From Polyangium mundeleinium (GTDB lineage: Bacteria > Myxococcota_A > Polyangia > Polyangiales > Polyangiaceae): a stretch of 64,000 bases of DNA. The notes beneath the pieces are model-generated. The model had not been told where the DNA came from, made no database searches, and was given only the letters and a program-made list of their open reading frames with translations. Below are positions 1 to 64,000 of the stretch, piece by piece. A program made the position numbers and the translations under genes. Numbering within the stretch: the first letter of the stretch is position 1; the number at the start of each line of letters is the position of its first letter. Location: contig NZ_JAQNDO010000001.1 of assembly GCF_028369105.1 (NCBI RefSeq), positions 5,114,501 to 5,178,500 of the forward strand, given 5' to 3'.

Positions 1-2223
1 CCCGCAGAGGAGCAGCGCTTCGCCGAGGGCGAGCCCCGCCGCCACGAGCGGGCTCAAAAAGCCCGCCGCGCAGAGCGGAATGACGGCCGCATTGTAGACG
101 ACGGAGACGAGGAGGCTTTGCCTGACCGTGGCCCGCAAGGCGCGGGCGAGGTCGACGAGCCAAGCGATGGTCTCCAGGCGGTCGTCGCAGAGCACGAGGG
201 GCGCCGGCACGGCCACGGGCAACGCGCCGGGCGCGACGGCGAGCGAGACGTCCGCCGGGCCCCTGTTCGCGCGGTCCTCCTGGCCGTCGCTGATGTGGAG
301 GACACGCGCGCCGGCTTGCTGAAGGTCACGGACGTGCAGGGCTTTTTCCGCCGGGCCGAGGCCGCCGCGCGCCGGCACGCCGAGCCGATGCGCGAGCGCG
401 AGCGTCGCGTCCGGGCCGTCGCCGCTCAGGAGCCGGCAGCCGAGCCCCCGCTGGAAGAGCGCACGGAACGCCTTCTCCGAGCCGAGCCGCGGCGGATCCC
501 AGAGCTCGAACCAGGCCTCGACGGTGCCGTTGCGACGGACGCAGACGAGGCTCGCGCCCTCTCGCGCGTCCGGAGGCAGAGGATCTCCCGGGCGCGCGGC
601 CGAGACCTCCACGAGCGCGCCGCGCGACCGGCCCACCACGCCGTCGGGGCGCACGTCGGCCGCCTCGTCGAGCGCGCCGGGACGCACGCCGGCCACGGCG
701 AGGTGATGCGCGATGGCGCGGCCCGCGCGGTGCGTCGCGCTCGCTTCGAGCGCGGCCACGTCCTCGAGGATCGAGATGTCCGGGAACTCGCGCCACGAAA
801 GGCGCGTGACCCGCGGCGTGCCGAGGGTCACCGTGCCCGTCTTGTCGAAGCAGGCGACGGTGGCCGTGGCGAGCGCTTCGAGGGCCGCCGGATCCTTGAC
901 GACCACGCCCGCCGCGCGCGCCCGCAGGACGGCGATGGTCCGCGCGGCCGGGAGCGCGATCACGAAGGCCGCGGGCGAGGCGCCGATGAGCACGGCGATC
1001 GCGGTGAGATACCCGTCCGGATGGAACGGGCCACGGCCGAGCAGCGCGTGCACGACGAACGCGAAGCCGGCGAACGAGACGGACGCGACCGACAGGGCGA
1101 GCGACGCGACGTGCGCGAACGACTTTCCCGTGTGCTGCCGCGCGTCCCGCTCGATCCGCAGGGCGGCGCGATGCACCTCGGCGTCGGCCGCGGCGGCGAG
1201 CTCGGAGCAGGGCGCCCGCGCCACGCGCCCTGTGACCTCGCCGGAGAGCAGCCGCGCGCCGGTCTCGACGATCTGCCCGCCGGCCCGATCCACGGCGCGG
1301 CCATCCGGCAGGGACACGCGCGCCGCGCTCTCGAGGACGATGTCCACGGGCGTGATGTCGCCTTCGCCGAGGCGCACGCGGTCGCCGGGCGCGAGCATGG
1401 CGCACGCGACGCGCTCGTCGACGCCGCTGCCGCCCACGCGGCGCACGCGGGCCTCGCGGGCCAGCGCGGCGCGCGTGACGCTCCGGTAGGCGCGCGTGAG
1501 CAAGGCCGTGTGCGCGTAGAGCCCGAGGATCGAGCAGCCGAGGATCGCGCCGGAGGCCTCGAACGCGGCGAGCGAGAGGCCGTCGAGCGAAAGCCCGAGC
1601 CGCGTGAGCTTCTCCAGGATGGTTCCGGCGCGGCTCGGATCGAACACCATCGCGACGACGCCCAGGGCGAGCGCGAGCGTGGCGCAGGAAAGCGTCACGA
1701 CCTCGGTGCCGAGGACGCCGCGGCGCGCGAGGGCGCGGGCGCGGTGGAGGAGGGGCGGGCCGGCCACGGCGAAGAGCAACAGCGTGAAGCCGAGCTCGAC
1801 CCAGGCGATCTCCCGCTCGGGGGTGCGCGCGGGCCGCCACGAGGCGAGGGCGACGAGGTTGCCGAGGAGCGCGACGACGAGGCCGAACCGTCCCGCGTCG
1901 AGCCGCGCTCGTTCGCTCGGCGGTGCGCCCACGGCGGCCGTGAACGTGAAGCCGCGCTGGGCCATGGCGGAGGCGATCTCGCGCTCGCTCGTGACCCGCA
2001 CGTCGTAGATGGCCTGGGCGATCTCGCCGAAGAACCCGACGGACCCCGCGCGGACGCCGGGCAGGGTGCGCAAGGCTTGCTCCGCGCGGCGGGCGCAGCT
2101 CCGGCACGAGAGGCCTTCGACATGGAAGGTCGCCTCGTGCTCGAACGCGGGTCGCCCGCGGCCGCCCTCGCGCCCAGGGCGGGCGTCTCCATCGACCAGC
2201 GCAGTGGGGAAAGATTGATGCAT
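1..2223 (-). CDS. Degenerate heavy-metal (P1B-type) P-type ATPase, 3' end cut by window edge
   Basis: The frame is open for 741 codons from ATG at 2223 to the window edge. An N-terminal heavy-metal-associated domain has a CxxC site (GLSCRSCARRAEQAL), followed by hydrophobic helices, the phosphorylation motif DKTGT (D460) and two C-terminal helices, which is the order of a P1B metal-transporting ATPase. Several signature sites are altered. The metal-binding CPC of helix 6 reads ASPAAF (about 416). The ATP-binding HP dipeptide reads ATHRAG. The hinge GDGxND reads SDGQED (D646). No TGES dephosphorylation loop is recognisable after the PGDRV segment. The fold and the acceptor aspartate therefore remain, but ordinary Cu/Ag/Zn pumping is doubtful. 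It may be a divergent pump, a regulator or a metal sensor. The ATG start is preferred because it leaves a short leader before the metal domain. Confidence 0.8.
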   Translation of the reverse strand, partial: MHQSFPTALVDGDARPGREGGRGRPAFEHEATFHVEGLSCRSCARRAEQALRTLPGVRAGSVGFFGEIAQAIYDVRVTSEREIASAMAQRGFTFTAAVGAPPSERARLDAGRFGLVVALLGNLVALASWRPARTPEREIAWVELGFTLLLFAVAGPPLLHRARALARRGVLGTEVVTLSCATLALALGVVAMVFDPSRAGTILEKLTRLGLSLDGLSLAAFEASGAILGCSILGLYAHTALLTRAYRSVTRAALAREARVRRVGGSGVDERVACAMLAPGDRVRLGEGDITPVDIVLESAARVSLPDGRAVDRAGGQIVETGARLLSGEVTGRVARAPCSELAAAADAEVHRAALRIERDARQHTGKSFAHVASLALSVASVSFAGFAFVVHALLGRGPFHPDGYLTAIAVLIGASPAAFVIALPAARTIAVLRARAAGVVVKDPAALEALATATVACFDKTGTVTLGTPRVTRLSWREFPDISILEDVAALEASATHRAGRAIAHHLAVAGVRPGALDEAADVRPDGVVGRSRGALVEVSAARPGDPLPPDAREGASLVCVRRNGTVEAWFELWDPPRLGSEKAFRALFQRGLGCRLLSGDGPDATLALAHRLGVPARGGLGPAEKALHVRDLQQAGARVLHISDGQEDRANRGPADVSLAVAPGALPVAVPAPLVLCDDRLETIAWLVDLARALRATVRQSLLVSVVYNAAVIPLCAAGFLSPLVAAGLALGEALLLCG

Positions 2224-2420
2224 CGTCGCCGCGACCGAAGTTGCTGGGTGCGCTAGCGAACTTCGGGCCGCGGGCGATCACGACCAGCTCGGGCAAGTCG
2301 TGCACGCGGACGAGGCGGTAACACCTCGTGTTTGCGGAAAATCGCGGGGGAAAGGGAGAACGTGGAGGGCCGCCGGGACGATCGGCGGCGGGGGCGGGGG
2401 GATCCGACCTTGGCGGATCG

Positions 2421-3065
2421 TTACTTCTTGTAGATCTGGGCGGCGGCGAGGCCGGCGCCACGCGTGGCCTTCACGATGACCTTGCCGGGGCCGCCGATGG
2501 GCAGCGGGTTCTTGAAGCAACCGTTGGCCTTGCCGCCGAGGATGGCCGTGGCGCCCTGGCCGTTGCTCTGGGCGAGGACCTGGGGCGGCAGGGGGGCGGC
2601 GTGCAGGACGAGCTGCACGTCGAGCTGCTGGACGCCGACGCCGGAGGCGATGACCGAGTAGCACTTGCCGGCCTCGATGTTGATCGCCTGCTCGAGGACC
2701 TGGCCCTCCTGGAACTGCGCGGCGAAGGGCGCGCCGTCGGCCTGCATGCCGGGCGCCTCGGAGGCGGCGAGGCCCTGGAGCGCGAGCGTGGCGACCTGGG
2801 CGGCGGCGGGGGCGATCGGCGTGGCCGGGCTGCCGCCCGAGGCGCCCGTCGTCGGGGCGGGCGTCACCGTGGTGGGGGCCGGGGTGGGCGTCACCGCGGT
2901 GGGGGCGGGCTGCTGGTACTGGTTCGGGTTGTACGCGCCCGGCTGCTGCCCGTTCGCGTACTGGTTCTGCTGCGACGGGTCGTTCGGGTCCGGGGTGTCG
3001 CTGCCGCCGCAGCCGACGGCGAAGAGGCCCAGCAGGGCCACGGGGACGATCATCGAGAGGCGCAT
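2421..3065 (-). CDS. Secreted lipoprotein of unknown function
   Basis: A 214-residue protein with a lipoprotein signal peptide (MRLSMIVPVALLGLFAVGC, Cys19 as lipidation site). A low-complexity stretch rich in Asn, Gln, Pro and Thr follows to about residue 90, then a compact C-terminal domain with two cysteines (GKCYSV and NGCFKN) that could form a disulfide. An AAGGAG ribosome site lies 7 nt before the ATG, so this start is preferred over a longer upstream frame. The linker composition is that of a surface-anchored myxobacterial lipoprotein. I recognise no enzymatic motif and assign no function. Just past the stop, a 6-bp hairpin (2401-2419) could help end the transcript. Confidence 0.8.
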   Translation of the reverse strand: MRLSMIVPVALLGLFAVGCGGSDTPDPNDPSQQNQYANGQQPGAYNPNQYQQPAPTAVTPTPAPTTVTPAPTTGASGGSPATPIAPAAAQVATLALQGLAASEAPGMQADGAPFAAQFQEGQVLEQAINIEAGKCYSVIASGVGVQQLDVQLVLHAAPLPPQVLAQSNGQGATAILGGKANGCFKNPLPIGGPGKVIVKATRGAGLAAAQIYKK

Positions 3066-3077
3066 GGGTTGGCTCCT

Positions 3078-3103
3078 TGGAAATCTATGCTGGAAATCTA
3101 TGC
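3078..3103. repeat. 13-bp exact tandem duplication in a 5' leader
   Basis: The 13-mer tggaaatctatgc occurs twice back to back, 13 bp upstream of the lipoprotein start at 3065. Read on the gene strand it places two copies of GCATAGAT just before the ribosome site. It may duplicate a -10-like element or simply be a recent slippage event. Confidence 0.85.
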
Positions 3104-3298
3104 TGCCGTGGTTCGGGAGCGCGGCGGCGTCGCCGCACCTCGGAAGACGCTCGGGGCCGACGCTACGGCTCACCGATGCTTGGGCTGTAAGACGGGCCCA
3201 GGCGTCCGCTACTTACACCGGATTCGTGCTGTGAGGGGAGGGGGTTTGGGGCCACCGTTCGTCGCAGAACCGTGCTTGGGGCCAGGCCCCGGGGGTTT

Positions 3299-3333
3299 GG
3301 GGGCGTCGCTCGGCTTGTCCGAGCGTAGCCCCC
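3299..3333 (-). terminator. GC-rich hairpin downstream of the lipoprotein gene at 3350
   Basis: A long inverted repeat with stem GGGGGC, a 3x3 internal loop, GCTCGG, and a 5-nt loop, sitting 17 bp past the stop of the minus-strand gene 3350-4423. There is no T-run, so it is either a GC-type terminator or an mRNA 3' stabiliser. The wider stretch 3235-3340 holds further G-rich and C-rich inverted segments. Confidence 0.5.
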
Positions 3334-3349
3334 GAGCGTGGAGCGTGTT

Positions 3350-4423
3350 TCACTTGGGCTGCTCGATGCAGCAGCCCGTGATGCAGTAGAAGCCGGCGCC
3401 GCAGGGGTCCTGGCCGGGCAGGCCGCAGGGCTGTAGGCCGTCGGGGCACTGCTCGGGCGGCGGGGTGCCGGCGTCCGTGCCGCCCATGCCGCCGCCGCCG
3501 TCGACGCCCGCGTCCGGGGGCGGCGGGAAGCACTCGGGCGGCAGGGTGTCCTTGCCGATGCAGAGCTCGCACGTGCCGCATTCGTTGTAGCAGGCGCCCT
3601 TCACCTGCGTGCACGGGGCGCAGCTCTTCGGATCGTCGAGGTGCTCGAGATCGCAGGAGAAGCTGCCCAGGCCGTTCTCGGTGCCGAGCCAAACCGGGCC
3701 GTGCTTTTGTCCGTCCTTGTAGATGACGCAGCAGCCGAAGCAATCGCAGCCGTTCGGCGTGAGCTCCGGACAGACCTGCTTGCAGGTCTCCGGCTGGTTG
3801 TTGAGCAACTCGTCGCAGCTCAGGTTCGTGCCAGGCGTGTTCGCATTCGCGTTATAGGTGCACTTGTTGCCGTTCCACCACTCCGGGTAATAGTCGGGTG
3901 CCGTGGAGAGCGGGTCGCACTGGTGGTTCCAGTAGCACTCGTCATTGCCCGTTCCGGAGTTCGAGTCCCAGAAGCAGTCCGTGATGCACGCCGCGCCGGC
4001 GCCGCCGGGGATGCTGACGCCGAGGCCGGTCTCGCTGTTGTCGCAGGGGCCGAGGCATTCCGGATCCTGCCAGTCGATGAGGCCGTCGCCGTCGTTGTCG
4101 ATCGTGTCGCCACACTGGTAGACCTGGTTCACGCACGCGGCCATGACGAACCCACCGTCCGGGCCCACCCAGCCATCCGGGCCCGCGTCCGGGATGTTGC
4201 CCGTGCCGCCCGCGCCGCCCGTGCTGCCGCCGATGCCGCCCGCGCCACCCGTGCTTCCGCCGATGCCGCCCGCGCCGCCGATGCCGCCGCTCGCGCCGGA
4301 GCCGCTCGCGCCAGAGCCACTGGTTTGGACCTGGGGCTCATCACTACAACCCACGGCAATCACGGATGCGACGAGGGGGCTCGCGAGGAGCAAGACGATT
4401 GCGCTCTTGGAAAAGGACGGCAT
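3350..4423 (-). CDS. Cys-rich lipoprotein with Gly-rich stalk
   Basis: A 357-residue predicted lipoprotein. The signal peptide MPSFSKSAIVLLLASPLV runs to a lipobox ending VGCSDE. A repetitive Gly/Ala/Ser stalk with GGAGGIGGSTGG-type repeats follows, then a domain with more than 20 cysteines spaced as in disulfide-rich extracellular modules. That domain contains an Asp-rich Ca-binding-like loop (DTIDNDGDGLIDWQDPEC), and a Pro/Asp-rich tail carries more cysteines. An AAGGAG site precedes the ATG, so this start is chosen over a frame that continues upstream. This stalk-plus-Cys-domain layout is common among myxobacterial surface proteins, but its role is unknown to me. The two adjacent lipoprotein genes share strand and may be co-expressed. 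Confidence 0.8.
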   Translation of the reverse strand: MPSFSKSAIVLLLASPLVASVIAVGCSDEPQVQTSGSGASGSGASGGIGGAGGIGGSTGGAGGIGGSTGGAGGTGNIPDAGPDGWVGPDGGFVMAACVNQVYQCGDTIDNDGDGLIDWQDPECLGPCDNSETGLGVSIPGGAGAACITDCFWDSNSGTGNDECYWNHQCDPLSTAPDYYPEWWNGNKCTYNANANTPGTNLSCDELLNNQPETCKQVCPELTPNGCDCFGCCVIYKDGQKHGPVWLGTENGLGSFSCDLEHLDDPKSCAPCTQVKGACYNECGTCELCIGKDTLPPECFPPPPDAGVDGGGGMGGTDAGTPPPEQCPDGLQPCGLPGQDPCGAGFYCITGCCIEQPK

Positions 4424-4646
4424 GTAAAGTCTCCTTGGCGGAAGCTCGGCTCCAGGGCAGTTTCCCCGGGCCGTGTCCACGGACGAACGTCGTGCAGCCG
4501 GAATGCACGAGGCGCGCCAGCCCCTCGCCACGAGGAAGATCGCGGAAACACCGCACTTCATCAGCGACGGCGGACGTGGGTGGTTGCACGCGTGACCAGG
4601 CCTTGTCGTCAGTCGGGATTCGTCCGACGACGGATCACGCAGGATC

Positions 4647-5432
4647 TCAGACGAGGTGCGAGAGGACGGCCCAGGTGATGTGGACCGTCCCGTGCGCGAG
4701 CATCGCCGATTCCAGGCTTCGGCGGAAATAGAGCCAACCGAAGATGACGCCCGCGAATGCATTCAAGACGAGGGTGCGGGCGATCATGGGGCCCGAAAGC
4801 GGGATGCCCATCGCGATCACGGCGGGCAGGTGGCCCGCCGCGAACACGAGGGCGGCGAGCACGACGGCCGTCCACATCACGCCCCTGGTAGGGCTTCCCG
4901 GCGCTTTGCGGATCTTTCCGATGGCCCAGGCGAGGAACGTCGCGAGGCCCCAGCGCGTCAGGAGCTCTTCGTTCATGCCGCCATAAAGGACGGCCGCGAT
5001 CGTGGCCCACGCGGGTTGTTTCTGGAGAATGCGGAGGTCCTTCCCACCGGTTTCGGCCAGGGTGGGGCGCAGGAAATGGTCGAGGGCCAGGACCACGAGC
5101 GCGGCAAGGATCCCCAGGCCAACCGCGATCCGCAGTTGGCTTCGGAACCGCGGCTCAGGTTGCGGCTCGCCCCCGGCCCATGCAGCGATGTGAGATCGCA
5201 GGTGCAACGAGGGCGCGAGGCGGACGCCCGCCGCGACGGCCAAGCCCAGGAGGAGAAGGGGCTGAATCTGCGACGCAATCACGAGCACGGGCAGCGACGG
5301 CAAGGCCGCGTCCGTATGCTCCACGATCTGCCGTATCTGTGGAATCGCAATGGGCAGCAAGCTGAGGTTGCCCACGACGCCCATGCCGAAGAGCACGCCA
5401 AACTTCCGCCACAAACGCGGTTGCGCTGCCAT
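4647..5432 (-). CDS. CPBP-family intramembrane metalloprotease
   Basis: A 261-residue polytopic protein with about seven hydrophobic segments. The C-terminal half has the three CPBP (CAAX protease/Abi) motifs: a paired glutamate in MNEELLTRWG, a histidine in FAAGHLPA, and a second histidine region LAHGTVH. In this family these residues form the glutamyl/metal site of an Rce1-like membrane protease. Substrates in bacteria are mostly unknown; some members give bacteriocin self-immunity. The gene stands alone between a lipoprotein gene and the LRR-like gene, so context does not identify the substrate. Confidence 0.85.
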   Translation of the reverse strand: MAAQPRLWRKFGVLFGMGVVGNLSLLPIAIPQIRQIVEHTDAALPSLPVLVIASQIQPLLLLGLAVAAGVRLAPSLHLRSHIAAWAGGEPQPEPRFRSQLRIAVGLGILAALVVLALDHFLRPTLAETGGKDLRILQKQPAWATIAAVLYGGMNEELLTRWGLATFLAWAIGKIRKAPGSPTRGVMWTAVVLAALVFAAGHLPAVIAMGIPLSGPMIARTLVLNAFAGVIFGWLYFRRSLESAMLAHGTVHITWAVLSHLV

Positions 5433-5458
5433 CTCGCCCTTTTGGGGCGAGCAGGCGT

Positions 5459-6058
5459 TCAGCGCAAGACTTCAACCCCACGCGCCGCGAGGCGATCGAG
5501 GACCGCGGGGTCGTCGACCGAGCCGAGGTTCACCTCGAGATGCTCGAGTTTGGGGAGCATTTCCAGGCTCGCCGCGTGCGTCCAATCGCCGGTCAAGGTG
5601 AGATGCGTGAGCTTGGCCAATCCTTCGAGGGGGCGGAGATCACGGAGGTCGTCGAAAAAGCCATGGCCGTCGAGGTCAAGCGTCTCGAGGGCCTCGAGCG
5701 CGCCGATGCCTACAAGCGAGCGGAGCGAATAGGTGTCGTCCTCGCCGCCGGTATAGACGCCAGCGCCGCTTTCCATCATCATGTAGATCTCGTTCCCGCC
5801 ATCGAAATCGAGCCGATCGAGCCGCGCAACCTTCTTGCGATCAAGCTTGATCGAATGCAGCCGAGCCATGGCCGCCCGGAGCCGAACCATATCGTCGTCG
5901 CCCTCAATCCCTTCGAGCTTGGCCTCGACCCGCTCCGAACTCACAGCCTCGGCCTCCATCAACGCACCAAGCACAGCGATGTGCAGCCCAGGATCCGGGA
6001 AAACAATGCGGGTCTCCTCCGTCGCGGTCTTTTTCGTCGTGGTCTTTTTCGTGCTCAT
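5459..6058 (-). CDS. Leucine-rich-repeat-like protein
   Basis: A 199-residue soluble protein. After a Lys/Thr-rich N-terminus (MSTKKTTTKKTATEE) comes a helical segment of about 60 residues. The C-terminal half then has repeating leucine patterns (LETLDLDGHGF, LTHLTLTGDW, LEHLEVNLG) typical of irregular LRR or LRR-like solenoids used for protein binding. The ATG at 6058 is chosen because the frame upstream becomes compositionally unlike protein and runs through the structured repeat at 6100-6202. No enzymatic motif was seen. Confidence 0.75.
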   Translation of the reverse strand: MSTKKTTTKKTATEETRIVFPDPGLHIAVLGALMEAEAVSSERVEAKLEGIEGDDDMVRLRAAMARLHSIKLDRKKVARLDRLDFDGGNEIYMMMESGAGVYTGGEDDTYSLRSLVGIGALEALETLDLDGHGFFDDLRDLRPLEGLAKLTHLTLTGDWTHAASLEMLPKLEHLEVNLGSVDDPAVLDRLAARGVEVLR

Positions 6059-6099
6059 TCCAGTGTTCTTTCTTGTTGGGGTTCGTTGGGGCCGCCGCG

Positions 6100-6202
6100 C
6101 CGGGGCGCTGCCCCGGACCCCGCGGGGGCTGTCCGCCCCTCGACCCGGACCAGGCACGGCCTGGACCGGTGATGGAAGAACTGCGCTCCGCGCAGTTCTT
6201 CC
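6100..6202 (-). repeat. Structured intergenic repeat, copy A (reverse orientation)
   Basis: A four-hairpin element of 103 nt. Read on the minus strand: hairpin 1 is a 13-bp perfect stem with 3-nt loop (6174-6186/6190-6202); hairpin 2 is ccaggc/gcctgg (6150-6164); then a conserved core with GGGGCGGACAGCCCC; hairpin 4 is ccggggc/gccccgg with 3-nt loop (6100-6116). The same layout recurs at 6319-6422 and 53015-53118. Copies A and B face each other across 116 bp with no gene. The element lies in the 5' leader of the LRR-like gene. Confidence 0.8.
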
Positions 6203-6318
6203 AACGGGCCGGTGGCAAGACCATGGAGGTCGTCGCATGCAGCGGCACGTTGCCGGTTGCACCGTCAGCCCTGCTGTCTTGGTTGGCAGGGGCGTCGCCG
6301 GTCTTGATTGCGGCTGTT

Positions 6319-6422
6319 CGATGAACTGCGCGGAGCGCAGTTCATCGACCCCGAGTCCAGCGCTTGCGCTGGTCCGGGTCCAGGGGCGGACAGCCCCGGT
6401 GGGGTCTGGGGCAAAGCCCCAG
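6319..6422 (+). repeat. Structured intergenic repeat, copy B
   Basis: A 104-nt element. Hairpin 1 is a 13-bp stem with GGA loop (6319-6331/6335-6347). Hairpin 2 is 7 bp with a 2-nt loop (6357-6363/6366-6372). The core CAGGGGCGGACAGCCCC follows, and hairpin 4 is ctggggc/gccccag with AAA loop (6406-6422). It ends 30 bp past the stop of the minus-strand kinase gene at 6453, so that gene's mRNA would carry its complement as a 3' structure. With copy A it fills the 394-bp gap 6059-6452, in which I see no gene. Confidence 0.85.
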
Positions 6423-6452
6423 CGCAGCGGCCTCAAAACGAGAGACCCACGC

Positions 6453-9400
6453 TCACCGGCCAGCGCGATGCGCGCGCCAGGCTTCCAGCGGCGTCGGGAA
6501 CCAGCGCAGGTGCTGGAAGGCCTCCGGGATGTCGGGCTCGTTCTGCGGATCTGGCGGCCCCTCGACGGCGGCGCTGGCGAGGATGGCCCGTGCTTCGTCG
6601 AGGTAGGTGGCGAGCGCGCTTTCTGGCTCGCTCGTGCGCATCGATCGATATTCGAGCTCGCCCCCGCGGTACGAAAGGTCCTTCAAACGCAGCGCGGGCC
6701 GCGGACGCCCGGCCACGTGCGTCCAGCGCCCGGTCGCGGCGTCACACCGGTACATCGGGAGCAGCTTCCACCCGTCGTGGGCGATCATGTGAATCGCGGC
6801 GACGATGTAGAGGAACACGGTCTCTGTCATGAAGGCATTGAAATGGACGCGGACCCAGCCGAGCTGGAGCACGCCGCAGCCGGCTTCCACCGCTTCGGCG
6901 AAGGCCGCGGAGGGCTCGGGGTCGATGCCGAGGATGAGGTGACCGTACGGGCCTGCCGAGGGGCCTCCGCCTCGCGCCTGGATGCCGAAGAGATCGTTCA
7001 GCAGGGCGACGACGAAGTTCCAGTGGAGGAATTGATCACGGCCGTGGCGAATCACGAGCGACACGATGGACAATCGTTCGTGCTCTGGAGGGCCGAGCAC
7101 CCAGATCTTTTCGTTCGTTCGGAACGACGCGAGGGCGCGCTTGATGAAGTCGTCCTCGCGGGCGCGGATCGTGTCTGTGCCGATCGCCGCTTTGAGCTGG
7201 AAGACGAGGCCTGCGCGGATGGAGTCGAGCAGGGCCGGCGGGCCTGCCTCCTTGCGGCGCGCGACGAGCGCGCGCTTGGCGACGAGCACGCCGGGCGTGC
7301 CCAGGCCGCCGATGCATTCGTGCGGCGAAAGGAAGACGGCGTCCTTCGACGCGAGGGCGCCGGAGCCCTCGGGGTTCATTCGAATGTCGAGCGAAGGCCC
7401 GGCGGTGGTGGAATCCCAAAAGGAGAGCGCCCCGTGCCGGTGCAGGAGGGTCGTGATGGCGACGTCGTCCGCGACGATGCCCGTCACCTGGGACGCCAGG
7501 GAAAAACTCCCGATCTTGAGCGGGCGGTTCGCGTGTCGAACGAGCGCCGCTTCGAGCGCGTGGAGATCGATGCGACCTTCGGCGTCCGCGTCGATCGTCA
7601 CGACGTCGGCGATGGAGGCGCGCCACGGGAGCTCGTTCGAAGGGGCCTCGTGGGGCCCGAGGAACACGACGGGGCGCTCGTTCTCCGGGATCCGCTCGCG
7701 CAGGTGATATCGTTCGTCGAGCTCCGGCGATAACGCGAGCCCGAGCGCCCGGACCATCTCCTCGACCGCCGCTGTCGCGTCCGAGCCGCAAAAAAGGACG
7801 ACGTCGTCGCTCCCGCCGCCCACGCTCTCGTGGAGGAGGTCCCCCGCCTCCTCGCATAACCGCGACGTCTGCGCGCCGGTGCCCGAGGAGAGCGGCATCA
7901 CCTCGCTTCGCAGGAATTCTTCGAGGAAGCTCAAGGAGCGGCCCGAGGCCGTATCGTCCGCCTGGACCAGGCGCCGTGGTCCGAAGGGCCCGTGAAGGAC
8001 CACGTCGTCGCCGAGGATCGAGGCGCGCACTTTTCCGAGGAGCGCCTCCTTGTCGGAAGATGCGTCGTCCGGGGACGCATGCAGGCGGGTCGTGTTCGCC
8101 GCTTCGTGCAGGGCGTGGGGAATGTCGAGCAGCGTCCCGAGGCCGTCGACGAATCCGCGCAGGGTCTGCTCGACGAGGTCTTCTGTGCCGGCCCGCGTCG
8201 TGCTGGCCAGGGTCATGCGCATCAGCGTCTTCGTGCCCATCGCGCGATCGCCGTGCGTGCCGACGACGAGCGCCTGCGCCGCGCGCCGGACGATGCCGGC
8301 GTCGGTCTGCCGGAGGGCGTCGATGAGGTCGCGATTGATGGCCTCGACCAGCTCGAAGGCCATCGCCGGGCTCGACGCGAAGAGGCGCGCGAGGGGCTCG
8401 GGCGCGAGCTCGAGGAGCACCACGTTCTCCCGTGCAGTGCACGTGACCCGCTGCGGGCCGTGGTCGAGCAGCGCTTCCATGCCCATGGTCTTGCCGGGCC
8501 CGAGGACGGCGAGGTGCATGTGCCGGTGGCCTGCGCGGACGGTGATTTCGACGGTGCCACGCGCGAGGAGGAAGGCCGAGCCCCGGCTCGCGCCTTCGGC
8601 AAAGATCATGCGCCCGCGCGGCACCTCGCGCTCGACGAGGACGCCCGCGATGACGGCCAATCGTTCGTCGCTGAACGATTCGAAAAAGGGCAGGCTCCGG
8701 AGGGAGGACGCGATGGGCGGCGTGAGGGGGTGGCCCTCGCCGAGGTCCGAGGCCGACGTGCTTGCGGCGGGAGGCGCCGGCCCCATCAATTCGCGGGTGA
8801 CGCCGCGCAGCTCGCTGCAAAGGTGGAGCGAGAGCCGGCGCAGGACCTTCAGCGCGGCGGGGTTGTGCACACGCCTGAGGTGCTCGAAATCGGCGATCTC
8901 CAGCGTATACCCCGACGCGCGCCGGACCGTGGTGACGGTGGCCGCGCGGAGCATGGGCTGGTTCAAGGCGTGCTCCCCGAGCACGCCCCCCGGGCCGCTC
9001 TCGCCGACGAAGATACGATCGTCCCCGGGCGTCCGGATCGAGACCGCGAGCAGGCCGTCCTCGACGAGGTAAAGCTGGTCGGCCGGCGCGCCTTGTGTGC
9101 AGAGGACCTCGCCGGGCTCGGCGTGGAAGGGCCGCATCCGGGCGGCGAGGTCGCGGCGCTCGTCGGCGTCGAGATCCGAAAAGAGCGCCGTGGCGCCGAG
9201 CAACGCGCCGATCGTGCTCGGGTCCCTCGCCGTCCGCGGGGTGATGCCGGAGTCTGCTTTGGCTTCCCCCTCGGGAAGCGAGGCGCGCTGGATCCCGCGG
9301 CGTACGGCGCTCGCGAGCTGCTCCCATGCCTGGCCCCACGCCTCGGCGAGCTCGTCGTCCATGCGGCCGCCCTCGGTGAGATCGAGCTCCGCGCGGAGCG

Positions 9401-10643
9401 CCTCGCCAAAGGAATCGACGTGCGCCTCGCGGACGCCGTAAAGCACGTGCCGCGCGCCGAGCTCTTCGAGCATCGCGTAGAGCCCGTGGGGATCACGCAG
9501 GCAGGCGACGCTCGCGGTCAGCGCGGTGACGAGCTTGCGCCCCTGGCCCGTGAGATCGTGCGGGAACAAATGGCGCATCTCGGGGTGCCGCGCGAACAAG
9601 CGCTCATAGAATCGCTGCGGGAAGCTCGATCGCGAGACCGCCCGCTTGAACATCATCCGCACGAGCTCGGCCTGCCGCTCCGAGGGCGAGGCCGCGGCCT
9701 CGGGGAGCAGGCCGAGCGCGCGCATCGTCGCGACCACGCCTTCGAGCGCGGCGGCGAGGGCGTCCGCCGAGGCGAAGCGTTTGGCCGGGTCCTTTTGCAC
9801 CGCGCGGTCGACGCTCGCGGAGAGCTCGAAGGGGATGTCGGGCCGGAGCGAGGCGATGCTCGGCAGGGGCTCTTTGAGGATCGCGTCGACGAGCTGCATC
9901 AGAGGCCGCTTGGGCCCATAGGGCGGGATGCCGGCGAGCAGCTCCCACAGGACGAGGCCGAGCGCATAGATGTCGCTCGCGGCGGTCGCGGGCGCGCCTT
10001 TCCACAGTTCGGGCGCGAGGTAGCGGGGCGTGCCGAGAATGTCGCCTTTCCGCGTCACGTCGGCGGGCAGGCCTCCATTCGCCACGAAGCGCGCGATGCT
10101 CTCGGGGCCCGCCTCTTCGAGGAACGCGGGCCGCGCCGGCACCTTGGCGACGCCGAAATCAATGAGCTTGCCGGCGCCCGTGCGGGTGCGCATGACATTC
10201 GCCGGCTTGAGGTCGCGGTGCAGGACGGAGGCGTGATGGGCCGCCGCGAGCCCCCGCGCGACGTCGACGCCGAGCGCGAGGACCTCCTGCCACTCGAGCG
10301 TGCCGACGAGCGTATCGACGCTCTGCCCGGCGACGAGCTCGTACACGATGTAAGGCTGCCCGAGCGTTTCCCCGCTGCGGTAGACGGCGACGACGTTCGG
10401 ATGCTCGATCCGCCCGAGCGCGAGGGCTTCGAGGCGGAAGCGCTCGCGGTCGCGCTCCGCCGGATAAGCACTGCGGATCATTTTGATCGCGACGTGGCGA
10501 TCGATCGTGAGATCGAGGGCGCGCCAAACCTCGCCCATCGCGCCTTCGCCGAGCCGCTCGAGGAGGCGATAGCCGTCGAACTCCGTGAGGGACCGGAGGG
10601 CGGTGGAAGCCGGCGGCGGGGGGGAGCGGCCCGATTCGAACAC
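6453..10643 (-). CDS. Ser/Thr kinase-globin-(cNMP-binding)x2-PLP-fold fusion
   Basis: A 1396-residue cytosolic-looking multidomain protein, GTG start. Residues 22-300 are a Hanks-type kinase with intact motifs (GEGAMGEVW, VAIK K54, HRDLKP, DFG D162). Residues about 326-455 match a bacterial globin (RFYERLFARHPEMRHLF, then LGARHVLYGV with proximal His399). Two cyclic-nucleotide-binding domains follow (about 483-600 and 655-780); both keep the Glu and Arg of the phosphate-binding cassette (GEHALNQPMLRAATV; MEALLDHGPQRVTCTA). Residues about 905-1310 resemble a class V aminotransferase fold, but the expected SPHK site reads SPHECIGGLGTPGV, so the PLP-binding lysine is Glu1109. Inference: haem ligand and cNMP inputs control a kinase, while the C-terminal domain is a catalytically dead PLP fold used for binding. 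The GTG start leaves the glycine loop intact. Confidence 0.85.
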   Translation of the reverse strand: MFESGRSPPPPASTALRSLTEFDGYRLLERLGEGAMGEVWRALDLTIDRHVAIKMIRSAYPAERDRERFRLEALALGRIEHPNVVAVYRSGETLGQPYIVYELVAGQSVDTLVGTLEWQEVLALGVDVARGLAAAHHASVLHRDLKPANVMRTRTGAGKLIDFGVAKVPARPAFLEEAGPESIARFVANGGLPADVTRKGDILGTPRYLAPELWKGAPATAASDIYALGLVLWELLAGIPPYGPKRPLMQLVDAILKEPLPSIASLRPDIPFELSASVDRAVQKDPAKRFASADALAAALEGVVATMRALGLLPEAAASPSERQAELVRMMFKRAVSRSSFPQRFYERLFARHPEMRHLFPHDLTGQGRKLVTALTASVACLRDPHGLYAMLEELGARHVLYGVREAHVDSFGEALRAELDLTEGGRMDDELAEAWGQAWEQLASAVRRGIQRASLPEGEAKADSGITPRTARDPSTIGALLGATALFSDLDADERRDLAARMRPFHAEPGEVLCTQGAPADQLYLVEDGLLAVSIRTPGDDRIFVGESGPGGVLGEHALNQPMLRAATVTTVRRASGYTLEIADFEHLRRVHNPAALKVLRRLSLHLCSELRGVTRELMGPAPPAASTSASDLGEGHPLTPPIASSLRSLPFFESFSDERLAVIAGVLVEREVPRGRMIFAEGASRGSAFLLARGTVEITVRAGHRHMHLAVLGPGKTMGMEALLDHGPQRVTCTARENVVLLELAPEPLARLFASSPAMAFELVEAINRDLIDALRQTDAGIVRRAAQALVVGTHGDRAMGTKTLMRMTLASTTRAGTEDLVEQTLRGFVDGLGTLLDIPHALHEAANTTRLHASPDDASSDKEALLGKVRASILGDDVVLHGPFGPRRLVQADDTASGRSLSFLEEFLRSEVMPLSSGTGAQTSRLCEEAGDLLHESVGGGSDDVVLFCGSDATAAVEEMVRALGLALSPELDERYHLRERIPENERPVVFLGPHEAPSNELPWRASIADVVTIDADAEGRIDLHALEAALVRHANRPLKIGSFSLASQVTGIVADDVAITTLLHRHGALSFWDSTTAGPSLDIRMNPEGSGALASKDAVFLSPHECIGGLGTPGVLVAKRALVARRKEAGPPALLDSIRAGLVFQLKAAIGTDTIRAREDDFIKRALASFRTNEKIWVLGPPEHERLSIVSLVIRHGRDQFLHWNFVVALLNDLFGIQARGGGPSAGPYGHLILGIDPEPSAAFAEAVEAGCGVLQLGWVRVHFNAFMTETVFLYIVAAIHMIAHDGWKLLPMYRCDAATGRWTHVAGRPRPALRLKDLSYRGGELEYRSMRTSEPESALATYLDEARAILASAAVEGPPDPQNEPDIPEAFQHLRWFPTPLEAWRAHRAGR

Positions 10644-10705
10644 GCCGCGATGGTAGGCGAGCGTGCGTGGGCGGCAAGGCGAAACAGCGGCGAACCGCGT
10701 CGAAA

Positions 10706-11047
10706 TCAGGCCTTGGCGGGCGCCTCACCCTGCGTGCGCGGCTCCGGCTCGATTGCGCCTGTTTCCGGGTTCACGTCCTCGATGGGCTTGCTTTGGCACG
10801 AGAATCGGTCTGCCGCGCCTCGGACGAATAGGGTGACCTTGCGCCCGGCCCATTCTTTCGGAAGTCGAGCCGGAGGCTGGGTGGTCGTGAGGCAGGGCTC
10901 AGGGGGCCCCTGCGCACACCTTCGCGTTCGCGCGCAGGGGCGACGTGGCCGAGCAGGTTTCTGGCGCGCGAGGGTCTTGGGACGTTCGAGGGGTCGCGGG
11001 AGACGGTGACGCGTGGGTGTTCGAACGTTCGATCCGCCGCGCGTCAC
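10706..11047 (-). pseudogene. Possible truncated ORF running out of the 43-bp repeat array
   Basis: The last 60 or so codons read like ordinary protein (KEWAGRKVTLFVRGAADRF and an acidic tail ending TQGEAPAKA), while everything upstream is Arg/Pro-rich translation of the minisatellite. No ATG, GTG or TTG lies just before the plausible part. Its third codon positions are less GC-rich than in neighbouring genes. It could be the 3' remnant of a gene whose 5' part was replaced by the repeat array, or a chance frame. No family is recognised. Confidence 0.25.
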
Positions 11048-11263
11048 GGTGACGCGTCGGTGATCGGACGTTTGGAGAGCCGCTGGAGACGGTGACGCGC
11101 GGGGGATCGGTCGTTCGAGCGGGCGCTGGTGAGCGTGACGCGAGGGTGTTCGAAGCTTCGGAGACCCGGAGGAGAACGTGACGCGTGGGTGTTCGAACGT
11201 TCGAACAGGGGCGCGTCACCGTGACGCGTGGGTGTCGGGACGTTTGGAGACGCAGGAGCAGCG
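10963..11263. repeat. 43-bp minisatellite, seven degenerate units
   Basis: Seven contiguous units start at 10963, 11006, 11049, 11092, 11135, 11178 and 11221, exactly 43 bp apart. Six begin GTGACGCG; the first is more diverged. Units at 11006 and 11178 share GTGTTCGAACGTTCGA and end in CGCGTCAC, so each can fold back on itself. The period is not a multiple of three and units differ at many positions, so this is not a coding repeat, and there are no alternating spacers. It occupies the gap 10644-11410 upstream of the TIR gene; the rest of that gap holds only the doubtful frame at 10706. Confidence 0.9.
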
Positions 11264-11410
11264 GTGGATGCCGGGGGCGGGCGCGAATCGGAAGCGGCGC
11301 GCGGCGGCGGGAGCCGCCCTGTGCGACCTCGGGGGGTCGGGGGCGGCGACGGTGAGCGAGCGTCCACGAGGTGGTGGATTCAAAGCCCACGACCGTGCGA
11401 CACTCCGCCC

Positions 11411-11836
11411 GTGGCAAAAGTCTTCCTGTCGCACGCCCACGTGGACAAGCCAGCGGTCCGTCGGATTGTCGATGCCTTGCGGGAAGCGGGGCACGAGCCG
11501 TGGATCGACGAGCAAGAGATCCTCGTGGGGGAGTCGATTCCCGGCGCCATCGAGCGTGGGCTCGAGACCACGGACTTCGTCCTCGTTTGCCTTTCCCGCG
11601 CCGCGATAGCAAGCGGGTGGGTCAGGAGCGAATTGGATGGCTCGGTGATGAAGCCGTTCCGTTCGAAGATGACCCGCGTGCTTCCGATCCGTCTCGAAGA
11701 CGTCGCGCCGCCGACGATCATCGCGCATGCCAAGTATGTCGACCTGTTCCCCGACGACGATGCGTTCCAGCGGGGGATGGAGGCTCTGCTGCGCTCCATC
11801 GAAGGGTATACGGCGCGGGCCCCCGCCCCCCCCTGA
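11411..11836 (+). CDS. TIR-domain protein (N-terminal part of a probable TIR-TM-DUF1566 protein)
   Basis: A 141-residue TIR domain of the bacterial TIR_2 type: AKVFLSHAHVDKPAVRRIV, then WIDEQEILVGESI, VLVCLS, and SGWVRSELD. Glu74 in the last motif aligns with the NAD-hydrolysing glutamate of SARM1 (WVHKE), so NADase activity is plausible. Start is GTG 11411, which places the first beta strand at residue 3; no clear ribosome site is seen. The frame stops at TGA 11834-11836 directly after a run of eight C. A -1 shift in that run (reading CCC CCC CTG) continues into the membrane and DUF1566 segment 11833-12666. Alone, this product would be a soluble TIR. Bacterial TIR proteins act in anti-phage defence or NAD signalling; which applies here is unknown. 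Confidence 0.8.
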   Translation: MAKVFLSHAHVDKPAVRRIVDALREAGHEPWIDEQEILVGESIPGAIERGLETTDFVLVCLSRAAIASGWVRSELDGSVMKPFRSKMTRVLPIRLEDVAPPTIIAHAKYVDLFPDDDAFQRGMEALLRSIEGYTARAPAPP

Positions 11837-12666
11837 TCGGCTCTCCGGGGGCCGGTGCCGCCCCGGAGAGCCCAAGCCGGACGCCCTACGTCCCGGTGAG
11901 CCCGAGCGCGCCGCCCTATGTCCCGGTGAGCCCGAGCGCGCCGCCCTATGTCCCGACGTATCCCGGGCCGCCACCCATTTACCTACCGCCCCCGAAGCCC
12001 AAAGGTCCCTCCCTTTGGTTCGTGCCGGTCGGCCTCTTCGCCGGATGCGGGATCTTCGCGCTCGCCGGGAGCACCTGTCTCATCATGATGGCGGCCCGTA
12101 CGCAGGGGTCGGACCCGGAGGAGAAGCTGAAAGCCGCGGTCGAGGAGTTCAAGGACGAGAAAGGGGAGGCTCGCAGCAACCGTCCGGATGGCCGCTCTTT
12201 CCTTGCCGACGCAGCGCCGCAGGGAGAGCCGCTCGACAGCAAATCCGCGCAGAAGAGAGGGAGCGAGGATGCGGGAGCCGACGGGGCTTCGAGCCATGCA
12301 GCGATTGACGAAATGGCTGAGGACCGCGATCCGACCTGGTTCTCTGGCACCTTGCTCTGGACGCGAGTGCCCCTCAAGGAGCCGCGCACGGGCAAACCAG
12401 CCAAATACGCCACGCTCGAGCTTGCGGAGGCCGCCTGCGCGCAGCGTCCGACGGGCTGGCGGTTGCCCAGCGTGCGGGAATTCAGGTGGTTCACGAAAGA
12501 CGGTCGTATCAACGAGATGTTATTCCCTGAGTATCCGACGGGTGTATTCTGGGCGACGCCAGACGATCGCGTGTCCATCTCTGCCTCCGGGGTATTCGAC
12601 TCGTACGACGGTCCCGCTTCGCCGATGGTGCTGTGCGTGAAGGAGCACAGTCTGGAGGAGCCTTGA
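11833..12666 (+). CDS. Pro-rich/TM/DUF1566 (Lcl-like) segment in -1 frame of the TIR gene
   Basis: A 277-codon open stretch with no credible start of its own: the first in-frame GTGs lie inside the repeat and lack ribosome sites. It begins with a Pro/Ser/Tyr linker (YVPVSPSAPP repeats), then one transmembrane segment (FVPVGLFAGCGIFALAGS), an acidic/Lys linker, and a C-terminal domain with LLWTR, WRLPSVREFRWF and FWATPDD, matching the DUF1566/Lcl pattern found in extracytoplasmic bacterial proteins. The simplest reading is that TIR and this segment are one protein of about 418 residues with a cytosolic TIR, one membrane span and an outer DUF1566 sensor. Expression would need -1 frameshifting or a C8-to-C9 (or C6) length change. 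A sequencing error or real inactivation is also possible. Confidence 0.6.
   Translation: MIGSPGAGAAPESPSRTPYVPVSPSAPPYVPVSPSAPPYVPTYPGPPPIYLPPPKPKGPSLWFVPVGLFAGCGIFALAGSTCLIMMAARTQGSDPEEKLKAAVEEFKDEKGEARSNRPDGRSFLADAAPQGEPLDSKSAQKRGSEDAGADGASSHAAIDEMAEDRDPTWFSGTLLWTRVPLKEPRTGKPAKYATLELAEAACAQRPTGWRLPSVREFRWFTKDGRINEMLFPEYPTGVFWATPDDRVSISASGVFDSYDGPASPMVLCVKEHSLEEP
11881..11955 (+). repeat. 30-bp coding tandem repeat, 2.5 units
   Basis: The unit spans 11881-11910 and 11911-11940, with a half unit to 11955. It encodes the ten-residue motif YVPVSPSAPP in the linker before the membrane span. Near-identity of the units suggests recent slippage. Confidence 0.85.
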
Positions 12667-12738
12667 AAAGGCGCCCGTGGGCTGTCGTGCCCGTGCGGAT
12701 TCAAGAGCGCGTTTTTCCTCGTCCAGAAGACCAGCGTC

Positions 12739-13029
12739 TCACTTCCGATGCTGTCGCATTTCACGGACGAGCGTCGGCAATGCCGCGAGCAAGGACCACG
12801 TCGCAATGTCGAGCACCCAGGGAACGGCCAAACCCCAGAGCGGCGCCGAGGCAAGGAAGAGCCCCGCACAAGCGAGGAGGGGTCCCACGAGGGGCACCAT
12901 TGAAATGAACCGGTCGATCCCGCGGCGTCGATTGCGCGTATTGACGACGACGGAAGCAGCATTCATGAGGATGACGTACCCGCCGAGGACGCAAAGGAGC
13001 AGGCCGGGGTAGAGCAAGAACCGGTGCAT
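12739..13029 (-). CDS. Small membrane protein, unknown
   Basis: A 96-residue protein from ATG 13029 (a GTG at 13053 would add eight residues). It has three hydrophobic stretches (LLYPGLLLCVLGGYVILM, FISMVPLVGPLLACAGLFL, WGLAVPWVLDIATWSLLAAL), separated by an Arg-rich loop (NTRNRRRG). No family recognised. It converges with the TIR/DUF1566 gene; whether the two are linked functionally cannot be told from one genome. Its size and topology would fit an immunity-type or accessory membrane protein, but that is only a possibility. Confidence 0.6.
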   Translation of the reverse strand: MHRFLLYPGLLLCVLGGYVILMNAASVVVNTRNRRRGIDRFISMVPLVGPLLACAGLFLASAPLWGLAVPWVLDIATWSLLAALPTLVREMRQHRK

Positions 13030-13149
13030 CGTCGTCGAGGAGCAACCTGGCACCTTCGAGCACGGGCGGCACCTCGGTCGCTTGCCCGCGAAGGCGCCAA
13101 GCGCCCGACCCTCGCCCCGCTCCTCCCCTTACGCTACGTTGTCGCCGCC

Positions 13150-13464
13150 ATGAGCGACGTGCGTCAACGGATCCAGGAGATCATCGATCAGAACCGCGTG
13201 GTCCTCTTCATGAAGGGGACAAAGAGCTTCCCGCAGTGCGGGTTCTCGCAGCGCGCCGTGCAGATCCTCAAGTCGGCCGGGGCCGAGTTCGTGGACGTGA
13301 ACGTCCTGAAGGACCCCGACATCCGCCAGGGGATCAAGGAGTTCTCGAACTGGCCGACGATCCCGCAGGTGTACATCGACGGGAAGTTCGTCGGCGGCAG
13401 CGACATCCTCTCCGAGATGCAGCAGTCGGGCGAGCTGTCGCAGATCCTCGCGCCGAAGAACTGA
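13150..13464 (+). CDS. grxD: Monothiol glutaredoxin (Grx4/GrxD family)
   Basis: A 104-residue protein with the monothiol active site CGFS (Cys30) in KGTKSFPQCGFSQRAV, the WPTIPQVYI cis-Pro segment and the FVGGSDIL glutathione-binding motif. This family carries glutathione-bound [2Fe-2S] clusters and delivers them in iron-sulfur assembly. Length and motifs are complete. The ATG at 13150 is the only start that puts the first helix at the N-terminus. Its stop is one base from the stop of the convergent DNA glycosylase gene, so there is no room for separate terminators. Confidence 0.95.
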   Translation: MSDVRQRIQEIIDQNRVVLFMKGTKSFPQCGFSQRAVQILKSAGAEFVDVNVLKDPDIRQGIKEFSNWPTIPQVYIDGKFVGGSDILSEMQQSGELSQILAPKN

Positions 13465-13465
13465 C

Positions 13466-14173
13466 CTACCTGCGCGCTCGTTCGAGCGCCGCCCCCAGCA
13501 CCTCATCAAACATCGCCGCCGTGAGCCGGCCCGTCTGCGTGTTCTGCTGGCTCACGTGGTAGCTCCCGAAGAGCCACGCCCGTCCACCGCCGCCCCGCGG
13601 ATCCGGGATTTCTCCGCGCGCCCCGTGCGCGAACGCGGGCGCCCCCGAGACGTCTCCGTGTTTCTTCGCGAGCGTGAGGACCGCGTCGTAGCCGGTCTTC
13701 CCGAGCGCGAGGTACGTGTGCGCCCGGTCGAGCAGCGCGAGCTCGGCTTCGAGCCACGGCCGGCAAGCCGCGAGCTCCGCCGGCGTGGGCTTGTTCTCGG
13801 GCGGCGCGCAGCGGCACGGGGCCACGATGAACGCGCCCGTGAGCGTGAGGCCGTCGCCGCGGTGTACGCTCGTCGGCTGGGACGCGACGCCCGCTCGGTG
13901 CAGCGCGGCGTAGAGGAAGTCGCCCGAGCGATCCCCCGTGAACATCCGGCCCGTGCGGTTGCCGCCGTGCGCGGCCGGCGCGAGGCCCATGAGGATCAGC
14001 GTGGCGTCGGGGTCGCCAAAGCCAGGGATCGGGCGGCCCCAGTAGGTCTCGTCCCGGTAGGCGCGGCGTTTGACGCGGGCGACCTCTTCCCGCCACGCGA
14101 CGAGGCGATCACAACGGCGGCACGCGACGAGCGCTTCCTGCAAGAGCTCGAGCGAGCGCCGCTTGCTCGTCAC
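13466..14173 (-). CDS. Uracil-DNA glycosylase, family 5 (UdgB type)
   Basis: A 235-residue enzyme with the family 5 motifs GLAPAAHGGNRTGRMFTGD (motif 1) and HVSQQNTQTGR (motif 2). Cysteines CRRC near the N-terminus, PCRC and AAC fit the [4Fe-4S] cluster of family 4/5 uracil-DNA glycosylases. It removes uracil and other deaminated bases from DNA, which is relevant in a very GC-rich genome where cytosine deamination is frequent. GTG start overlapping the stop of the upstream hydrolase gene by GTGA, so translation is probably coupled. Confidence 0.92.
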   Translation of the reverse strand: MTSKRRSLELLQEALVACRRCDRLVAWREEVARVKRRAYRDETYWGRPIPGFGDPDATLILMGLAPAAHGGNRTGRMFTGDRSGDFLYAALHRAGVASQPTSVHRGDGLTLTGAFIVAPCRCAPPENKPTPAELAACRPWLEAELALLDRAHTYLALGKTGYDAVLTLAKKHGDVSGAPAFAHGARGEIPDPRGGGGRAWLFGSYHVSQQNTQTGRLTAAMFDEVLGAALERARR

Positions 14174-15372
14174 GACACCCCGCGCACGCTCGGCGGTGCG
14201 CTCTTCGGCGCGCGCTCGGACGCGGGGCTACGCGCGTCGCGGAGCTCTTCGCCGACGATCATGCCGGACACGATCCGATCCATCACGACGTCGAATCGCA
14301 CGCGCTGGAACCGCGCGCCACTCGCGAGCCAGTCGGTGTGGCCGCCCGCGCCCGGGAAGTGGCCGACGATGTCGAGGTGGTCCGCTTTGCCCACCCACAC
14401 GAGGTCGCCCCAGATCTGCGAGGTCAAGGGCACGACGCCGTCGTTCGCCGTCGGAGGGAGGGCCTCGCCGAGCATCGCCTTGAGCTTCGCCTGGGCCGCA
14501 CCGTCGGCCGCCGCGCACGGGTACCGCTCGTCGAGGCGGCTCGTCAGGTTGTAGAGCGCCGTGAAGATCGTCGCGCTCATCGCGCTCCACGGCGAGCGCA
14601 AGGCCGCGATCCAGTCGCGCACCGCGTTCGAGGGCGCATACGTCGCGACACACTGGTAGCGCACGCCGGGGCGATCCTCGACGCCGGCCTGGAAGAGGTC
14701 CATCGCCTCGGGCATGAGCTGCACGATCGCGCCCTGGTCGCCGCGCAAGAGATCGAGCCAGGTGCGCAGCTCGCGGCTCGACGCTTCGTCGAGGACCTTG
14801 GCCACGGCGTCGACGGCGCGGTTGATGATCTCGAGCTCGAAGTTGCCGATCGACAGGCGGCCGAACGCGGCGACGAGCGCCGAGGTCGCGGCGAGCGGAG
14901 GCGCGCCGAGCTTGAGCGCAGTCACGGTGAGCGCGGAGATCGCGTAGAGCATGCGCTGGCCGCTGACGGTCGCGAAGAAGGCCGCGAGGGGCGTGCCGTA
15001 GTGCGGCGTGTTCATCGTCGTGATCGACGAGAGGCGCGGCAGCCACGCGAGCTCTTTGCGGGCGACGCCGGGCAGGCGCGCGGTCGGAGAGGCGACGAGG
15101 CGCGCGTCGAGGCCGCCCGTCGAGTGGCCGACCACGTGGATGGGGCCGTCGTCGTCGCCGGCCGTGGCGGCGATCATGTGCGCGAGCTTGGCCGCGCGGC
15201 GGCAGACGCTGGCCGTGGGGTGGACGTCGCAGACCAGGACCTTGGCGACGCGGCCGCGCTGGCGGAAGCGATCTTCGAGGGCGACGACGAGGTGCTCGAA
15301 GTACTCGAACGACGCGAGCCGCGCGAAGCCGAACATGCCGGGAGAGAGGTAGATTCGAACGGGAGGCGACAC
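14170..15372 (-). CDS. Alpha/beta hydrolase, lipase-like
   Basis: A 400-residue protein. The nucleophile elbow GHSTGG (in IHVVGHSTGGLDARLV) sits after a Rossmann-like segment, then TTMNTPHYGTPLAAF as in lipases and PGAP1-like hydrolases. A late His in GKADHLDIVGHFPG could complete the triad and NDGVVPLTSQ the acid region. No signal peptide; start GTG at 15372 precedes RIYLSPGMFGFARL. Likely an esterase or lipase on an unknown substrate. It is co-transcribed with the uracil glycosylase through a GTGA overlap; the functional link is unclear. Confidence 0.8.
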   Translation of the reverse strand: MSPPVRIYLSPGMFGFARLASFEYFEHLVVALEDRFRQRGRVAKVLVCDVHPTASVCRRAAKLAHMIAATAGDDDGPIHVVGHSTGGLDARLVASPTARLPGVARKELAWLPRLSSITTMNTPHYGTPLAAFFATVSGQRMLYAISALTVTALKLGAPPLAATSALVAAFGRLSIGNFELEIINRAVDAVAKVLDEASSRELRTWLDLLRGDQGAIVQLMPEAMDLFQAGVEDRPGVRYQCVATYAPSNAVRDWIAALRSPWSAMSATIFTALYNLTSRLDERYPCAAADGAAQAKLKAMLGEALPPTANDGVVPLTSQIWGDLVWVGKADHLDIVGHFPGAGGHTDWLASGARFQRVRFDVVMDRIVSGMIVGEELRDARSPASERAPKSAPPSVRGVS

Positions 15373-15386
15373 CCCGAGAGGGTAGC

Positions 15387-19010
<3,624 letters not shown>

Positions 19011-19116
19011 CGTCTCCTCATCGGCCCCGCGCGGCGCGGTTTCGGGCGAGGCCGCGTAAGTGTGTGTGCGTAAAAAGTACGGAGAAGGAGCGGAGAGCAG
19101 CTAGATGTAGCAGCCG

Positions 19117-20520
19117 ATGGGCGAGGAGGAAACGCGAGGGACAGGGGGCGCGGATCTGCGGGGCATCCCACGGGTGGACCGTGTCCTCGCGAGTCCGTCC
19201 CTCACACAGGTGAAGCAGAGGCTCGGCGTCGCTGCCTTGACGCGCCTCGTGCGGCGAGCCCTCGATGAAGCACGCGACGCCGTGCGCGGCGGCGGGCCGT
19301 GTCCCTCTGTGGAGGACGTGGCGCTTCGCGTCGCAGCGCACGCAGAGCGAACGCTCCGGACGCGCGCGCGGCGGGTGATCAACGCGACGGGCGTCGTGCT
19401 GCACACGAACCTCGGTCGTGCGCCGCTCGGCGCGCGCGTGGCCGAGGCGCTCGCGAGCTCGGCGGCTGGGTACACGTCGATCGAGATCGATCTCGCGACA
19501 GGCCGGCGCGGGCGTCGCGGCGCGTTCGCGGAGGATGCGCTGTGCGAGCTGTCGGGCGCGGAGGCGGCGCTCGTCGTGAACAACAACGCCGCGGCCGTGC
19601 TCCTGATGCTCGGCGCGCTCGCGGCGGGCCGGCCCGTGGTGGTGTCGCGGGGCGAGCTCGTGGAGATCGGCGGAGGGTTTCGGGTGCCCGAGGTGATGGC
19701 GCGATCAGGCGCGCGGCTCGTCGAGGTGGGCACGACGAACAAGACGCGGATCGCGGACTACGCGCGCGCGCTCGACGCCGCACCCGACGCCGCGGCGATC
19801 CTGCGCGTGCACCAAGGCAACTTCCGGCAGGTGGGTTTTGTCGAGCGGCCGGAGCATCGGGCGCTCGCGGCGCTCGCGCACGAGCGGAAGGTGCTCTTGC
19901 TGGAGGACCTGGGCGGCGGCGCGATCGTGGATCTCGAGCCGCTCGGGCTCTCGGGCGAGCCGAGCGTGCGGAGCTCGGTCGAGGCGGGATCCGACGTGGT
20001 TTGTTTCAGCACCGACAAAGTGCTGGGCGGGCCGCAGGGCGGGGCGATCGTGGGGCGCGCCGATCTCGTGGCGGCGTGCCGGAAAGATCCGTTGGCGCGA
20101 GCCCTGCGTCTCGGTCGCCTCCCGCTCGTCGCGCTCGAAGCGACGCTCGCCGCGTACCTCGAAGGGGACCTCGACGCGATCCCGACGCTGGCCGCGCTAC
20201 GCGCGCCGCTCTCCGCCGTGCGCGCGCGGGCCGAGCGGATCCAGGGCGAGCTCGCGCGCCAGGGCGTGACGTCGTCCGTCGTGGAGCTCGGCGGCGCCGT
20301 GGGGGGAGGCGCGTGCGCCGAGGAGCCGCTGCCCTCGTTTGGTGTGGCGCTCGAAGCGGCGGGCGGAGAGCTCGCGACGATCGCGGAGCGTCTCCGCGTG
20401 GGGGAGCCGTCGGTCCTGCCGCGCGTGCAGGAGGGCCGCATCTTCTTCGACGTGCGCACGTTGCTCGACGGCGAGGACGCGCCGCTCACCGCGGCGATCG
20501 TGAACGCCGTGAAAGGCTGA
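19117..20520 (+). CDS. selA: L-seryl-tRNA(Sec) selenium transferase SelA
   Basis: A 467-residue PLP enzyme converting Ser-tRNA(Sec) to Sec-tRNA(Sec) with selenophosphate. Characteristic motifs: INATGVVLHTNLGRAPL, VNNNAAAVLL, the RVHQGNFRQVGF segment, and the PLP lysine in FSTDKVLGGPQGG (Lys301). Full length for the family. SelB, SelD and tRNA-Sec are not in the window, and no selenoprotein is evident here, so the rest of the pathway must be elsewhere if functional. The gene is monocistronic, with divergent subtilase upstream and a convergent nuclease gene 3 bp downstream. Confidence 0.95.
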   Translation: MGEEETRGTGGADLRGIPRVDRVLASPSLTQVKQRLGVAALTRLVRRALDEARDAVRGGGPCPSVEDVALRVAAHAERTLRTRARRVINATGVVLHTNLGRAPLGARVAEALASSAAGYTSIEIDLATGRRGRRGAFAEDALCELSGAEAALVVNNNAAAVLLMLGALAAGRPVVVSRGELVEIGGGFRVPEVMARSGARLVEVGTTNKTRIADYARALDAAPDAAAILRVHQGNFRQVGFVERPEHRALAALAHERKVLLLEDLGGGAIVDLEPLGLSGEPSVRSSVEAGSDVVCFSTDKVLGGPQGGAIVGRADLVAACRKDPLARALRLGRLPLVALEATLAAYLEGDLDAIPTLAALRAPLSAVRARAERIQGELARQGVTSSVVELGGAVGGGACAEEPLPSFGVALEAAGGELATIAERLRVGEPSVLPRVQEGRIFFDVRTLLDGEDAPLTAAIVNAVKG

Positions 20521-20523
20521 GCG

Positions 20524-21927
20524 TCAGCCGATCTCGAGCTTGTCGTTCGGCGCCGGGATGACGATCGAGTTGTGCCCCCGCTCGCGCATCTTGTCCGCGA
20601 GCACGCGTTGCGGCTGGGGCTCGCCGTGCACGAGCGCGATCGTCCCGGCCGGGCCTCGCGCGCGGCAAGCATCCGCGTAGGCCACGAGATCCCGCTGATC
20701 GGCGTGCGCGCTGAAGCCGTTCAGGACCACGACGTCCGCGCGGCGCTCGCGCTCGACCCCGAAGATGCGGACCCGCGCGCGTCTCTCCACGAGCCTGCGG
20801 CCGAGCGTGTGTTGGGCCTGGTAGCCGACGATCAGCACGGTGTTCCGCGGATCCTCCACGCCGTTCTTCAGGTGATGGAGGATCCGGCCGGCCTCGCACA
20901 TGCCGCTCGCCGAGATGACGATCGCGCTGCCTTCGCCGCCGAGCTCCTTGCTGCGCTCCTTGTCCTCGATGTACTCGAGGTCCTCGAAGTCGAAGGGCGT
21001 GTCCGTGCCGCGGAGCAGCGCGCGCGCCTCGGCGTCGTAACACTCGGGGTGGAGCTTGAAGACGTCCGTGATGCGGACCGTGAGCGGCGAGTCGACGTAG
21101 ACCGGGACACGCGGGATCTGGCCGGCCTTGCGGAGTTTCTTCAGCGCGAAGATCACCTCCTGCGCGCGCTCGAGCGCGAACGAGGGGATGAAGACCTTGC
21201 CGCCGCGCGCGACGGTCCGCGTGACGACACGCGCGAGATCGTCCTCCATCTTGTCGACGCCGTCGTGCAGGCGATCGCCGTAGGTGCTCTCCGTGATGAG
21301 GACGTCGGCGCCCTCGGGGACCTCGGGATCACGCAGGATGGGCCGCCCGGCGCGGCCGAGATCCCCGGTGAAGACGAGGCGCCGCTTCTTCCCGCGCTCC
21401 TCGAGGTCGAGCACCGTGATCGCGCTGCCGAGCACGTGCCCGGCGTCGAAGAAGGTCAGGCGCACGCCGTCGGCGATGGGGATCGAGCGGTGGTAAGGGA
21501 CCGAGACGAACCGCGAGATCGCGTCGAGCACGTCCTCCTCGCCGTAGATCGGCTCGACGAGCTCGTCCTCGCTGCCCTCGCGCACGGATTGCTTGTTCAG
21601 ATACCTCGCGTCGGCCTGCTGGATCGCCGCTGCGTCGCGGAGCATGAGCGCCGCGAGATCACGCGTCGCCGGCGTCGCGTAGACGAGGCCGTCGAAGCCG
21701 TTTTTCGCGAGCATGGGCAGCGCGCCCGAGTGATCGATGTGCGCGTGGGAGAGCACCACGGCCGAGACCTCGCGCGCGGGCACGCGCAGGCGGCGGTTGT
21801 ACTCGAAGGACTCGCGCCGCCGCCCCTGGAACAGGCCGCAATCGAGCAGCACGGTGGCGTGCTCCGTGCGGACGACGTGCATCGATCCGGTGACGGTCTG
21901 CGCCGCGCCGACGAACTGGATGTCCAC
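20524..21927 (-). CDS. MBL-fold beta-CASP ribonuclease-like metallohydrolase
   Basis: A 467-residue protein with metallo-beta-lactamase motif HAHIDH (61-66), downstream ligands in FDAGHVLGSA and FTGDLGR, a beta-CASP insert with ITESTYGDR, and a C-terminal RMMBL part (GFSAHADQRDLV, LVHGEPQPQ). This is the CPSF-73/YSH1-like bacterial group, probably acting on RNA as endonuclease and/or 5'-3' exonuclease. All zinc ligands appear present. It lies 9 bp downstream of the TonB-receptor gene on the same strand and could be cotranscribed with it. Confidence 0.9.
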   Translation of the reverse strand: MDIQFVGAAQTVTGSMHVVRTEHATVLLDCGLFQGRRRESFEYNRRLRVPAREVSAVVLSHAHIDHSGALPMLAKNGFDGLVYATPATRDLAALMLRDAAAIQQADARYLNKQSVREGSEDELVEPIYGEEDVLDAISRFVSVPYHRSIPIADGVRLTFFDAGHVLGSAITVLDLEERGKKRRLVFTGDLGRAGRPILRDPEVPEGADVLITESTYGDRLHDGVDKMEDDLARVVTRTVARGGKVFIPSFALERAQEVIFALKKLRKAGQIPRVPVYVDSPLTVRITDVFKLHPECYDAEARALLRGTDTPFDFEDLEYIEDKERSKELGGEGSAIVISASGMCEAGRILHHLKNGVEDPRNTVLIVGYQAQHTLGRRLVERRARVRIFGVERERRADVVVLNGFSAHADQRDLVAYADACRARGPAGTIALVHGEPQPQRVLADKMRERGHNSIVIPAPNDKLEIG

Positions 21928-21936
21928 GCGAAACCT

Positions 21937-24582
21937 CTACAGCGTGTGCTGGAAGAAGCCCATGATGCGGCGACCGACGCGGTTGCCGAAGGGGTGCATC
22001 TGCGGTGCTTCGTCGACGACGCCCGAGAGCGCGTTGTAGACGACGAGCGAGACCTCGCCGGTCGTGCTGGCGATCGGGAAACGCCACCCGATGCGCCCGT
22101 TCAGGAGCGCGTAGCCGGGGATGTCGAAGGTCTGCACCTGGATGCCCGAGAGCGTGGCGACCTGCTCGGCCCAGGTCTGCGCCGACTGGTAGTGGAAGGT
22201 GATCTCGCCGTCGATGCCGGGCTTCGTGCGGAGCTGGACGCCGGCGTTGATCTTGTGCCGGCTCGTGCGCTGATCCGTCGGCGCCGAACAGCCGTCCGGC
22301 AGCTCCTGCGACGAGACGTTCAGCGCGTAGTTCGCGAAGATGTCGAGGCCCTCGATCGGGTAGACGCGCGTGCCGACCTCGCCGCCGAAGACGTTCTGGA
22401 TGTCGCAGCGGTTGAGCCACCCGCCGAAGCCGACCGTGTAACGTCCCGTCTCCGGGTTGAGCCCGCCGAGCCCGTCAGCGCGGTTCGCCAGCGTGAGCGG
22501 CCGCTCGCCGGCGAGCGCGATCAGGTCCGTGACGCGGTTGTAGTAGGCGGTCGCTTCGAACTCGAAGCGATCGCTCATCTGGTTCAGGTAGCTCGCCTCG
22601 GCCGTGATGATGCTCTCGGGCCGGAGGCGGAAGGCCGTGTCTTCGTAGCGCTGCGATGCCGAGATGAGCTCGGCGCCCGGGAGCTGGAGCTGGATCGGCA
22701 GGTCGAGGTACGACTCGAGGAAGGTCGTGTTGCGGAAGGCGGTCGAGCCGCTCACGCGGATCGACTGGAGGTCGGTCGGCTTGATGATGACCGAGCCGCG
22801 CGGCGAGACCTTCACGCTCTGGAGGTAGGGCACGTAGTCGGCGCGGCCCGAGACGACGAGCTGCACGGACTTGCCGAAGTGCAGCGTGTCCTGGAGGAAG
22901 AGCGAGCCCCAGTTCTCGATCGGCGTCTCGTCCTGGAGGTACGTCCAGGTGATCGACTTCATGCGGTACGCAGCGCCGCCGCGGAGGCTGTGCTCGACGG
23001 ACTTCGGCCACGTGACGTCCTTGAAGAAGTTGAGCTCGGCGTCGACGACGTTCTGGTTCGCCTGGCTCGGGAAGAGCGTGTGGCCGTAGTAGTCGTGGTT
23101 CGACGACGTCTGCGCGGCGACCCGCGCGTAAAAGACGCGCGCGGAAAAGTTTTCGGTCTTGAAGAGCGCCGTGATGTCGGCGTTGTCGAAGCGGGCGCGG
23201 TAGTCGTTGAACGGGCCGATGCCGTAGACGTCGAGGTCGCTGCGCGCGAAGCCGCCGCCGACCTGGAGCTCGCGGTTGTTCTTGAAGCGCTGCGCGAGGC
23301 GGATGTCGACGCGCAGGTTCTCCGCGCCGAGGTTCTGGTTCGGATCGAAGACCTGGATGTCCTGGCGCCCGTTCTGCACCTCGCGCGTCCACCGCGGGTA
23401 ACGCGTGTAGCCGACCGACGCGCGGTACCCGAGGTCGCCGTCGCGCCCCGTGGCCCACGCCGAGCCGTAGCCCTGCCCCGTGTCGCCGTAGCCCACGCGG
23501 AAGCCCGTGCGGCCCTCGCCCGGCGCGATCGTGATGATGTTGACGACGCCGGCGAACGCGTTGGCGCCGTAGAGCGCGGAGCCCGGACCCCGCACGACCT
23601 CGATGCGCTCGATCTGGTCGACGTCGATCGAGAGCGTCTCCCAGAACGTCGAGCCGAGGATGTCGAGGTACGCGGGCCGCTGCCCGTTGATGAGCACGAG
23701 CAGCTTGTTCGCGAGGCGGCTGTTGAAGCCGCGCATCGAGACGTTCGTGTCGCCGCCCGTGATTTGCATGACGTCCATGCCGGGCACGCGACGCAAGAGC
23801 TCGGGGATGCGCGTGATGCCCGAGAGGCGGATGTCCTGCCGCGTGATGATGGTCGTGGAGTTCGGCGAGTCGAGCGGGCTCTGGGCGCCACGCGAGGCCG
23901 TGATGACCGTCTCGCGGTAGACGTCCTCGTCGCGCGCCTTGCCGACGATCTTGTTCACGTCGGCCTGCGCCTGCGCGTCGCCGGGCTTGGTGCCACCGGG
24001 CTTCGTATCACCAGGGGTGTCGCCGGGCTTGGTATCGCCGGGCTTGGTATCGCCGGGTTTGGTGTCGCCGGGTTTGGTATCGCCGGGCTTGTCTTCGCCA
24101 GGCTTGGTGTCGCCGGGTTTGGTGTCGCCCTCGTTCGTCTTCGGCGGCTCGGTGGTCTTGGATTGCTCGGCGCGCTGCAGGGCGAGCTTCTCTTCGAGCT
24201 GCTTCAGGACCTGCGCGGACTCGGCGCGGTCGGGCGGATCGGACGCGACGTACTGCTTGTACGCGTTGATGGCCTGCTCGAGGTTGCCGGCCTCGGCGTG
24301 CGCGCGCGCGATGTTGAAGAGGACGTTCGGGTGCGGGAGGATTTCCTGCGCACGCTCGAGCTCCTTGATGCCCTCGGGGTAGTTGCCCTTGCTGATGAGC
24401 TCCATGCCCGCGCGGAAGTGCCGTCGCGCCTCGGTGCGCGCGTCGGCCATCGCGGGGCCCGCGGCGAGGGCCGTGGCGCAGGCGAGGGCGAGCGCGACGA
24501 GCACGCGCGTGGGGCGCGAGCGTCGTGGTTCCTTGGAGGCAGAGGGCGCGTCACGGTGGGCGGATGAGGGCTCGGACGACAT
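21937..24582 (-). CDS. TonB-dependent receptor with N-terminal TPR domain and GDTKP linker
   Basis: An 881-residue outer-membrane protein. A signal segment (VALALACATALAAGPAMA) precedes about 90 residues of TPR-like helices (EARRHFRAGMELISKGNYPEGI). Next is a linker of GDTKP pentapeptides, then a plug domain (ETVITASRGAQSP, RRVPGMDV, VVRGPGSALYGANAFAGVV) and a beta-barrel to the C-terminus ending MGFFQHTL. The plug and barrel identify a TonB-dependent transporter; the substrate is not evident. A periplasmic TPR module ahead of the plug is unusual and may bind a periplasmic partner or peptidoglycan-linked protein. No ferric-uptake or B12 control element was found directly upstream. Confidence 0.9.
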   Translation of the reverse strand: MSSEPSSAHRDAPSASKEPRRSRPTRVLVALALACATALAAGPAMADARTEARRHFRAGMELISKGNYPEGIKELERAQEILPHPNVLFNIARAHAEAGNLEQAINAYKQYVASDPPDRAESAQVLKQLEEKLALQRAEQSKTTEPPKTNEGDTKPGDTKPGEDKPGDTKPGDTKPGDTKPGDTKPGDTPGDTKPGGTKPGDAQAQADVNKIVGKARDEDVYRETVITASRGAQSPLDSPNSTTIITRQDIRLSGITRIPELLRRVPGMDVMQITGGDTNVSMRGFNSRLANKLLVLINGQRPAYLDILGSTFWETLSIDVDQIERIEVVRGPGSALYGANAFAGVVNIITIAPGEGRTGFRVGYGDTGQGYGSAWATGRDGDLGYRASVGYTRYPRWTREVQNGRQDIQVFDPNQNLGAENLRVDIRLAQRFKNNRELQVGGGFARSDLDVYGIGPFNDYRARFDNADITALFKTENFSARVFYARVAAQTSSNHDYYGHTLFPSQANQNVVDAELNFFKDVTWPKSVEHSLRGGAAYRMKSITWTYLQDETPIENWGSLFLQDTLHFGKSVQLVVSGRADYVPYLQSVKVSPRGSVIIKPTDLQSIRVSGSTAFRNTTFLESYLDLPIQLQLPGAELISASQRYEDTAFRLRPESIITAEASYLNQMSDRFEFEATAYYNRVTDLIALAGERPLTLANRADGLGGLNPETGRYTVGFGGWLNRCDIQNVFGGEVGTRVYPIEGLDIFANYALNVSSQELPDGCSAPTDQRTSRHKINAGVQLRTKPGIDGEITFHYQSAQTWAEQVATLSGIQVQTFDIPGYALLNGRIGWRFPIASTTGEVSLVVYNALSGVVDEAPQMHPFGNRVGRRIMGFFQHTL
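23980..24130 (-). repeat. 15-bp coding repeat (GDTKP pentapeptides)
   Basis: About ten 15-bp units encode GDTKP and close variants (GEDKP, GGTKP, GDTP). They form the extended linker between TPR and plug domains of the receptor. Unit number is likely to vary between strains through slippage. Confidence 0.9.
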
Positions 24583-24659
24583 GGCGGTTCCTCGGGGGCA
24601 AACCGCACTCTACACGAGCATTCACCCGCCCTCATCGCCATTTCGGCGGAGCGCGCGCG

Positions 24660-26375
24660 TCAGTAAGGATTGCCTTTGTAAGGGTCCGGCTTGTAGTTCG
24701 GATCCTTGTTCCCGCCGGTCTTCGTCGTGGCGGGCGCGGTGCGCACGGTGCCCGCGGCGGCGTCGAGCGTGACCTTTACCTTCTCCTCGACGACCGTGAC
24801 CTTGATGGTCTTCGACTGGTAGCCCTTCTTCGACAGCGTGAGGCTGTGCACGACGTCGGCCGCAGCGCCGGCGCCGCGGAACGTCACGTCGCAAGGCGTG
24901 CCCCCGCAGAGCGTCTCGTTCCCCTCCATGACGCTCGCGCCGGAAGGATCACTCTCGATGTGCACCACGCGATCCCCGGGACGCGCGGGCGTCTGCGGCG
25001 CGGCCTGCGTGGGCGTGGGCGGCGGCGTCGTCGCGGGCGAGGCGCTCCCCGCCGTCGTCTCGCCGGAGCTGCGCGTCTGCGTGAGCGTGATGATGATGCC
25101 CACGAAGCCGAGCACGAGCACGCCCGTGATCAACATGAAGCGCCGCTTGCCGCTCTGGCCGCCGAGCGCGTCGGGGTCGGGCAGGGACATCGGCTGCGAG
25201 GCCGTGAGCGGATCGGCGAGCGTGCTCGGGCTGCTGAAGCCAAGCGCCGCAGGGCGCGCGCCGGAGAGCGAGAGCGACGAGAGCGACGTCGAAGGGCCGC
25301 TGTCCCCGGGCGGACCCGAGGGCCGGCGCATCGGGCCCGAGAGGCCCGTCGTGTCGCCAGGTGGGAGGCTGTCGAGGTGCCGCGCGCGGAATGCGCCCGT
25401 GTGCGCGTAGGGCTGGTACGGCCCCGTCATCATCTCCTCGGCGCCGCCGCCGCAACGCTTCAGCGCAGAGAGCAGCTCGTCCATGCTCCCGAAGCGACGC
25501 TGCGGATCCTTCTCGAGACAGCGGAGGACGATCGCCTCCATCTCCTCGGAGATCACGAGGTTCGGGTTGTAATGGATCATCGGCGGCGGCAGGTCGTTCA
25601 CGTGCGCCATCAGCGTGCCGACGCCGGGGCCCTTGTCGAAGGGCACCTTGCCGCAGAGCATCTCGTAGAGCATCACGCCGAGCGAGTAGATGTCGGTGCG
25701 CGCCGAGACCTCCGCGCCCACGATCTGCTCGGGCGCCATGTACTTCGGCGAGCCCATGAACAGGCCTTGCTGCGTGAGATCCTCCGCCTCGCCGGTCACG
25801 TCCTTGACGAGGCCGAAGTCGAGGACCTTGACGTTGTCCCGTTCGTCGCCGTGTTGCGCCAGGAGCACGTTGCCCGGCTTGAGATCCCGGTGCACGACGC
25901 CGATCTGGTGCGCCTCGCGCAGCGAGCGGCAGATCTGCCGGGCGATGTGGCAGGTGCGGCCCTCGCTGAACGGGCCTTCCTCGCGCAGCACGCGGTGGAG
26001 CGTCTTGCCGTCGACGAACTCCATCGCGATGTAATAGATGTCGTCGCTCTGCCCGTAATCGAACACGGTGACGGTGTTCGGGTGCGTGAGCTTTGCGGCG
26101 ATCGACGCTTCGAGGAAGAAGCGCTTGTGGAACTCCGGATCGCGGTCGCCCTCGTACTTCGGGGAGAGGACCTTCAAGGCGCAGATGCGTCCGAGCGGCG
26201 CTTGCTCGGCCCTGTACACCTTGCCCATGCCGCCGCGGGCGATGACGCCGACGATCTTGAAGCGACCGCCGATGGCCATCCCGATGAGGGGATCCGGCGC
26301 GGCCCCCTTCGGGTCATCGACGCCCTCCGCCTGCTGGTCTTGTCGGGACGCGCCCATATGTGGAACCTGGGCCAT
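24660..26375 (-). CDS. Membrane Ser/Thr protein kinase with extracytoplasmic PEGA-like domain
   Basis: A 571-residue receptor-type kinase. Kinase domain about 35-310 with GGMGKVY loop, ALK, VHRDLKPGNV and DFG (LDFGLVKD). A Ser/Pro-rich juxtamembrane stretch follows, then one transmembrane helix around 420-440 (FMLITGVLVLGFVGIIITL), a Pro/Thr linker and a PEGA-like domain (VVHIESDPSGASVMEGN, VTLDAAAG). PEGA domains usually sit in the envelope. All catalytic residues are present, so it should be active. It is upstream of the TonB-receptor gene on the same strand with a 77-bp gap. Confidence 0.92.
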   Translation of the reverse strand: MAQVPHMGASRQDQQAEGVDDPKGAAPDPLIGMAIGGRFKIVGVIARGGMGKVYRAEQAPLGRICALKVLSPKYEGDRDPEFHKRFFLEASIAAKLTHPNTVTVFDYGQSDDIYYIAMEFVDGKTLHRVLREEGPFSEGRTCHIARQICRSLREAHQIGVVHRDLKPGNVLLAQHGDERDNVKVLDFGLVKDVTGEAEDLTQQGLFMGSPKYMAPEQIVGAEVSARTDIYSLGVMLYEMLCGKVPFDKGPGVGTLMAHVNDLPPPMIHYNPNLVISEEMEAIVLRCLEKDPQRRFGSMDELLSALKRCGGGAEEMMTGPYQPYAHTGAFRARHLDSLPPGDTTGLSGPMRRPSGPPGDSGPSTSLSSLSLSGARPAALGFSSPSTLADPLTASQPMSLPDPDALGGQSGKRRFMLITGVLVLGFVGIIITLTQTRSSGETTAGSASPATTPPPTPTQAAPQTPARPGDRVVHIESDPSGASVMEGNETLCGGTPCDVTFRGAGAAADVVHSLTLSKKGYQSKTIKVTVVEEKVKVTLDAAAGTVRTAPATTKTGGNKDPNYKPDPYKGNPY

Positions 26376-26503
26376 CGGGTTTGGATCCTCGGCGAGCGGC
26401 GGCCCCCAAAGGCACGCTCGGGTGCGCTGAAAGTCTGCCGGTGCCGCGCTCTTGTGTCAATTCCGCTGACCACTTGCCCCCCCGTGAGAGGGGGCGCGGT
26501 GGG

Positions 26504-27124
26504 TCAGCCGAGCGAGGTTCGTCCGGGGGGCGTGGGGGTCGAGGGAACGACCTGCCCCGACGCAGGGCCCGGGCCCGGCGGCGGCGTCGAGGGGTTGATG
26601 GGCGCCCGCGGCGCCGAGGGCGGCGCGTCCGCCATGACGGCGTCGGGGATGGTGATTTCCATCCCGACCCCGCGCGGCATAGGCGCAGCCTTGGGGATCA
26701 CCGGAACCTGCACGGAAGGCGGAGTCACGGCGAGCATCGCAGGCGTGCTCACCTTGCCCGAGGCCAGCGGACGCGTATCCGAGCCCTCCACGAGCACGCC
26801 GTCGACCTCCATCATGAGCGTCGCGGAGGTGACCACGATGTGCCGGCCGAGGCGCTTGACGAGCAGGACTGCGCGCGCGCCGGGCGACCATCGCGGCAGG
26901 ACACGCGCCTTGTCGGACTCCTCGTCGACGAGCCACCCAACGAGCTCCGAGCCCACGAGCTGCGACGACGTTGCGGCCACGAGCTTGCCCGAGACCATGC
27001 GATATCGGCTGTTCTTCGTCTCGAAGACACGATCACCGGCCACGTCCGGGCGTAGCCTTCCCTCGAGGAAGGCGTCGGTGCTCACGCGGACGACGCGATC
27101 GCTGTCGGGCTCGAGGAAGTTCAT
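26504..27124 (-). CDS. Hypothetical protein with Pro-rich tail
   Basis: A 206-residue protein. ATG 27124 is preferred over ATG 27136 because GGGAGG lies 4 nt before it. The first 130 residues are a beta-rich domain (RYRMVSGKLVAAT, RHIVVTSATLMMEVDG) and the rest is Pro/Thr/Ser-rich. No signal peptide or membrane span. No family recognised. It is between a lipoprotein gene and a kinase gene, all on the minus strand, but gaps of 130-150 bp argue against tight coupling. Confidence 0.6.
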   Translation of the reverse strand: MNFLEPDSDRVVRVSTDAFLEGRLRPDVAGDRVFETKNSRYRMVSGKLVAATSSQLVGSELVGWLVDEESDKARVLPRWSPGARAVLLVKRLGRHIVVTSATLMMEVDGVLVEGSDTRPLASGKVSTPAMLAVTPPSVQVPVIPKAAPMPRGVGMEITIPDAVMADAPPSAPRAPINPSTPPPGPGPASGQVVPSTPTPPGRTSLG

Positions 27125-27276
27125 GACGCCTCCCATAGGGGCACCCCGTCATGCCTCGATTATCACGCCCTGTCGCGGAGATACATCCCCCGACGTGCGG
27201 ATGCCGAGAGACCACCCGGCCGGCGTTCGGCCGCATGGTCTCCCGGGCTACCACATTGCGCGGGATTCGCAGGGGA

Positions 27277-28479
27277 TCAGGGAACGCGGGCCACGACGGC
27301 GAGGACCGTGGTGTCCATGCCGCGTTGCCCGGCCACCCACAGCCGATCCTGGTCGTCCGTGAAGAAGGGGAGCGACGCGCCGGGCGTGGCCGCTGAGAGG
27401 AACACGCCGGGCGTGCCCTCGGCGACGACGGCGCCGTTCTCCACACGGTAGCGCTGCGCGACGACGTCGAGCGCGTCGAACGTCGTGCCATCGACGGGCT
27501 GGAACGCGAGCACGCCGGTGTCACCCGAGCCGGGCGCGATCGCAGCGAGGCTGCCCGCGTATCCCGGCAGCGTGAAGAGCGACGCGCCGGCAGCGGGCCC
27601 CGTGCCCCGCGCGACCTTCTCCGCCGCGTACCCGCGCGCGTCTTGATCGCCGTTCGCCTCCGACATGATCACGAAAACGTTGCCCGCGTGATCCGCGGCG
27701 ATGGGGCCGGACGCGACGCCGAATGTGTCGACCGCGAGCGGCGCGGCGCACGTCATGTCGCCGTCGGGCACGAGCCGGGGCATCGACGCTGCCGTGCCGC
27801 AGGCGTCCGCCGCGTAGAGCGCGTTCGTCTTCGTCGCGGCGTCGTTCACGGGCGAGATCCCCGTGTAGAGCAGCCGCCCGAGCGTCCCATCGCCCACGCC
27901 GACGCCCGCGTAGAACCCGTTTACCGGGTAACGCGCTGCGACGGTCGTGCCGTCGAGCAGGACGATCTCGCCCGTGAGATCGGAGGCCGTGTACGAGACG
28001 ACCGTCCAGTCGAAGAACGGCAGATCGATCGCTTGAGCTCCAAGGAACGTCATCGCCGGGATCTTCGTGTCGACGTCGCTCGTCGTGATCGTGAGCTTGC
28101 CCGTCGCTCCGCCGGGCGGCGTGAGGCGCTCGATCGTCACGGAGCCGGGCGCGGGCGCGGGGCTCACCGCGACCGGGCCGCCGTGGCGCCCCCACGTCGA
28201 GGGCGCGCCGACGACCGCGTCGGACTCGTACAACCCGACGACGCAGAACCCTGCGTCCTTCACGGTGAAAAGATCCGCGTACGTCGAAGGGTCGAGGCAC
28301 GCGCTGCCACCACCACCACCCGCGCCGCCGTTCCCACCCGCGCCGCCGCTGCCACCGTTGCCACCGTTGCCGCCGCTGCCGTTGCCGTCGTCGCCGCACG
28401 CGACCATCATCAAGCTCGCGCCGAGCGCGAGGGCGAGCGCGAGCCGCGAGCTCTGCCAGCGTTTCGATTCGTCGTTCAT
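27277..28479 (-). CDS. Lipoprotein of unknown function under a cobalamin riboswitch
   Basis: A 400-residue lipoprotein: signal peptide with lipobox LMMVACGDD, a Gly/Asn stalk (GGNGGNGGSGGAGG), then about 330 residues of beta-rich sequence with repeating blade-like segments (GPIAADHAGNVFVIMSE, GSLAAIAPGSGDTGVLAF, FTDDQDRLWVAGQRG) that suggest a beta-propeller. GGAGAC lies before the ATG. The 5' leader contains a cobalamin riboswitch, so expression is expected to fall when B12 is abundant. Riboswitch-controlled lipoproteins often take part in corrinoid capture or replace B12-dependent functions. This product is unlike BtuF or BtuG as far as I can judge by eye, and its role is an inference from the leader. 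Confidence 0.75.
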   Translation of the reverse strand: MNDESKRWQSSRLALALALGASLMMVACGDDGNGSGGNGGNGGSGGAGGNGGAGGGGGSACLDPSTYADLFTVKDAGFCVVGLYESDAVVGAPSTWGRHGGPVAVSPAPAPGSVTIERLTPPGGATGKLTITTSDVDTKIPAMTFLGAQAIDLPFFDWTVVSYTASDLTGEIVLLDGTTVAARYPVNGFYAGVGVGDGTLGRLLYTGISPVNDAATKTNALYAADACGTAASMPRLVPDGDMTCAAPLAVDTFGVASGPIAADHAGNVFVIMSEANGDQDARGYAAEKVARGTGPAAGASLFTLPGYAGSLAAIAPGSGDTGVLAFQPVDGTTFDALDVVAQRYRVENGAVVAEGTPGVFLSAATPGASLPFFTDDQDRLWVAGQRGMDTTVLAVVARVP

Positions 28480-28524
28480 GTTCGTCTCCGCATGGGCGAC
28501 ACACCCGCGCCCTCGGGTCTCGTG

Positions 28525-28546
28525 GGCGGGATCGAACGATCCCGCC
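28525..28546 (-). promoter_or_regulatory. Perfect hairpin between riboswitch and start codon
   Basis: A 10-bp perfect inverted repeat (GGCGGGATCG and its complement, 2-bp centre) lies 46 bp before the lipoprotein ATG and 99 bp after the aptamer end. It is a candidate expression-platform element (terminator without a U-run, or an anti-element). This role is inferred from position only. Confidence 0.45.
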
Positions 28547-28644
28547 GAAGAGCGGCGCCGGCGTGGGCATGGACGGAGAGACACGGACGCGAGGGCCCCC
28601 CCGCCGCATGCTCCACCCCGGAGACCGCGATCGGGCCTCGACGC

Positions 28645-28850
28645 AGCAGGTTTCCTGGCTCCCGGATCGTCCTCGGGCGGACCTTCCCACGCGTTCGCGT
28701 CTCCTCGGCTCGCACCGACGAGGCGCTCTCCGCGCAGTGGCTCTTCCGCCTTCGTCCCCGGTTACAGTGGCGGGGGCCGCGCCGGCATGGGACCGGCTTC
28801 CCTGTTGTCCGGCGCGCGCGTGCGGCGAGCCTTCGCTCGGCGCACGCGCG
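28645..28850 (-). ncRNA. Cobalamin (B12) riboswitch
   Basis: Read on the minus strand the conserved cobalamin-aptamer blocks occur in order: ACAGGGAAGCCGGT (28793-28806), CCCCGCCACTGTAACCGGGG (28755-28774), GCCACTG (28735-28741), TGGGAAGG (28682-28689), and the B12-box-type block GGGAGCCAGGAAACCTGC (28645-28662). Spacing and order match the family. It precedes the lipoprotein gene 27277-28479 on the same strand. The 5' boundary is approximate. Confidence 0.93.
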
Positions 28851-28908
28851 CGCCCACTGCTCGAGATCGGCGGGCCCCTCGACTTGCATCCCGGGGTCCG
28901 CACGGGGC

Positions 28909-28938
28909 GGCGTAGGCGATGAACGAGCGTGCAGTCAA
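28909..28938 (-). promoter_or_regulatory. Candidate promoter for the riboswitch transcript
   Basis: On the minus strand a -35-like TTGACT (28933-28938) is followed after 18 bp by TACGCC (28909-28914), a weak -10 match. It would start transcription about 50 nt before the aptamer. The remainder of 28850-29237 shows no gene. Confidence 0.35.
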
Positions 28939-29237
28939 GAAGAGGTTCATCGACCGGAGCGCTCGCTCACTCGACGGCCTCGGGAGCGTGGGGAGGCGGC
29001 CACGGGGGGGCTACAAAGGAGAGGGGAGGGGGGTACGTACGAGAGGGGCCACGGGCCACCCGGACCGCGGGGTGGGCCCGGACCGACCCCGAAACCCCGG
29101 AAAACGCTTGTCCGCGTGGGAAGGTACTCGTTGTTGAAAAGGACTCGTTGCGCTCTCGCCCGAGATGGACGACGCTTGTGGGAAACCAGCACCGTCCCGA
29201 CCCACTGGGCAACGAGGCGGCTGACCCTCTTCTCGTC

Positions 29238-30926
29238 GTGACCAACAGAACTCCTCCCCCCCCGATCACTCCCGGAACGGTCATCAACGACCGCTATGAA
29301 ATCCGACTAAGCCTCGGCAAGGGTGGCATGGGCGAGGTCTTCCTCGCATTCGACCGATCGACGCAGCAAGAGGTCGCGCTGAAGGTCGTGCGCGAGGAAT
29401 CGCGCATGCCCGGCGACGACGAGGCGCTGCGGCAAGAGCTCTTGCTCGCGCGATCGGTCGCCCACCCCAACGTTTGCAAGGTCTTCGATCTCGCCCCGAG
29501 CCTATGGGGGCCCATCCTCGTGATGGAGAAGATCGCCGGACAAACCCTCCACACGCACATCCGGAAGAAAAAAGCGCAAGGCGGCTACACCGCCGACGAG
29601 TTCCGGAAGATCGCGGCGGAGGTGTGCAGCGGCCTCGCGGCGATCCACGCGCAAGGCCTCGTGCACGGCGATCTCAAGCCGGGCAACGTGATGGTGAGCG
29701 AAGGCCGCACCGTCATCCTCGACTTCGGCTTCGCGCAGGAGCGCGCCCGCGCCTCGGCGCGCCGCCCCGGGGCGCCGCCGGACGGCGGCACGCCGAACTA
29801 CATGTCGCCCGAGCGCCTGCGCAACGGCGGCGCCAGCGTCGACGACGACGTCTACGCCATGGTGCTCACGCTCTGGGAGATGTGGACCTGCCGCGTCCCC
29901 GAGCCTGGTTACAAGCCGCGCGCGCGGCCCATGCGCCAGCAGATCATGTTCGACGTGCCCGCGGGCCTGGCGACCGACGAGGTCAAGCAGATCTTCCGCG
30001 GCATGAACGAAGACCCGACGATGCGCCCCCAGGCGCGTCACCTCCGGTTCTTCAACCCGACGCAGCTCACGACGAGCCCGATCCAGCTCCCGCGCGAGCG
30101 CCTCGAACCCGGGCCTCCGCCGGGCCGCGCCCAGACCGCCGCGTTCACGCCCGGCGCGCAGTCGCTACTCATCACGTACGCGACCAACGCGCCGGAGATC
30201 GTCGGGCAGATCCTGCCCCTCGACAAACCGATCATGACGCTCGGCCGTCGCGCCGATCAGGACCTCGTGATCCCCGAGGCCACGGTGAGCGGCCAGCACG
30301 CGTTGCTCCGTTGCCAGTCGGGCTCGTGGACGATCGAGGACCTCGGCAGCACGAATGGCAGCTACGCGGAGTTCGGCTTCGAGCGCAAGAGCCAGATCAC
30401 CTTCATGCACAACGGCGAGGTCCAGGTCGGCGAGTGCCGCCTGAAGCTCGTCAGCTTCGGCCCCGAGTCGCCCTCGCACAAGCGCGCGCGCCAGTACCTC
30501 GCGAAGCGTGACGGCCTCACGGGCCTGCTCGTACGCGACCACCTCATGAAGGCCATCGACGAGGACGGGCTCTTCGCTGAGTGGGCCGAGGTGAACGTGC
30601 AGGTCGCGCGCTACGAGCTGCGCGGCCCGAACCGGCAGGTGAGCGAGAGGCCGACGATCCTCGAGATGCTCGCGCTGCGCAAGGCGGCCCAGCGCGTCGT
30701 CGACCTGACGGAGATGCTCATGCTGAGCCTCACGCCCGTCGTCGCCGGCCGCACCGGGCCGCTCAAGTTCGTGGTGTCGATGGTCGGCCATTCGCTCGAA
30801 GAGGCCCGCCACGTCGTCGAGCAAGTCCTCTCCCAGGTGCAAGGCACGCTGCCAGACTCGCTCGAGCTCACCGCCACCATCGTCAAGGGCGAGCCGGGTC
30901 GACCGGCCCGGACCCTCCTCGACTAA
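29238..30926 (+). CDS. Ser/Thr kinase-FHA-degenerate GGDEF protein
   Basis: Starting at GTG 29238 (GTG 29178 is an alternative; neither has a clear ribosome site) this is 562 residues. Kinase domain: GKGGMGEVF, ALKVV, HGDLKPGNV (HGD, not HRD, so a non-RD kinase) and DFGFA. Then an FHA domain (MTLGRRADQDLVIPE, VSGQHALLRC, DLGSTNGS) that would bind phospho-Thr. The C-terminal 150 residues begin KRDGLTGLLVRDHLMKAI, the usual opening of GGDEF domains, but the GGDEF loop reads TGPLKF, so cyclic-di-GMP synthesis is not expected. Cytosolic. It is followed 36 bp later by a membrane-anchored protein and an Omp85-like gene, a probable operon linking phosphosignalling to the envelope. Confidence 0.82.
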   Translation: MTNRTPPPPITPGTVINDRYEIRLSLGKGGMGEVFLAFDRSTQQEVALKVVREESRMPGDDEALRQELLLARSVAHPNVCKVFDLAPSLWGPILVMEKIAGQTLHTHIRKKKAQGGYTADEFRKIAAEVCSGLAAIHAQGLVHGDLKPGNVMVSEGRTVILDFGFAQERARASARRPGAPPDGGTPNYMSPERLRNGGASVDDDVYAMVLTLWEMWTCRVPEPGYKPRARPMRQQIMFDVPAGLATDEVKQIFRGMNEDPTMRPQARHLRFFNPTQLTTSPIQLPRERLEPGPPPGRAQTAAFTPGAQSLLITYATNAPEIVGQILPLDKPIMTLGRRADQDLVIPEATVSGQHALLRCQSGSWTIEDLGSTNGSYAEFGFERKSQITFMHNGEVQVGECRLKLVSFGPESPSHKRARQYLAKRDGLTGLLVRDHLMKAIDEDGLFAEWAEVNVQVARYELRGPNRQVSERPTILEMLALRKAAQRVVDLTEMLMLSLTPVVAGRTGPLKFVVSMVGHSLEEARHVVEQVLSQVQGTLPDSLELTATIVKGEPGRPARTLLD

Positions 30927-30961
30927 CCCCGTGATCTCCCGGTGAAGAGCTTCGGCCGACG

Positions 30962-31600
30962 ATGATCAGGCCCCCGCTGTCGTCGAGCCCGCCGTCGCAG
31001 CCCTCCCCGTACCGCTATCTCGGTCGCGGCGGGGGCGAGCGGCCCGTGCGTATGCAGATCATCTTCGCGCTCGTCGCGGGGATGATTCTCGTCGCCGTTC
31101 CTCTGTACCTCTGGCGCGGGCCGCGGCCCGACTCGATCCCCTCGGCCGACGCGGCCGTCACGGACGCCGGCACGACGGACGCGAGTGCGCCGGTCTTCGT
31201 GGTCGATGCGGGCCCGCCGCCGGTCACCCTCTCCTCGTTCACCACGATTCGTTGCGAGAACCCGGGGCCCGGGAAGACCCCACCGGAGCGGTGCGATCAC
31301 GTTACCTTCTTCGAGGACGGCCTCGCCCGTGCCATCCGCGAGAACACAGCGTGCGCGCCCACCGGAAAGTCGCAAACCACCGTGAGCTTCGTGCTGGAGA
31401 TGGACTTCCGCACGAAGAAGACGAACCTCTTCGTCGGCAAGTCGTCGAGCATCAAGCGCGACAAAGCGAAGGAACTCCTCCGCTGCGTCAAGCGCGCGAT
31501 GCCGAAGCCCGACTGGCCCACGATCCCGCACCAGTACGTCCGCTACAAGGTGAACGTCGTCGCGACGTATCCGCCGGCCGACAACAAGCTCTCGCTCTAG
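30962..31600 (+). CDS. Inner-membrane-anchored protein, unknown
   Basis: A 212-residue protein with one transmembrane helix near residues 31-51 (MQIIFALVAGMILVAVPLYLW), an Asp/Ala/Pro-rich linker and a C-terminal domain (FTTIRCENPGPGKTPPERC, SFVLEMDFRTKKTNLFVGK, KELLRCVKRAMPKPDW). The domain resembles the AgmX/Pmod-like C-terminal modules of myxobacterial proteins in its alternation of a strand, a short helix and a strand, but I cannot name a family. Sits between the kinase-FHA gene and the Omp85-like gene on the same strand. Confidence 0.7.
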   Translation: MIRPPLSSSPPSQPSPYRYLGRGGGERPVRMQIIFALVAGMILVAVPLYLWRGPRPDSIPSADAAVTDAGTTDASAPVFVVDAGPPPVTLSSFTTIRCENPGPGKTPPERCDHVTFFEDGLARAIRENTACAPTGKSQTTVSFVLEMDFRTKKTNLFVGKSSSIKRDKAKELLRCVKRAMPKPDWPTIPHQYVRYKVNVVATYPPADNKLSL

Positions 31601-31611
31601 TCCTCGCGACC

Positions 31612-33372
31612 CTGCTCGTTTCGTCGTTCTCCTCGTCCCTCGCGGGGGCGGCCGAGGAGAGCGACGAAGCGCCGCCGCCCGCGTACTCGCCGTACGAGCG
31701 CGAGACCATCAAGGCGGTCCTCACGGCGCAGGGCAAGACGATCGACGAGTCGCCCGAAGGCAAGACCATCGAGGCCATCGACGTCATCACGCTCGACGTC
31801 ATCGAGCAGCGCGATCCGGTCCCGAACTTCGTCAATATCTTCCACGCCACGACGCGCAAGTACATCGTCCGCCGCGAGGTCCTCCTCGAGCCGGGGCAAC
31901 CGTACAAGCAGGAGCTCGCCGACGAGACGGGCCGAAACCTCCGCAACATCCCGCAGTTCTCACTCGTGCTCGTGTTCGCGGTGCGCGGCAGCAAGTCCGA
32001 TCGCGTGCGGCTCCTCGTCGTCACGAAGGACGTCTGGAGCCTGCGCGTCGGCCTGGGCTACCGCTTCGCCTCCGGCCGCCTCGAGTACCTGCTCGTCCAG
32101 CCGAGCGAAGAGAACCTCTTCGGCACGCACCACTCCGCGCTCGTGCAGGCGTACTTCCAGCCCGAGACGTACGCGCTCGGCGCGCGCTACTCGATCCCAC
32201 GCGTCGGCGGCAGCCGCATCCTCCTCCGAGCCGAGGGCAACGTCGTCTGGAACCGCGAGAGCGGCAACCCCGAGGGCTCCTTCGGCGCGTTCACCTACGG
32301 CCAGCCCCTCTACTCCACCCGCGCCGACTGGTCGTACCTCGCGCAGATCATGTGGCGCTACGAGATCGATCGTCGTTACGTCGGCGGCCAGCTCGCCACC
32401 TTCGACGCGAAGTCCACGGAGCAGGACGACGCGATCCCCTTCCGCTACCGCGCCGACGTGCTCGCGGGCATGTACACGCTCACGCGATCCTTCGGCCGGC
32501 GCAACAAACACGACTACAGCGTCGGCCTCGATGTGAGCCGCCGCGTCTATCGCCAGGACGACCTCTCTCGCTACGCGCCCGATGCTGCGCGCGAGTTCGT
32601 CGACTTCGCCGTGCCGCGCAGCGACACACGCATCGGACCCTTCGCCCAGGTGCGCGCTTACTCCACGCGCTTCATGCGCGTGCTCGACTTCAACACGCTC
32701 GGCTTGCAGGAAGACATTCGGCTCGGCCACGACCTCATCCTGCGCGTCTACCCCGTCTTCGCCGGGATCGGATCGAGCCGCGACTTCCTCGGCACCATGG
32801 CTTCGGCGAGCTACACGGCGCCGATGGGCGACGGCATCGCGCGCGTCTTCGCCGAGGGGATCATCGAGGCAGAGCCGGATCGCATCGCCGACGCCTCGCT
32901 CGAAGCCGGCGTGCGGATCCAGACCCCGCGCACGGGCATCGGACGCCTCGTCCTCGACGCTCGCCTCCTCCGACGCTTCCGCAACTACATGAACCGGCGC
33001 ACCGTGCTCGGCGGCGACACGCGGCTCCGGGGCTACACGACGCTCGCGTACATCGGCTCCGACGTGCTCTCGTACAACCTCGAGTACCGCGCGCGCCCCT
33101 TCCAGATCTTCTCCTTTCAGCTCGGCCCCGTCGCGTTCTTCGATGCCGGCGACGCCTTCGACGGTTTCGAGGAGATGCGCATGAAGCACTCGGTCGGCGT
33201 GGGGCTCCGCGCTGTCTTCCCGCAGCTCGATCGCTCCGTCATGCGTCTCGACTGGGGGTTTCCTTTGACGCGCACGTTCGCCCCCGAGGGCCCGTTCCCG
33301 GGTCAGTTCGTCGTCACGTTCCAGCAGGCATTCCAGATGCCTCAGGTCCCGCTACGCGCGACCGACTTCTAG
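31612..33372 (+). CDS. Omp85/BamA-like outer-membrane protein (start codon unclear)
   Basis: About 586 residues. A signal-peptide-like stretch (LLVSSFSSSLAGAAEE) is followed by a POTRA-like region (EAIDVITLDVIEQRD, VRREVLLEPGQPYKQEL, VRLLVVTKDVWSLRVG) and a C-terminal 16-strand-type surface-antigen barrel with GGDTRLRGY, the family's conserved loop motif (RGF/RGY). Function: insertion or translocation of outer-membrane or lipoprotein substrates. No ATG, GTG or TTG occurs in frame close to the signal peptide. CTG 31612 is used here; alternatives are re-initiation after the stop of the upstream gene (31600) or a sequence error. Its TAG stop overlaps the stop of the convergent lipoprotein gene. 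Confidence 0.75.
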   Translation: MLVSSFSSSLAGAAEESDEAPPPAYSPYERETIKAVLTAQGKTIDESPEGKTIEAIDVITLDVIEQRDPVPNFVNIFHATTRKYIVRREVLLEPGQPYKQELADETGRNLRNIPQFSLVLVFAVRGSKSDRVRLLVVTKDVWSLRVGLGYRFASGRLEYLLVQPSEENLFGTHHSALVQAYFQPETYALGARYSIPRVGGSRILLRAEGNVVWNRESGNPEGSFGAFTYGQPLYSTRADWSYLAQIMWRYEIDRRYVGGQLATFDAKSTEQDDAIPFRYRADVLAGMYTLTRSFGRRNKHDYSVGLDVSRRVYRQDDLSRYAPDAAREFVDFAVPRSDTRIGPFAQVRAYSTRFMRVLDFNTLGLQEDIRLGHDLILRVYPVFAGIGSSRDFLGTMASASYTAPMGDGIARVFAEGIIEAEPDRIADASLEAGVRIQTPRTGIGRLVLDARLLRRFRNYMNRRTVLGGDTRLRGYTTLAYIGSDVLSYNLEYRARPFQIFSFQLGPVAFFDAGDAFDGFEEMRMKHSVGVGLRAVFPQLDRSVMRLDWGFPLTRTFAPEGPFPGQFVVTFQQAFQMPQVPLRATDF

Positions 33373-34316
33373 CGCTGCGTGGTCTGCGCCGATCGGATCC
33401 GCGCGACATGCGCGTCGAACGACGCACGCAGCGAACCCGGTACCGGCTCCTTCTGCAGCGCCTCCAGCGTGGCCGTGCGTTCGCGGCCTGTGTGGATCGC
33501 GTGCCATGCCTGCTCGAGCGCGCGCCGGACGCGCGTCACGTCGTCCATCGGCGTGTCCTTGTCCTTCGGCGTCCGGAGCGGCGCGTCAGCGCGGCGCGTG
33601 TGAAACGCGAGCGCGGCCTCCGAGCGCGCGCGGTATCGCCCGGCCTCGAACGTCGCGACGGTGAGGAATGCGGGCCGGATCGGATCGTCGGCCGGTACGG
33701 CCACGCGCCCGAGGAGATCGAGGTGTCCGTCCTCGTCGACGTCAGCGACCTCCGTCGGCACGAGCTTCATCTCGACCTCGTACTGCGCCGATCCCGTCGG
33801 GAGGAGCTGATGCACCTCGAGCACGCCGCCACTCCCTCGCAGCACCACGTCGAGTGTTCCATCGCCGTTGAGATCCGTGAGCGCGCGAAACGCGCCGTCC
33901 TCGTAGCCGCCGCTCGTGCCGGGGACGAGCGCGGGGACGAGCTCCGTCGCGTGTTCCCCCGCGTCGCGTGGGCCCACGGCCAGCACCACGCCGTGCACCG
34001 TGGCTGCTCGTACCGCGAAGGTCTTTCTTCCGAGGATGTCGACGCCTTCGTATCCGCGGACGACCACGGCGCCGCCCCCACGCGGCAGCTTGGCGCGGAT
34101 CTCCGACGTCTTCTGTAAGCCGAGGGGCGCCGTCTCCGCGTCGATCGTGGAGAGCTGCGCCTCGATGTCGGGCGGCGCGGCGAACGCCGTGATGGGGGGC
34201 ATTTCTCCGCCTCCCCAGGGCGAGACCCGATGATCCGAGGTGCACCCCGAGAAACCGATCGACGCCACGAGGACGAACAACCGCGCTGCCTTTTCTGCTA
34301 CCGTTCGCCCTCGCAT
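33369..34316 (-). CDS. Lipoprotein with FG-GAP/VCBS-like repeat
   Basis: A 315-residue predicted lipoprotein (RLFVLVASIGFSGCTSD; Cys at the lipobox). The mature part includes segments ALTDLNGDGTLDVVLRG and EVADVDEDGHLDLLGRV, which match FG-GAP/VCBS Ca-binding blades, and a helical C-terminus. No catalytic site is recognised. Its ATG overlaps the ATG of the divergent serA gene, so each gene's 5' signals must lie inside the other's coding region, or one start is further in. The stop overlaps that of the Omp85-like gene. Confidence 0.7.
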   Translation of the reverse strand: MRGRTVAEKAARLFVLVASIGFSGCTSDHRVSPWGGGEMPPITAFAAPPDIEAQLSTIDAETAPLGLQKTSEIRAKLPRGGGAVVVRGYEGVDILGRKTFAVRAATVHGVVLAVGPRDAGEHATELVPALVPGTSGGYEDGAFRALTDLNGDGTLDVVLRGSGGVLEVHQLLPTGSAQYEVEMKLVPTEVADVDEDGHLDLLGRVAVPADDPIRPAFLTVATFEAGRYRARSEAALAFHTRRADAPLRTPKDKDTPMDDVTRVRRALEQAWHAIHTGRERTATLEALQKEPVPGSLRASFDAHVARIRSAQTTQR

Positions 34317-35523
34317 GCGCCTCTTGATCGCCGACAAGATGGACACCCAGGCGCTCGAGGAGCTCCGCATCCTGGGTGTCGAGATCATTTCCCGCCCGGA
34401 GCTTACCAAGGAGACGTTGCCCGCGGCCCTCGACGGCATCGGGATCCTCGTCGTCCGTTCGACCGAGGTGACGGCACGCGCCATCGAAGCGGGCCGCCAG
34501 CTCAACCTCATCGTGCGCGCGGGCGCCGGTGTGAACACGATCGACGTCGCCGCTGCGAGTGCGCGTGGCGTGTACGTCGCGAACTGCCCTGGCAAGAACG
34601 CGATCGCCGTCGCCGAGTTGACGATGGGCCTCGTGGTCGCGCTCGATCGCCGCATCGTCGATGCGACCACCGATCTACGCGCAGGAAAGTGGGAGAAGAC
34701 CCGGTATGCGCAGGCGGAGGGGCTCTACGGCCTTCGCATCGGCGTCGCGGGCCTCGGCGCCGTCGGCCGCGAGGTCTTGAACCGCGCGCGTGGCTTCGGC
34801 CTCGAGCCGCATGCCTGGTCGCGCTCGCTCTCGCAGAACAAAGCGCAGCGGCTCGACGTCGGCTTCGCTCGTAGCCTCGAAGAGCTCGCGTCACGTTCGC
34901 ACGTGCTCACGATTCACCTCCCGCTCGACAGCCGGACGCGCGGCATCGTGGGTCGCAAGGTGCTCGAAGCACTGCCGGACGGGGCCATCGTGGTGAACAC
35001 CGCGCGCAGCGAGGTGATGGACTACGAGGCGCTCGAGGACGTGATCGCGAAGAAGGGATTGCGTGTCGGCCTCGACGTGTTTCCGAACGAGCCGGATCGC
35101 GGCACGGGCACGATCGAGCCGCGCATTTTCGGCCGGGGCATCGTGTACGGGACGCCGCACATCGGCGCGTCGACCGAGCAAGCGCAGCGGGCGATCGCCA
35201 TGGAGACTGCGCGCATCATTCGCGCCTTCATGACCGAGGAGACCGTGCCGAACGTGGTGAACATCTGCGCCACCTCGCCCGCTCGGTACGTCGTCGTGAT
35301 TCGCATGCTCGACAAGGTGGGCGTCTTGGCGAACACGCTGAGCGTGCTCAAGCGTCACGGCATCAACATCGAGGAGATTTCGAACACCGTCTTCGACGGC
35401 GCGCTCGCGACGTGTACGAAGATGCGCGTCTCTGGACGGCCGAGCGACGCCTGCATGAAAGAAATCGCGGCGTTCGACGAGGTCCTGCACGTGGACGTGG
35501 TATCGTTGCCGAACCTCGCCTAG
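34315..35523 (+). CDS. serA: D-3-phosphoglycerate dehydrogenase with ACT domain
   Basis: A 402-residue enzyme. It has the N-terminal family start MRLLIADKMD, the NAD-binding GLGAVGREV, substrate Arg in NTARSEVMD, the catalytic Glu in VFPNEPD and the His in TPHIGAST. The C-terminal ACT domain (VVVIRMLDKVGVLANTLSVL, GINIEEISN) is expected to sense serine. It catalyses the first committed step of serine synthesis from 3-phosphoglycerate. ATG at 34315 matches the family's usual N-terminus. Divergent lipoprotein gene begins at the same place on the other strand. Confidence 0.95.
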   Translation: MRLLIADKMDTQALEELRILGVEIISRPELTKETLPAALDGIGILVVRSTEVTARAIEAGRQLNLIVRAGAGVNTIDVAAASARGVYVANCPGKNAIAVAELTMGLVVALDRRIVDATTDLRAGKWEKTRYAQAEGLYGLRIGVAGLGAVGREVLNRARGFGLEPHAWSRSLSQNKAQRLDVGFARSLEELASRSHVLTIHLPLDSRTRGIVGRKVLEALPDGAIVVNTARSEVMDYEALEDVIAKKGLRVGLDVFPNEPDRGTGTIEPRIFGRGIVYGTPHIGASTEQAQRAIAMETARIIRAFMTEETVPNVVNICATSPARYVVVIRMLDKVGVLANTLSVLKRHGINIEEISNTVFDGALATCTKMRVSGRPSDACMKEIAAFDEVLHVDVVSLPNLA

Positions 35524-35610
35524 CGAGGTCACGCCTGCCCGCCCCGGAGACCGCTTCACTGCGGATTTTCCTGGGCTTTTCGCTCGTGCGCGGTGGGCGT
35601 CCATGCCCCC

Positions 35611-35639
35611 TTGCGCATCCGCCCAGGTTCGTTTAGAGT
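35611..35639 (+). promoter_or_regulatory. Candidate sigma70-type promoter of the rimP-nusA-infB operon
   Basis: TTGCGC (35611-35616), a 17-bp spacer and TAGAGT (35634-35639). It is 150 bp before rimP, with the intrinsic terminator at 35668 between them. Match to consensus is partial (3/6 and 4/6). Confidence 0.4.
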
Positions 35640-35667
35640 CACCCCGACAAAACTAGGCGGATCCGCG

Positions 35668-35708
35668 GAGCCGGATTCCCAAGTTTGGGAATCGGCTCTT
35701 TTTTTTTT
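35668..35708 (+). terminator. Strong intrinsic terminator in the rimP leader
   Basis: Stem GAGCC-(bulged G)-GATTCCCA pairs with TGGGAATC-GGCTC (35668-35681 with 35686-35698), then ten T (35699-35708). It is one of the few U-tract terminators visible in this GC-rich window. It ends serA transcripts and, if the promoter at 35611 is real, also sits in the leader of the nusA operon, where read-through would be a control point. Confidence 0.88.
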
Positions 35709-35788
35709 CGCTTGGGCCCTCGCGCGGCGGGCGCCCTTGGCGAAGACGGTTTTTCGCCGCGCGGGGCCTCGCGCCCGTCCTCTCAGGC

Positions 35789-36376
35789 ATGCAGCAAGCG
35801 TCGAACGAGCAAACCAGCAAGAAGACCATCGATTTCGACCGCATCCGCGCGGCCGTGGGCCCCGTGCTGGAGACGCACGGCGTGGTGCTCGTGGATGTCG
35901 AGTGGTTCACCGACCAGGGGACGTGGGTCTTGCGCCTGACGATCGAGCGCGAGGGCTTGCAGGACTCGTCGGATCCGGCTGGGGGCGTGTCGCTTGACGA
36001 CTGCGCCGACGTCTCGCGGGACGCCTCGACGGCCCTCGATGCGGAGGATGACGTGATCCCGCATCACTACAGCCTCGAAGTGTCTTCGCCCGGGCTCGAG
36101 CGGCGCTTGAAGGACCTTCCGGATTTCCGGCGGTTCCGCGGCAAACTGGCGCGTGTGAAGCTCGCCCGGCCGGTGCCCGACGGCCAGAGCCTTCTACGCG
36201 GCGAGATCGCGGAGGCGCCGGACGACAAGATCGCCGTCGTCGTCGACGGCAAGCGGATCGAAGCGCCTTTCGCGGATGTCGTGGAGGCGCGTCTCGTGTT
36301 CGAGCTCGTGACGCAGCCGAAGAAGCAGAAGAAGAGCACGCGCGCGGGCAAGGCGAAGCAAAGCGGTAACCGGTAG
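35789..36376 (+). CDS. rimP: Ribosome maturation factor RimP
   Basis: A 195-residue protein. The RimP core is present: VGPVLETHGVVLVDVEWF, WVLRLTIE, SLDDCADVSRDASTALD, and the Sm-like-domain entry YSLEVSSPGLERRLKDLPDFRRFRG (parts). It assists 30S subunit maturation. A Lys/Arg-rich tail (KKQKKSTRAGKAK) extends beyond the usual end. First gene of the conserved rimP-nusA-infB order, 23 bp upstream of nusA. Confidence 0.95.
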   Translation: MQQASNEQTSKKTIDFDRIRAAVGPVLETHGVVLVDVEWFTDQGTWVLRLTIEREGLQDSSDPAGGVSLDDCADVSRDASTALDAEDDVIPHHYSLEVSSPGLERRLKDLPDFRRFRGKLARVKLARPVPDGQSLLRGEIAEAPDDKIAVVVDGKRIEAPFADVVEARLVFELVTQPKKQKKSTRAGKAKQSGNR

Positions 36377-36399
36377 TGAGATCAGGAGAGCGAGCAGCC

Positions 36400-38052
36400 A
36401 TGGCAACGATGGGAGCGACGCCCACCGTGGATACGAGCCTCGGGGCGATCCTCGAGCAGGTCGCGAAGGAGAAGGGCATCGACCGGAAGATCCTCGTCGA
36501 GACGATCGAGGCGGCGATCTTGAAGGCGGCCCAGAGCGTCTTCGGACCGACGCGCGAGCTCGAGGCGCGGTTCAACGAGGACAGCGGCCAGGTCGACCTC
36601 TTCCAGTACATGACCGTCGTCGAGGACGTGGCCGAGCCCGAGCGCGAGATTTCGCTCGCCGACGTGGAGAAGCACAAGCTCGACGCGACGCTCGGCGAGG
36701 AGCTCGGCTTCCAGGTCTTCTGGCGTCCCGAGGATGCCGAGAAGGCGCGCGAGCAGGACAAGGAGTTCGGCGACATCCTGAAGCTCAAGGCCGGGCGCAC
36801 GACGTTCGGCCGCATCGCCGCGCAGACGGCGAAGCAGGTGCTCCTGCAGCGCGTCCGCGACGCCGAGCGCGACCTCATCTTCAACGAGTACAAGGACCGG
36901 AAGGGCGAGCTCATCCGGGGCATCGTTCGGCGCTTCGAGAAGGGCAACAACATCATCGTCGACATCGGCAAGACCGAAGGGATCCTGCCGTTCCGCGAGC
37001 AGACGCCGCGCGAGACGTACCGGCCGGGCGATCGCATCGTCGCCTATGTGAAGGACATCGATCGCGAGGCGCGCGGGCCGCAGGTGATCTTGTCTCGGTC
37101 CGATCCGCGCCTCGTGGAAAAACTCTTCGAGGCCGAGGTGCCCGAGATCTACGAGGGCATCGTGCGAATCGTCTCGGTCGCTCGCGAGCCGGGGGCTCGT
37201 TCGAAGATCGCGGTGACCTCGCGCGACGCGGACGTCGATCCGGTGGGCGCGTGTGTCGGCATGAAGGGCTCGCGCGTGCAGGCGGTCGTGCAGGAGCTAC
37301 GCGGCGAGAAGATCGACATCGTGCCGTTCGATCGGGATCCGGCGCGCTACGTCATCGCCGCGATCCAGCCGGCCGAGGTGCACAAGGTCATCGTCGACGA
37401 GGCGGACGGGCGCATGGAGCTCGTCGTGCCGGACGAGAAGCTCTCCCTCGCGATCGGCAGGAAGGGCCAGAACGTCCGGCTCGCCGCGCAGCTCACGAAC
37501 TGGAAGCTCGACATCATCAGCGAGTCCAAGTTCAAGCAGATGGAGGAGGAGGCGATCCACGCGCTCCAGCAGATCGACGGCGTGTCGGAGTCGATCGCGA
37601 AGTCGATGTATCGGCTCGGCTTCCGGGCGCTCGAGGAGGTCAGCGAGGCGGCCGCCGAGGAACTCGCGGCGATCCCCGGGCTCGGCGGCGCCGAGGTGGC
37701 CGAGCGGATCAAGGCGCAGGCCGATACGACCATGGAGCGGCTGCGTCAGGAGCGCATCCGGGCCGCGAGCATGCGGACCGAGCCGCTCACGGATCGCGAG
37801 CGCTTGATGTTCATTCGTGGCGTCGGCGATCGGACCGTGGGCCTCCTCGAAGAGGCGGGCTACAAGACCGTGGAGGACATTCTCCGCGAAGACGAGGACC
37901 GGCTGGCGATTCGGACCGGCCTCGGCATCAAGAAAGCCCGGGCCATCCGACAGGGGGCGCGGGACTTCGTGGAGAGCGAGCAGAAGGTGCTTGAGGCGGG
38001 CCGCGCCGATGCGAGGCGCGCAGCAGTGGCGGCTTCGACAAAGCAGGCGTAA
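36400..38052 (+). CDS. nusA: Transcription elongation/antitermination factor NusA
   Basis: A 550-residue NusA from ATG 36400, with AGGAG upstream (GTG 36376 in frame is less likely). N-terminal RNA-polymerase-binding domain, S1 domain (LIRGIVRRFEKGNNIIVDIG), two KH domains (VGACVGMKGSRVQAVVQEL; LSLAIGRKGQNVRLAAQL) and C-terminal helix-hairpin-helix-rich repeats (AIPGLGGAEVAERI; RTGLGIKKARAIRQ). It acts in pausing, termination and antitermination. It probably also feeds back on its own leader terminator. Confidence 0.97.
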   Translation: MATMGATPTVDTSLGAILEQVAKEKGIDRKILVETIEAAILKAAQSVFGPTRELEARFNEDSGQVDLFQYMTVVEDVAEPEREISLADVEKHKLDATLGEELGFQVFWRPEDAEKAREQDKEFGDILKLKAGRTTFGRIAAQTAKQVLLQRVRDAERDLIFNEYKDRKGELIRGIVRRFEKGNNIIVDIGKTEGILPFREQTPRETYRPGDRIVAYVKDIDREARGPQVILSRSDPRLVEKLFEAEVPEIYEGIVRIVSVAREPGARSKIAVTSRDADVDPVGACVGMKGSRVQAVVQELRGEKIDIVPFDRDPARYVIAAIQPAEVHKVIVDEADGRMELVVPDEKLSLAIGRKGQNVRLAAQLTNWKLDIISESKFKQMEEEAIHALQQIDGVSESIAKSMYRLGFRALEEVSEAAAEELAAIPGLGGAEVAERIKAQADTTMERLRQERIRAASMRTEPLTDRERLMFIRGVGDRTVGLLEEAGYKTVEDILREDEDRLAIRTGLGIKKARAIRQGARDFVESEQKVLEAGRADARRAAVAASTKQA

Positions 38053-38109
38053 GAGGGCGCGGCTCGTTTCTCGTGGACGAGCCAAATTCCGAGAACGAAA
38101 CGGACGATA

Positions 38110-39009
38110 GTGGAAGCACGGACAGACACAGAACGAGCGACGCCGCAGGCGGACCGAGAAGGTTCGTCGCGGGTGCGCACGTGTGTCGGCTGCGGAGAGC
38201 GGGTGGAAATCCCGCGCTCTGGGGCGGCGCTGTCCGTGCTCGTCCGTCTCGTGCTGGGCCCCGGCGGCGAGGTCGCGGTGGACGCGGCGGGCGGCGGCTT
38301 CGGCCGCGGCGCGCACGTGCACCCGAGGCCGTCCTGCGTCGAGAAGGCGGCGCAGCGGGGGCTCGCGCGGGCGGCCAAGGGCAAGGTGAGCTTGCTCTGG
38401 GACGAGGCGCCCGAGCAGCCGGGCGAGGAGACGGCGTCGTCGGGGACGGCGTCGTCGGGCAAGCTCGTCCCGCTCGATGCGAGCTCGCTTTCCCGGGCGA
38501 TCGTGCGCGCGCTGGATCGGCGGGTGCAGGGGCTCGTGGTCGCGGCGGCTCGTGCGCGCAAGGTCGCGCTCGGGGCGGACGCGGTGACGGGCGCCGACGG
38601 GCGAGGCGAGGCGGAGCTCATCGTGGTCGCGACCGACGCGGCCGCGGGATCGGAGCTCTCGGCCGTGCGTCGCGCGGTCTCCGAGGGGCGCGCGGTCGCC
38701 TGGGGGACGAAGATGGTATTGGCTACGTTGTGCTCTGCCGCTGCGTCATCGAAGCGCGCGGAAGGGCTCGCCGTCGTGGCGATCACGGATGATCGGATCG
38801 CGGCGGCGCTCCAGGAGGCCGTGCAAACGGCCTCCGCGCTCGCCGCGCCACCATTGGAAGGTGCGGCGGCGGGCCGCAAGCGCCATGATGCGAGGCGCCC
38901 CGGTGGTTCCGGGCAGCAGTCCTCGGAAAGGTCCACGCCGAAGGATGCGGGCGGCGGGATCGATAGAGATGGGGCGCGGTCCGGTCAGGATCGTCGTGCG
39001 GACGGGTGA
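38110..39009 (+). CDS. YlxR (DUF448)-L7Ae-like fusion protein
   Basis: A 299-residue protein, GTG start at 38110. Residues about 20-100 are the YlxR/DUF448 RNA-binding domain (RTCVGCGERVEIPR, GRGAHVHPRPSCVEKA). Residues about 125-250 resemble a ribosomal L7Ae/YlxQ domain (AIVRALDRRVQGLVVAAARARKVALGADAV, LIVVATDAA). In Bacillus these are separate genes, ylxR and ylxQ, at this same position between nusA and infB; here they are one polypeptide. A disordered, charged tail follows. Likely an RNA-binding factor in transcription or ribosome assembly. Confidence 0.85.
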   Translation: MEARTDTERATPQADREGSSRVRTCVGCGERVEIPRSGAALSVLVRLVLGPGGEVAVDAAGGGFGRGAHVHPRPSCVEKAAQRGLARAAKGKVSLLWDEAPEQPGEETASSGTASSGKLVPLDASSLSRAIVRALDRRVQGLVVAAARARKVALGADAVTGADGRGEAELIVVATDAAAGSELSAVRRAVSEGRAVAWGTKMVLATLCSAAASSKRAEGLAVVAITDDRIAAALQEAVQTASALAAPPLEGAAAGRKRHDARRPGGSGQQSSERSTPKDAGGGIDRDGARSGQDRRADG

Positions 39010-39039
39010 GTCGGGTTTGTCGTTATTGGAGCGAGGTGC

Positions 39040-42000
39040 ATGAGCAAAGTTCGGGTGTACGAGGTCGCTAAACAGCTCAACATGGATCAGAAGACGCTGG
39101 TCGCGCTCTTCCAGTCCATGGGTATCGGCGACGTGCGCAACCACATGAGCGCGGTCGAGAGCGATGTGGTGGAGCGCGTAAAGCGCCATCTGGAGCGGCA
39201 AAAGGCGCCCGAGGTGGTCGAGGAACGGATCCGTCCGACGGTCGTGAAGCGTCGCGCGCGGGGCGCCGAAGGTGAGACCTCCGGCCCCGAGCCGACGACG
39301 GCCCCCGCACGTGCCTCCGCTCCAGCCGTCCCGCCCGCGCGCGCTTCTGCTCCGTCCGCCGCTCCCGCCCCGACGAGCCCGACGTCGGCGGCGGCAACGC
39401 CCGCCGCGCCGAGGACCGCGCAAGCACCGGCGCCGGTCGTCGAGGCCGCGAAGCCTGCTCCCGCGCCCGCTCCCGAGAAGCCCGCAGCGACGCAGACGGC
39501 GCCCGCCCAGCCGGTGGAAGGTGAAGCGAAGGAGGCGCGCGAGGTTGCTCCGCCTGCGCCGCCCCCCGCTCCGGCCCCGGTCGCGGCGGCGGAGCCCGCG
39601 AAGCCCGTCGCTGTCGAGAAGGCCCCGGAGGCGCCCGCGCCGAAGCCCGTGGAGGCGGCACCCCCGCCGCCGGTCGAGGCTCCGAAGCCCGCGCCTGCGC
39701 CTGCGGTCGCCGCCGAGGCCCCGAAGGCCGCTCCGGCCGAGCCCGCGTCCGCCCCGAAGGCGGCCGAGCCCGCGCCTGCGCCGAAGGCAGCCGAGGCGCC
39801 GAAGGCCGAGGAGCCTGCCAAGCAGGTCGCAGCGCCTGCCGAGGCCCCGAAGGCCCCGCCTGCGCCGCCGGCCGCTCCGGCGACGACGCCTGCGCCGAAG
39901 GCGGCGGAGCCTGCGCCTGCGCCGAAGGTGGCTGCCGAGCCGCCGAAGAAGGCCGAGGAGCCGGTAAAGCCTGCGCCTTCCGAGGCGCCGAAGCCGGCCA
40001 CGGCTCCGCCGTCGCAGCAGCCGCAGCGGACCGCTGGTGGGTCGGCGCAGGGGCCGTCCAAGCCCACGACGCCGCCTCCGGCCACGACGCGCTCGCCCGC
40101 GCCGGGCCCGGGTCGTATGCCGCCGCCGAGCGCGCCGCCGGCTCGCACAGCGCCTGCGTCGTCGGTGCCGCCGCCGCGCAAGCCTTCGGACACGCCGTCC
40201 TCGGTCCCGCCGCGTCCGTCGTCCCCGCCGAAGACGGGCATCGACGTGTGGCAGGGCCGCCCCGGCGTCCCGATGCCGGCCGCGCAGCGTACGAGCACGC
40301 CGCGCCGCACGACGTACGATCCGCGCGCCCAGGCGCCGCAGCCGGGTCGGCCTGGCACGGGCTTCGGCCCGCAGACGGGTCGTCCGGGACAGCCGGGCGG
40401 CCCGCGCAGCGGCCCGCAACGCCCGGGCATGGGCGGCTTCCGTGGTCGTCCGGGCGGGCCTCCGATCCAGCAGCGACGCGGCCCTGCGCAGGTCTCCACG
40501 CAGGAGATGGCCTCCCACAAGAAGGTCGTCAAAATCGAGGAGCAGGTCAGCCTGCAGGCGCTCGCCGGCAAGATGAGCGTGAAGTCGACCGATGTTCTCC
40601 TGAAGCTCCTCAGCATGGGGATGACGGGCGTGAACATCAACTCGACGCTCGACGCCGACACCGCGAAGATCGTCGCGAGCGAGTTCGGCTGGAACGTCGA
40701 GGACGTCGCGGTCAGCGAGACCCAGACGCTCGAGGACGCGACGCGCGTCGAGTCCGAGGCGGATATGGACTTCGAGCTCCGTCCGCCGATCGTCACGGTC
40801 ATGGGTCACGTCGACCACGGCAAGACGTCGCTGCTCGACCGGATCCGCAAGGCCAGCGTGGCCGAGGGCGAGGCAGGCGGCATCACGCAGCACATCGGCG
40901 CGTACCGCGTCGAGACGCCGCGCGGGACGATCGCGTTCCTCGACACGCCGGGTCACGAGGCGTTCACGGCGATGCGCGCCCGCGGCGCTTCGCTTACGGA
41001 CATCGTCGTGCTCGTGGTTGCGGCGGACGACGGCGTCATGCCGCAGACCAAGGAGGCGATCTCGCACGCGCAGGCCGCGAAGGTGCCGATCATCGTCGCG
41101 GTGAACAAGATCGACAAGCCGGGCGCGGATCCCGACAAAATCAAGCGCGACCTCGCGAACCTCGGGCTCCAGCCGGAGGAGTGGGGTGGCCAGACGATGT
41201 TCATGCACGTGTCGGCGAAGACCGGGCAGAACATCGACCAGCTCCTCGAGTCGATCATCCTGCAGGCCGAGATCCTGGAGCTCAAGGCCTACGCCAAGCG
41301 CCGCGCGAGCGCGACGGTCATCGAGGCGTTGCTCGATCGTGGCCGCGGCCCGGTCGCGCGCGTCATGATCCAGGACGGCACCCTGCGCACCGGCGACATC
41401 ATCATCGCCGGCAGCGTGTGGGGCAAAGTCCGCGCGATGACGGACGAGCTCGGCCGGACGGTGGCGCATGCGGGCCCCGCGACGCCAGTCGAGGTGCTCG
41501 GCTTGAACGAGGTGCCGAGCGCGGGTGATCCGGTGCACGCGGTCAAGGACGCGAAGACGGCGGAGGAGATCGCGGAGACGCGTCGCAAGAAGGCGTCGAA
41601 GTCGCTCATCCCGCAGGACTCGCGCGTCTCGCTGGAGACGCTCACCTCGCGCCTCGCGGAGAGCGATCAGCTCGAGCTGAAGCTCATCGTGAAGGGCGAT
41701 GTGCAGGGCTCGGTCGAGGCCATCTGCCATGCGCTCTCCAAGCTCTCGACGCAGAAGGTGAAGGTCACGATCGTCCACGCGGGCGTCGGTGGCATCACCG
41801 AGGGCGACGTGAACCTGGCGGTCGCATCGAAGGCGATCATCGTCGGGTTCAACGTCCGTCCTGCGGGCAAGGCCGCCAGCCATGCCGAGACCGAGGGCGT
41901 CGAGATCCGGCTCTACAACATCATCTACAACGCGGTCGACGACATCCGGTCCGCGATGGAAGGCCTCTTGCCTGCCACCAAGGTCGAGAAGCAGCTCGGC

Positions 42001-42285
42001 CGGGCGGAGGTTCGTCAGGTCTTCCGCGTGGCGAAGATCGGCACGGTCGCCGGCTGTATGGTGACGAGCGGCCTCGTGAAGCGGACGGCGGAGGCGCGGC
42101 TCATCCGCGACAACGTCGTCGTGTGGACGGGCAAGCTCTCGGGCCTGCGCCGCTTCAAGGACGACGCGAAAGAGGTGACCGAGGGGTTCGAGTGCGGTAT
42201 CTCGCTCGAGAACTACCAGGACATCAAGGAAAGCGACGTCATCGAGTGCTTCGAGATCGAAGAGGTCAAGACGAAGCTCACCTGA
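39040..42285 (+). CDS. infB: Translation initiation factor IF-2
   Basis: A 1081-residue IF-2. N-terminal IF2_N domain ([20 protein letters not shown]), then about 400 residues of Ala/Pro/Lys repeats and a Gly/Pro/Arg stretch. A second IF2_N-like domain precedes the GTPase domain: G1 [12 protein letters not shown] (about 589-600), G3 DTPGHEAF, G4 NKID. Domains II-IV follow to the C-terminal fMet-tRNA-binding part. It is far longer than the 890-residue E. coli protein because of the low-complexity linker, a known myxobacterial trend. Core motifs intact. Confidence 0.97.
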
Positions 42286-42329
42286 GCTTCGGGGGTGACC
42301 GCGGACCCGGGTAGCGCCGGCGAACGACG

Positions 42330-42704
42330 ATGTTTGTTGGTGTGTTGAGGCTGAGGTTGGATGTGCCCGGGGCGCGGTCGCTCAAGGACAAACGGAGCGT
42401 CGTCCGCTCGTTCAAGGAGCGGGTGCAAGGACGGCTGAAGGTGGCGGTCGCGGAGGTCGGGGTTCTCGACGATCCGCGGCACGCCACCCTCGGGGTCGCG
42501 GTCGTGTCGAACTCGCACACGGTCTGTGATCAGATGATCTCGAGCGTGGTGAGCATGGCCTCCACGCTGCCGGATGCGTTGCTCGCCGATCGGGCGAGCG
42601 AGATCGTAAGCTTCGGCGAAGGCGGTCGAGGGGTCGTGGGCGGGATCGAGCAGATGCTCGGGGATCTCGACAACGACGACGACGACGAGGGGAATTCCGC
42701 GTGA
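42330..42704 (+). CDS. ylxP: YlxP/DUF503 family protein
   Basis: A 124-residue small protein with the DUF503 pattern: MFVGVLRLRLDVPGARSLKDKRSVVRS, then VAVAEVGVLDDPRHATLGVAVVSN. Sits between infB and rbfA, as in Bacillus. Function is unknown beyond a likely role linked to ribosome assembly. An Asp-rich tail overlaps the rbfA start by 4 bp. Confidence 0.9.
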   Translation: MFVGVLRLRLDVPGARSLKDKRSVVRSFKERVQGRLKVAVAEVGVLDDPRHATLGVAVVSNSHTVCDQMISSVVSMASTLPDALLADRASEIVSFGEGGRGVVGGIEQMLGDLDNDDDDEGNSA

Positions 42705-43081
42705 GTGGACAGGGATTGCGGTCGGCTCGGGTGGCAGCGCGGGTCCGCGAGGAGCTCGCGACGCTCTTGCGCGACATGGCGGATCCGCGCCTCCTCGGGG
42801 TGCTCATCTCGCGCGTGGAGATGACCGACGATCTGCAGACGGCGCGGATCTTCGTGCGGCACGAGCTCGGCGCGGCGCAGGGCGAACAGGAGCGTCGGTC
42901 GATGCTGAAGGGGCTCGAAGCGGCCGGGGGACGGCTCCGGCGTGATGTCGGCAAGGCGGTCCAGCTTCGCCGGGCGCCGGAGCTCAAGTTCATCTACGAC
43001 ACGGGCCAGGACAGCGCGTATCGCGTCGAGGAGCTCCTGCACGAGATCCGGATGGACGACGAGGGGCGGCACAAGGGCTGA
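42701..43081 (+). CDS. rbfA: Ribosome-binding factor A
   Basis: A 126-residue RbfA, GTG start overlapping ylxP by GTGA. KH-type fold motifs: RSARVAARVREELATLLRDMADPR, VEMTDDLQTARIFV, and the C-terminal APELKFIYD segment. Acts in 16S rRNA 5'-end processing and late 30S maturation. The usual following genes truB, rpsO and pnp are absent; a kinase gene follows instead. Confidence 0.95.
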   Translation: MSGQGLRSARVAARVREELATLLRDMADPRLLGVLISRVEMTDDLQTARIFVRHELGAAQGEQERRSMLKGLEAAGGRLRRDVGKAVQLRRAPELKFIYDTGQDSAYRVEELLHEIRMDDEGRHKG

Positions 43082-43143
43082 CACGGCGTCTTTGACCGTC
43101 GAATGAAGCTCACCACAGCGGATGCCGTGGTATTCTCCGCGCC

Positions 43144-44694
43144 GTGAGCCTTTCGGCCGGCGCGATCGTCGGTACCAACGTGCGTCTGCTTCGTCCGCTC
43201 AAGCGCGGCGGTATGGGCAGCGTGTGGCTCGCAGAGCACCTGACGCTGCGCACGCAGGTCGCTGTGAAGTTCATGTCCGAGCGCCTCGCGCAGGACCAGG
43301 AGTACGTGGCTCGCTTCACCCGCGAGGCCATGGCGAGCGCGCAGATCAAGAGCCCGAACGTCGTTCAGGTCTTCGATCACGGCATCACGCCCGACAGCAC
43401 CCCGTACATCGTGATGGAGCTGCTCGAAGGCGAGGACCTTCGCATGCGGCTCTCGAAGATCGGCACGATCGGGCTCGACGAGGCGGCCACGATCATCGTG
43501 CACGTCGCGCGCGCTCTCTCGAAGGCGCACGCGCTCGGCATCGTTCATCGGGACATGAAGCCCGACAACGTCTTCCTGTGTGATCAGGACGGCGAGCTCT
43601 TCGTGAAGGTCCTCGACTTCGGGATCGCCAAGCACGCGACGCCCGAGAGCGAAGGCCTCGACGGCATGACGGGGACGGGCGCGATGGTGGGCACGCCGCA
43701 CTACATGAGCCCCGAGCAGATCCTGAGCGCGCGGCGCGTGGATCATCGGGCGGATCTGTGGTCGGTGGGCGTCGTCTTGTACCGCGCGCTCACGGGGCAG
43801 GTGCCTTTCCAGGGCGAGACGCTCGGCGCCGTGTGCATCGCGATCGAGCGCGGGAGCTTCCTGCCGCCGAGCCAGCGGCGGCCTGGGCTCATGCCGACGC
43901 TCGATGCCTGGTTTTTGCGGGCGCTCGCGCGGGATCCGGCGCAGCGGTACCAGTCGGCCAAGGAGCTCGCGGATGCGTTCCTGTCGGCGCTCGCGGCGGG
44001 CGGGTATGCGCCGCCTGCGTCGCCGTTCCGGATGGAGACGACCGCGGCGCCTCGCTCCGCGCCGACGGCGCAGCCGCCGGGCAGCATGACGCCGCTGCCG
44101 GGCAGTGGCGCTTCTTCCTCGGCCGCTGCGTGGGTCTCGGGCGCGACGCCGCCGCCGATGATGGGCACCGGTCCTTCGGCCGCCACGCCTCCGCCGGGGC
44201 AGCTCGCGGAGCCGGCGTTGCCCACGGGCTCGGGACGCTATCCTTCGTCGATCGAGCCACCGTGGGCCGCGAGCGGCGCTGCAGCCGCGCCGCCGCCGCT
44301 GCAGACGTTTCACGGCTCCTCGGTCACGCATGCCGAGTGGAAGAGCTCGTCGCGGCGACGTGCGCTCGTCACGGTCGTGTCGGGCGCGCTCGGGGTCGTC
44401 GTGCTCATCCTGATCGTGATCGTCGTGCTCACGAAGGGGGACGGGACCGAAGGGGAAAACACGGCGGCCGTGCTCCCGGCCGAGGGGACGACGAAGGCGG
44501 CCGCGCAAGCCGCGCCTCCGACGCCCACGCCGGAGCCCGTCGCGACGCCTGCTGCGACACCTGCTGCGACGCCGACGGAGACCGTCGCGACGCCACAGGC
44601 CGCGTCCGCGAAGGCGTCTGCGGCGCCCGTCAAGCCTGCCTCGACGTCGACCTCCACCTCCACGGGGAAAACGAAACGTGATCGTGGGTTCTGA
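43144..44694 (+). CDS. Membrane Ser/Thr protein kinase
   Basis: A 516-residue kinase, GTG start. Kinase domain about 12-280: GGMGSVW, VAVKFM, VHRDMKPDNV, LDFGIAK, GTPHYMSPEQ. Then a Pro/Ala/Ser-rich juxtamembrane segment and one transmembrane helix near 415-437 (VVVLILIVIVVL). The extracytoplasmic tail is Ala/Pro/Thr-rich without a recognisable sensor domain. The next gene overlaps its end by 17 bp and encodes an exported TPR/PEGA-like protein, which may be its partner. Confidence 0.92.
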   Translation: MSLSAGAIVGTNVRLLRPLKRGGMGSVWLAEHLTLRTQVAVKFMSERLAQDQEYVARFTREAMASAQIKSPNVVQVFDHGITPDSTPYIVMELLEGEDLRMRLSKIGTIGLDEAATIIVHVARALSKAHALGIVHRDMKPDNVFLCDQDGELFVKVLDFGIAKHATPESEGLDGMTGTGAMVGTPHYMSPEQILSARRVDHRADLWSVGVVLYRALTGQVPFQGETLGAVCIAIERGSFLPPSQRRPGLMPTLDAWFLRALARDPAQRYQSAKELADAFLSALAAGGYAPPASPFRMETTAAPRSAPTAQPPGSMTPLPGSGASSSAAAWVSGATPPPMMGTGPSAATPPPGQLAEPALPTGSGRYPSSIEPPWAASGAAAAPPPLQTFHGSSVTHAEWKSSSRRRALVTVVSGALGVVVLILIVIVVLTKGDGTEGENTAAVLPAEGTTKAAAQAAPPTPTPEPVATPAATPAATPTETVATPQAASAKASAAPVKPASTSTSTSTGKTKRDRGF

Positions 44695-45685
44695 AAGGGC
44701 ACGAGGGCGAGCGCGGAGGATGCTCGTCGCGTGTCTCCTCGGTGTCACGACGATCGTGGCGGCAGACGCCGTCGCGCACGCGCAATCGAAGACGGAGCGC
44801 GACATGGCGCGCGCGCTCATGGACGAGGGCGACGCCAAGGTCGAGAAGAAGGATTTCGCCGGCGCGCTGCGCGCCTACCGCGCCGCGCACGCGATCATGG
44901 GCGTGCCCTCGACCGGGATCGAGGTCGCGCGCACCGAGGAGAAGCTCGGGCACCTCGTCGAAGCGCACAAGGCCGCGCTCGAGGTCGCGAACATACCCGT
45001 GAAGCCCGGCGAGCCGAAGCCGTTCACCGAGGCGCGCGAGGCCGCGAAGCAACTCGCGGTGCAGATCGAATCGCGCATCCCGAGGCTCACCGTCGTCGTG
45101 CGAGGCGTGCCCGAGAGCGCGCCTGTCGAGGTGAAGATCGACGGCGCTCTCTTGCCGAGCGAGGCCGCGCGCGCAGCGCAGCCGGTGAATCCAGGCAAGC
45201 ACGAGGTCTCGGCGGCGGCGACGGGGCTGCCTCCCGTATCGAAGGAGATCGAGATCGCGGAGGCGCAGCGGCTCCAGGTCACGCTCGCGCTTGGCGATGC
45301 AGCGGCGTCGGACGATGGCAGTGACAATCCCGGCCGGCGACTCTCACCGCTCGTGTACGTGGGCTTCGGCGTCGGCGGCGCGGGGCTCATCGCGGGGGCG
45401 GTGACCGGTGCCCTCTCGCTCTCGCGCGCGGGCACCGTGAAGGATCTCTGCCCCGCGGGCACGTGCCCGACGCAGGCCGCGCTCGACGAAGCTACGCCCG
45501 TGAACGATTCCGCGAAGACGCTGGCCAACGTCTCCAACGTCGCGTTCGCGCTCGCCGTCGTCGGCGTGGGGGTCGGCGTGGCGGGGATTTTTCTTTCGGG
45601 CGGCGAGCCCAAGAAGAGCCCGGAGACCACCTCGGTGCGCCTCCAGTTCGGGCCGACCGGGATCGGGCTCGTCGGCCGGTTCTGA
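44678..45685 (+). CDS. Exported protein with TPR-like N-terminus and two C-terminal membrane helices
   Basis: A 335-residue protein (GTG 44678; ATG 44720 is the alternative and still keeps the signal peptide MLVACLLGVTTIVAADAVAHA). A helical TPR-like region (MDEGDAKVEKKDFAGALRAYRAAH) is followed by a PEGA-like beta domain (VVVRGVPESAPVEVKIDGALL) and two hydrophobic segments flanking a Cys pair (LCPAGTCP). This build recurs next to kinases in myxobacteria. It overlaps the kinase gene by 17 bp, implying coupled translation and perhaps a joint envelope-sensing role. Confidence 0.8.
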   Translation: MIVGSERARGRARRMLVACLLGVTTIVAADAVAHAQSKTERDMARALMDEGDAKVEKKDFAGALRAYRAAHAIMGVPSTGIEVARTEEKLGHLVEAHKAALEVANIPVKPGEPKPFTEAREAAKQLAVQIESRIPRLTVVVRGVPESAPVEVKIDGALLPSEAARAAQPVNPGKHEVSAAATGLPPVSKEIEIAEAQRLQVTLALGDAAASDDGSDNPGRRLSPLVYVGFGVGGAGLIAGAVTGALSLSRAGTVKDLCPAGTCPTQAALDEATPVNDSAKTLANVSNVAFALAVVGVGVGVAGIFLSGGEPKKSPETTSVRLQFGPTGIGLVGRF

Positions 45686-45694
45686 GCGCCGCCT

Positions 45695-47827
45695 TCAGCG
45701 GAAACGAAGCGCGAGCAACACGCCGGCGACGGCGACGGCGACGACGGCGATGATCGCGAGCATCGCCATCTGTCGCTTGCCGTTCTCGACCTCGACGAGC
45801 TTGCTCTGCGTCGCCGTCGCTGCGCCACGGGCCGCGCCGCTCGTCGAGCCTGCAGCCGGGCGCCTACGCCAGGGCACGGGCGCACGCAGCGGGCGTACGC
45901 CGCCAGGGCCGGGCGGAGGCACCGAGATGCGCTCCTCGGGCAGCGGCGCAGGCGGGTGCATCGGCGCGGCGGCAGGCAGGTTGCTTCGTCGCTCCGGTCG
46001 CTCGGGCACTGCAACGGGCTCGGCGGCGCGCGGCGGGACGTTCGAGGTGTGCTCCGGGCGAGCGGGCAGGGCGGAGATGCGATCGGGGCGCGTCGGTAGG
46101 GCCGACGTGCGATCCGTGCGGCCGGGCAGGACGGAGACACGACCTTCACGCCCGGGGACGATCGACGGTCGATCGGGGTTTCGGCCGGGCAGGGCGGAGA
46201 TCCGATCGGATCGCCCGGTTCCGCCGGACGAGGTTGGTCGCTCGGAGGTCATGCGCGTCGGGGCAGACGGATGCTCCGAGGGGACACGGTTCGCGGCAGG
46301 ATGCTCGGACGGGATGCGCGCAGCGGTGGGCTCTTCGGCGCGCGGGCCCGAGGGGAACGTCGCGTCGAGGATCGGATCCGGCGGCAGCGCGGACGTGTCG
46401 CTCGGTGGCTTCGGCGCGCGCATCGCCGAGGTCAACGTCGCGTCGAGGATCGGATCCGGCGGGAACGAGGACACCTCTTGGGGCTTCGCGGGCTGCGAGG
46501 TGGCCGCGTCGCTCCGCGGCTCCGAGAAGGGCAGCGGGATGTTCTCCAGCGTCTTCGGCGGCTCGCTGATGGTCGTGGGCAGCTTGGCTTGCCACGCGGG
46601 CGCAGGTGCAGGCGCGGGCGCGATCGCTGGTGCTGCTTCGGGCAGCGGCAGCGGCGGCACGGCGCTTTTCCGCTGCGCGCGCATGAACGCCATCGGCCGC
46701 TCCAGGCGACGCGTCGGCGTGTCGGGCGCTTCGTCGTCGTCGTCCGGCATCGCCTTCGGCAGCGCGCTCTTCGGGAACGCGTCTACGCGCATCGTCGCCG
46801 GCTCGTCGTCCACGACTGGCTGCGGCGCCTTCTGCATCATCGGCACCGTCGGCATCACGTCCGTTGCGTCCCAGCGCGGGCGGATGTTGCTCGCGGACAG
46901 GCCGTCCGCGACGCGCTCGAGCTCCGCGGCGAACGTCCGTGCGGTGGCGAAACGATCTGCGGGCTCTTTCGCAAGCGCCTTCATCACGATCGCATCGAGC
47001 CCGGCCGGCAGCGCTTGCGTCGCGAATCGTGACGGCGGCTCCGGTACCTGGAATGCGTGCGCGCGCGTTAACTCGAGCAGCGTCGTGATGTGATCGAAGG
47101 GCCCGCGCCCTGCGAGCAGCGTGTAGAGCACCATGCCCACGGCGTAGAGATCCGCGCGCCCGTCGACGGGCCGACCTCGCGCTTGTTCGGGCGAGAAGAA
47201 ACGCGGCGTGCCCATCGCGACGCCTTCGGCCGTAGGGAACGCGAGCGGCAGGGGCGTGTTGTCCCCCGTCACGTTGATCACCTTGGCGACGCCGAAGTCG
47301 AGCACCTTCACCAGGCGGCGCCCTCCGTCGGGCGCGTCGCACAGGAACAGGTTGTCGAGCTTCACGTCGCGATGCACGACGCCCGCGTCGTGCGCGGCGG
47401 CGAGGCCTGCGAGCGCTTGACGCGTGACGTCGATCGCCTCGGCGACGGGGAAGAATTTCCGCTGCTCGAGCTCCTCGCGCAGGTTCCGCCCGTGGAGACG
47501 CTCCATCACGAGGAACGTCCGTCCTTCGGCCGTCTGCCCGAAGTCGGTCACCTGCACCAGGTTCGAGTGCGTGATCTTCGCGAGCGCTTGCGCCTCGATC
47601 CGCATCCGGTCCACGAAGTCGGGGCGGCTCGCGTGGCGCTCTTGTAGGAGCTTCACGACCACGCGTTTGCCGAGCGCGACGTGCTCGGCCTCCACCACGT
47701 CGCCCATGCCTCCGCGGCCGAGCGGCGCGAGGAAGCGGTACGGCGTTCCGTCGAGCAGCGTGGGTTTGTAGCCCTGGGAAGCGGCCGAAGGATCCGACGG
47801 GCCGATGGGGTTCTGGGCCGAGGTCAC
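45695..47827 (-). CDS. Ser/Thr protein kinase with long Pro-rich linker and C-terminal membrane anchor
   Basis: A 710-residue kinase; GTG 47827 is chosen because upstream codons in frame look non-coding. Kinase domain: GRGGMGDVVEAE, VVVKLL, VHRDVKLDNL, LDFGVAKV, GTPRFFSPEQARG. About 340 residues of low complexity follow, with repeated motifs PPDPILDATF and RISALPGR/RTSALPTR. A single C-terminal transmembrane helix ends the protein (MAMLAIIAVVAVAVAGVLLAL) with RFR after it, so it is a tail-anchored-type kinase with no outer sensor. Converges on the preceding gene with a 9-bp gap. Confidence 0.88.
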   Translation of the reverse strand: MTSAQNPIGPSDPSAASQGYKPTLLDGTPYRFLAPLGRGGMGDVVEAEHVALGKRVVVKLLQERHASRPDFVDRMRIEAQALAKITHSNLVQVTDFGQTAEGRTFLVMERLHGRNLREELEQRKFFPVAEAIDVTRQALAGLAAAHDAGVVHRDVKLDNLFLCDAPDGGRRLVKVLDFGVAKVINVTGDNTPLPLAFPTAEGVAMGTPRFFSPEQARGRPVDGRADLYAVGMVLYTLLAGRGPFDHITTLLELTRAHAFQVPEPPSRFATQALPAGLDAIVMKALAKEPADRFATARTFAAELERVADGLSASNIRPRWDATDVMPTVPMMQKAPQPVVDDEPATMRVDAFPKSALPKAMPDDDDEAPDTPTRRLERPMAFMRAQRKSAVPPLPLPEAAPAIAPAPAPAPAWQAKLPTTISEPPKTLENIPLPFSEPRSDAATSQPAKPQEVSSFPPDPILDATLTSAMRAPKPPSDTSALPPDPILDATFPSGPRAEEPTAARIPSEHPAANRVPSEHPSAPTRMTSERPTSSGGTGRSDRISALPGRNPDRPSIVPGREGRVSVLPGRTDRTSALPTRPDRISALPARPEHTSNVPPRAAEPVAVPERPERRSNLPAAAPMHPPAPLPEERISVPPPGPGGVRPLRAPVPWRRRPAAGSTSGAARGAATATQSKLVEVENGKRQMAMLAIIAVVAVAVAGVLLALRFR

Positions 47828-47901
47828 GGTCTCGGGGGATACTACTTCGTTCTTGTCCGCGCGGGTGGGGAGAGTCCGTGCTTGTTTTGTGATGGGGACG
47901 T

Positions 47902-48294
47902 CTAGGTCACGAGCGCCTGGACGGCCGCGGCGACGCCGAGCAGCGCGGCGAACGCGATCCACACGAGCCCCGGGCCCCAGATCTGCGCGGACGCGTTTCG
48001 CCGCGCGCGCTGGGGATCACGCGGGTCGTAGAGCACGGGCACCTCCGCGCCGATGCGCGCGTCGTCGTCGGCGTTCCGCGTCCGCTCGACGACCTCGATG
48101 TCGAGCCCGTCCTCCGTCCGGAAACGGAGCTTCGGTGGTGGATCGTCGTCGTCCAGCTCGGAGGATGTGTTCGCGACGACGCGCGCCGTCGCGATCTTGC
48201 CCACGCGCACGAGACGAGCGGCGCGCACGATCTCGACGAGACCTGCGAGCGCGGAGATCCCTGCGGCGACGGAGATGCCGACGGGCGAGAACAC
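47902..48294 (-). CDS. DUF3592-type membrane protein
   Basis: A 130-residue protein with an N-terminal hydrophobic helix, a beta-rich middle (KIATARVVANTSSEL, LRFRTEDGLDIEVVERT, EVPVLYDPRDPQRARRN) and a C-terminal helix (GLVWIAFAALLGVAAAVQAL). The VLYDPxxPxxA motif and the two flanking spans are typical of DUF3592. Function unknown. GTG start 9 bp after the stop of the oxidoreductase gene on the same strand, so probably cotranscribed. Confidence 0.8.
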   Translation of the reverse strand: MFSPVGISVAAGISALAGLVEIVRAARLVRVGKIATARVVANTSSELDDDDPPPKLRFRTEDGLDIEVVERTRNADDDARIGAEVPVLYDPRDPQRARRNASAQIWGPGLVWIAFAALLGVAAAVQALVT

Positions 48295-48303
48295 GACGCG
48301 AGC

Positions 48304-49851
48304 TTAGCCGAGGTCCTTGATCACGGCCTCGGCCGCGTTGTGCCCCGCAGCGCCGATCACCGCGCCGGCCGGGTGCGCGCCTGCGCTCGCGAGGTACAGA
48401 CCGGGGACGCCGAAGCGATACGGCATGCGTTTGTCGAAGCCGTAGCTGTTGTCCACGTGGTGGATGTGGCCGTACGTGATTCCGAAGTGTCGCTCGATTC
48501 CCCTCGGCGACAGCGCGAACGTGTCCTCCACGAGATCGGTCGTGCCGGGCGCGAAGCGATCGCAGATCGAGAGGAGCTGCTTCACGTAGCCCGGGAGCGC
48601 GTCGTCCCAGGAGCGGCCGCCTTCGAGCTCGTAGGGCACCCATTGCACGAAGAGCGCGGCGTTGTGGCGGCCCTCCGCGTCGCGCAGCGAGCCGTCGACG
48701 GCCGTGTGGATGTACCACTCCATCGACGGGAACTCGGGCAGGCGGCCCGCCATCGCGTCCGCGTGCGCTTTGCGGAGCGACGCGAGCACCTCGTGCTCGT
48801 CGGGCAGGAGGTGGATCGTCGCGCCGTATTGTCCACGATCCTCGGGCAAACACGTGAACGTCGGCAGCTTCCGCAGCGCCATGTTCACCTTCATCGTCGT
48901 GCCCGGCCGTTGCACCTCGTCGAGGCGCTGCGACAGCGTCGCCGGGAAACGATCTTTCCCGACGAGCCCGCGCGTCCGGTAGGGATCCGCGTTCGACACG
49001 ACGACCTTCGTCGCGATCCGCGAGCCATCCTCCAGGAGCACGCCGCTCACCGCGCCGTCCGTCACCTCGATCGACGCGACCTTCGCGCCTTCGCGGATCG
49101 TCGCGCCTTCGGCCCGCGCCTTCGCCGCGAGCCTCTGCGACACCGTGCCCATGCCGCCTTCGACGACCATCCACGTCCCGTCGGCGCCGGGCAGGCGACA
49201 CATGTTGTGGACGAGAAAATTCATGCCCGTGCCGGGCGAGTCATAGCCGCCCGAGAGCCCGGAAAAACCGTCGGTCACGGCGTACATCGCCTTGATGAGA
49301 TCACTCCGGAACCCGAAGCGATCGAGGTAGTCGCTCACGGGGCCGCGGCAGAGATCGACGAACGCCTTGCGCAGCGCGGGCCGCACGTACCGCTCGGCCG
49401 TCTGCTCCAGCGAGAGCGGCTCTTCGAGCCACGTCGGCGCGATGTCGTCGCGCATCGCCGAGAGCTCCTCGTTCAGCGCGACGTTCGCGTTCCAGTCCGC
49501 TTCCGAGAAAAACTCCGTGATTTGCCGGCGCATCGACGTCGTGTCGGATCCGAAGAGCAGGGATCGTTGGCCCCTCGTCGGAAGGAAGTAGTGCGGATCA
49601 CGCCGTTTCATGGGCAGATCGACGCCGAGTTTGGCGACGAGCTCCGGCGGGATCAGGCCGAGCAGGTACGCGCCGGTCGAGATGCCGAGCTTCGGGGCGC
49701 GGGAAAACGGGAACTCGGTTTTCGTCGCGCCGCCGAGGGTGGGTTTTTCTTCCAGGACCAGAACCTGGAGGTTCTTCCGGGCGAGCAGGATGGCCGCCGC
49801 GAGGCCGTTGTGCCCGGCCCCCACGATCACGACGTCGGCGCGCTGTTCCAT
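48304..49851 (-). CDS. FAD-dependent phytoene desaturase-like oxidoreductase
   Basis: A 515-residue flavoprotein. It has the dinucleotide-binding motif VVIVGAGHNGLAAAILLARKN near the N-terminus, a conserved VEGGMGTVSQRLA segment, and a C-terminal FAD-contact region (GLYLASAGAHPAGAVIGAAG). It belongs to the NAD(P)/FAD-dependent amine oxidase/phytoene dehydrogenase superfamily and looks nearer to the PYROXD2-like group than to carotenoid desaturases of crt clusters. No carotenoid genes are adjacent, so the substrate is unknown. ATG 49851 directly precedes the FAD motif. Confidence 0.88.
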   Translation of the reverse strand: MEQRADVVIVGAGHNGLAAAILLARKNLQVLVLEEKPTLGGATKTEFPFSRAPKLGISTGAYLLGLIPPELVAKLGVDLPMKRRDPHYFLPTRGQRSLLFGSDTTSMRRQITEFFSEADWNANVALNEELSAMRDDIAPTWLEEPLSLEQTAERYVRPALRKAFVDLCRGPVSDYLDRFGFRSDLIKAMYAVTDGFSGLSGGYDSPGTGMNFLVHNMCRLPGADGTWMVVEGGMGTVSQRLAAKARAEGATIREGAKVASIEVTDGAVSGVLLEDGSRIATKVVVSNADPYRTRGLVGKDRFPATLSQRLDEVQRPGTTMKVNMALRKLPTFTCLPEDRGQYGATIHLLPDEHEVLASLRKAHADAMAGRLPEFPSMEWYIHTAVDGSLRDAEGRHNAALFVQWVPYELEGGRSWDDALPGYVKQLLSICDRFAPGTTDLVEDTFALSPRGIERHFGITYGHIHHVDNSYGFDKRMPYRFGVPGLYLASAGAHPAGAVIGAAGHNAAEAVIKDLG

Positions 49852-49999
49852 GGGGATCTCGTTAGCCCGCGTGCTCCCGTTTGTCCACGCATCACGGGGC
49901 CGCGGAGCCCTGGATCCAGCCAGGGAAACTATCTTACGCACAGCGTCGAAGCGTTCGCCGCCGTTTACCGGGGCTTCATGAAACCGTTAATGTCGCGCC

Positions 50000-51328
50000 A
50001 TGGCAGGCGAACCCGACGACGAAGGCCAGGGCGACGAAAAGACGCAGGACCCGGCCGCGAGCAAAGAGCCCAGCGAGACCGACGCTTCGGAAGGCACGAA
50101 GGACGGCGACGCGGGCGAGACGTCGGCGCAGCCATCGGCGCAGACCGACGCTTCGGAAGGCACGAAGGACGGCGATGCGGGCGAGACGTCGGCGCAGGAC
50201 GAAGGCGCGAAGACGAGCGCGGAGCCGCCGCGCGTGGGCGCCGCGTGGGCGCTTCCGTTCGTGCGGATCGAGCGAGCGCTCACGTGGTTCGAAAGCCGCG
50301 TGCTCTTCGTGGTCCTGCTCGCGCTCGTGCTCTCGCTCGTCATTTGGATCTCGCTGCGCGGCCTGGCCTCGCCCGTGCAAGCGGACAACGCGGCCGGGAC
50401 GGTGTTTCGTGGGCTGCTCGGCGCCACGGTCCTCGGCGCGCTGGCGCGGTTCGGGACCACGCGCGCGAAGATCCACGACGAGACGAAGCGCGCGATCGTG
50501 ACGATCGTCGCGATGGCCATCGGCGCCGCGGTTGCGCCGGCGTGGCGCAAGGTCGGCGTCGATCACTTCGACGCGATCCTGAACTGGTTGCAAGAGGGCT
50601 CGGCGCTCACGCTCTTTGGTGGCCTGCGTGGCGTCGCCACGCGCCTCACGTTGCTCGCCGCGCTCATCGGCTCCTCCCTCGCCGCCGCGCGCTCCAAGCA
50701 CATCAACATCGACGTCGTCCTGCGCTTCATGCCCCCGTCCCTGCGCAAGCCCGTGCACGTCCTCGGCGCGCTCGTGACCGCGACCGTCTGCTTCGCCGCG
50801 TCCTGGGGCTTTTTCGACTACATCTCGATCGAGGGCTTCGGCCAACGCAATGATCTCTCCGCCTCCGCGAAGTTCGTCGGCGTCCGCGAGGGTTCGTCCC
50901 GACACTTCTTCCTCTTGCGTAAGCAGATCGGCCTCGACCTGCGTGCCGCACCCAGCGTCATCTTCAGCGGCGTTCGGTGGGACGATCCTTCACGGATGAA
51001 CGGTCGGGCGTGGAACACGTGGATCGACGAGTCGGGCTTCAGCGAGAAGTTCACGGCCGAAGAGGTCGAGCTGATGCGCGCGCCCAAGGGCAGCGAGGAA
51101 GCGCCGCGCGTGCCGGTGGTCGTGCTCCCGAGTGAGAACGTCCGAGGTCTGCTCCTCACAGACATGAACCTCATGTGGACGTTCGGGCTCTTCGTCATCG
51201 GCCTGCGCGTGCTGTTGCGCGTGGTGCTCGTCATCGCGGGCCACGCCTCGGTCGAGCAGGACGCCGATGAGCCAGACGAAGACACAGACGAGCCTCGCGG
51301 CCCCGTCGCCGAGGAGGGCGCCCGATGA
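50000..51328 (+). CDS. TRAP transporter small permease (DctQ-like), enlarged
   Basis: A 442-residue membrane protein, far longer than the usual 160-200 of DctQ. It starts with a disordered acidic region holding a 22-residue tandem repeat (TDASEGTKDGDAGETSAQ plus four). Membrane helices follow, then a DctQ-like pair (AARSKHINIDVVLRFMPPSLRKPV). A large hydrophilic insert of about 100 residues separates the last helix (LMWTFGLFVIGLRVLLRVVLV). Stop overlaps the DctM start by ATGA. With the DctM-like protein it forms the membrane part of a TRAP carrier. No DctP receptor is seen within the window. Confidence 0.8.
   Translation: MAGEPDDEGQGDEKTQDPAASKEPSETDASEGTKDGDAGETSAQPSAQTDASEGTKDGDAGETSAQDEGAKTSAEPPRVGAAWALPFVRIERALTWFESRVLFVVLLALVLSLVIWISLRGLASPVQADNAAGTVFRGLLGATVLGALARFGTTRAKIHDETKRAIVTIVAMAIGAAVAPAWRKVGVDHFDAILNWLQEGSALTLFGGLRGVATRLTLLAALIGSSLAAARSKHINIDVVLRFMPPSLRKPVHVLGALVTATVCFAASWGFFDYISIEGFGQRNDLSASAKFVGVREGSSRHFFLLRKQIGLDLRAAPSVIFSGVRWDDPSRMNGRAWNTWIDESGFSEKFTAEEVELMRAPKGSEEAPRVPVVVLPSENVRGLLLTDMNLMWTFGLFVIGLRVLLRVVLVIAGHASVEQDADEPDEDTDEPRGPVAEEGAR
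50078..50209 (+). repeat. 66-bp coding tandem duplication
   Basis: Two 66-bp units (from 50078 and 50144) encode the acidic 22-residue repeats at the start of the DctQ-like protein. High identity suggests a recent duplication. Confidence 0.85.
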
Positions 51329-52986
51329 AACTCTGGCTGATCGTCATCGCGCTCCTCGCCGTCGTCGGCATGCCCATCTTCGCCGTGATGTGCGGCATCT
51401 CGATCCTGTCGTGGCTCGGCTCCACGAACAGCGAGCAGCAGTTCGTCCGGTTCATCGCGGCGAACGTGCTCGAGGAGAGGTTTTCGAGCACGCCCATCCT
51501 CGCCACGATCCCGCTCTTCACGTTCGTCGGCTACTTGATGGCCGAGTCGAAGACGCCCGATCGCATCGTCCGCGCTGCCTCGGCGGTGCTCGGTTGGATG
51601 CCTGGGGGCCTCGCGATCGTGTGTACTGTGGCGAGCGCGTTTTTCGCGACGCTCACGGGCGGCAGCGGCGTCACCATCGTCGCGATCGGCGGCCTGCTCT
51701 ATCCGGCGCTTCGCCGGCAGGGGTATTCGGAGAAGTTCACGCTCGGCCTCGTCACGACGGCGGGGGCGATGGGCCTGCTCTTCTTCCCGAGCCCGCTCGT
51801 CATGATCTACGCCTTCATCGCGGGCGTGGACGTCACGCGCGCCTACAAGGCGACGCTGCCTCCGGGCCTCCTTTTGATGGTGCTGCTCTGCGGCTACGCG
51901 TTCTACGAAGGCAAACGCTCGCGCATCCCGCGAGCGAAGTTTGACCTCAAAGAAGCAGGCTCCGCGATTTGGCACGTGAAGTGGGAGATCGCGACCCCGC
52001 TGCTCGTCGCCCTCGGCTTGACGACGGGGCTCATGGAGCTCGACGAGAGCGCCGGCGCGGCCGCGCTCTACACGCTGATCGTCGAGGTCTTCGTCTACAA
52101 GGATCTCAGTCTGCGCAAGGTCGTGCGGGTGGCGAAGGACGCGATGATGCTCTCCGGGGCGATCATCCTCATCCTCGCCATGGCCACGGCCATGACGAAC
52201 TACATCATCCAGGCTGGCATCCCGCAGGCGATCCTCGAGTTCTTCATGGAGCGGGGCATGAACGCCGCGTGGCAGTTCATCCTGGTATTGAACCTCTTCG
52301 TCTTCGTGCTCGCCATGCTGATGGAACCGTTTGGCGCGCTTCTCGTGGCGATACCGCTGCTCATCCCGCTCGCGGCGACGTTCCACATCAACCCGTTCCA
52401 CCTCGCGGTCATGTTCCTCTTGAACCTCGAGATCGCGTACGTGACGCCGCCGATGGGGTTGAACCTCTTCATCGCGAGCTTCCGCTTCTCGCGCCCGATC
52501 GTCGACGTCTACCGCGTCGTCCTGCCTTTCGTCGCGGTGCTGGCGGTCGGCCTCGGCATCGTGATCGTCATGCCGTCCATGTCGAGCTTCACGATTGCGG
52601 GCGACGTCGCGAAGGCGCGGGCCCAGGCCGCGCAGGATGGGGTCGCGCCGCGCGAGGCGTGGCTGCTCGAGTGCGTGCAGGAGGACACGAACAACCTCAA
52701 GCCCTGCTCCAAGGAAGACATCACGAAGTGGGGCCCGGACGGGCAGGGGATTGCGACGAAGGAAGGTGAGAAGCCGAAGCCCACGGGCGACGTCGTGCCT
52801 GCGATGGACAGCGGCGCGGACGCGGGTGCGGATGCGGGCACGGATGAGATGGATGATCTCCTGAAGCAGATGCTTGGCGGTGGCGACACGGACGCGGGCG
52901 CGGCCGACGCGGAGGCGCCGAAGGCTGCGGATCCGATGGACGATCTACTGAAGGAGATGCTCGAAGCGGGGAAGGACGGCGGCTGA
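51325..52986 (+). CDS. TRAP transporter large permease (DctM-like)
   Basis: A 553-residue protein with 12 or so membrane helices. DctM family features: GYLMAESKTPDRIVRAASAVLGWMPGG (in parts), TLTGGSGVTIVAIGGLLYPAL, FFPSPLVMIYAF, and the C-terminal PPMGLNLFIASF. A hydrophilic tail of about 130 residues is added, with the repeated acidic motif MDDLLKQML/MDDLLKEML. The main body would carry a substrate with Na+ symport. The tail is not normal for DctM and may contact the TatT-type lipoprotein or other partners. Confidence 0.9.
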   Translation: MKLWLIVIALLAVVGMPIFAVMCGISILSWLGSTNSEQQFVRFIAANVLEERFSSTPILATIPLFTFVGYLMAESKTPDRIVRAASAVLGWMPGGLAIVCTVASAFFATLTGGSGVTIVAIGGLLYPALRRQGYSEKFTLGLVTTAGAMGLLFFPSPLVMIYAFIAGVDVTRAYKATLPPGLLLMVLLCGYAFYEGKRSRIPRAKFDLKEAGSAIWHVKWEIATPLLVALGLTTGLMELDESAGAAALYTLIVEVFVYKDLSLRKVVRVAKDAMMLSGAIILILAMATAMTNYIIQAGIPQAILEFFMERGMNAAWQFILVLNLFVFVLAMLMEPFGALLVAIPLLIPLAATFHINPFHLAVMFLLNLEIAYVTPPMGLNLFIASFRFSRPIVDVYRVVLPFVAVLAVGLGIVIVMPSMSSFTIAGDVAKARAQAAQDGVAPREAWLLECVQEDTNNLKPCSKEDITKWGPDGQGIATKEGEKPKPTGDVVPAMDSGADAGADAGTDEMDDLLKQMLGGGDTDAGAADAEAPKAADPMDDLLKEMLEAGKDGG

Positions 52987-53014
52987 GCCTCCTCAGCGCG
53001 TGACACATGGCCCT

Positions 53015-53118
53015 GTGCATCGACCGCATCGCGGTCGATGCACCAAAGGTCCAGGGCTGGCCCTGGTCCGGGTCCAGGGGTGGACAACCCCTGGTCGGGG
53101 CCCGGGGTGAAACCCCGG
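53015..53118 (+). repeat. Structured intergenic repeat, copy C
   Basis: A 104-nt element matching copies A and B in layout. Hairpin 1 is 13 bp with a 3-nt loop but with different sequence (53015-53027/53031-53043). Hairpin 2 is 7 bp with a 2-nt loop (53051-53066). The core TGGTCCGGGTCCAGGGGTGG follows, with a 7-bp stem 3 (53074-53080/53088-53094), and hairpin 4 is ccggggt/accccgg with a 3-nt loop (53102-53118). It occupies the gap between two convergent TRAP-related genes, 10 bp from the TatT stop. Confidence 0.85.
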
Positions 53119-53128
53119 CGCTACTCTC

Positions 53129-54055
53129 TCAGAACCCACACTCGCGCATGCGGACTTTGCCCAGGTAGCGCGCGGCGCGACGCTTCGCGACCACGTTTGC
53201 CAGGCGTTGCTCGGGGAGCACGTCGCCGGCTTCGACGACCGCGGTCAGCGCTTTTACGTAGCTGTCCTTGTCGCCCTTCAGGCAATGGTATTTCCCGGCG
53301 TACTGCACCTGCGTCAGGAGCATCTTGCCGCCGTGGATCGCGAGCGCCTGGTCGAAGTGCTTCTTCGCGTCGTCGAGCTCGGCCATCGCGGTGCGCGCGT
53401 GGTAGGCGCCGAGGATCGTGTGACCGCTGCCGTGCATGAACTTGGGATCGAGCGCGACGGAGCGTTCCATGAGTGCGACGCCGATCCATAGATCGCCGAC
53501 GGCGGCTGCGTCGTCTTTCAGGATGTTCGTCTTGCTGATCCATGCGTAACCGGCCCAGAAAAGGGCGGGGGCGTCGCGCTCGGCGTCCGTGAACTGCGCG
53601 GTGTAGGCGCGCATCGCGTCGTCGTTCTTGCGCGCTGCCTCGAAGCCTGGGTGATAAATTTCGAGGAGCTGGAGCGCGTACTGGAGGCCCCGGTCGTAGG
53701 CCGCGGCTGCGCGGTTTTTCAGGTACAGATACCGCGGACCTTCGAGGCCTTCGGCGTCTTCGGCGTCTTCGAGCTCGTCCTCGGTGAAGGCGAACGTGGC
53801 GCTCGTCCAGGTCTTGGCGAGCGCGAAGAGCGCGTCCTCGTTGTCCGGTGCGAGGTAATGCATGCCCTCGAACTGGCCGATGCCGTTGAACGCGACGACC
53901 TTCGCGACCTCGTAGTCGGTCAGCGTGTCGATCGCGGCCGAGGCCGTGGCCGTGGCTTCGATCTGGCCTTCGAGGAACATCTTTTTGATGCACCCCGTGC
54001 TGGCGAGGGAGAGGGCGGAGAGCGCGAGAACGGAGAGGGTTTGGAGGAGACGCAC
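53129..54055 (-). CDS. TatT-family TRAP-associated lipoprotein
   Basis: A 308-residue lipoprotein (signal ending LASTGCIKK) with an all-helical TPR-like body (AKTWTSATFAFTEDE, RAAAAYDRGLQYALQLLEIY, DAPALFWAGYAWISK, GHTILGAYHARTAMAELDDAKKHF in parts). This is the pattern of TatT proteins (TRAP-T-associated TPR; the Treponema Tp0956 family), which form trimers and pair with a DctP-type binding protein. Here the gene is convergent with the two TRAP permease genes rather than in line with them. GTG start. Confidence 0.85.
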   Translation of the reverse strand: MRLLQTLSVLALSALSLASTGCIKKMFLEGQIEATATASAAIDTLTDYEVAKVVAFNGIGQFEGMHYLAPDNEDALFALAKTWTSATFAFTEDELEDAEDAEGLEGPRYLYLKNRAAAAYDRGLQYALQLLEIYHPGFEAARKNDDAMRAYTAQFTDAERDAPALFWAGYAWISKTNILKDDAAAVGDLWIGVALMERSVALDPKFMHGSGHTILGAYHARTAMAELDDAKKHFDQALAIHGGKMLLTQVQYAGKYHCLKGDKDSYVKALTAVVEAGDVLPEQRLANVVAKRRAARYLGKVRMRECGF

Positions 54056-54097
54056 GACGCGGATGGTACGTCGTCCTCCCGGCTCGGTTCAATTGAA

Positions 54098-56167
54098 CTA
54101 CCGCGGGAACGCCGCTGCATTTCCGCCGTCGACCGTGATGACGCAGCCTGTCGTCGCCTCGGCTGTGGCGAGATACAGGAACGCCTGCGCCACGTCGGCT
54201 GCGGTGGTTTCGCGCCGGAGCAGGTTTGCCCGGAAATATTCATCCACGCCGACACCACGGGCCCGCGCGCGGGCTTCGAGCATGCCGCCGCCGAAGATGC
54301 CCGTGCGGATTCGATCGGCGTTCACTGCGTTCGCGCGGATGTTGTAGGGCGCGAGATCCACGGCGTACTGGCGCGTGAGCGCGACGAGGGCGGCTTTGGG
54401 GATGGCGTAAGGACCGAAATCCGGGCCCTGGTTGAATGCGCTCTTCGACGCGTTGAAGAGCAGGACGCCGCCGGCGCCTTGCTGGATCAGGACGTCGGCG
54501 GCGAACCGCGCCACGTTCTGGTGGCCGAGCAGGTTGACCTCCAGCGAGGCGCGCAGCGCGCTGTCGCCTTGTTCCCCGTGGATCGACCCTTCGAACGCCG
54601 TGCCCGCGTTCGAAACGACCACGTCGAGCCCGCCGAAGCGCAGCGTTGCCTTGCGGATCGCCACGCGCACGTCGTCCTTCGAGGTCACGTCGCAGGGCAG
54701 CAGGAACACCCGATCGTCGTGGGCGTCGACGAGCGGCTTCGCGGCGCGCTCGAGGGCTGCCTCGTCTCGGTCCGTGAGCGTCACGTGTGCGCCCGCAGCG
54801 AGCAGCGCGCGTGCTGTGGCGAAGCCGATTCCGGAGGCCGCGCCCGTCACGAACGCGACGTGCCGATCGAGCGGTTTGCCCGGGCCCGCGCTCTTCTTCA
54901 GCTTCGCCTGCTCCAGGCTCCAGTACTCCACGTCGAAGATGTCGAGCTCGCTCGCGGGCTCGTAGCCGGCGTTCGCCGTCGCTTGCTCGATCACGCCTGT
55001 CGTGTGCTCGTAGATGTCGGCCGCGATCTCGGCGTCCTTGCGCGTCTTGCCCACGGTGAACGCGCCGAGGCCCTCGATGAGCAGGACACGCGGCCACGGA
55101 TCGAGCTCGCGCCTGTCGCCGGGGCGCACGGCTGCGCAGCGGCGGAAGTAGTCCTTGTACGCCTCGGCGTATGCCGTGATCGCGTCGTCGAGCGTGGCCG
55201 TCGTCTTGTGCCGATCCTCGGGCGAGAGCGGCGGCAAGAGCAGCGGCTTCGGCTTCGTGCGAAGCACGTGGTCGGGCGTGGCCGGGCCCTTCTGCGTGAT
55301 CTCTTCGAGATCGTCGCGATCGCAGAACGAGACCATCTGCGGGCTCATGCGGAACGAGCAGATCCAGCGCTGGCCAGAGGCGCGGGCGAGGGCGCCGCGG
55401 ATCATCGGCGCGAGGAGCGCGCAGGCGTCGGGCGAGGGGCTCGAGATCGTGCGTCGCGAGATCGGCTTGGCCTCTTCGAGCCAGCGCTCGGCGCGCGTCA
55501 CGTTCGCGATCATGCGCTCGTAGCTCTCCATCGCGTTCTCGCCCCACGTGAAGATCCCGTGCTTGTCGAGGACCATCACGTTCGGCTCGCGGCCCGCGCG
55601 GGTGAGCGCGCGGAAGAGATCTGCGACCTTCTTCGCCAGCGCGAAGCCGGGCATCACGTAGGGGATGAAGAGCACGCGGTCGCCGAAGACCTCACGCACG
55701 AGTTGCTTCGAGCCCGGCTGATCGACGATGGCGAGCACGGCGTCGGCGTGCGTGTGGTCGATGTACTTGAACGGCAGGTACGCGTGGAGCAGCGCCTCGA
55801 CCGAGGGCGTCGGCGCGCTCGGCTCGAGCATGTGCGAGCGGAGGAGCGAGACCATCTGCTCGTCGGTCATGCTCGGCAGCTCGCAGAGACGGCGGAGCTG
55901 CGCGAGGCGGCAGGCGGGGAAGCCCTCGGGCTCGATCGCGCCGAGATCCCAGCCGCTGCCTTTCACGTAGAGCACGTCGGTCGTGTCGCCGACGAGCTCG
56001 GTCACCCGCGTCTTGACGGACGTGTTGCCGCCGCCGTGCAGGACGAGGTCGGGCTCCTGGCCGAGCAGGCGCGATGTGTAGACGCGCAAGGCGAGATCCT
56101 CGCCCCAGCGAGGGCCGTACGTCTCGACGAACTGGGCAGCGTCTGCGGCGCGATACCGTGATTCCAC
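54098..56167 (-). CDS. Bifunctional class II aldolase / short-chain dehydrogenase (RhaD-type fusion)
   Basis: A 689-residue fusion, GTG start. Residues about 1-400 are a class II aldolase with zinc-binding His pair in DHTHADAV and LHGGGNTSVKTR. Residues about 435-689 are an SDR with TGAASGIGFATA, NAG, and the YAIPKAAL Tyr-Lys pair. Such fusions act as rhamnulose-1-phosphate aldolase plus lactaldehyde dehydrogenase in rhamnose breakdown in some bacteria. No other rhamnose gene is nearby, so the physiological sugar is uncertain. Confidence 0.88.
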   Translation of the reverse strand: MESRYRAADAAQFVETYGPRWGEDLALRVYTSRLLGQEPDLVLHGGGNTSVKTRVTELVGDTTDVLYVKGSGWDLGAIEPEGFPACRLAQLRRLCELPSMTDEQMVSLLRSHMLEPSAPTPSVEALLHAYLPFKYIDHTHADAVLAIVDQPGSKQLVREVFGDRVLFIPYVMPGFALAKKVADLFRALTRAGREPNVMVLDKHGIFTWGENAMESYERMIANVTRAERWLEEAKPISRRTISSPSPDACALLAPMIRGALARASGQRWICSFRMSPQMVSFCDRDDLEEITQKGPATPDHVLRTKPKPLLLPPLSPEDRHKTTATLDDAITAYAEAYKDYFRRCAAVRPGDRRELDPWPRVLLIEGLGAFTVGKTRKDAEIAADIYEHTTGVIEQATANAGYEPASELDIFDVEYWSLEQAKLKKSAGPGKPLDRHVAFVTGAASGIGFATARALLAAGAHVTLTDRDEAALERAAKPLVDAHDDRVFLLPCDVTSKDDVRVAIRKATLRFGGLDVVVSNAGTAFEGSIHGEQGDSALRASLEVNLLGHQNVARFAADVLIQQGAGGVLLFNASKSAFNQGPDFGPYAIPKAALVALTRQYAVDLAPYNIRANAVNADRIRTGIFGGGMLEARARARGVGVDEYFRANLLRRETTAADVAQAFLYLATAEATTGCVITVDGGNAAAFPR

Positions 56168-56245
56168 GGCGCGTTCATACCACGGGAGAGAGGCGGGACG
56201 AACGAGGTCGGGGCCCGAAGAGCCGGGCCCGATCGAACGGACAAA

Positions 56246-56277
56246 CCGCGGCGCGCCTCGGGAATGGCGCGCCGCGG
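56246..56277 (-). terminator. 12-bp perfect hairpin after ahcY
   Basis: CCGCGGCGCGCC pairs perfectly with GGCGCGCCGCGG around an 8-nt loop, 10 bp past the ahcY stop. The following minus-strand bases TTTGTCC form only a weak U-tract. A GC-type terminator is the likely role. Confidence 0.7.
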
Positions 56278-56286
56278 CGGGCTCCG

Positions 56287-57597
56287 TCAGTACCGGTAGT
56301 TCTCGGGCTTGAAGGGGCCCTCGACGGGCACGCCGATGTAGTCGGCTTGGTCCTTCGTGAGCTGCGTCAGCTCGACGCCGAGCTTGGCGAGGTGCAGCGC
56401 GGCCACCTTCTCGTCGAGCTTCTTCGGCAGGAGGTGCACGCCGAGCGGATACTTCTCGGTCCAGAGCGCGATCTGGGCGAGGACCTGGTTCGAGAACGAG
56501 GTCGACATCACGAACGACGGGTGGCCCGTGGCGCAGCCGAGGTTCACGAGCCGGCCGCGGGCGAGCACGATGAGGCGCTTGCCGTCGGGGAAGACGAAGT
56601 GGTCGACCTGCGGCTTGATGTTCTCCTCTTTGATCTCGGGGTTCGTCTCCAGCCAGGCGATCTGGATCTCGGAGTCGAAGTGGCCGATGTTGCAGAGGAT
56701 CGCCTCGTCCTTCATCCGCAGCATGTGCTCGCCGCGGACGACGTCCTTGCAGCCCGTTGCCGTCACGAAGATGTCACCGACGTGCGCGACCGCGTCGAGC
56801 GTGCGCACCTCGTAGCCCTCCATCGCGGCCTGGAGCGCGCAGATCGGGTCGATCTCCGTCACGATCACGCGCGCGCCGAGCCCGCGCAGCGACTGTGCGC
56901 AGCCCTTGCCCACGTCGCCGTAGCCGCAGACGACTGCGACCTTGCCCGCGAACATCACGTCCGTCGCGCGCTTGATCCCGTCGCCGAGCGACTCGCGGCA
57001 GCCGTAGAGGTTGTCGAACTTCGACTTCGTGACGGAGTTGTTCACGTTGAACGAAGGCACGCGGAGCAGGCCCTTGCGGTGCATGTCGTAGAGCCGGTTC
57101 ACGCCCGTCGTGGTCTCCTCGCTGATGCCGCGGACCGGATCCGCGCCCTCGAAGAGCTGCGGATACTTCTCGTGGACCATCGTCGTGAGGTCGCCGCCGT
57201 CGTCGAGGATCATGTTCGGGCCTTTGCCGCCCTCGAACGCGAAGAGCTGCTGCTCGATGCACCAGTCGTACTCTTCGAGCGTCTCGCCCTTCCAGGCGTA
57301 GACGGGCACGCCCGTCGCCGCGATCGCCGCGGCCGCGTGATCCTGCGTCGAGTAGATGTTGCAGCTCGTCCAGGTCACCTCGGCGCCGAGCTCGCGCAAG
57401 GTCTCGATCAGGACCGCGGTCTGGATGGTCATGTGCAGGCAGCCTGCGATGCGGGCGCCGGCGAGGGGCTTCTGCTTGCCGTACTCGGCGCGCAGCGCCA
57501 TGAGGCCGGGCATCTCCTTTTCGGCGATGCGGATCTCCTTGCGGCCCCAGTCGGCGAGGCTGAGATCGGCGACCTTGAAGCGGGGTTTTTCGCTCAT
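56287..57597 (-). CDS. ahcY: Adenosylhomocysteinase
   Basis: A 436-residue enzyme that splits S-adenosylhomocysteine to adenosine and homocysteine with bound NAD. Motifs: [32 protein letters not shown], the NAD fold [15 protein letters not shown], and the C-terminal PENYRY. Full length. Its ATG overlaps the stop of the ArsR-methyltransferase gene by ATGA, so the two are cotranslated: an SAH-linked operon with its own regulator upstream. Confidence 0.97.
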
Positions 57598-58646
57598 CGT
57601 GTCCTCTTGCTGTTCTCGGCGGTCCCTTGCGTTCCCTCGCTGTGCCGACCGACCAGTAGCTGCCAGACGAGGTGCCTGTCCGGGCCGTCCCCCTGCCAGG
57701 CGCGGGGGAGACGGCGAATCGTCACGTCCACGAGACCCGCATCGACGGCCATCCGCCGCAGCGTCTCGGGATCGAAGCCTTGCCAGAGATCGGCCTCCTG
57801 CTCGCAGAGGGCCTGATCATCGTGCGCCTCGTAGTCGAGGACGCAGACCGCGCCGCCGCTCGGCCGCGCGAGGTGCATGAGCGCGGCCATCGCGCGTGCG
57901 GGCTTGGGCGCGTGATGCAACACGCGCGCGGCGAAGACCACGTCCGCGCCGCCGGCCTCACCGGCCCGCGACACGACCCGCTCGCGCAGATCCGGCGCGT
58001 CGTACTCGCCCTGCACGAGCTCCACGTTCGCGAGCTCGCGCCGCCGGATGCGCTCCTCCGCGAGCGCGAGCTGCGCTTCGGCGCGATCCACCGCGATGAC
58101 GTGCGCGAAGAGCGGCGAGAGCACTTCGAGCAGCGCGCCGTCGCCCGTGCCCACGTCGACCGCGAGCGCGCGATGCGGCAGGAGCGGCGCGAGCGCGGTG
58201 AGATACGCGCCCAGCTCGAGCGGCGGCCCCGGCCTTAACGGCCTACCTGCGCGCGCGAAAAACTCCCGGGTCGCTGCGTCGCGCCCGGCGATCACCTCGC
58301 CGATCCGCACCATCGTCCCGTCGGCCTCGCAGGCCGCGGTTCCGGCCCGCACGGCGTCGGCCACGACCGGATCCGTCGCGGCCCCGGGCGAGAGCCGGAG
58401 CAAGGTCCACGTGCCTTGCTTGCGCGCGAGGAGCAGCCCTGCGTCCCGGAGTGCCGCTGCGTGGCGCGAGATCTTCGGCTGGCCTTCCCGGAGCAGCTCC
58501 GACAGCTCCCCGACGCCGAGCTCCTCGGCTGCCGCCAGCGCGAGCAGCCGCGGGCGCACCGGATCCGCGAGGAGCCGGTAGAGCTCCCACCGGCTCGCAG
58601 CGTCCGCAGGCAGACGCCCGCTCGGGCCCGTCGGGTCGTGCATCAC
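57594..58646 (-). CDS. ArsR-type regulator fused to a SAM-dependent methyltransferase
   Basis: A 350-residue protein from GTG 58646 (ATG 58643 adjacent). Residues about 20-90 are an ArsR winged helix ([45 protein letters not shown]) without the metal-binding Cys box. Residues about 155-330 are a class I methyltransferase with [15 protein letters not shown] as motif I. The ArsR-MTase fusion upstream of ahcY fits a sensor of SAM or SAH that controls its own operon: the methyltransferase fold would bind the ligand. Whether it also methylates something is open. Confidence 0.88.
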
Positions 58647-58653
58647 GTTTCTT

Positions 58654-58682
58654 GCTATATGCGTTCATGCGCATGCATGCAA
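58654..58682 (-). promoter_or_regulatory. Promoter with embedded palindrome, ArsR-methyltransferase-ahcY operon
   Basis: On the minus strand TTGCAT (58677-58682), 17-bp spacer, TATAGC (58654-58659). The spacer contains the perfect palindrome CATGCGCATG (58666-58675) within a longer imperfect inverted repeat from TTGC to GCAA. The predicted start of RNA is one or two bases before the GTG/ATG, so the mRNA may be leaderless. The palindrome is a good operator candidate for the ArsR domain. Confidence 0.6.
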
Positions 58683-58767
58683 GAAGGTTATGTCCCGACC
58701 TCTACTTTGATAATCACTTCAATAACAAGGCCCGTATCCGCCCCTGTCGTGCCTCCGTTGGGGTGCG

Positions 58768-60051
58768 TTATCCCCCAAATCCCTTGACGGCCCGCTCCAT
58801 CCGCCCCTCTTCCGCGCGGCTGAGCAGGCCCACCGCGACCGTGCTCATCCGCTCGGGACGGAACACGCGCTGCGCGGCATCCCGCACGTCGGCGATCGTG
58901 ACGCTGGCGAGCTCCTCGTGCCGGGCCATCGGCGTCCGCGCGATGCTCGCGAAGGCGGCGAGGCCGTAGAAGCTCGCCACGGCCTCGGCGTCGTCGAGCA
59001 TCGCCTCGACGGACCAGAGGTGACGGTTCTTCGCCTTGTCGAGCTCCTCGGGCGTGGGCCCGTGCGACGCGAGCTCGTGGACGAGCGCGTAGATCTCCTT
59101 CAGCACCACGGTCGCGCGCTCGTGCGCCGCGCCCGCGGCGATGTCGACGACGCCGTCGTCCTCGTACGCCTCGAACATGCCCGAGACGTCGTAACAGAGG
59201 CCGAGCCGGTCGCAGATGCGCTCGTAGAGGCGCGTCGACATGCCGTCGTCGAGCACGCGCAGGAGCATCTCCACGCTCGGCTCGAGCTTGTCTTTTTCGC
59301 TCACCGCGCGGAACGCGACGCGAAGTTCCGTCTGGCTCGACTGGTTCTCGATGAACGAGAAGCGCGGCTTCTTCTGGCCGTTCGGCGGCGGGACCGCGCC
59401 GATGCGGCTGCCCTTGGGCATCGTGGCGAAGGCGCGTTCGGCCGCCTTGATCACGCGGTCCGGATCGAGGTTGCCCGAGAGGCAGAGGACCGCGTTCGAC
59501 GTCGTGTAGTGCCGCGCGTGGTGGGTGCGCAGCATCGATGCGTCGAAGAGCGCGAGCGTGTCGAGCCCGCCCGTGATCGTGTAGCCGAGCGGGTGATCCT
59601 GGTACATCAAGGCGCGCGCGAGGTTGTCGGCGTCGATGATCCGACCGTCGTCGTCGAGATCCTCGAGGATCTCCTCGCGCACGATCCCGCGCTCGATCTC
59701 GAGATCGGAAAAACGCGGATCCGTCGTCACCTCACCGAGCAGAGAGATCACCTGCTCGAAGTTCCGCGGCGGCACGGAGATGCTCATCACGCCGTGATCC
59801 ACGTACGTCGCGGCGTAGAGCGTGCCGCCGAGCCGCTCGAACGCGAGGGCCTGCGCGTGGGCCGAGGGGAGATCCTTCGTCCCCCGGAAGACCATGTGCT
59901 CCAGGAAGTGCGAGAGCCCGTTCGTCTTGGAGGTTTCGAAGCGGGAGCCCGTGCGCAGGAAGAGCGCCGCAACCGCGCGGTGCACGCTCGGCTGCGGGAC
60001 GATGACGAGAGGAAGTCCGTTCGGGAGGACGAGGTCGTGGTGGAGCAGCAT
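58768..60051 (-). CDS. M16-family zinc peptidase (pitrilysin/processing-peptidase type)
   Basis: A 427-residue peptidase with the inverted zinc motif HFLEHM (HxxEH, in GLSHFLEHMVFRGT) and the downstream Glu in IVREEILEDL. C-terminal half is the inactive-domain partner of the M16 clam-shell. No signal peptide, so probably cytosolic or exported by other means. Cotranscribed with the PpiD-like gene 35 bp upstream, which suggests a role in envelope protein turnover. Confidence 0.92.
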   Translation of the reverse strand: MLLHHDLVLPNGLPLVIVPQPSVHRAVAALFLRTGSRFETSKTNGLSHFLEHMVFRGTKDLPSAHAQALAFERLGGTLYAATYVDHGVMSISVPPRNFEQVISLLGEVTTDPRFSDLEIERGIVREEILEDLDDDGRIIDADNLARALMYQDHPLGYTITGGLDTLALFDASMLRTHHARHYTTSNAVLCLSGNLDPDRVIKAAERAFATMPKGSRIGAVPPPNGQKKPRFSFIENQSSQTELRVAFRAVSEKDKLEPSVEMLLRVLDDGMSTRLYERICDRLGLCYDVSGMFEAYEDDGVVDIAAGAAHERATVVLKEIYALVHELASHGPTPEELDKAKNRHLWSVEAMLDDAEAVASFYGLAAFASIARTPMARHEELASVTIADVRDAAQRVFRPERMSTVAVGLLSRAEEGRMERAVKGFGG

Positions 60052-60086
60052 CCGCCCTCACGAATGATGCATTCGGAGCCGTTCCG

Positions 60087-61868
60087 CTACTCTCCCAGGT
60101 CCTCGCCGCCTTCCTTGGGCGGCTTTGCTTCCGTCGTGAACTCCGCGCCCCCGAACTTGATCTCCGTTCCGAGCGTGTTGCGCAGGCGCGAGATGTAGGC
60201 GACGAGCGCGTCCTCCTGCTTCTCGTCGCGGAACTGGGCCATGAACGTCGGGCGGTCCTTCTCCCACTCCTCCTTCGAGGCGGGCTTTTTCTCCTTCAGG
60301 ACCATCACGGCGTAGCCGTTGAACAGCTGGATGATCTCGTCCGCGGCGTCGCCCGGCTTCTCCAGCTTGAAGGCCTGCGTCGCGGCGTTCGAGCCCGGCA
60401 TCATGCCGGGGATCGGGCTACCCGAGGTGTTGAAGGGGAGGCTCGACTCCACGACGGGGCGCTGCGGGTGCTTGCGCACGGGCGACTCGGCCGCGGCCTC
60501 GTCCTTCTTCGCCTCGTCCTTCTTCTCGTCTTTCTTGTCGCCCTTCTTCGCCTTGTCGTCCTTCTTCTCGTCCTTTTTGGCGAGCTTCGCCTCGAGCTCG
60601 GAGAGGTAGGTCTCGACGGCCTGGTCGAGCGTCTTGCCGCCCTTCACCGCGGCGAGGATCGTCTTCGCGGCCTCGGCCGTCAGGCGCTCGGTCTCGAACT
60701 TGAGGTAGAGGTCCTCGTCGACCTCGGCGCGGCCCACGGCCTCGGCTTCGAGATCCTTCGCGACCTTGTCGACGAGCACGAGGTGATACCCGAACTCGCT
60801 CTCGACGATGTCCGTCACCTTGCCGGGCTCGGCCTTGAGCATCGCGTCTTCGAAGGGCTTCACCATCCTGCCCTTCGTCACGCAGCCGAGAAGGCCGCCG
60901 CGCTCGGCGCTGCCGTCCTCGCTCATCGCGCGCGCCACATCGGCAAAACTCTCGCCCTTGTCGAGCCGCGCCTTCGCCTGCTCGATCTTCTCCTTGGCCT
61001 TCGCCTTGGCGTCCGCGGGATCGGCGTTGTCCTGATCGATCTTCGCGAGGATGTGGCGGGTCACGCGACACTCGGGCAGGTACGAGGACTTGCGCGAGTT
61101 CCACGCGCGCTCCTCCTCCTCCTTGTTCAGCGCGACCCACGCGTCGATCGCCTTCTGCGACTTGTCGGCCACGAGATCCGCGAAGAAACGTTTGTCGAGG
61201 CGGACATAGGAGACGGAGGCCGTCGACTTGTCCTGGTTGTACCGCGCGAACGCCTCGGCGTCGCCCACGACCGCGCGCGAGCGCACGAGCTCACGCATGC
61301 GCGCCGCGATGATCTCTTCCTTCTGGTACTCGCGGAACTCCTGCGGGCTCATCTTGGCGACCATGCGGACCTCGCGCTCATATGCTTTGAGGTCGAACTT
61401 TCCGGTCTGCCGATTCTTGACGTTCAGGTAGCGGACCATCGGGCCGCCGAGACCCATGTACGCGGCGCCGCGCGGATCGACGACGCGGCCGTCGGGCATC
61501 ATGACGGGCGAGAGCGGCATCGAGACGTGCATCCGGCCCGAGGTGAGCTCAGCGTTGAGCTCGTCCTCCGAGATCGTGATCCCGAGCCGCTTCGCGTCCT
61601 CGTTGAGGAGCTGCCGCTCGACCAGGCCTTCGGCCGTGATCTTGCGGAGGTTGCGCTGCCGCATCCACTCCTGATCGGCGCCGCGCGGGGCGAGCATGCG
61701 ATACGAGGCCCAGAAATGGCCCGAGGAGATGCAGCTCCCGCGGATCTCCACGGCGCACCTCGCAGACTCGACCATCTGCTGCCCTGCGTTCGGCCGGAAC
61801 TGGACGATGAAGACGAGGGCGATGGCGATGACGGCGAAGCCGCCCAGGATGCTTGTCAACTTGTTCAC
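60087..61868 (-). CDS. SurA/PpiD-like peptidyl-prolyl isomerase, membrane anchored
   Basis: A 593-residue protein with an N-terminal signal anchor (ILGGFAVIAIALVFIVQF), a SurA_N-type chaperone region (ERQLLNEDAKRLGITISEDEL) and a parvulin rotamase domain (ITKGRMVKPFEDAMLKAEPG-like segment with SEFGYHLVLVDKV). A Lys/Asp/Glu repeat (KKDEKKDDKAKKGDKKDEKK) of about 40 residues interrupts the C-terminal half. Periplasmic foldase of outer-membrane or secreted proteins. GTG start. First of a two-gene unit with the M16 peptidase. Confidence 0.88.
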   Translation of the reverse strand: MNKLTSILGGFAVIAIALVFIVQFRPNAGQQMVESARCAVEIRGSCISSGHFWASYRMLAPRGADQEWMRQRNLRKITAEGLVERQLLNEDAKRLGITISEDELNAELTSGRMHVSMPLSPVMMPDGRVVDPRGAAYMGLGGPMVRYLNVKNRQTGKFDLKAYEREVRMVAKMSPQEFREYQKEEIIAARMRELVRSRAVVGDAEAFARYNQDKSTASVSYVRLDKRFFADLVADKSQKAIDAWVALNKEEEERAWNSRKSSYLPECRVTRHILAKIDQDNADPADAKAKAKEKIEQAKARLDKGESFADVARAMSEDGSAERGGLLGCVTKGRMVKPFEDAMLKAEPGKVTDIVESEFGYHLVLVDKVAKDLEAEAVGRAEVDEDLYLKFETERLTAEAAKTILAAVKGGKTLDQAVETYLSELEAKLAKKDEKKDDKAKKGDKKDEKKDEAKKDEAAAESPVRKHPQRPVVESSLPFNTSGSPIPGMMPGSNAATQAFKLEKPGDAADEIIQLFNGYAVMVLKEKKPASKEEWEKDRPTFMAQFRDEKQEDALVAYISRLRNTLGTEIKFGGAEFTTEAKPPKEGGEDLGE

Positions 61869-62036
61869 GTGCTCGAGCTCCGCATCCGGCGTGGCGAGGG
61901 TCAGATGCCTCGCAGGGGATCAACCGAGGCCCCGGCATAGCACGACTTCAAGAGGGAGGCGCTGGGGGAGAAGGCTTCCGTGGGCCTCGTCGAACGGCTC
62001 GACCGCCCGGCGCGTGATGAGTAAGCTCCGGGTCCC

Positions 62037-62543
62037 ATGGCCACACCGAAAAACATGCTGCCGGATTGCGGGCTCTACCTGACGTCGCAGCCGCTTCCGG
62101 GCAACGAGCAGAAGGTCCCTGCCAACACGATCGTGTATTTCCACAATCACTCGGACAGCGGCCTTCCTCAGGTCATCGCGCCCGACCACAACATCCACAA
62201 CCGCTGGCATTTCCACGGCCCGGGCATCGAGTTCCGCGGGCTGAACTGGGCGGGCACGTTGAAGAAGCTCACGCCCGAAGGGTTTTACACGCTGCGTCGG
62301 GAGCTCACGTTCGAAGGCGGATCCTGGCCGAAGGGCGCGATCGTCCAGCTCGGCTACACCCGCGAGGGCGACCCGATCCTGTTCATCGGCCGCGTGCGAT
62401 CGCGCCTCGACGAGAACGACCTCTTCTTCTCGGACAAAGGCCTCAAGCTGAAGCGTGATCAGCTCAACGTCCTCGAGCCCGCCCCCGTGTTCCAGGAGCC
62501 CGACGACGGTTCGAGCGGCCACGCCCCGAACGCCACGCATTGA
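62037..62543 (+). CDS. Hypothetical protein
   Basis: A 168-residue soluble protein from ATG 62037. Beta-rich with several His (FHNHSDSGLPQ, HNIHNRWHFHGPG) and a GLNWAGTLKKLTPEGFYTLRREL segment. I recognise no family. The His clusters could bind metal. Its GC3 and hydrophobic pattern are those of a real gene, and it reads away from the divergent ppiD-like gene. Confidence 0.6.
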   Translation: MATPKNMLPDCGLYLTSQPLPGNEQKVPANTIVYFHNHSDSGLPQVIAPDHNIHNRWHFHGPGIEFRGLNWAGTLKKLTPEGFYTLRRELTFEGGSWPKGAIVQLGYTREGDPILFIGRVRSRLDENDLFFSDKGLKLKRDQLNVLEPAPVFQEPDDGSSGHAPNATH

Positions 62544-62618
62544 GCCCCGGGCGGACCTGACCGGAAAAGCCGTACGTCGGCTGACAACACGAGGCTCGCT
62601 GCTACGCTCCCGAGCCTC

Positions 62619-62999
62619 GTGAAACGCCGCTCTTTGACGCCGACCACGTGCGCTCCTCCCACCCTGGCCAAGCTCGGGCGTCGCGCCTCGACGCGCCGTC
62701 CATTCACCGAACGGGTCGTGTTTCGTCGCGGAGAGCGGGAGGTGCACGGCTTCGCGCTCAACATCAGCCTGGGTGGGTTGCGCGCGATCCTCGACGAGCC
62801 CGTGGGGCTCGGCGACTGCTTCGACGTGAGTCTCGGCGACGAGGGCTCGCGATCGGGACGGGTCGTCTGGATCCAGGTGGAGCTCGGCGGCGCGATCGTG
62901 GGCGTCGCGTTTCTCGACGCGGCGACCGTGGCGCGCGAGGCCGAGCCACCTCTTGACGTTTCTTCACGAAGTTGCGAGCCTTGGGCCCGGTCCAAATAA
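62619..62999 (+). CDS. PilZ-domain protein
   Basis: A 126-residue protein, GTG start, with the PilZ signature: RRASTRRPF (the R-x3-R-type motif) and NISLGGLRAIL (the D/NxSxxG motif), then VVWIQVELGGAIVGVAFLD. PilZ domains bind cyclic-di-GMP. Stand-alone, so probably an adaptor for motility or secretion. It lies 27 bp before the next gene and could be coexpressed with it. Confidence 0.82.
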   Translation: MKRRSLTPTTCAPPTLAKLGRRASTRRPFTERVVFRRGEREVHGFALNISLGGLRAILDEPVGLGDCFDVSLGDEGSRSGRVVWIQVELGGAIVGVAFLDAATVAREAEPPLDVSSRSCEPWARSK

Positions 63000-63025
63000 T
63001 CTGGGGGGCCCGGAACGATCGGACG

Positions 63026-63451
63026 ATGCCGACGCCGGCCGAAGTCAAAAAAGCTTTGATCGCCGCAGGGTTCGAGGTGTACCGCACGCGCGGTGACGTC
63101 GTGCACGTCGCCGAACGCGCGCGGGAAAACCTCATCATGGACTCGGGCGTGCGCGTGCACGCCGGCGAGGTCGCGGTGGCCCTCGTGCTCCGCGCGCAGC
63201 GCACCGATTTCCCGCACGACCCTGACGACGACATGTTCGAGCGCGCGCGCGCGCTTGGCGTCGCCGCGCGGGAACGCGGGTATCACGAGGTCGGGACGCA
63301 GGTCACGCGCCTGCCGGATCCGAGTGACGAAGAGCGCACGCTCGATAGCTGGTTCGAGGTTTCCTTCGAGAAGCGCGTGGCGGGGCTCGACGAGGCGATG
63401 ATCGAGGTCGGCTTCGCGCTCTCGCTCGAGAAGGCGGCGTCGCGGTCGTAG
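63026..63451 (+). CDS. Hypothetical protein
   Basis: A 141-residue protein from ATG 63026 (an earlier GTG/ATG at 62972 would overlap the PilZ gene). N-terminus PTPAEVKKALIAAGFEVYRTRGDVVHV, then acidic and Arg-rich segments. No family recognised. Its TAG shares one base with the GTG of the helicase gene (TAGTG), implying translational coupling. Confidence 0.65.
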   Translation: MPTPAEVKKALIAAGFEVYRTRGDVVHVAERARENLIMDSGVRVHAGEVAVALVLRAQRTDFPHDPDDDMFERARALGVAARERGYHEVGTQVTRLPDPSDEERTLDSWFEVSFEKRVAGLDEAMIEVGFALSLEKAASRS

Positions 63452-64000
63452 TGAGCTACGACGACGACGTCGAGGCCGACGCGGGGCAAGAAGAGCCAGC
63501 AAGGGAAGGGCGTGCGCGGCGGCTGCTCGGACCGAGCGGGCCGCTCGCGCGGGCGTTCGAGGGCTACGAGGATCGCGAGGGGCAGCTCGCGATGGCCGAC
63601 GCGGTGGAGCGCGCGCTCGACGAGGATCGCGTGCTGCTCTGCGAGGCGGGCACGGGCACGGGCAAGACGCTCGCGTACCTCGTCCCGGCGATCCTGAGCG
63701 GGCGCAAGGTCGTGATCTCCACGGCGACGAAGGCGCTCGAAGAGCAGATCTTTGCCAAGGACCTGCCGCTCGTGGCCGAGTACCTCGGCCTGCACGTCTC
63801 GGCCGCGCTCGTGAAGGGGCTCGGGAACTACCTCTGCCTGCGGCGCTTCGACGAGCTTCGGACGAGCCCCGAGGCGCACCACGAAGCGGGCGTGATGCGC
63901 TCGTTGCCGGTCGTGGAGGCGTGGGCGCGCGAGACGGAGGTCGGTGATCTCTCGGAGCTCGTCACGCTCGCCGAGTCGGATCCGATCCGGCGCGAGGTAT
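63451..64000 (+). CDS. DinG-family ATP-dependent helicase (5' part only)
   Basis: About 183 codons before the window ends. After an acidic start comes FEGYEDREGQLAMADAVERALDE, the Walker A motif GTGTGKT in LLCEAGTGTGKTLAYLVPA, then STATKALEEQIFAKDLP and ALVKGLGNYLCLRRF, where the last Cys begins the Fe-S cluster binding set of XPD/DinG helicases. The rest of the cluster and motifs II-VI lie beyond the window. GTG start coupled to the preceding gene. Confidence 0.88.
   Translation, partial: MSYDDDVEADAGQEEPAREGRARRLLGPSGPLARAFEGYEDREGQLAMADAVERALDEDRVLLCEAGTGTGKTLAYLVPAILSGRKVVISTATKALEEQIFAKDLPLVAEYLGLHVSAALVKGLGNYLCLRRFDELRTSPEAHHEAGVMRSLPVVEAWARETEVGDLSELVTLAESDPIRREV

Follow-up and report, generated by a model that had tools for sequence, protein, structure and literature searches.

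Known proteins resemble the Polyangium protein described here in single parts. In globin-coupled sensors, for example the histidine kinase AfGcHK, haem ligation of the globin controls the output domain (PMC12805357). The closest solved relative of the Polyangium globin is HGbRL from Methylacidiphilum, a putative sensor fusion of a globin with a Roadblock/LC7 domain. Its QGRK stretch, which holds Lys52(E10) according to PMC4476040, is common to both proteins. Tandem cyclic-nucleotide-binding domains (CNBDs) are found in PKG and in PKA regulatory subunits, and the fold of type II cysteine desulfurases is known from SufS/CsdB of E. coli and B. subtilis. In SufS the glycine-rich loop and hairpin, or β-latch, reaches into the active site of the partner subunit (PMC10011822).

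The window, a 64,000-nucleotide stretch of the Polyangium mundeleinium genome, encodes such parts in one polypeptide. A Pfam search bore out the order that had been read from the sequence, namely kinase, globin, two CNBDs and a class V PLP fold, with cNMP_binding matching in two stretches (E 8e-28) and Aminotran_5 following (E 1e-9). Full-length fusions occur in five of the six genomes searched of Polyangium, a genus that lives in soil. Probably, the protein is a Polyangium Ser/Thr kinase that responds to haem and cyclic nucleotides and was built on a captured, dead desulfurase.

Table 1 Features of the fusion gene (positions in the window; aa, residues of the encoded protein)
Feature	Position	Strand	Basis
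Whole gene, 1396-aa kinase-globin-CNBD-CNBD-pseudodesulfurase	6453..10643	-	Uninterrupted ORF, GTG start at 10643
Ser/Thr protein kinase domain, PknB-like, aa 25-296	9756..10571	-	Pfam E 5e-38; PknB/PknA structures E about 3e-35
F-type globin, aa 322-458 (Pfam match 344-446)	9270..9680	-	PF00042 E 1e-12; HGbRL 3wfw E 2.5e-13
Proximal His399 (F8)	9447..9449	-	Alignment of kinase-linked globins and solved relative HGbRL
CNBD1, aa 478-610, canonical phosphate-binding cassette Glu557/Arg566	8814..9212	-	Alignment to PKA RI-alpha
CNBD2, aa 645-775, non-canonical cassette Met722/Gln731	8319..8711	-	Alignment to solved CNBDs
Linker, aa 776-860, least constrained stretch	8064..8318	-	Mean dN/dS 0.61; mostly low pLDDT
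Pseudo-cysteine-desulfurase domain, aa 861-1396	6456..8063	-	Pfam, alignment, predicted structure and fold searches
Glu1109 at PLP lysine position (E,E,E,E,R across five orthologues)	7317..7319	-	Alignment
Site of β-latch loop/hairpin (element deleted)	7263..7268	-	Alignment; role in SufS from PMC10011822
Ser1229 at catalytic cysteine position	6957..6959	-	Alignment
C-terminal extension, aa 1280-1339, most conserved stretch of pseudo-domain within fusions	6627..6806	-	Identity profile

The kinase displays VAIK, HRDLKPAN, DFG and APE motifs, including the VAIK Lys, HRD Asp and DFG Asp (motif starts 51, 142 and 162). Family match (PF00069) and motifs together place it among the Hanks-type Ser/Thr kinases, with phosphotransfer activity predicted. 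The region from 326 to 455 had been proposed to be a globin with proximal His399, and PF00042 does match within it, scoring 48.9 bits against a cut-off of 22. His399, Tyr346, Phe360 and Gln367, which we take to be F8, B10, CD1 and E7, are invariant in 28/28 aligned kinase-linked globins. Family match and F8 His place it among the F (M)-family globins, and with its complete set of haem-pocket residues it is predicted to bind haem. In the predicted model, derived from 9 rows, the globin is helical but of low confidence (block means about 50-72), and the fold searches returned no globin among their rows, which were filled by CNBD matches, so the globin assignment rests on sequence, which weighs against the explanation favored above. 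We rejected classification as an S-family globin-coupled sensor, as the globin follows the kinase and is thus not N-terminal, and PF11563 is absent among the Pfam matches at E 0.1.

Both CNBDs had been predicted to hold intact Glu/Arg contacts, which is correct for the first but not for the second. Aligned to PKA RI-alpha, CNBD1 is canonical, with an Ala after Arg566, and the Glu/Arg pair is kept in 5/5 fusions. In CNBD2, the residues that align with the Glu and the Arg of solved CNBDs are Met722 and Gln731, respectively, and Arg732 comes one residue too late; Met722 and Gln731 have identical counterparts in 5/5 fusions. This lack of the canonical pair is a point against the explanation favored above. 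The best structural matches of the CNBDs are PKG and PKA regulatory subunits. The organism's own genome contains 17 class III cyclase matches, making cyclic nucleotides plausible.

By its fold, the PLP domain is a cysteine desulfurase of the SufS type, which corrects the original description as class V aminotransferase-like: the predicted single-chain model (pLDDT 89.1, pTM 0.89) matches SufS with a Foldseek E of 4.7e-22 and a Z of about 30 over about 365 aligned residues. A search of its own genome with this domain gave one match only, the fusion itself. To compare active sites we used an alignment (A1) of 35 out of 37 sequences (L023 and L103 were left out); 12 duplicates had been removed beforehand, and cut-offs of E 1e-10 and 400 aa would likewise have excluded weaker or shorter rows. 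The 30 stand-alone relatives in it have SPHK where the window protein has Glu1109, confirming the predicted replacement of the catalytic lysine. Glu does not replace Lys in all fusions, however: four orthologues have Glu and one has Arg (L005 = L112, Polyangium sp. 6x1). The catalytic Cys column 1229 reads S,S,S,gap,S in the five fusions. Of 225 near-invariant columns of the 30 intact relatives, 124 are kept by all five fusions and 33 are lost by all five. The latter include H1000, N1052, K1109 and C1229, and 13 of them lie inside or at the edge of the β-latch glycine-rich loop and hairpin, which is deleted in 5/5 fusions. Among nine positions, picked by what is known of SufS after the alignment was inspected, four are lost in 5/5 fusions compared with 16/203 others (Fisher test, p 0.005). 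A family 2B encapsulin was considered and rejected, since the window protein reaches 64 bits against a family-model cut-off of 400, with its best stretch in CNBD2.

What such a domain does can be read in several ways. It might be a ligand sensor that provides the kinase with a third input by non-covalent binding of PLP, a related metabolite or an amino acid. The predicted model shows an intact fold, and the pocket retains Asp1077, His1108 and Arg1265 in 5/5 fusions as well as Thr957 in 4/5. Nevertheless, we consider this reading unlikely, because every fusion has lost the pocket His, Asn and Lys as well as the loop with which the neighbouring chain closes the site, Thr1135 is gone in 4/5, and the active-site windows of the fusions are less conserved (identity 0.74) than the domain average (0.79).

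It is less probable still that the domain is a passenger decaying after gene fusion, with no present function. Such decay would fit the lost active-site residues, the long stem branch of the fusions (0.76 in the 65-row tree described below) and a constraint weaker than on the kinase: mean dN/dS over ten fusion pairs is 0.16 for the kinase, 0.30 for the pseudo-domain and 0.42 for CNBD2 (linker, see Table 1). The weaker constraint on CNBD2 and the pseudo-domain also counts against our favored explanation. In four fusion pairs dN/dS of the pseudo-domain ranges from 0.17 to 0.39, three of them exceeding all five intact pairs. On the other hand, these values are well under 1 and the frame is open to its end in five species, so the dead PLP fold is retained under purifying selection. 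In addition, the 60-residue C-terminal extension is 0.91 identical among fusions, above each of eight intact sets (0.53-0.88, with overall identities of 0.63-0.86). The order of active-site windows and extension is reversed in 8/8 intact sets relative to the fusions, with a bootstrap interval that includes zero in two of them (L006/L008 and L019/L022) and with windows chosen after the profile had been computed. The conservation profiles of fusions and intact enzymes show a rank correlation of -0.47 (p 0.06). This shift of conservation from the active-site windows to the C-terminal extension argues for reuse over decay.

That the domain is still an enzyme with an unusual lysine-free mechanism is very improbable, its only point being that some pocket residues remain. 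None of the five fusions has the Lys, the Cys, the crossing loop or the one His and one Asn named above, and no Lys near 1109 could replace the lost one: columns 865 and 871 are the only ones where every fusion has Lys but fewer than half of the 30 relatives do. Finally, although spurious long ORFs are common in the GC-rich DNA of the window, separate genes joined by assembly or gene calling can practically be dismissed, as colinear full-length frames from separate records of four other Polyangium genomes, 79-93% identical to the window protein and with zero internal stops, rule out a chance or assembly join.

Outside the genus, a survey of 177 further genomes from the order, with 7 candidates scored per genome, turned up no such fusion; four fragmentary matches (frames of 158 to 319 aa) do not allow fusion status to be judged. 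Depending on the search, 6, 7, 6 or 8 candidates were scored per genome, and these small numbers make absences less firm than presences. G001, a Polyangium genome that is 99% complete and for which the globin served as an additional query (28/31 candidates scored), has both flanks and lacks the fusion gene; between the flanks lies a different kinase with 32% identity to the kinase part only. The genus can therefore do without the gene, a further point against the favored explanation. A conserved operon partner was set aside after comparing neighbours with four other Polyangium loci. The genes on the left (window 118-4762) have matches in 4/4 of these. The CAAX-protease-like ORF at 4647-5432 and the DUF6892 ORF adjoining the fusion each have good matches in three; at the fourth locus (L104) the matches span only 31 residues and 111 residues, respectively, the latter outside the DUF part. 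Genes tested on the right (from 11228) were matched only in L106 within the stretches compared. No sigma-70-like promoter was found in 5400-12000, which says little as 0.3 would be expected by chance.

The two halves of the fusion also exist separately. Beyond Polyangium, at least 21 genomes of the class encode kinase-globin proteins. In the 18 of 21 scanned with Pfam (L091, L218 and L225 were left out) an α/β hydrolase follows the globin in 16 and nothing in two, and none has a CNBD or desulfurase. CNBD-CNBD-desulfurases with an intact active site were found in at least five other genomes, namely Nannocystis, another Polyangiales genome and three proteobacterial MAGs. The named loci represent the best 80 of at least 558 relatives; CNBDs beside these 80 loci were called by a match to the window protein's own CNBDs at E 1e-6. 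A tree of 65 rows (the five fusions, the 30 intact enzymes of A1, five CNBD-CNBD enzymes and 25 that the author selected from the other 72 named loci) splits fusions and the five intact CNBD-CNBD enzymes from 55 stand-alone enzymes by a branch with support of 99/94. The Polyangium pseudo-domain is thus related to the intact CNBD-CNBD enzymes. The statement that no described protein has this domain order stands in so far as no genome outside Polyangium was found to have the full order, and no description of it was found in the literature searched (open-licence papers, titles and abstract openings). It has to be qualified for the parts, which are precedented in the genomes listed above. Neither a kinase-globin nor a CNBD-desulfurase protein was met in that literature.

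These data suggest a sequence of events and a mechanism for the haem- and cyclic-nucleotide-responsive kinase. A kinase-globin module may have joined a CNBD-CNBD-cysteine-desulfurase enzyme, whose desulfurase half then would have lost catalysis and been retained as a non-enzymatic module. The globin would bind haem through His399 and report O2, NO, CO or haem redox state, CNBD1 would bind a cyclic nucleotide, probably cAMP, and CNBD2 may be structural or bind something else. The pseudo-desulfurase could hold two chains together or bind a partner via its C-terminal extension, although loss of the loop and hairpin could equally mean that dimerisation was lost. Ligand-driven changes would then alter kinase-kinase contact and activity. 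Taken as a whole, a more specific proposal is put forward tentatively: a globin kinase captured a type II cysteine desulfurase along with its CNBDs, the desulfurase gave up its chemistry, and it now acts as the hub, dimerising or partner-binding, of a kinase that would read a haem gas signal and cAMP in one polypeptide.

The ingredients are each known, but the literature searched contains no description of their combination. As intact CNBD-CNBD-desulfurases and separate kinase-globin proteins still exist, the likely history is traceable, and with living intact relatives as controls the fusion is a good case for studying the conversion of an enzyme into a regulatory domain. In addition, it draws attention to a set of Polyangia kinase-linked globins, where it is directly testable whether O2, NO or CO controls a Ser/Thr kinase.

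Compared with SufS/CsdB, the Polyangium domain shares the fold but lacks Lys, Cys, one His, one Asn and the loop/hairpin, and it is fused to kinase, globin and CNBDs and has a C-terminal extension of about 100 residues. The intact relative L006, in contrast, can be aligned with SufS from end to end and has Lys, Cys and crossing loop. By Z, the top row of the fold search is the encapsulin cargo desulfurase of M. smegmatis (8kg1, 32.5), with SufS rows tied within 1. Encapsulin cargo desulfurases likewise are cysteine desulfurases with an added N-terminal region. However, the cyanobacterial cargo enzyme is active and carries a disordered targeting domain at its N-terminus, whereas the Polyangium domain is dead and has no encapsulin match above the cut-off. 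The globin of HGbRL is N-terminal and its output is not a kinase, whereas the Polyangium globin is internal. The control mode we propose is that of globin-coupled sensors such as AfGcHK, yet the Polyangium globin lies after the kinase and belongs to PF00042 rather than PF11563, and the kinase is Ser/Thr. PKG shares a Ser/Thr kinase in addition to tandem CNBDs; the Polyangium protein has a PknB-like kinase at its N-terminus, a globin between kinase and CNBDs, and a non-canonical CNBD2. Also close are the Polyangia kinase-globin-α/β-hydrolase proteins, for which we found no description in the literature searched. They have the same kinase-globin order and pocket residues, and where these have a hydrolase or nothing after the globin, the Polyangium fusion instead has CNBDs and a desulfurase.

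Pfam matched a kinase, a globin, two cNMP-binding domains (CNBD1 and CNBD2) and an aminotransferase-like fold in one open reading frame, bearing out the original prediction that a single polypeptide carries all five. The source genome measures 13.25 Mb. Four further Polyangium genomes hold the full-length fusion at 79-93% identity and free of internal stops, while it is absent from the sixth Polyangium genome searched (G001). There, a locus with conserved flanks has a different kinase match between them. Across the order, the desulfurase-like domain was matched in 56 of 183 genomes and the fusion was not found in any non-Polyangium genome, a few matches being too fragmentary to judge. Only 2 of 51 desulfurase-like matches outside Polyangium lie in frames longer than 1000 aa: that of genome G110 is a CNBD-CNBD-desulfurase, and in that of G126 Pfam found no second domain.

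Features of the fusion gene, its neighbours and loci in other genomes (L, fetched locus; G, genome; C, contig)
Feature	Location	Strand	Remark
Fusion ORF	6453-10643	minus	1396 aa, GTG start
Protein kinase	aa 25-296	minus	Pfam
Globin	aa 344-446	minus	Pfam
cNMP-binding domains, two stretches		minus	Pfam
Aminotran_5 match		minus	Pfam
DUF6892 ORF	5459-6436	minus	downstream of fusion
CAAX-protease-like ORF	4647-5432	minus	downstream of fusion
TIR-domain ORF	11228-11836	plus	divergent to fusion gene
Subtilase with FG-GAP repeats	15387-19010	minus	
Different kinase match	L228 (G001:C4:697000-716000)		genome without fusion
Tandem-CNBD protein	L122:4025-5026		Rhodospirillales MAG; directly after CNBD-desulfurase gene
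Kinase, leucine-rich repeats, C-terminal globin	L096:2-3394; L101:1061-4600		single ORF each
Globin-PAS-MCP	L093:3390-6122; L099:823-3135		chemoreceptor-like; globin is PF00042
Possible tandem globins	G117:C1:832204-833238; G023:C2:2156026-2157066; G182:C787:75-1112		

The C-terminal domain has the fold of a cysteine desulfurase without its active site. L006, an intact relative, can be aligned to SufS from end to end and shares with it the Lys, the GTP threonine and the second Cys of the CSCAG loop; the pseudo-domain matches the same enzymes more weakly. Its predicted model is confident (pLDDT 89.1, pTM 0.89) and a fold search with it matches SufS. Compared with 30 intact stand-alone relatives, all five fusions have lost His1000, Asn1052, the PLP lysine 1109 and Cys1229, as well as about 23 to 27 residues comprising the GGGTV loop and hairpin. 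Position 1000 aligns with SufS H121/H123, which we take to be the PLP-stacking residue. Thr1135 is gone in four of the five, and Asp1077, His1108 and Arg1265 are retained. The predicted replacement of the catalytic lysine by Glu holds for the window copy and three orthologues, but the remaining orthologue has Arg (E, E, E, E, R). Among the best 80 of at least 558 relatives, the Lys was recognized by pattern in 74 and by inspection in L136 and L181 too, and four Polyangium loci carry Glu, Glu, Glu and Arg at this site. No second desulfurase-domain match was found in the bacterium's own genome. The enzyme also occurs in two MAG records, L115 and L187, whose titles name Klebsiella pneumoniae and Bifidobacterium breve and which are possibly mislabelled bins.

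Is this domain decaying or has it been reused? By a simple Nei-Gojobori count (mean over ten pairs), dN/dS was 0.16 for the kinase, 0.22 for the globin, 0.33 for CNBD1, 0.42 for CNBD2, 0.61 for the linker and 0.30 for the pseudo-domain. Constraint on the latter is somewhat relaxed yet present, since the desulfurase domain gave 0.17-0.39 in four fusion pairs versus 0.03-0.26 in five intact pairs. In windows picked after viewing the conservation profile, mean identity among the fusions was 0.74 at the active site (1100-1159, 1220-1249) and 0.91 in the extension (1280-1339), whereas the 30 intact relatives showed 0.84 and 0.55. The active site exceeded the extension in all eight small intact sets, with an interval clear of zero in six. 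In most rows, the part in common with SufS stops at model residue 430-440, about aa 1289-1299, and the extension lies mostly beyond it. The place of constraint has thus shifted from the active site to the extension, which favours reuse over decay.

Tandem CNBDs also precede desulfurases that keep Lys and Cys. This arrangement occurs in 4 of 76 non-Polyangium loci among the best 80 of at least 558 relatives (L111 from Nannocystis, L113, L118 and L122, the first CNBD being shortened in the last two) and in a fifth locus, L198, from a Polyangiales genome. A midpoint-rooted tree of 65 rows splits the five fusions and five CNBD-CNBD enzymes from 55 stand-alone enzymes (support 99/94); the fusions sit on a long stem, and the tree gives no firm branching order between fusions and CNBD-CNBD enzymes. 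On the simplest reading, a kinase-globin fused with a CNBD-CNBD enzyme, which became inactive; we infer the order of both steps. The CNBD-CNBD-desulfurases (L111/L201, L113, L118, L122, L198) may themselves be regulated by cyclic nucleotides, a description of which was not found in the open-licence literature searched.

The CNBDs of the fusion are well modeled and match PKG and PKA regulatory domains (Z up to 18.9). Aligned to the PKA RI-alpha cassette, CNBD1 has Glu557 and Arg566 in place, with Ala, presumably the cAMP-type residue, after the Arg. Intact Glu/Arg contacts had been expected in both domains, but CNBD2 has Met722 and Gln731 at these places in all five orthologues. In the bacterium's own genome, 17 matches to class III cyclases were found. 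Among solved structures, mycobacterial PknB/PknA are nearest to the kinase, which contains the VAIK, HRDLKPAN, DFG and APE motifs.

The globin is poorly modeled. By sequence it is flavohaemoglobin-like; its best solved relative, HGbRL, is a putative globin-coupled sensor and has a helix-E lysine capable of haem binding (PMC4476040). Tyr346, Phe360, Gln367 and His399 are unchanged in all 28 aligned kinase-linked globins (5 fusions, 21 kinase-globin and 2 kinase-LRR-globin proteins). At least 26 of 317 genomes of the class matched a kinase/globin-border query end to end (5 Polyangium, 21 others). Pfam scans of 18 of these 21 non-Polyangium proteins found an alpha/beta hydrolase after the globin in 16 and nothing C-terminal of it in two. 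A stand-alone globin ORF adjoins kinase-globin-hydrolase genes at five loci, convergent at L088, L092, L094 and L102 and, at L220, immediately upstream in the same orientation. The kinase-LRR-globin ORFs are another kinase-globin arrangement. In the possible tandem globins, two matches stand about 650 bases apart and the frames are equal in length.

We propose that haem ligation and cAMP binding would change the relation of two kinase domains, which the pseudo-desulfurase may hold together or bring to a partner. Such a scaffold role would be natural by analogy because SufS is a dimer (PMC11408855). However, the loop and hairpin that reach across the SufS dimer are both deleted in the fusions, a caution on assuming dimerization. 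No fusion-like protein was found in the open-licence literature searched. We class the fusion as a putative haem-sensor kinase that carries a repurposed enzyme domain. Flavohaemoglobins and globin-coupled sensors are the chimeric classes named in a phylogenomic census of globins (PMC1457004), and a survey of myxobacterial phosphatases places cNMP domains on three phosphatases (PMC2887360).
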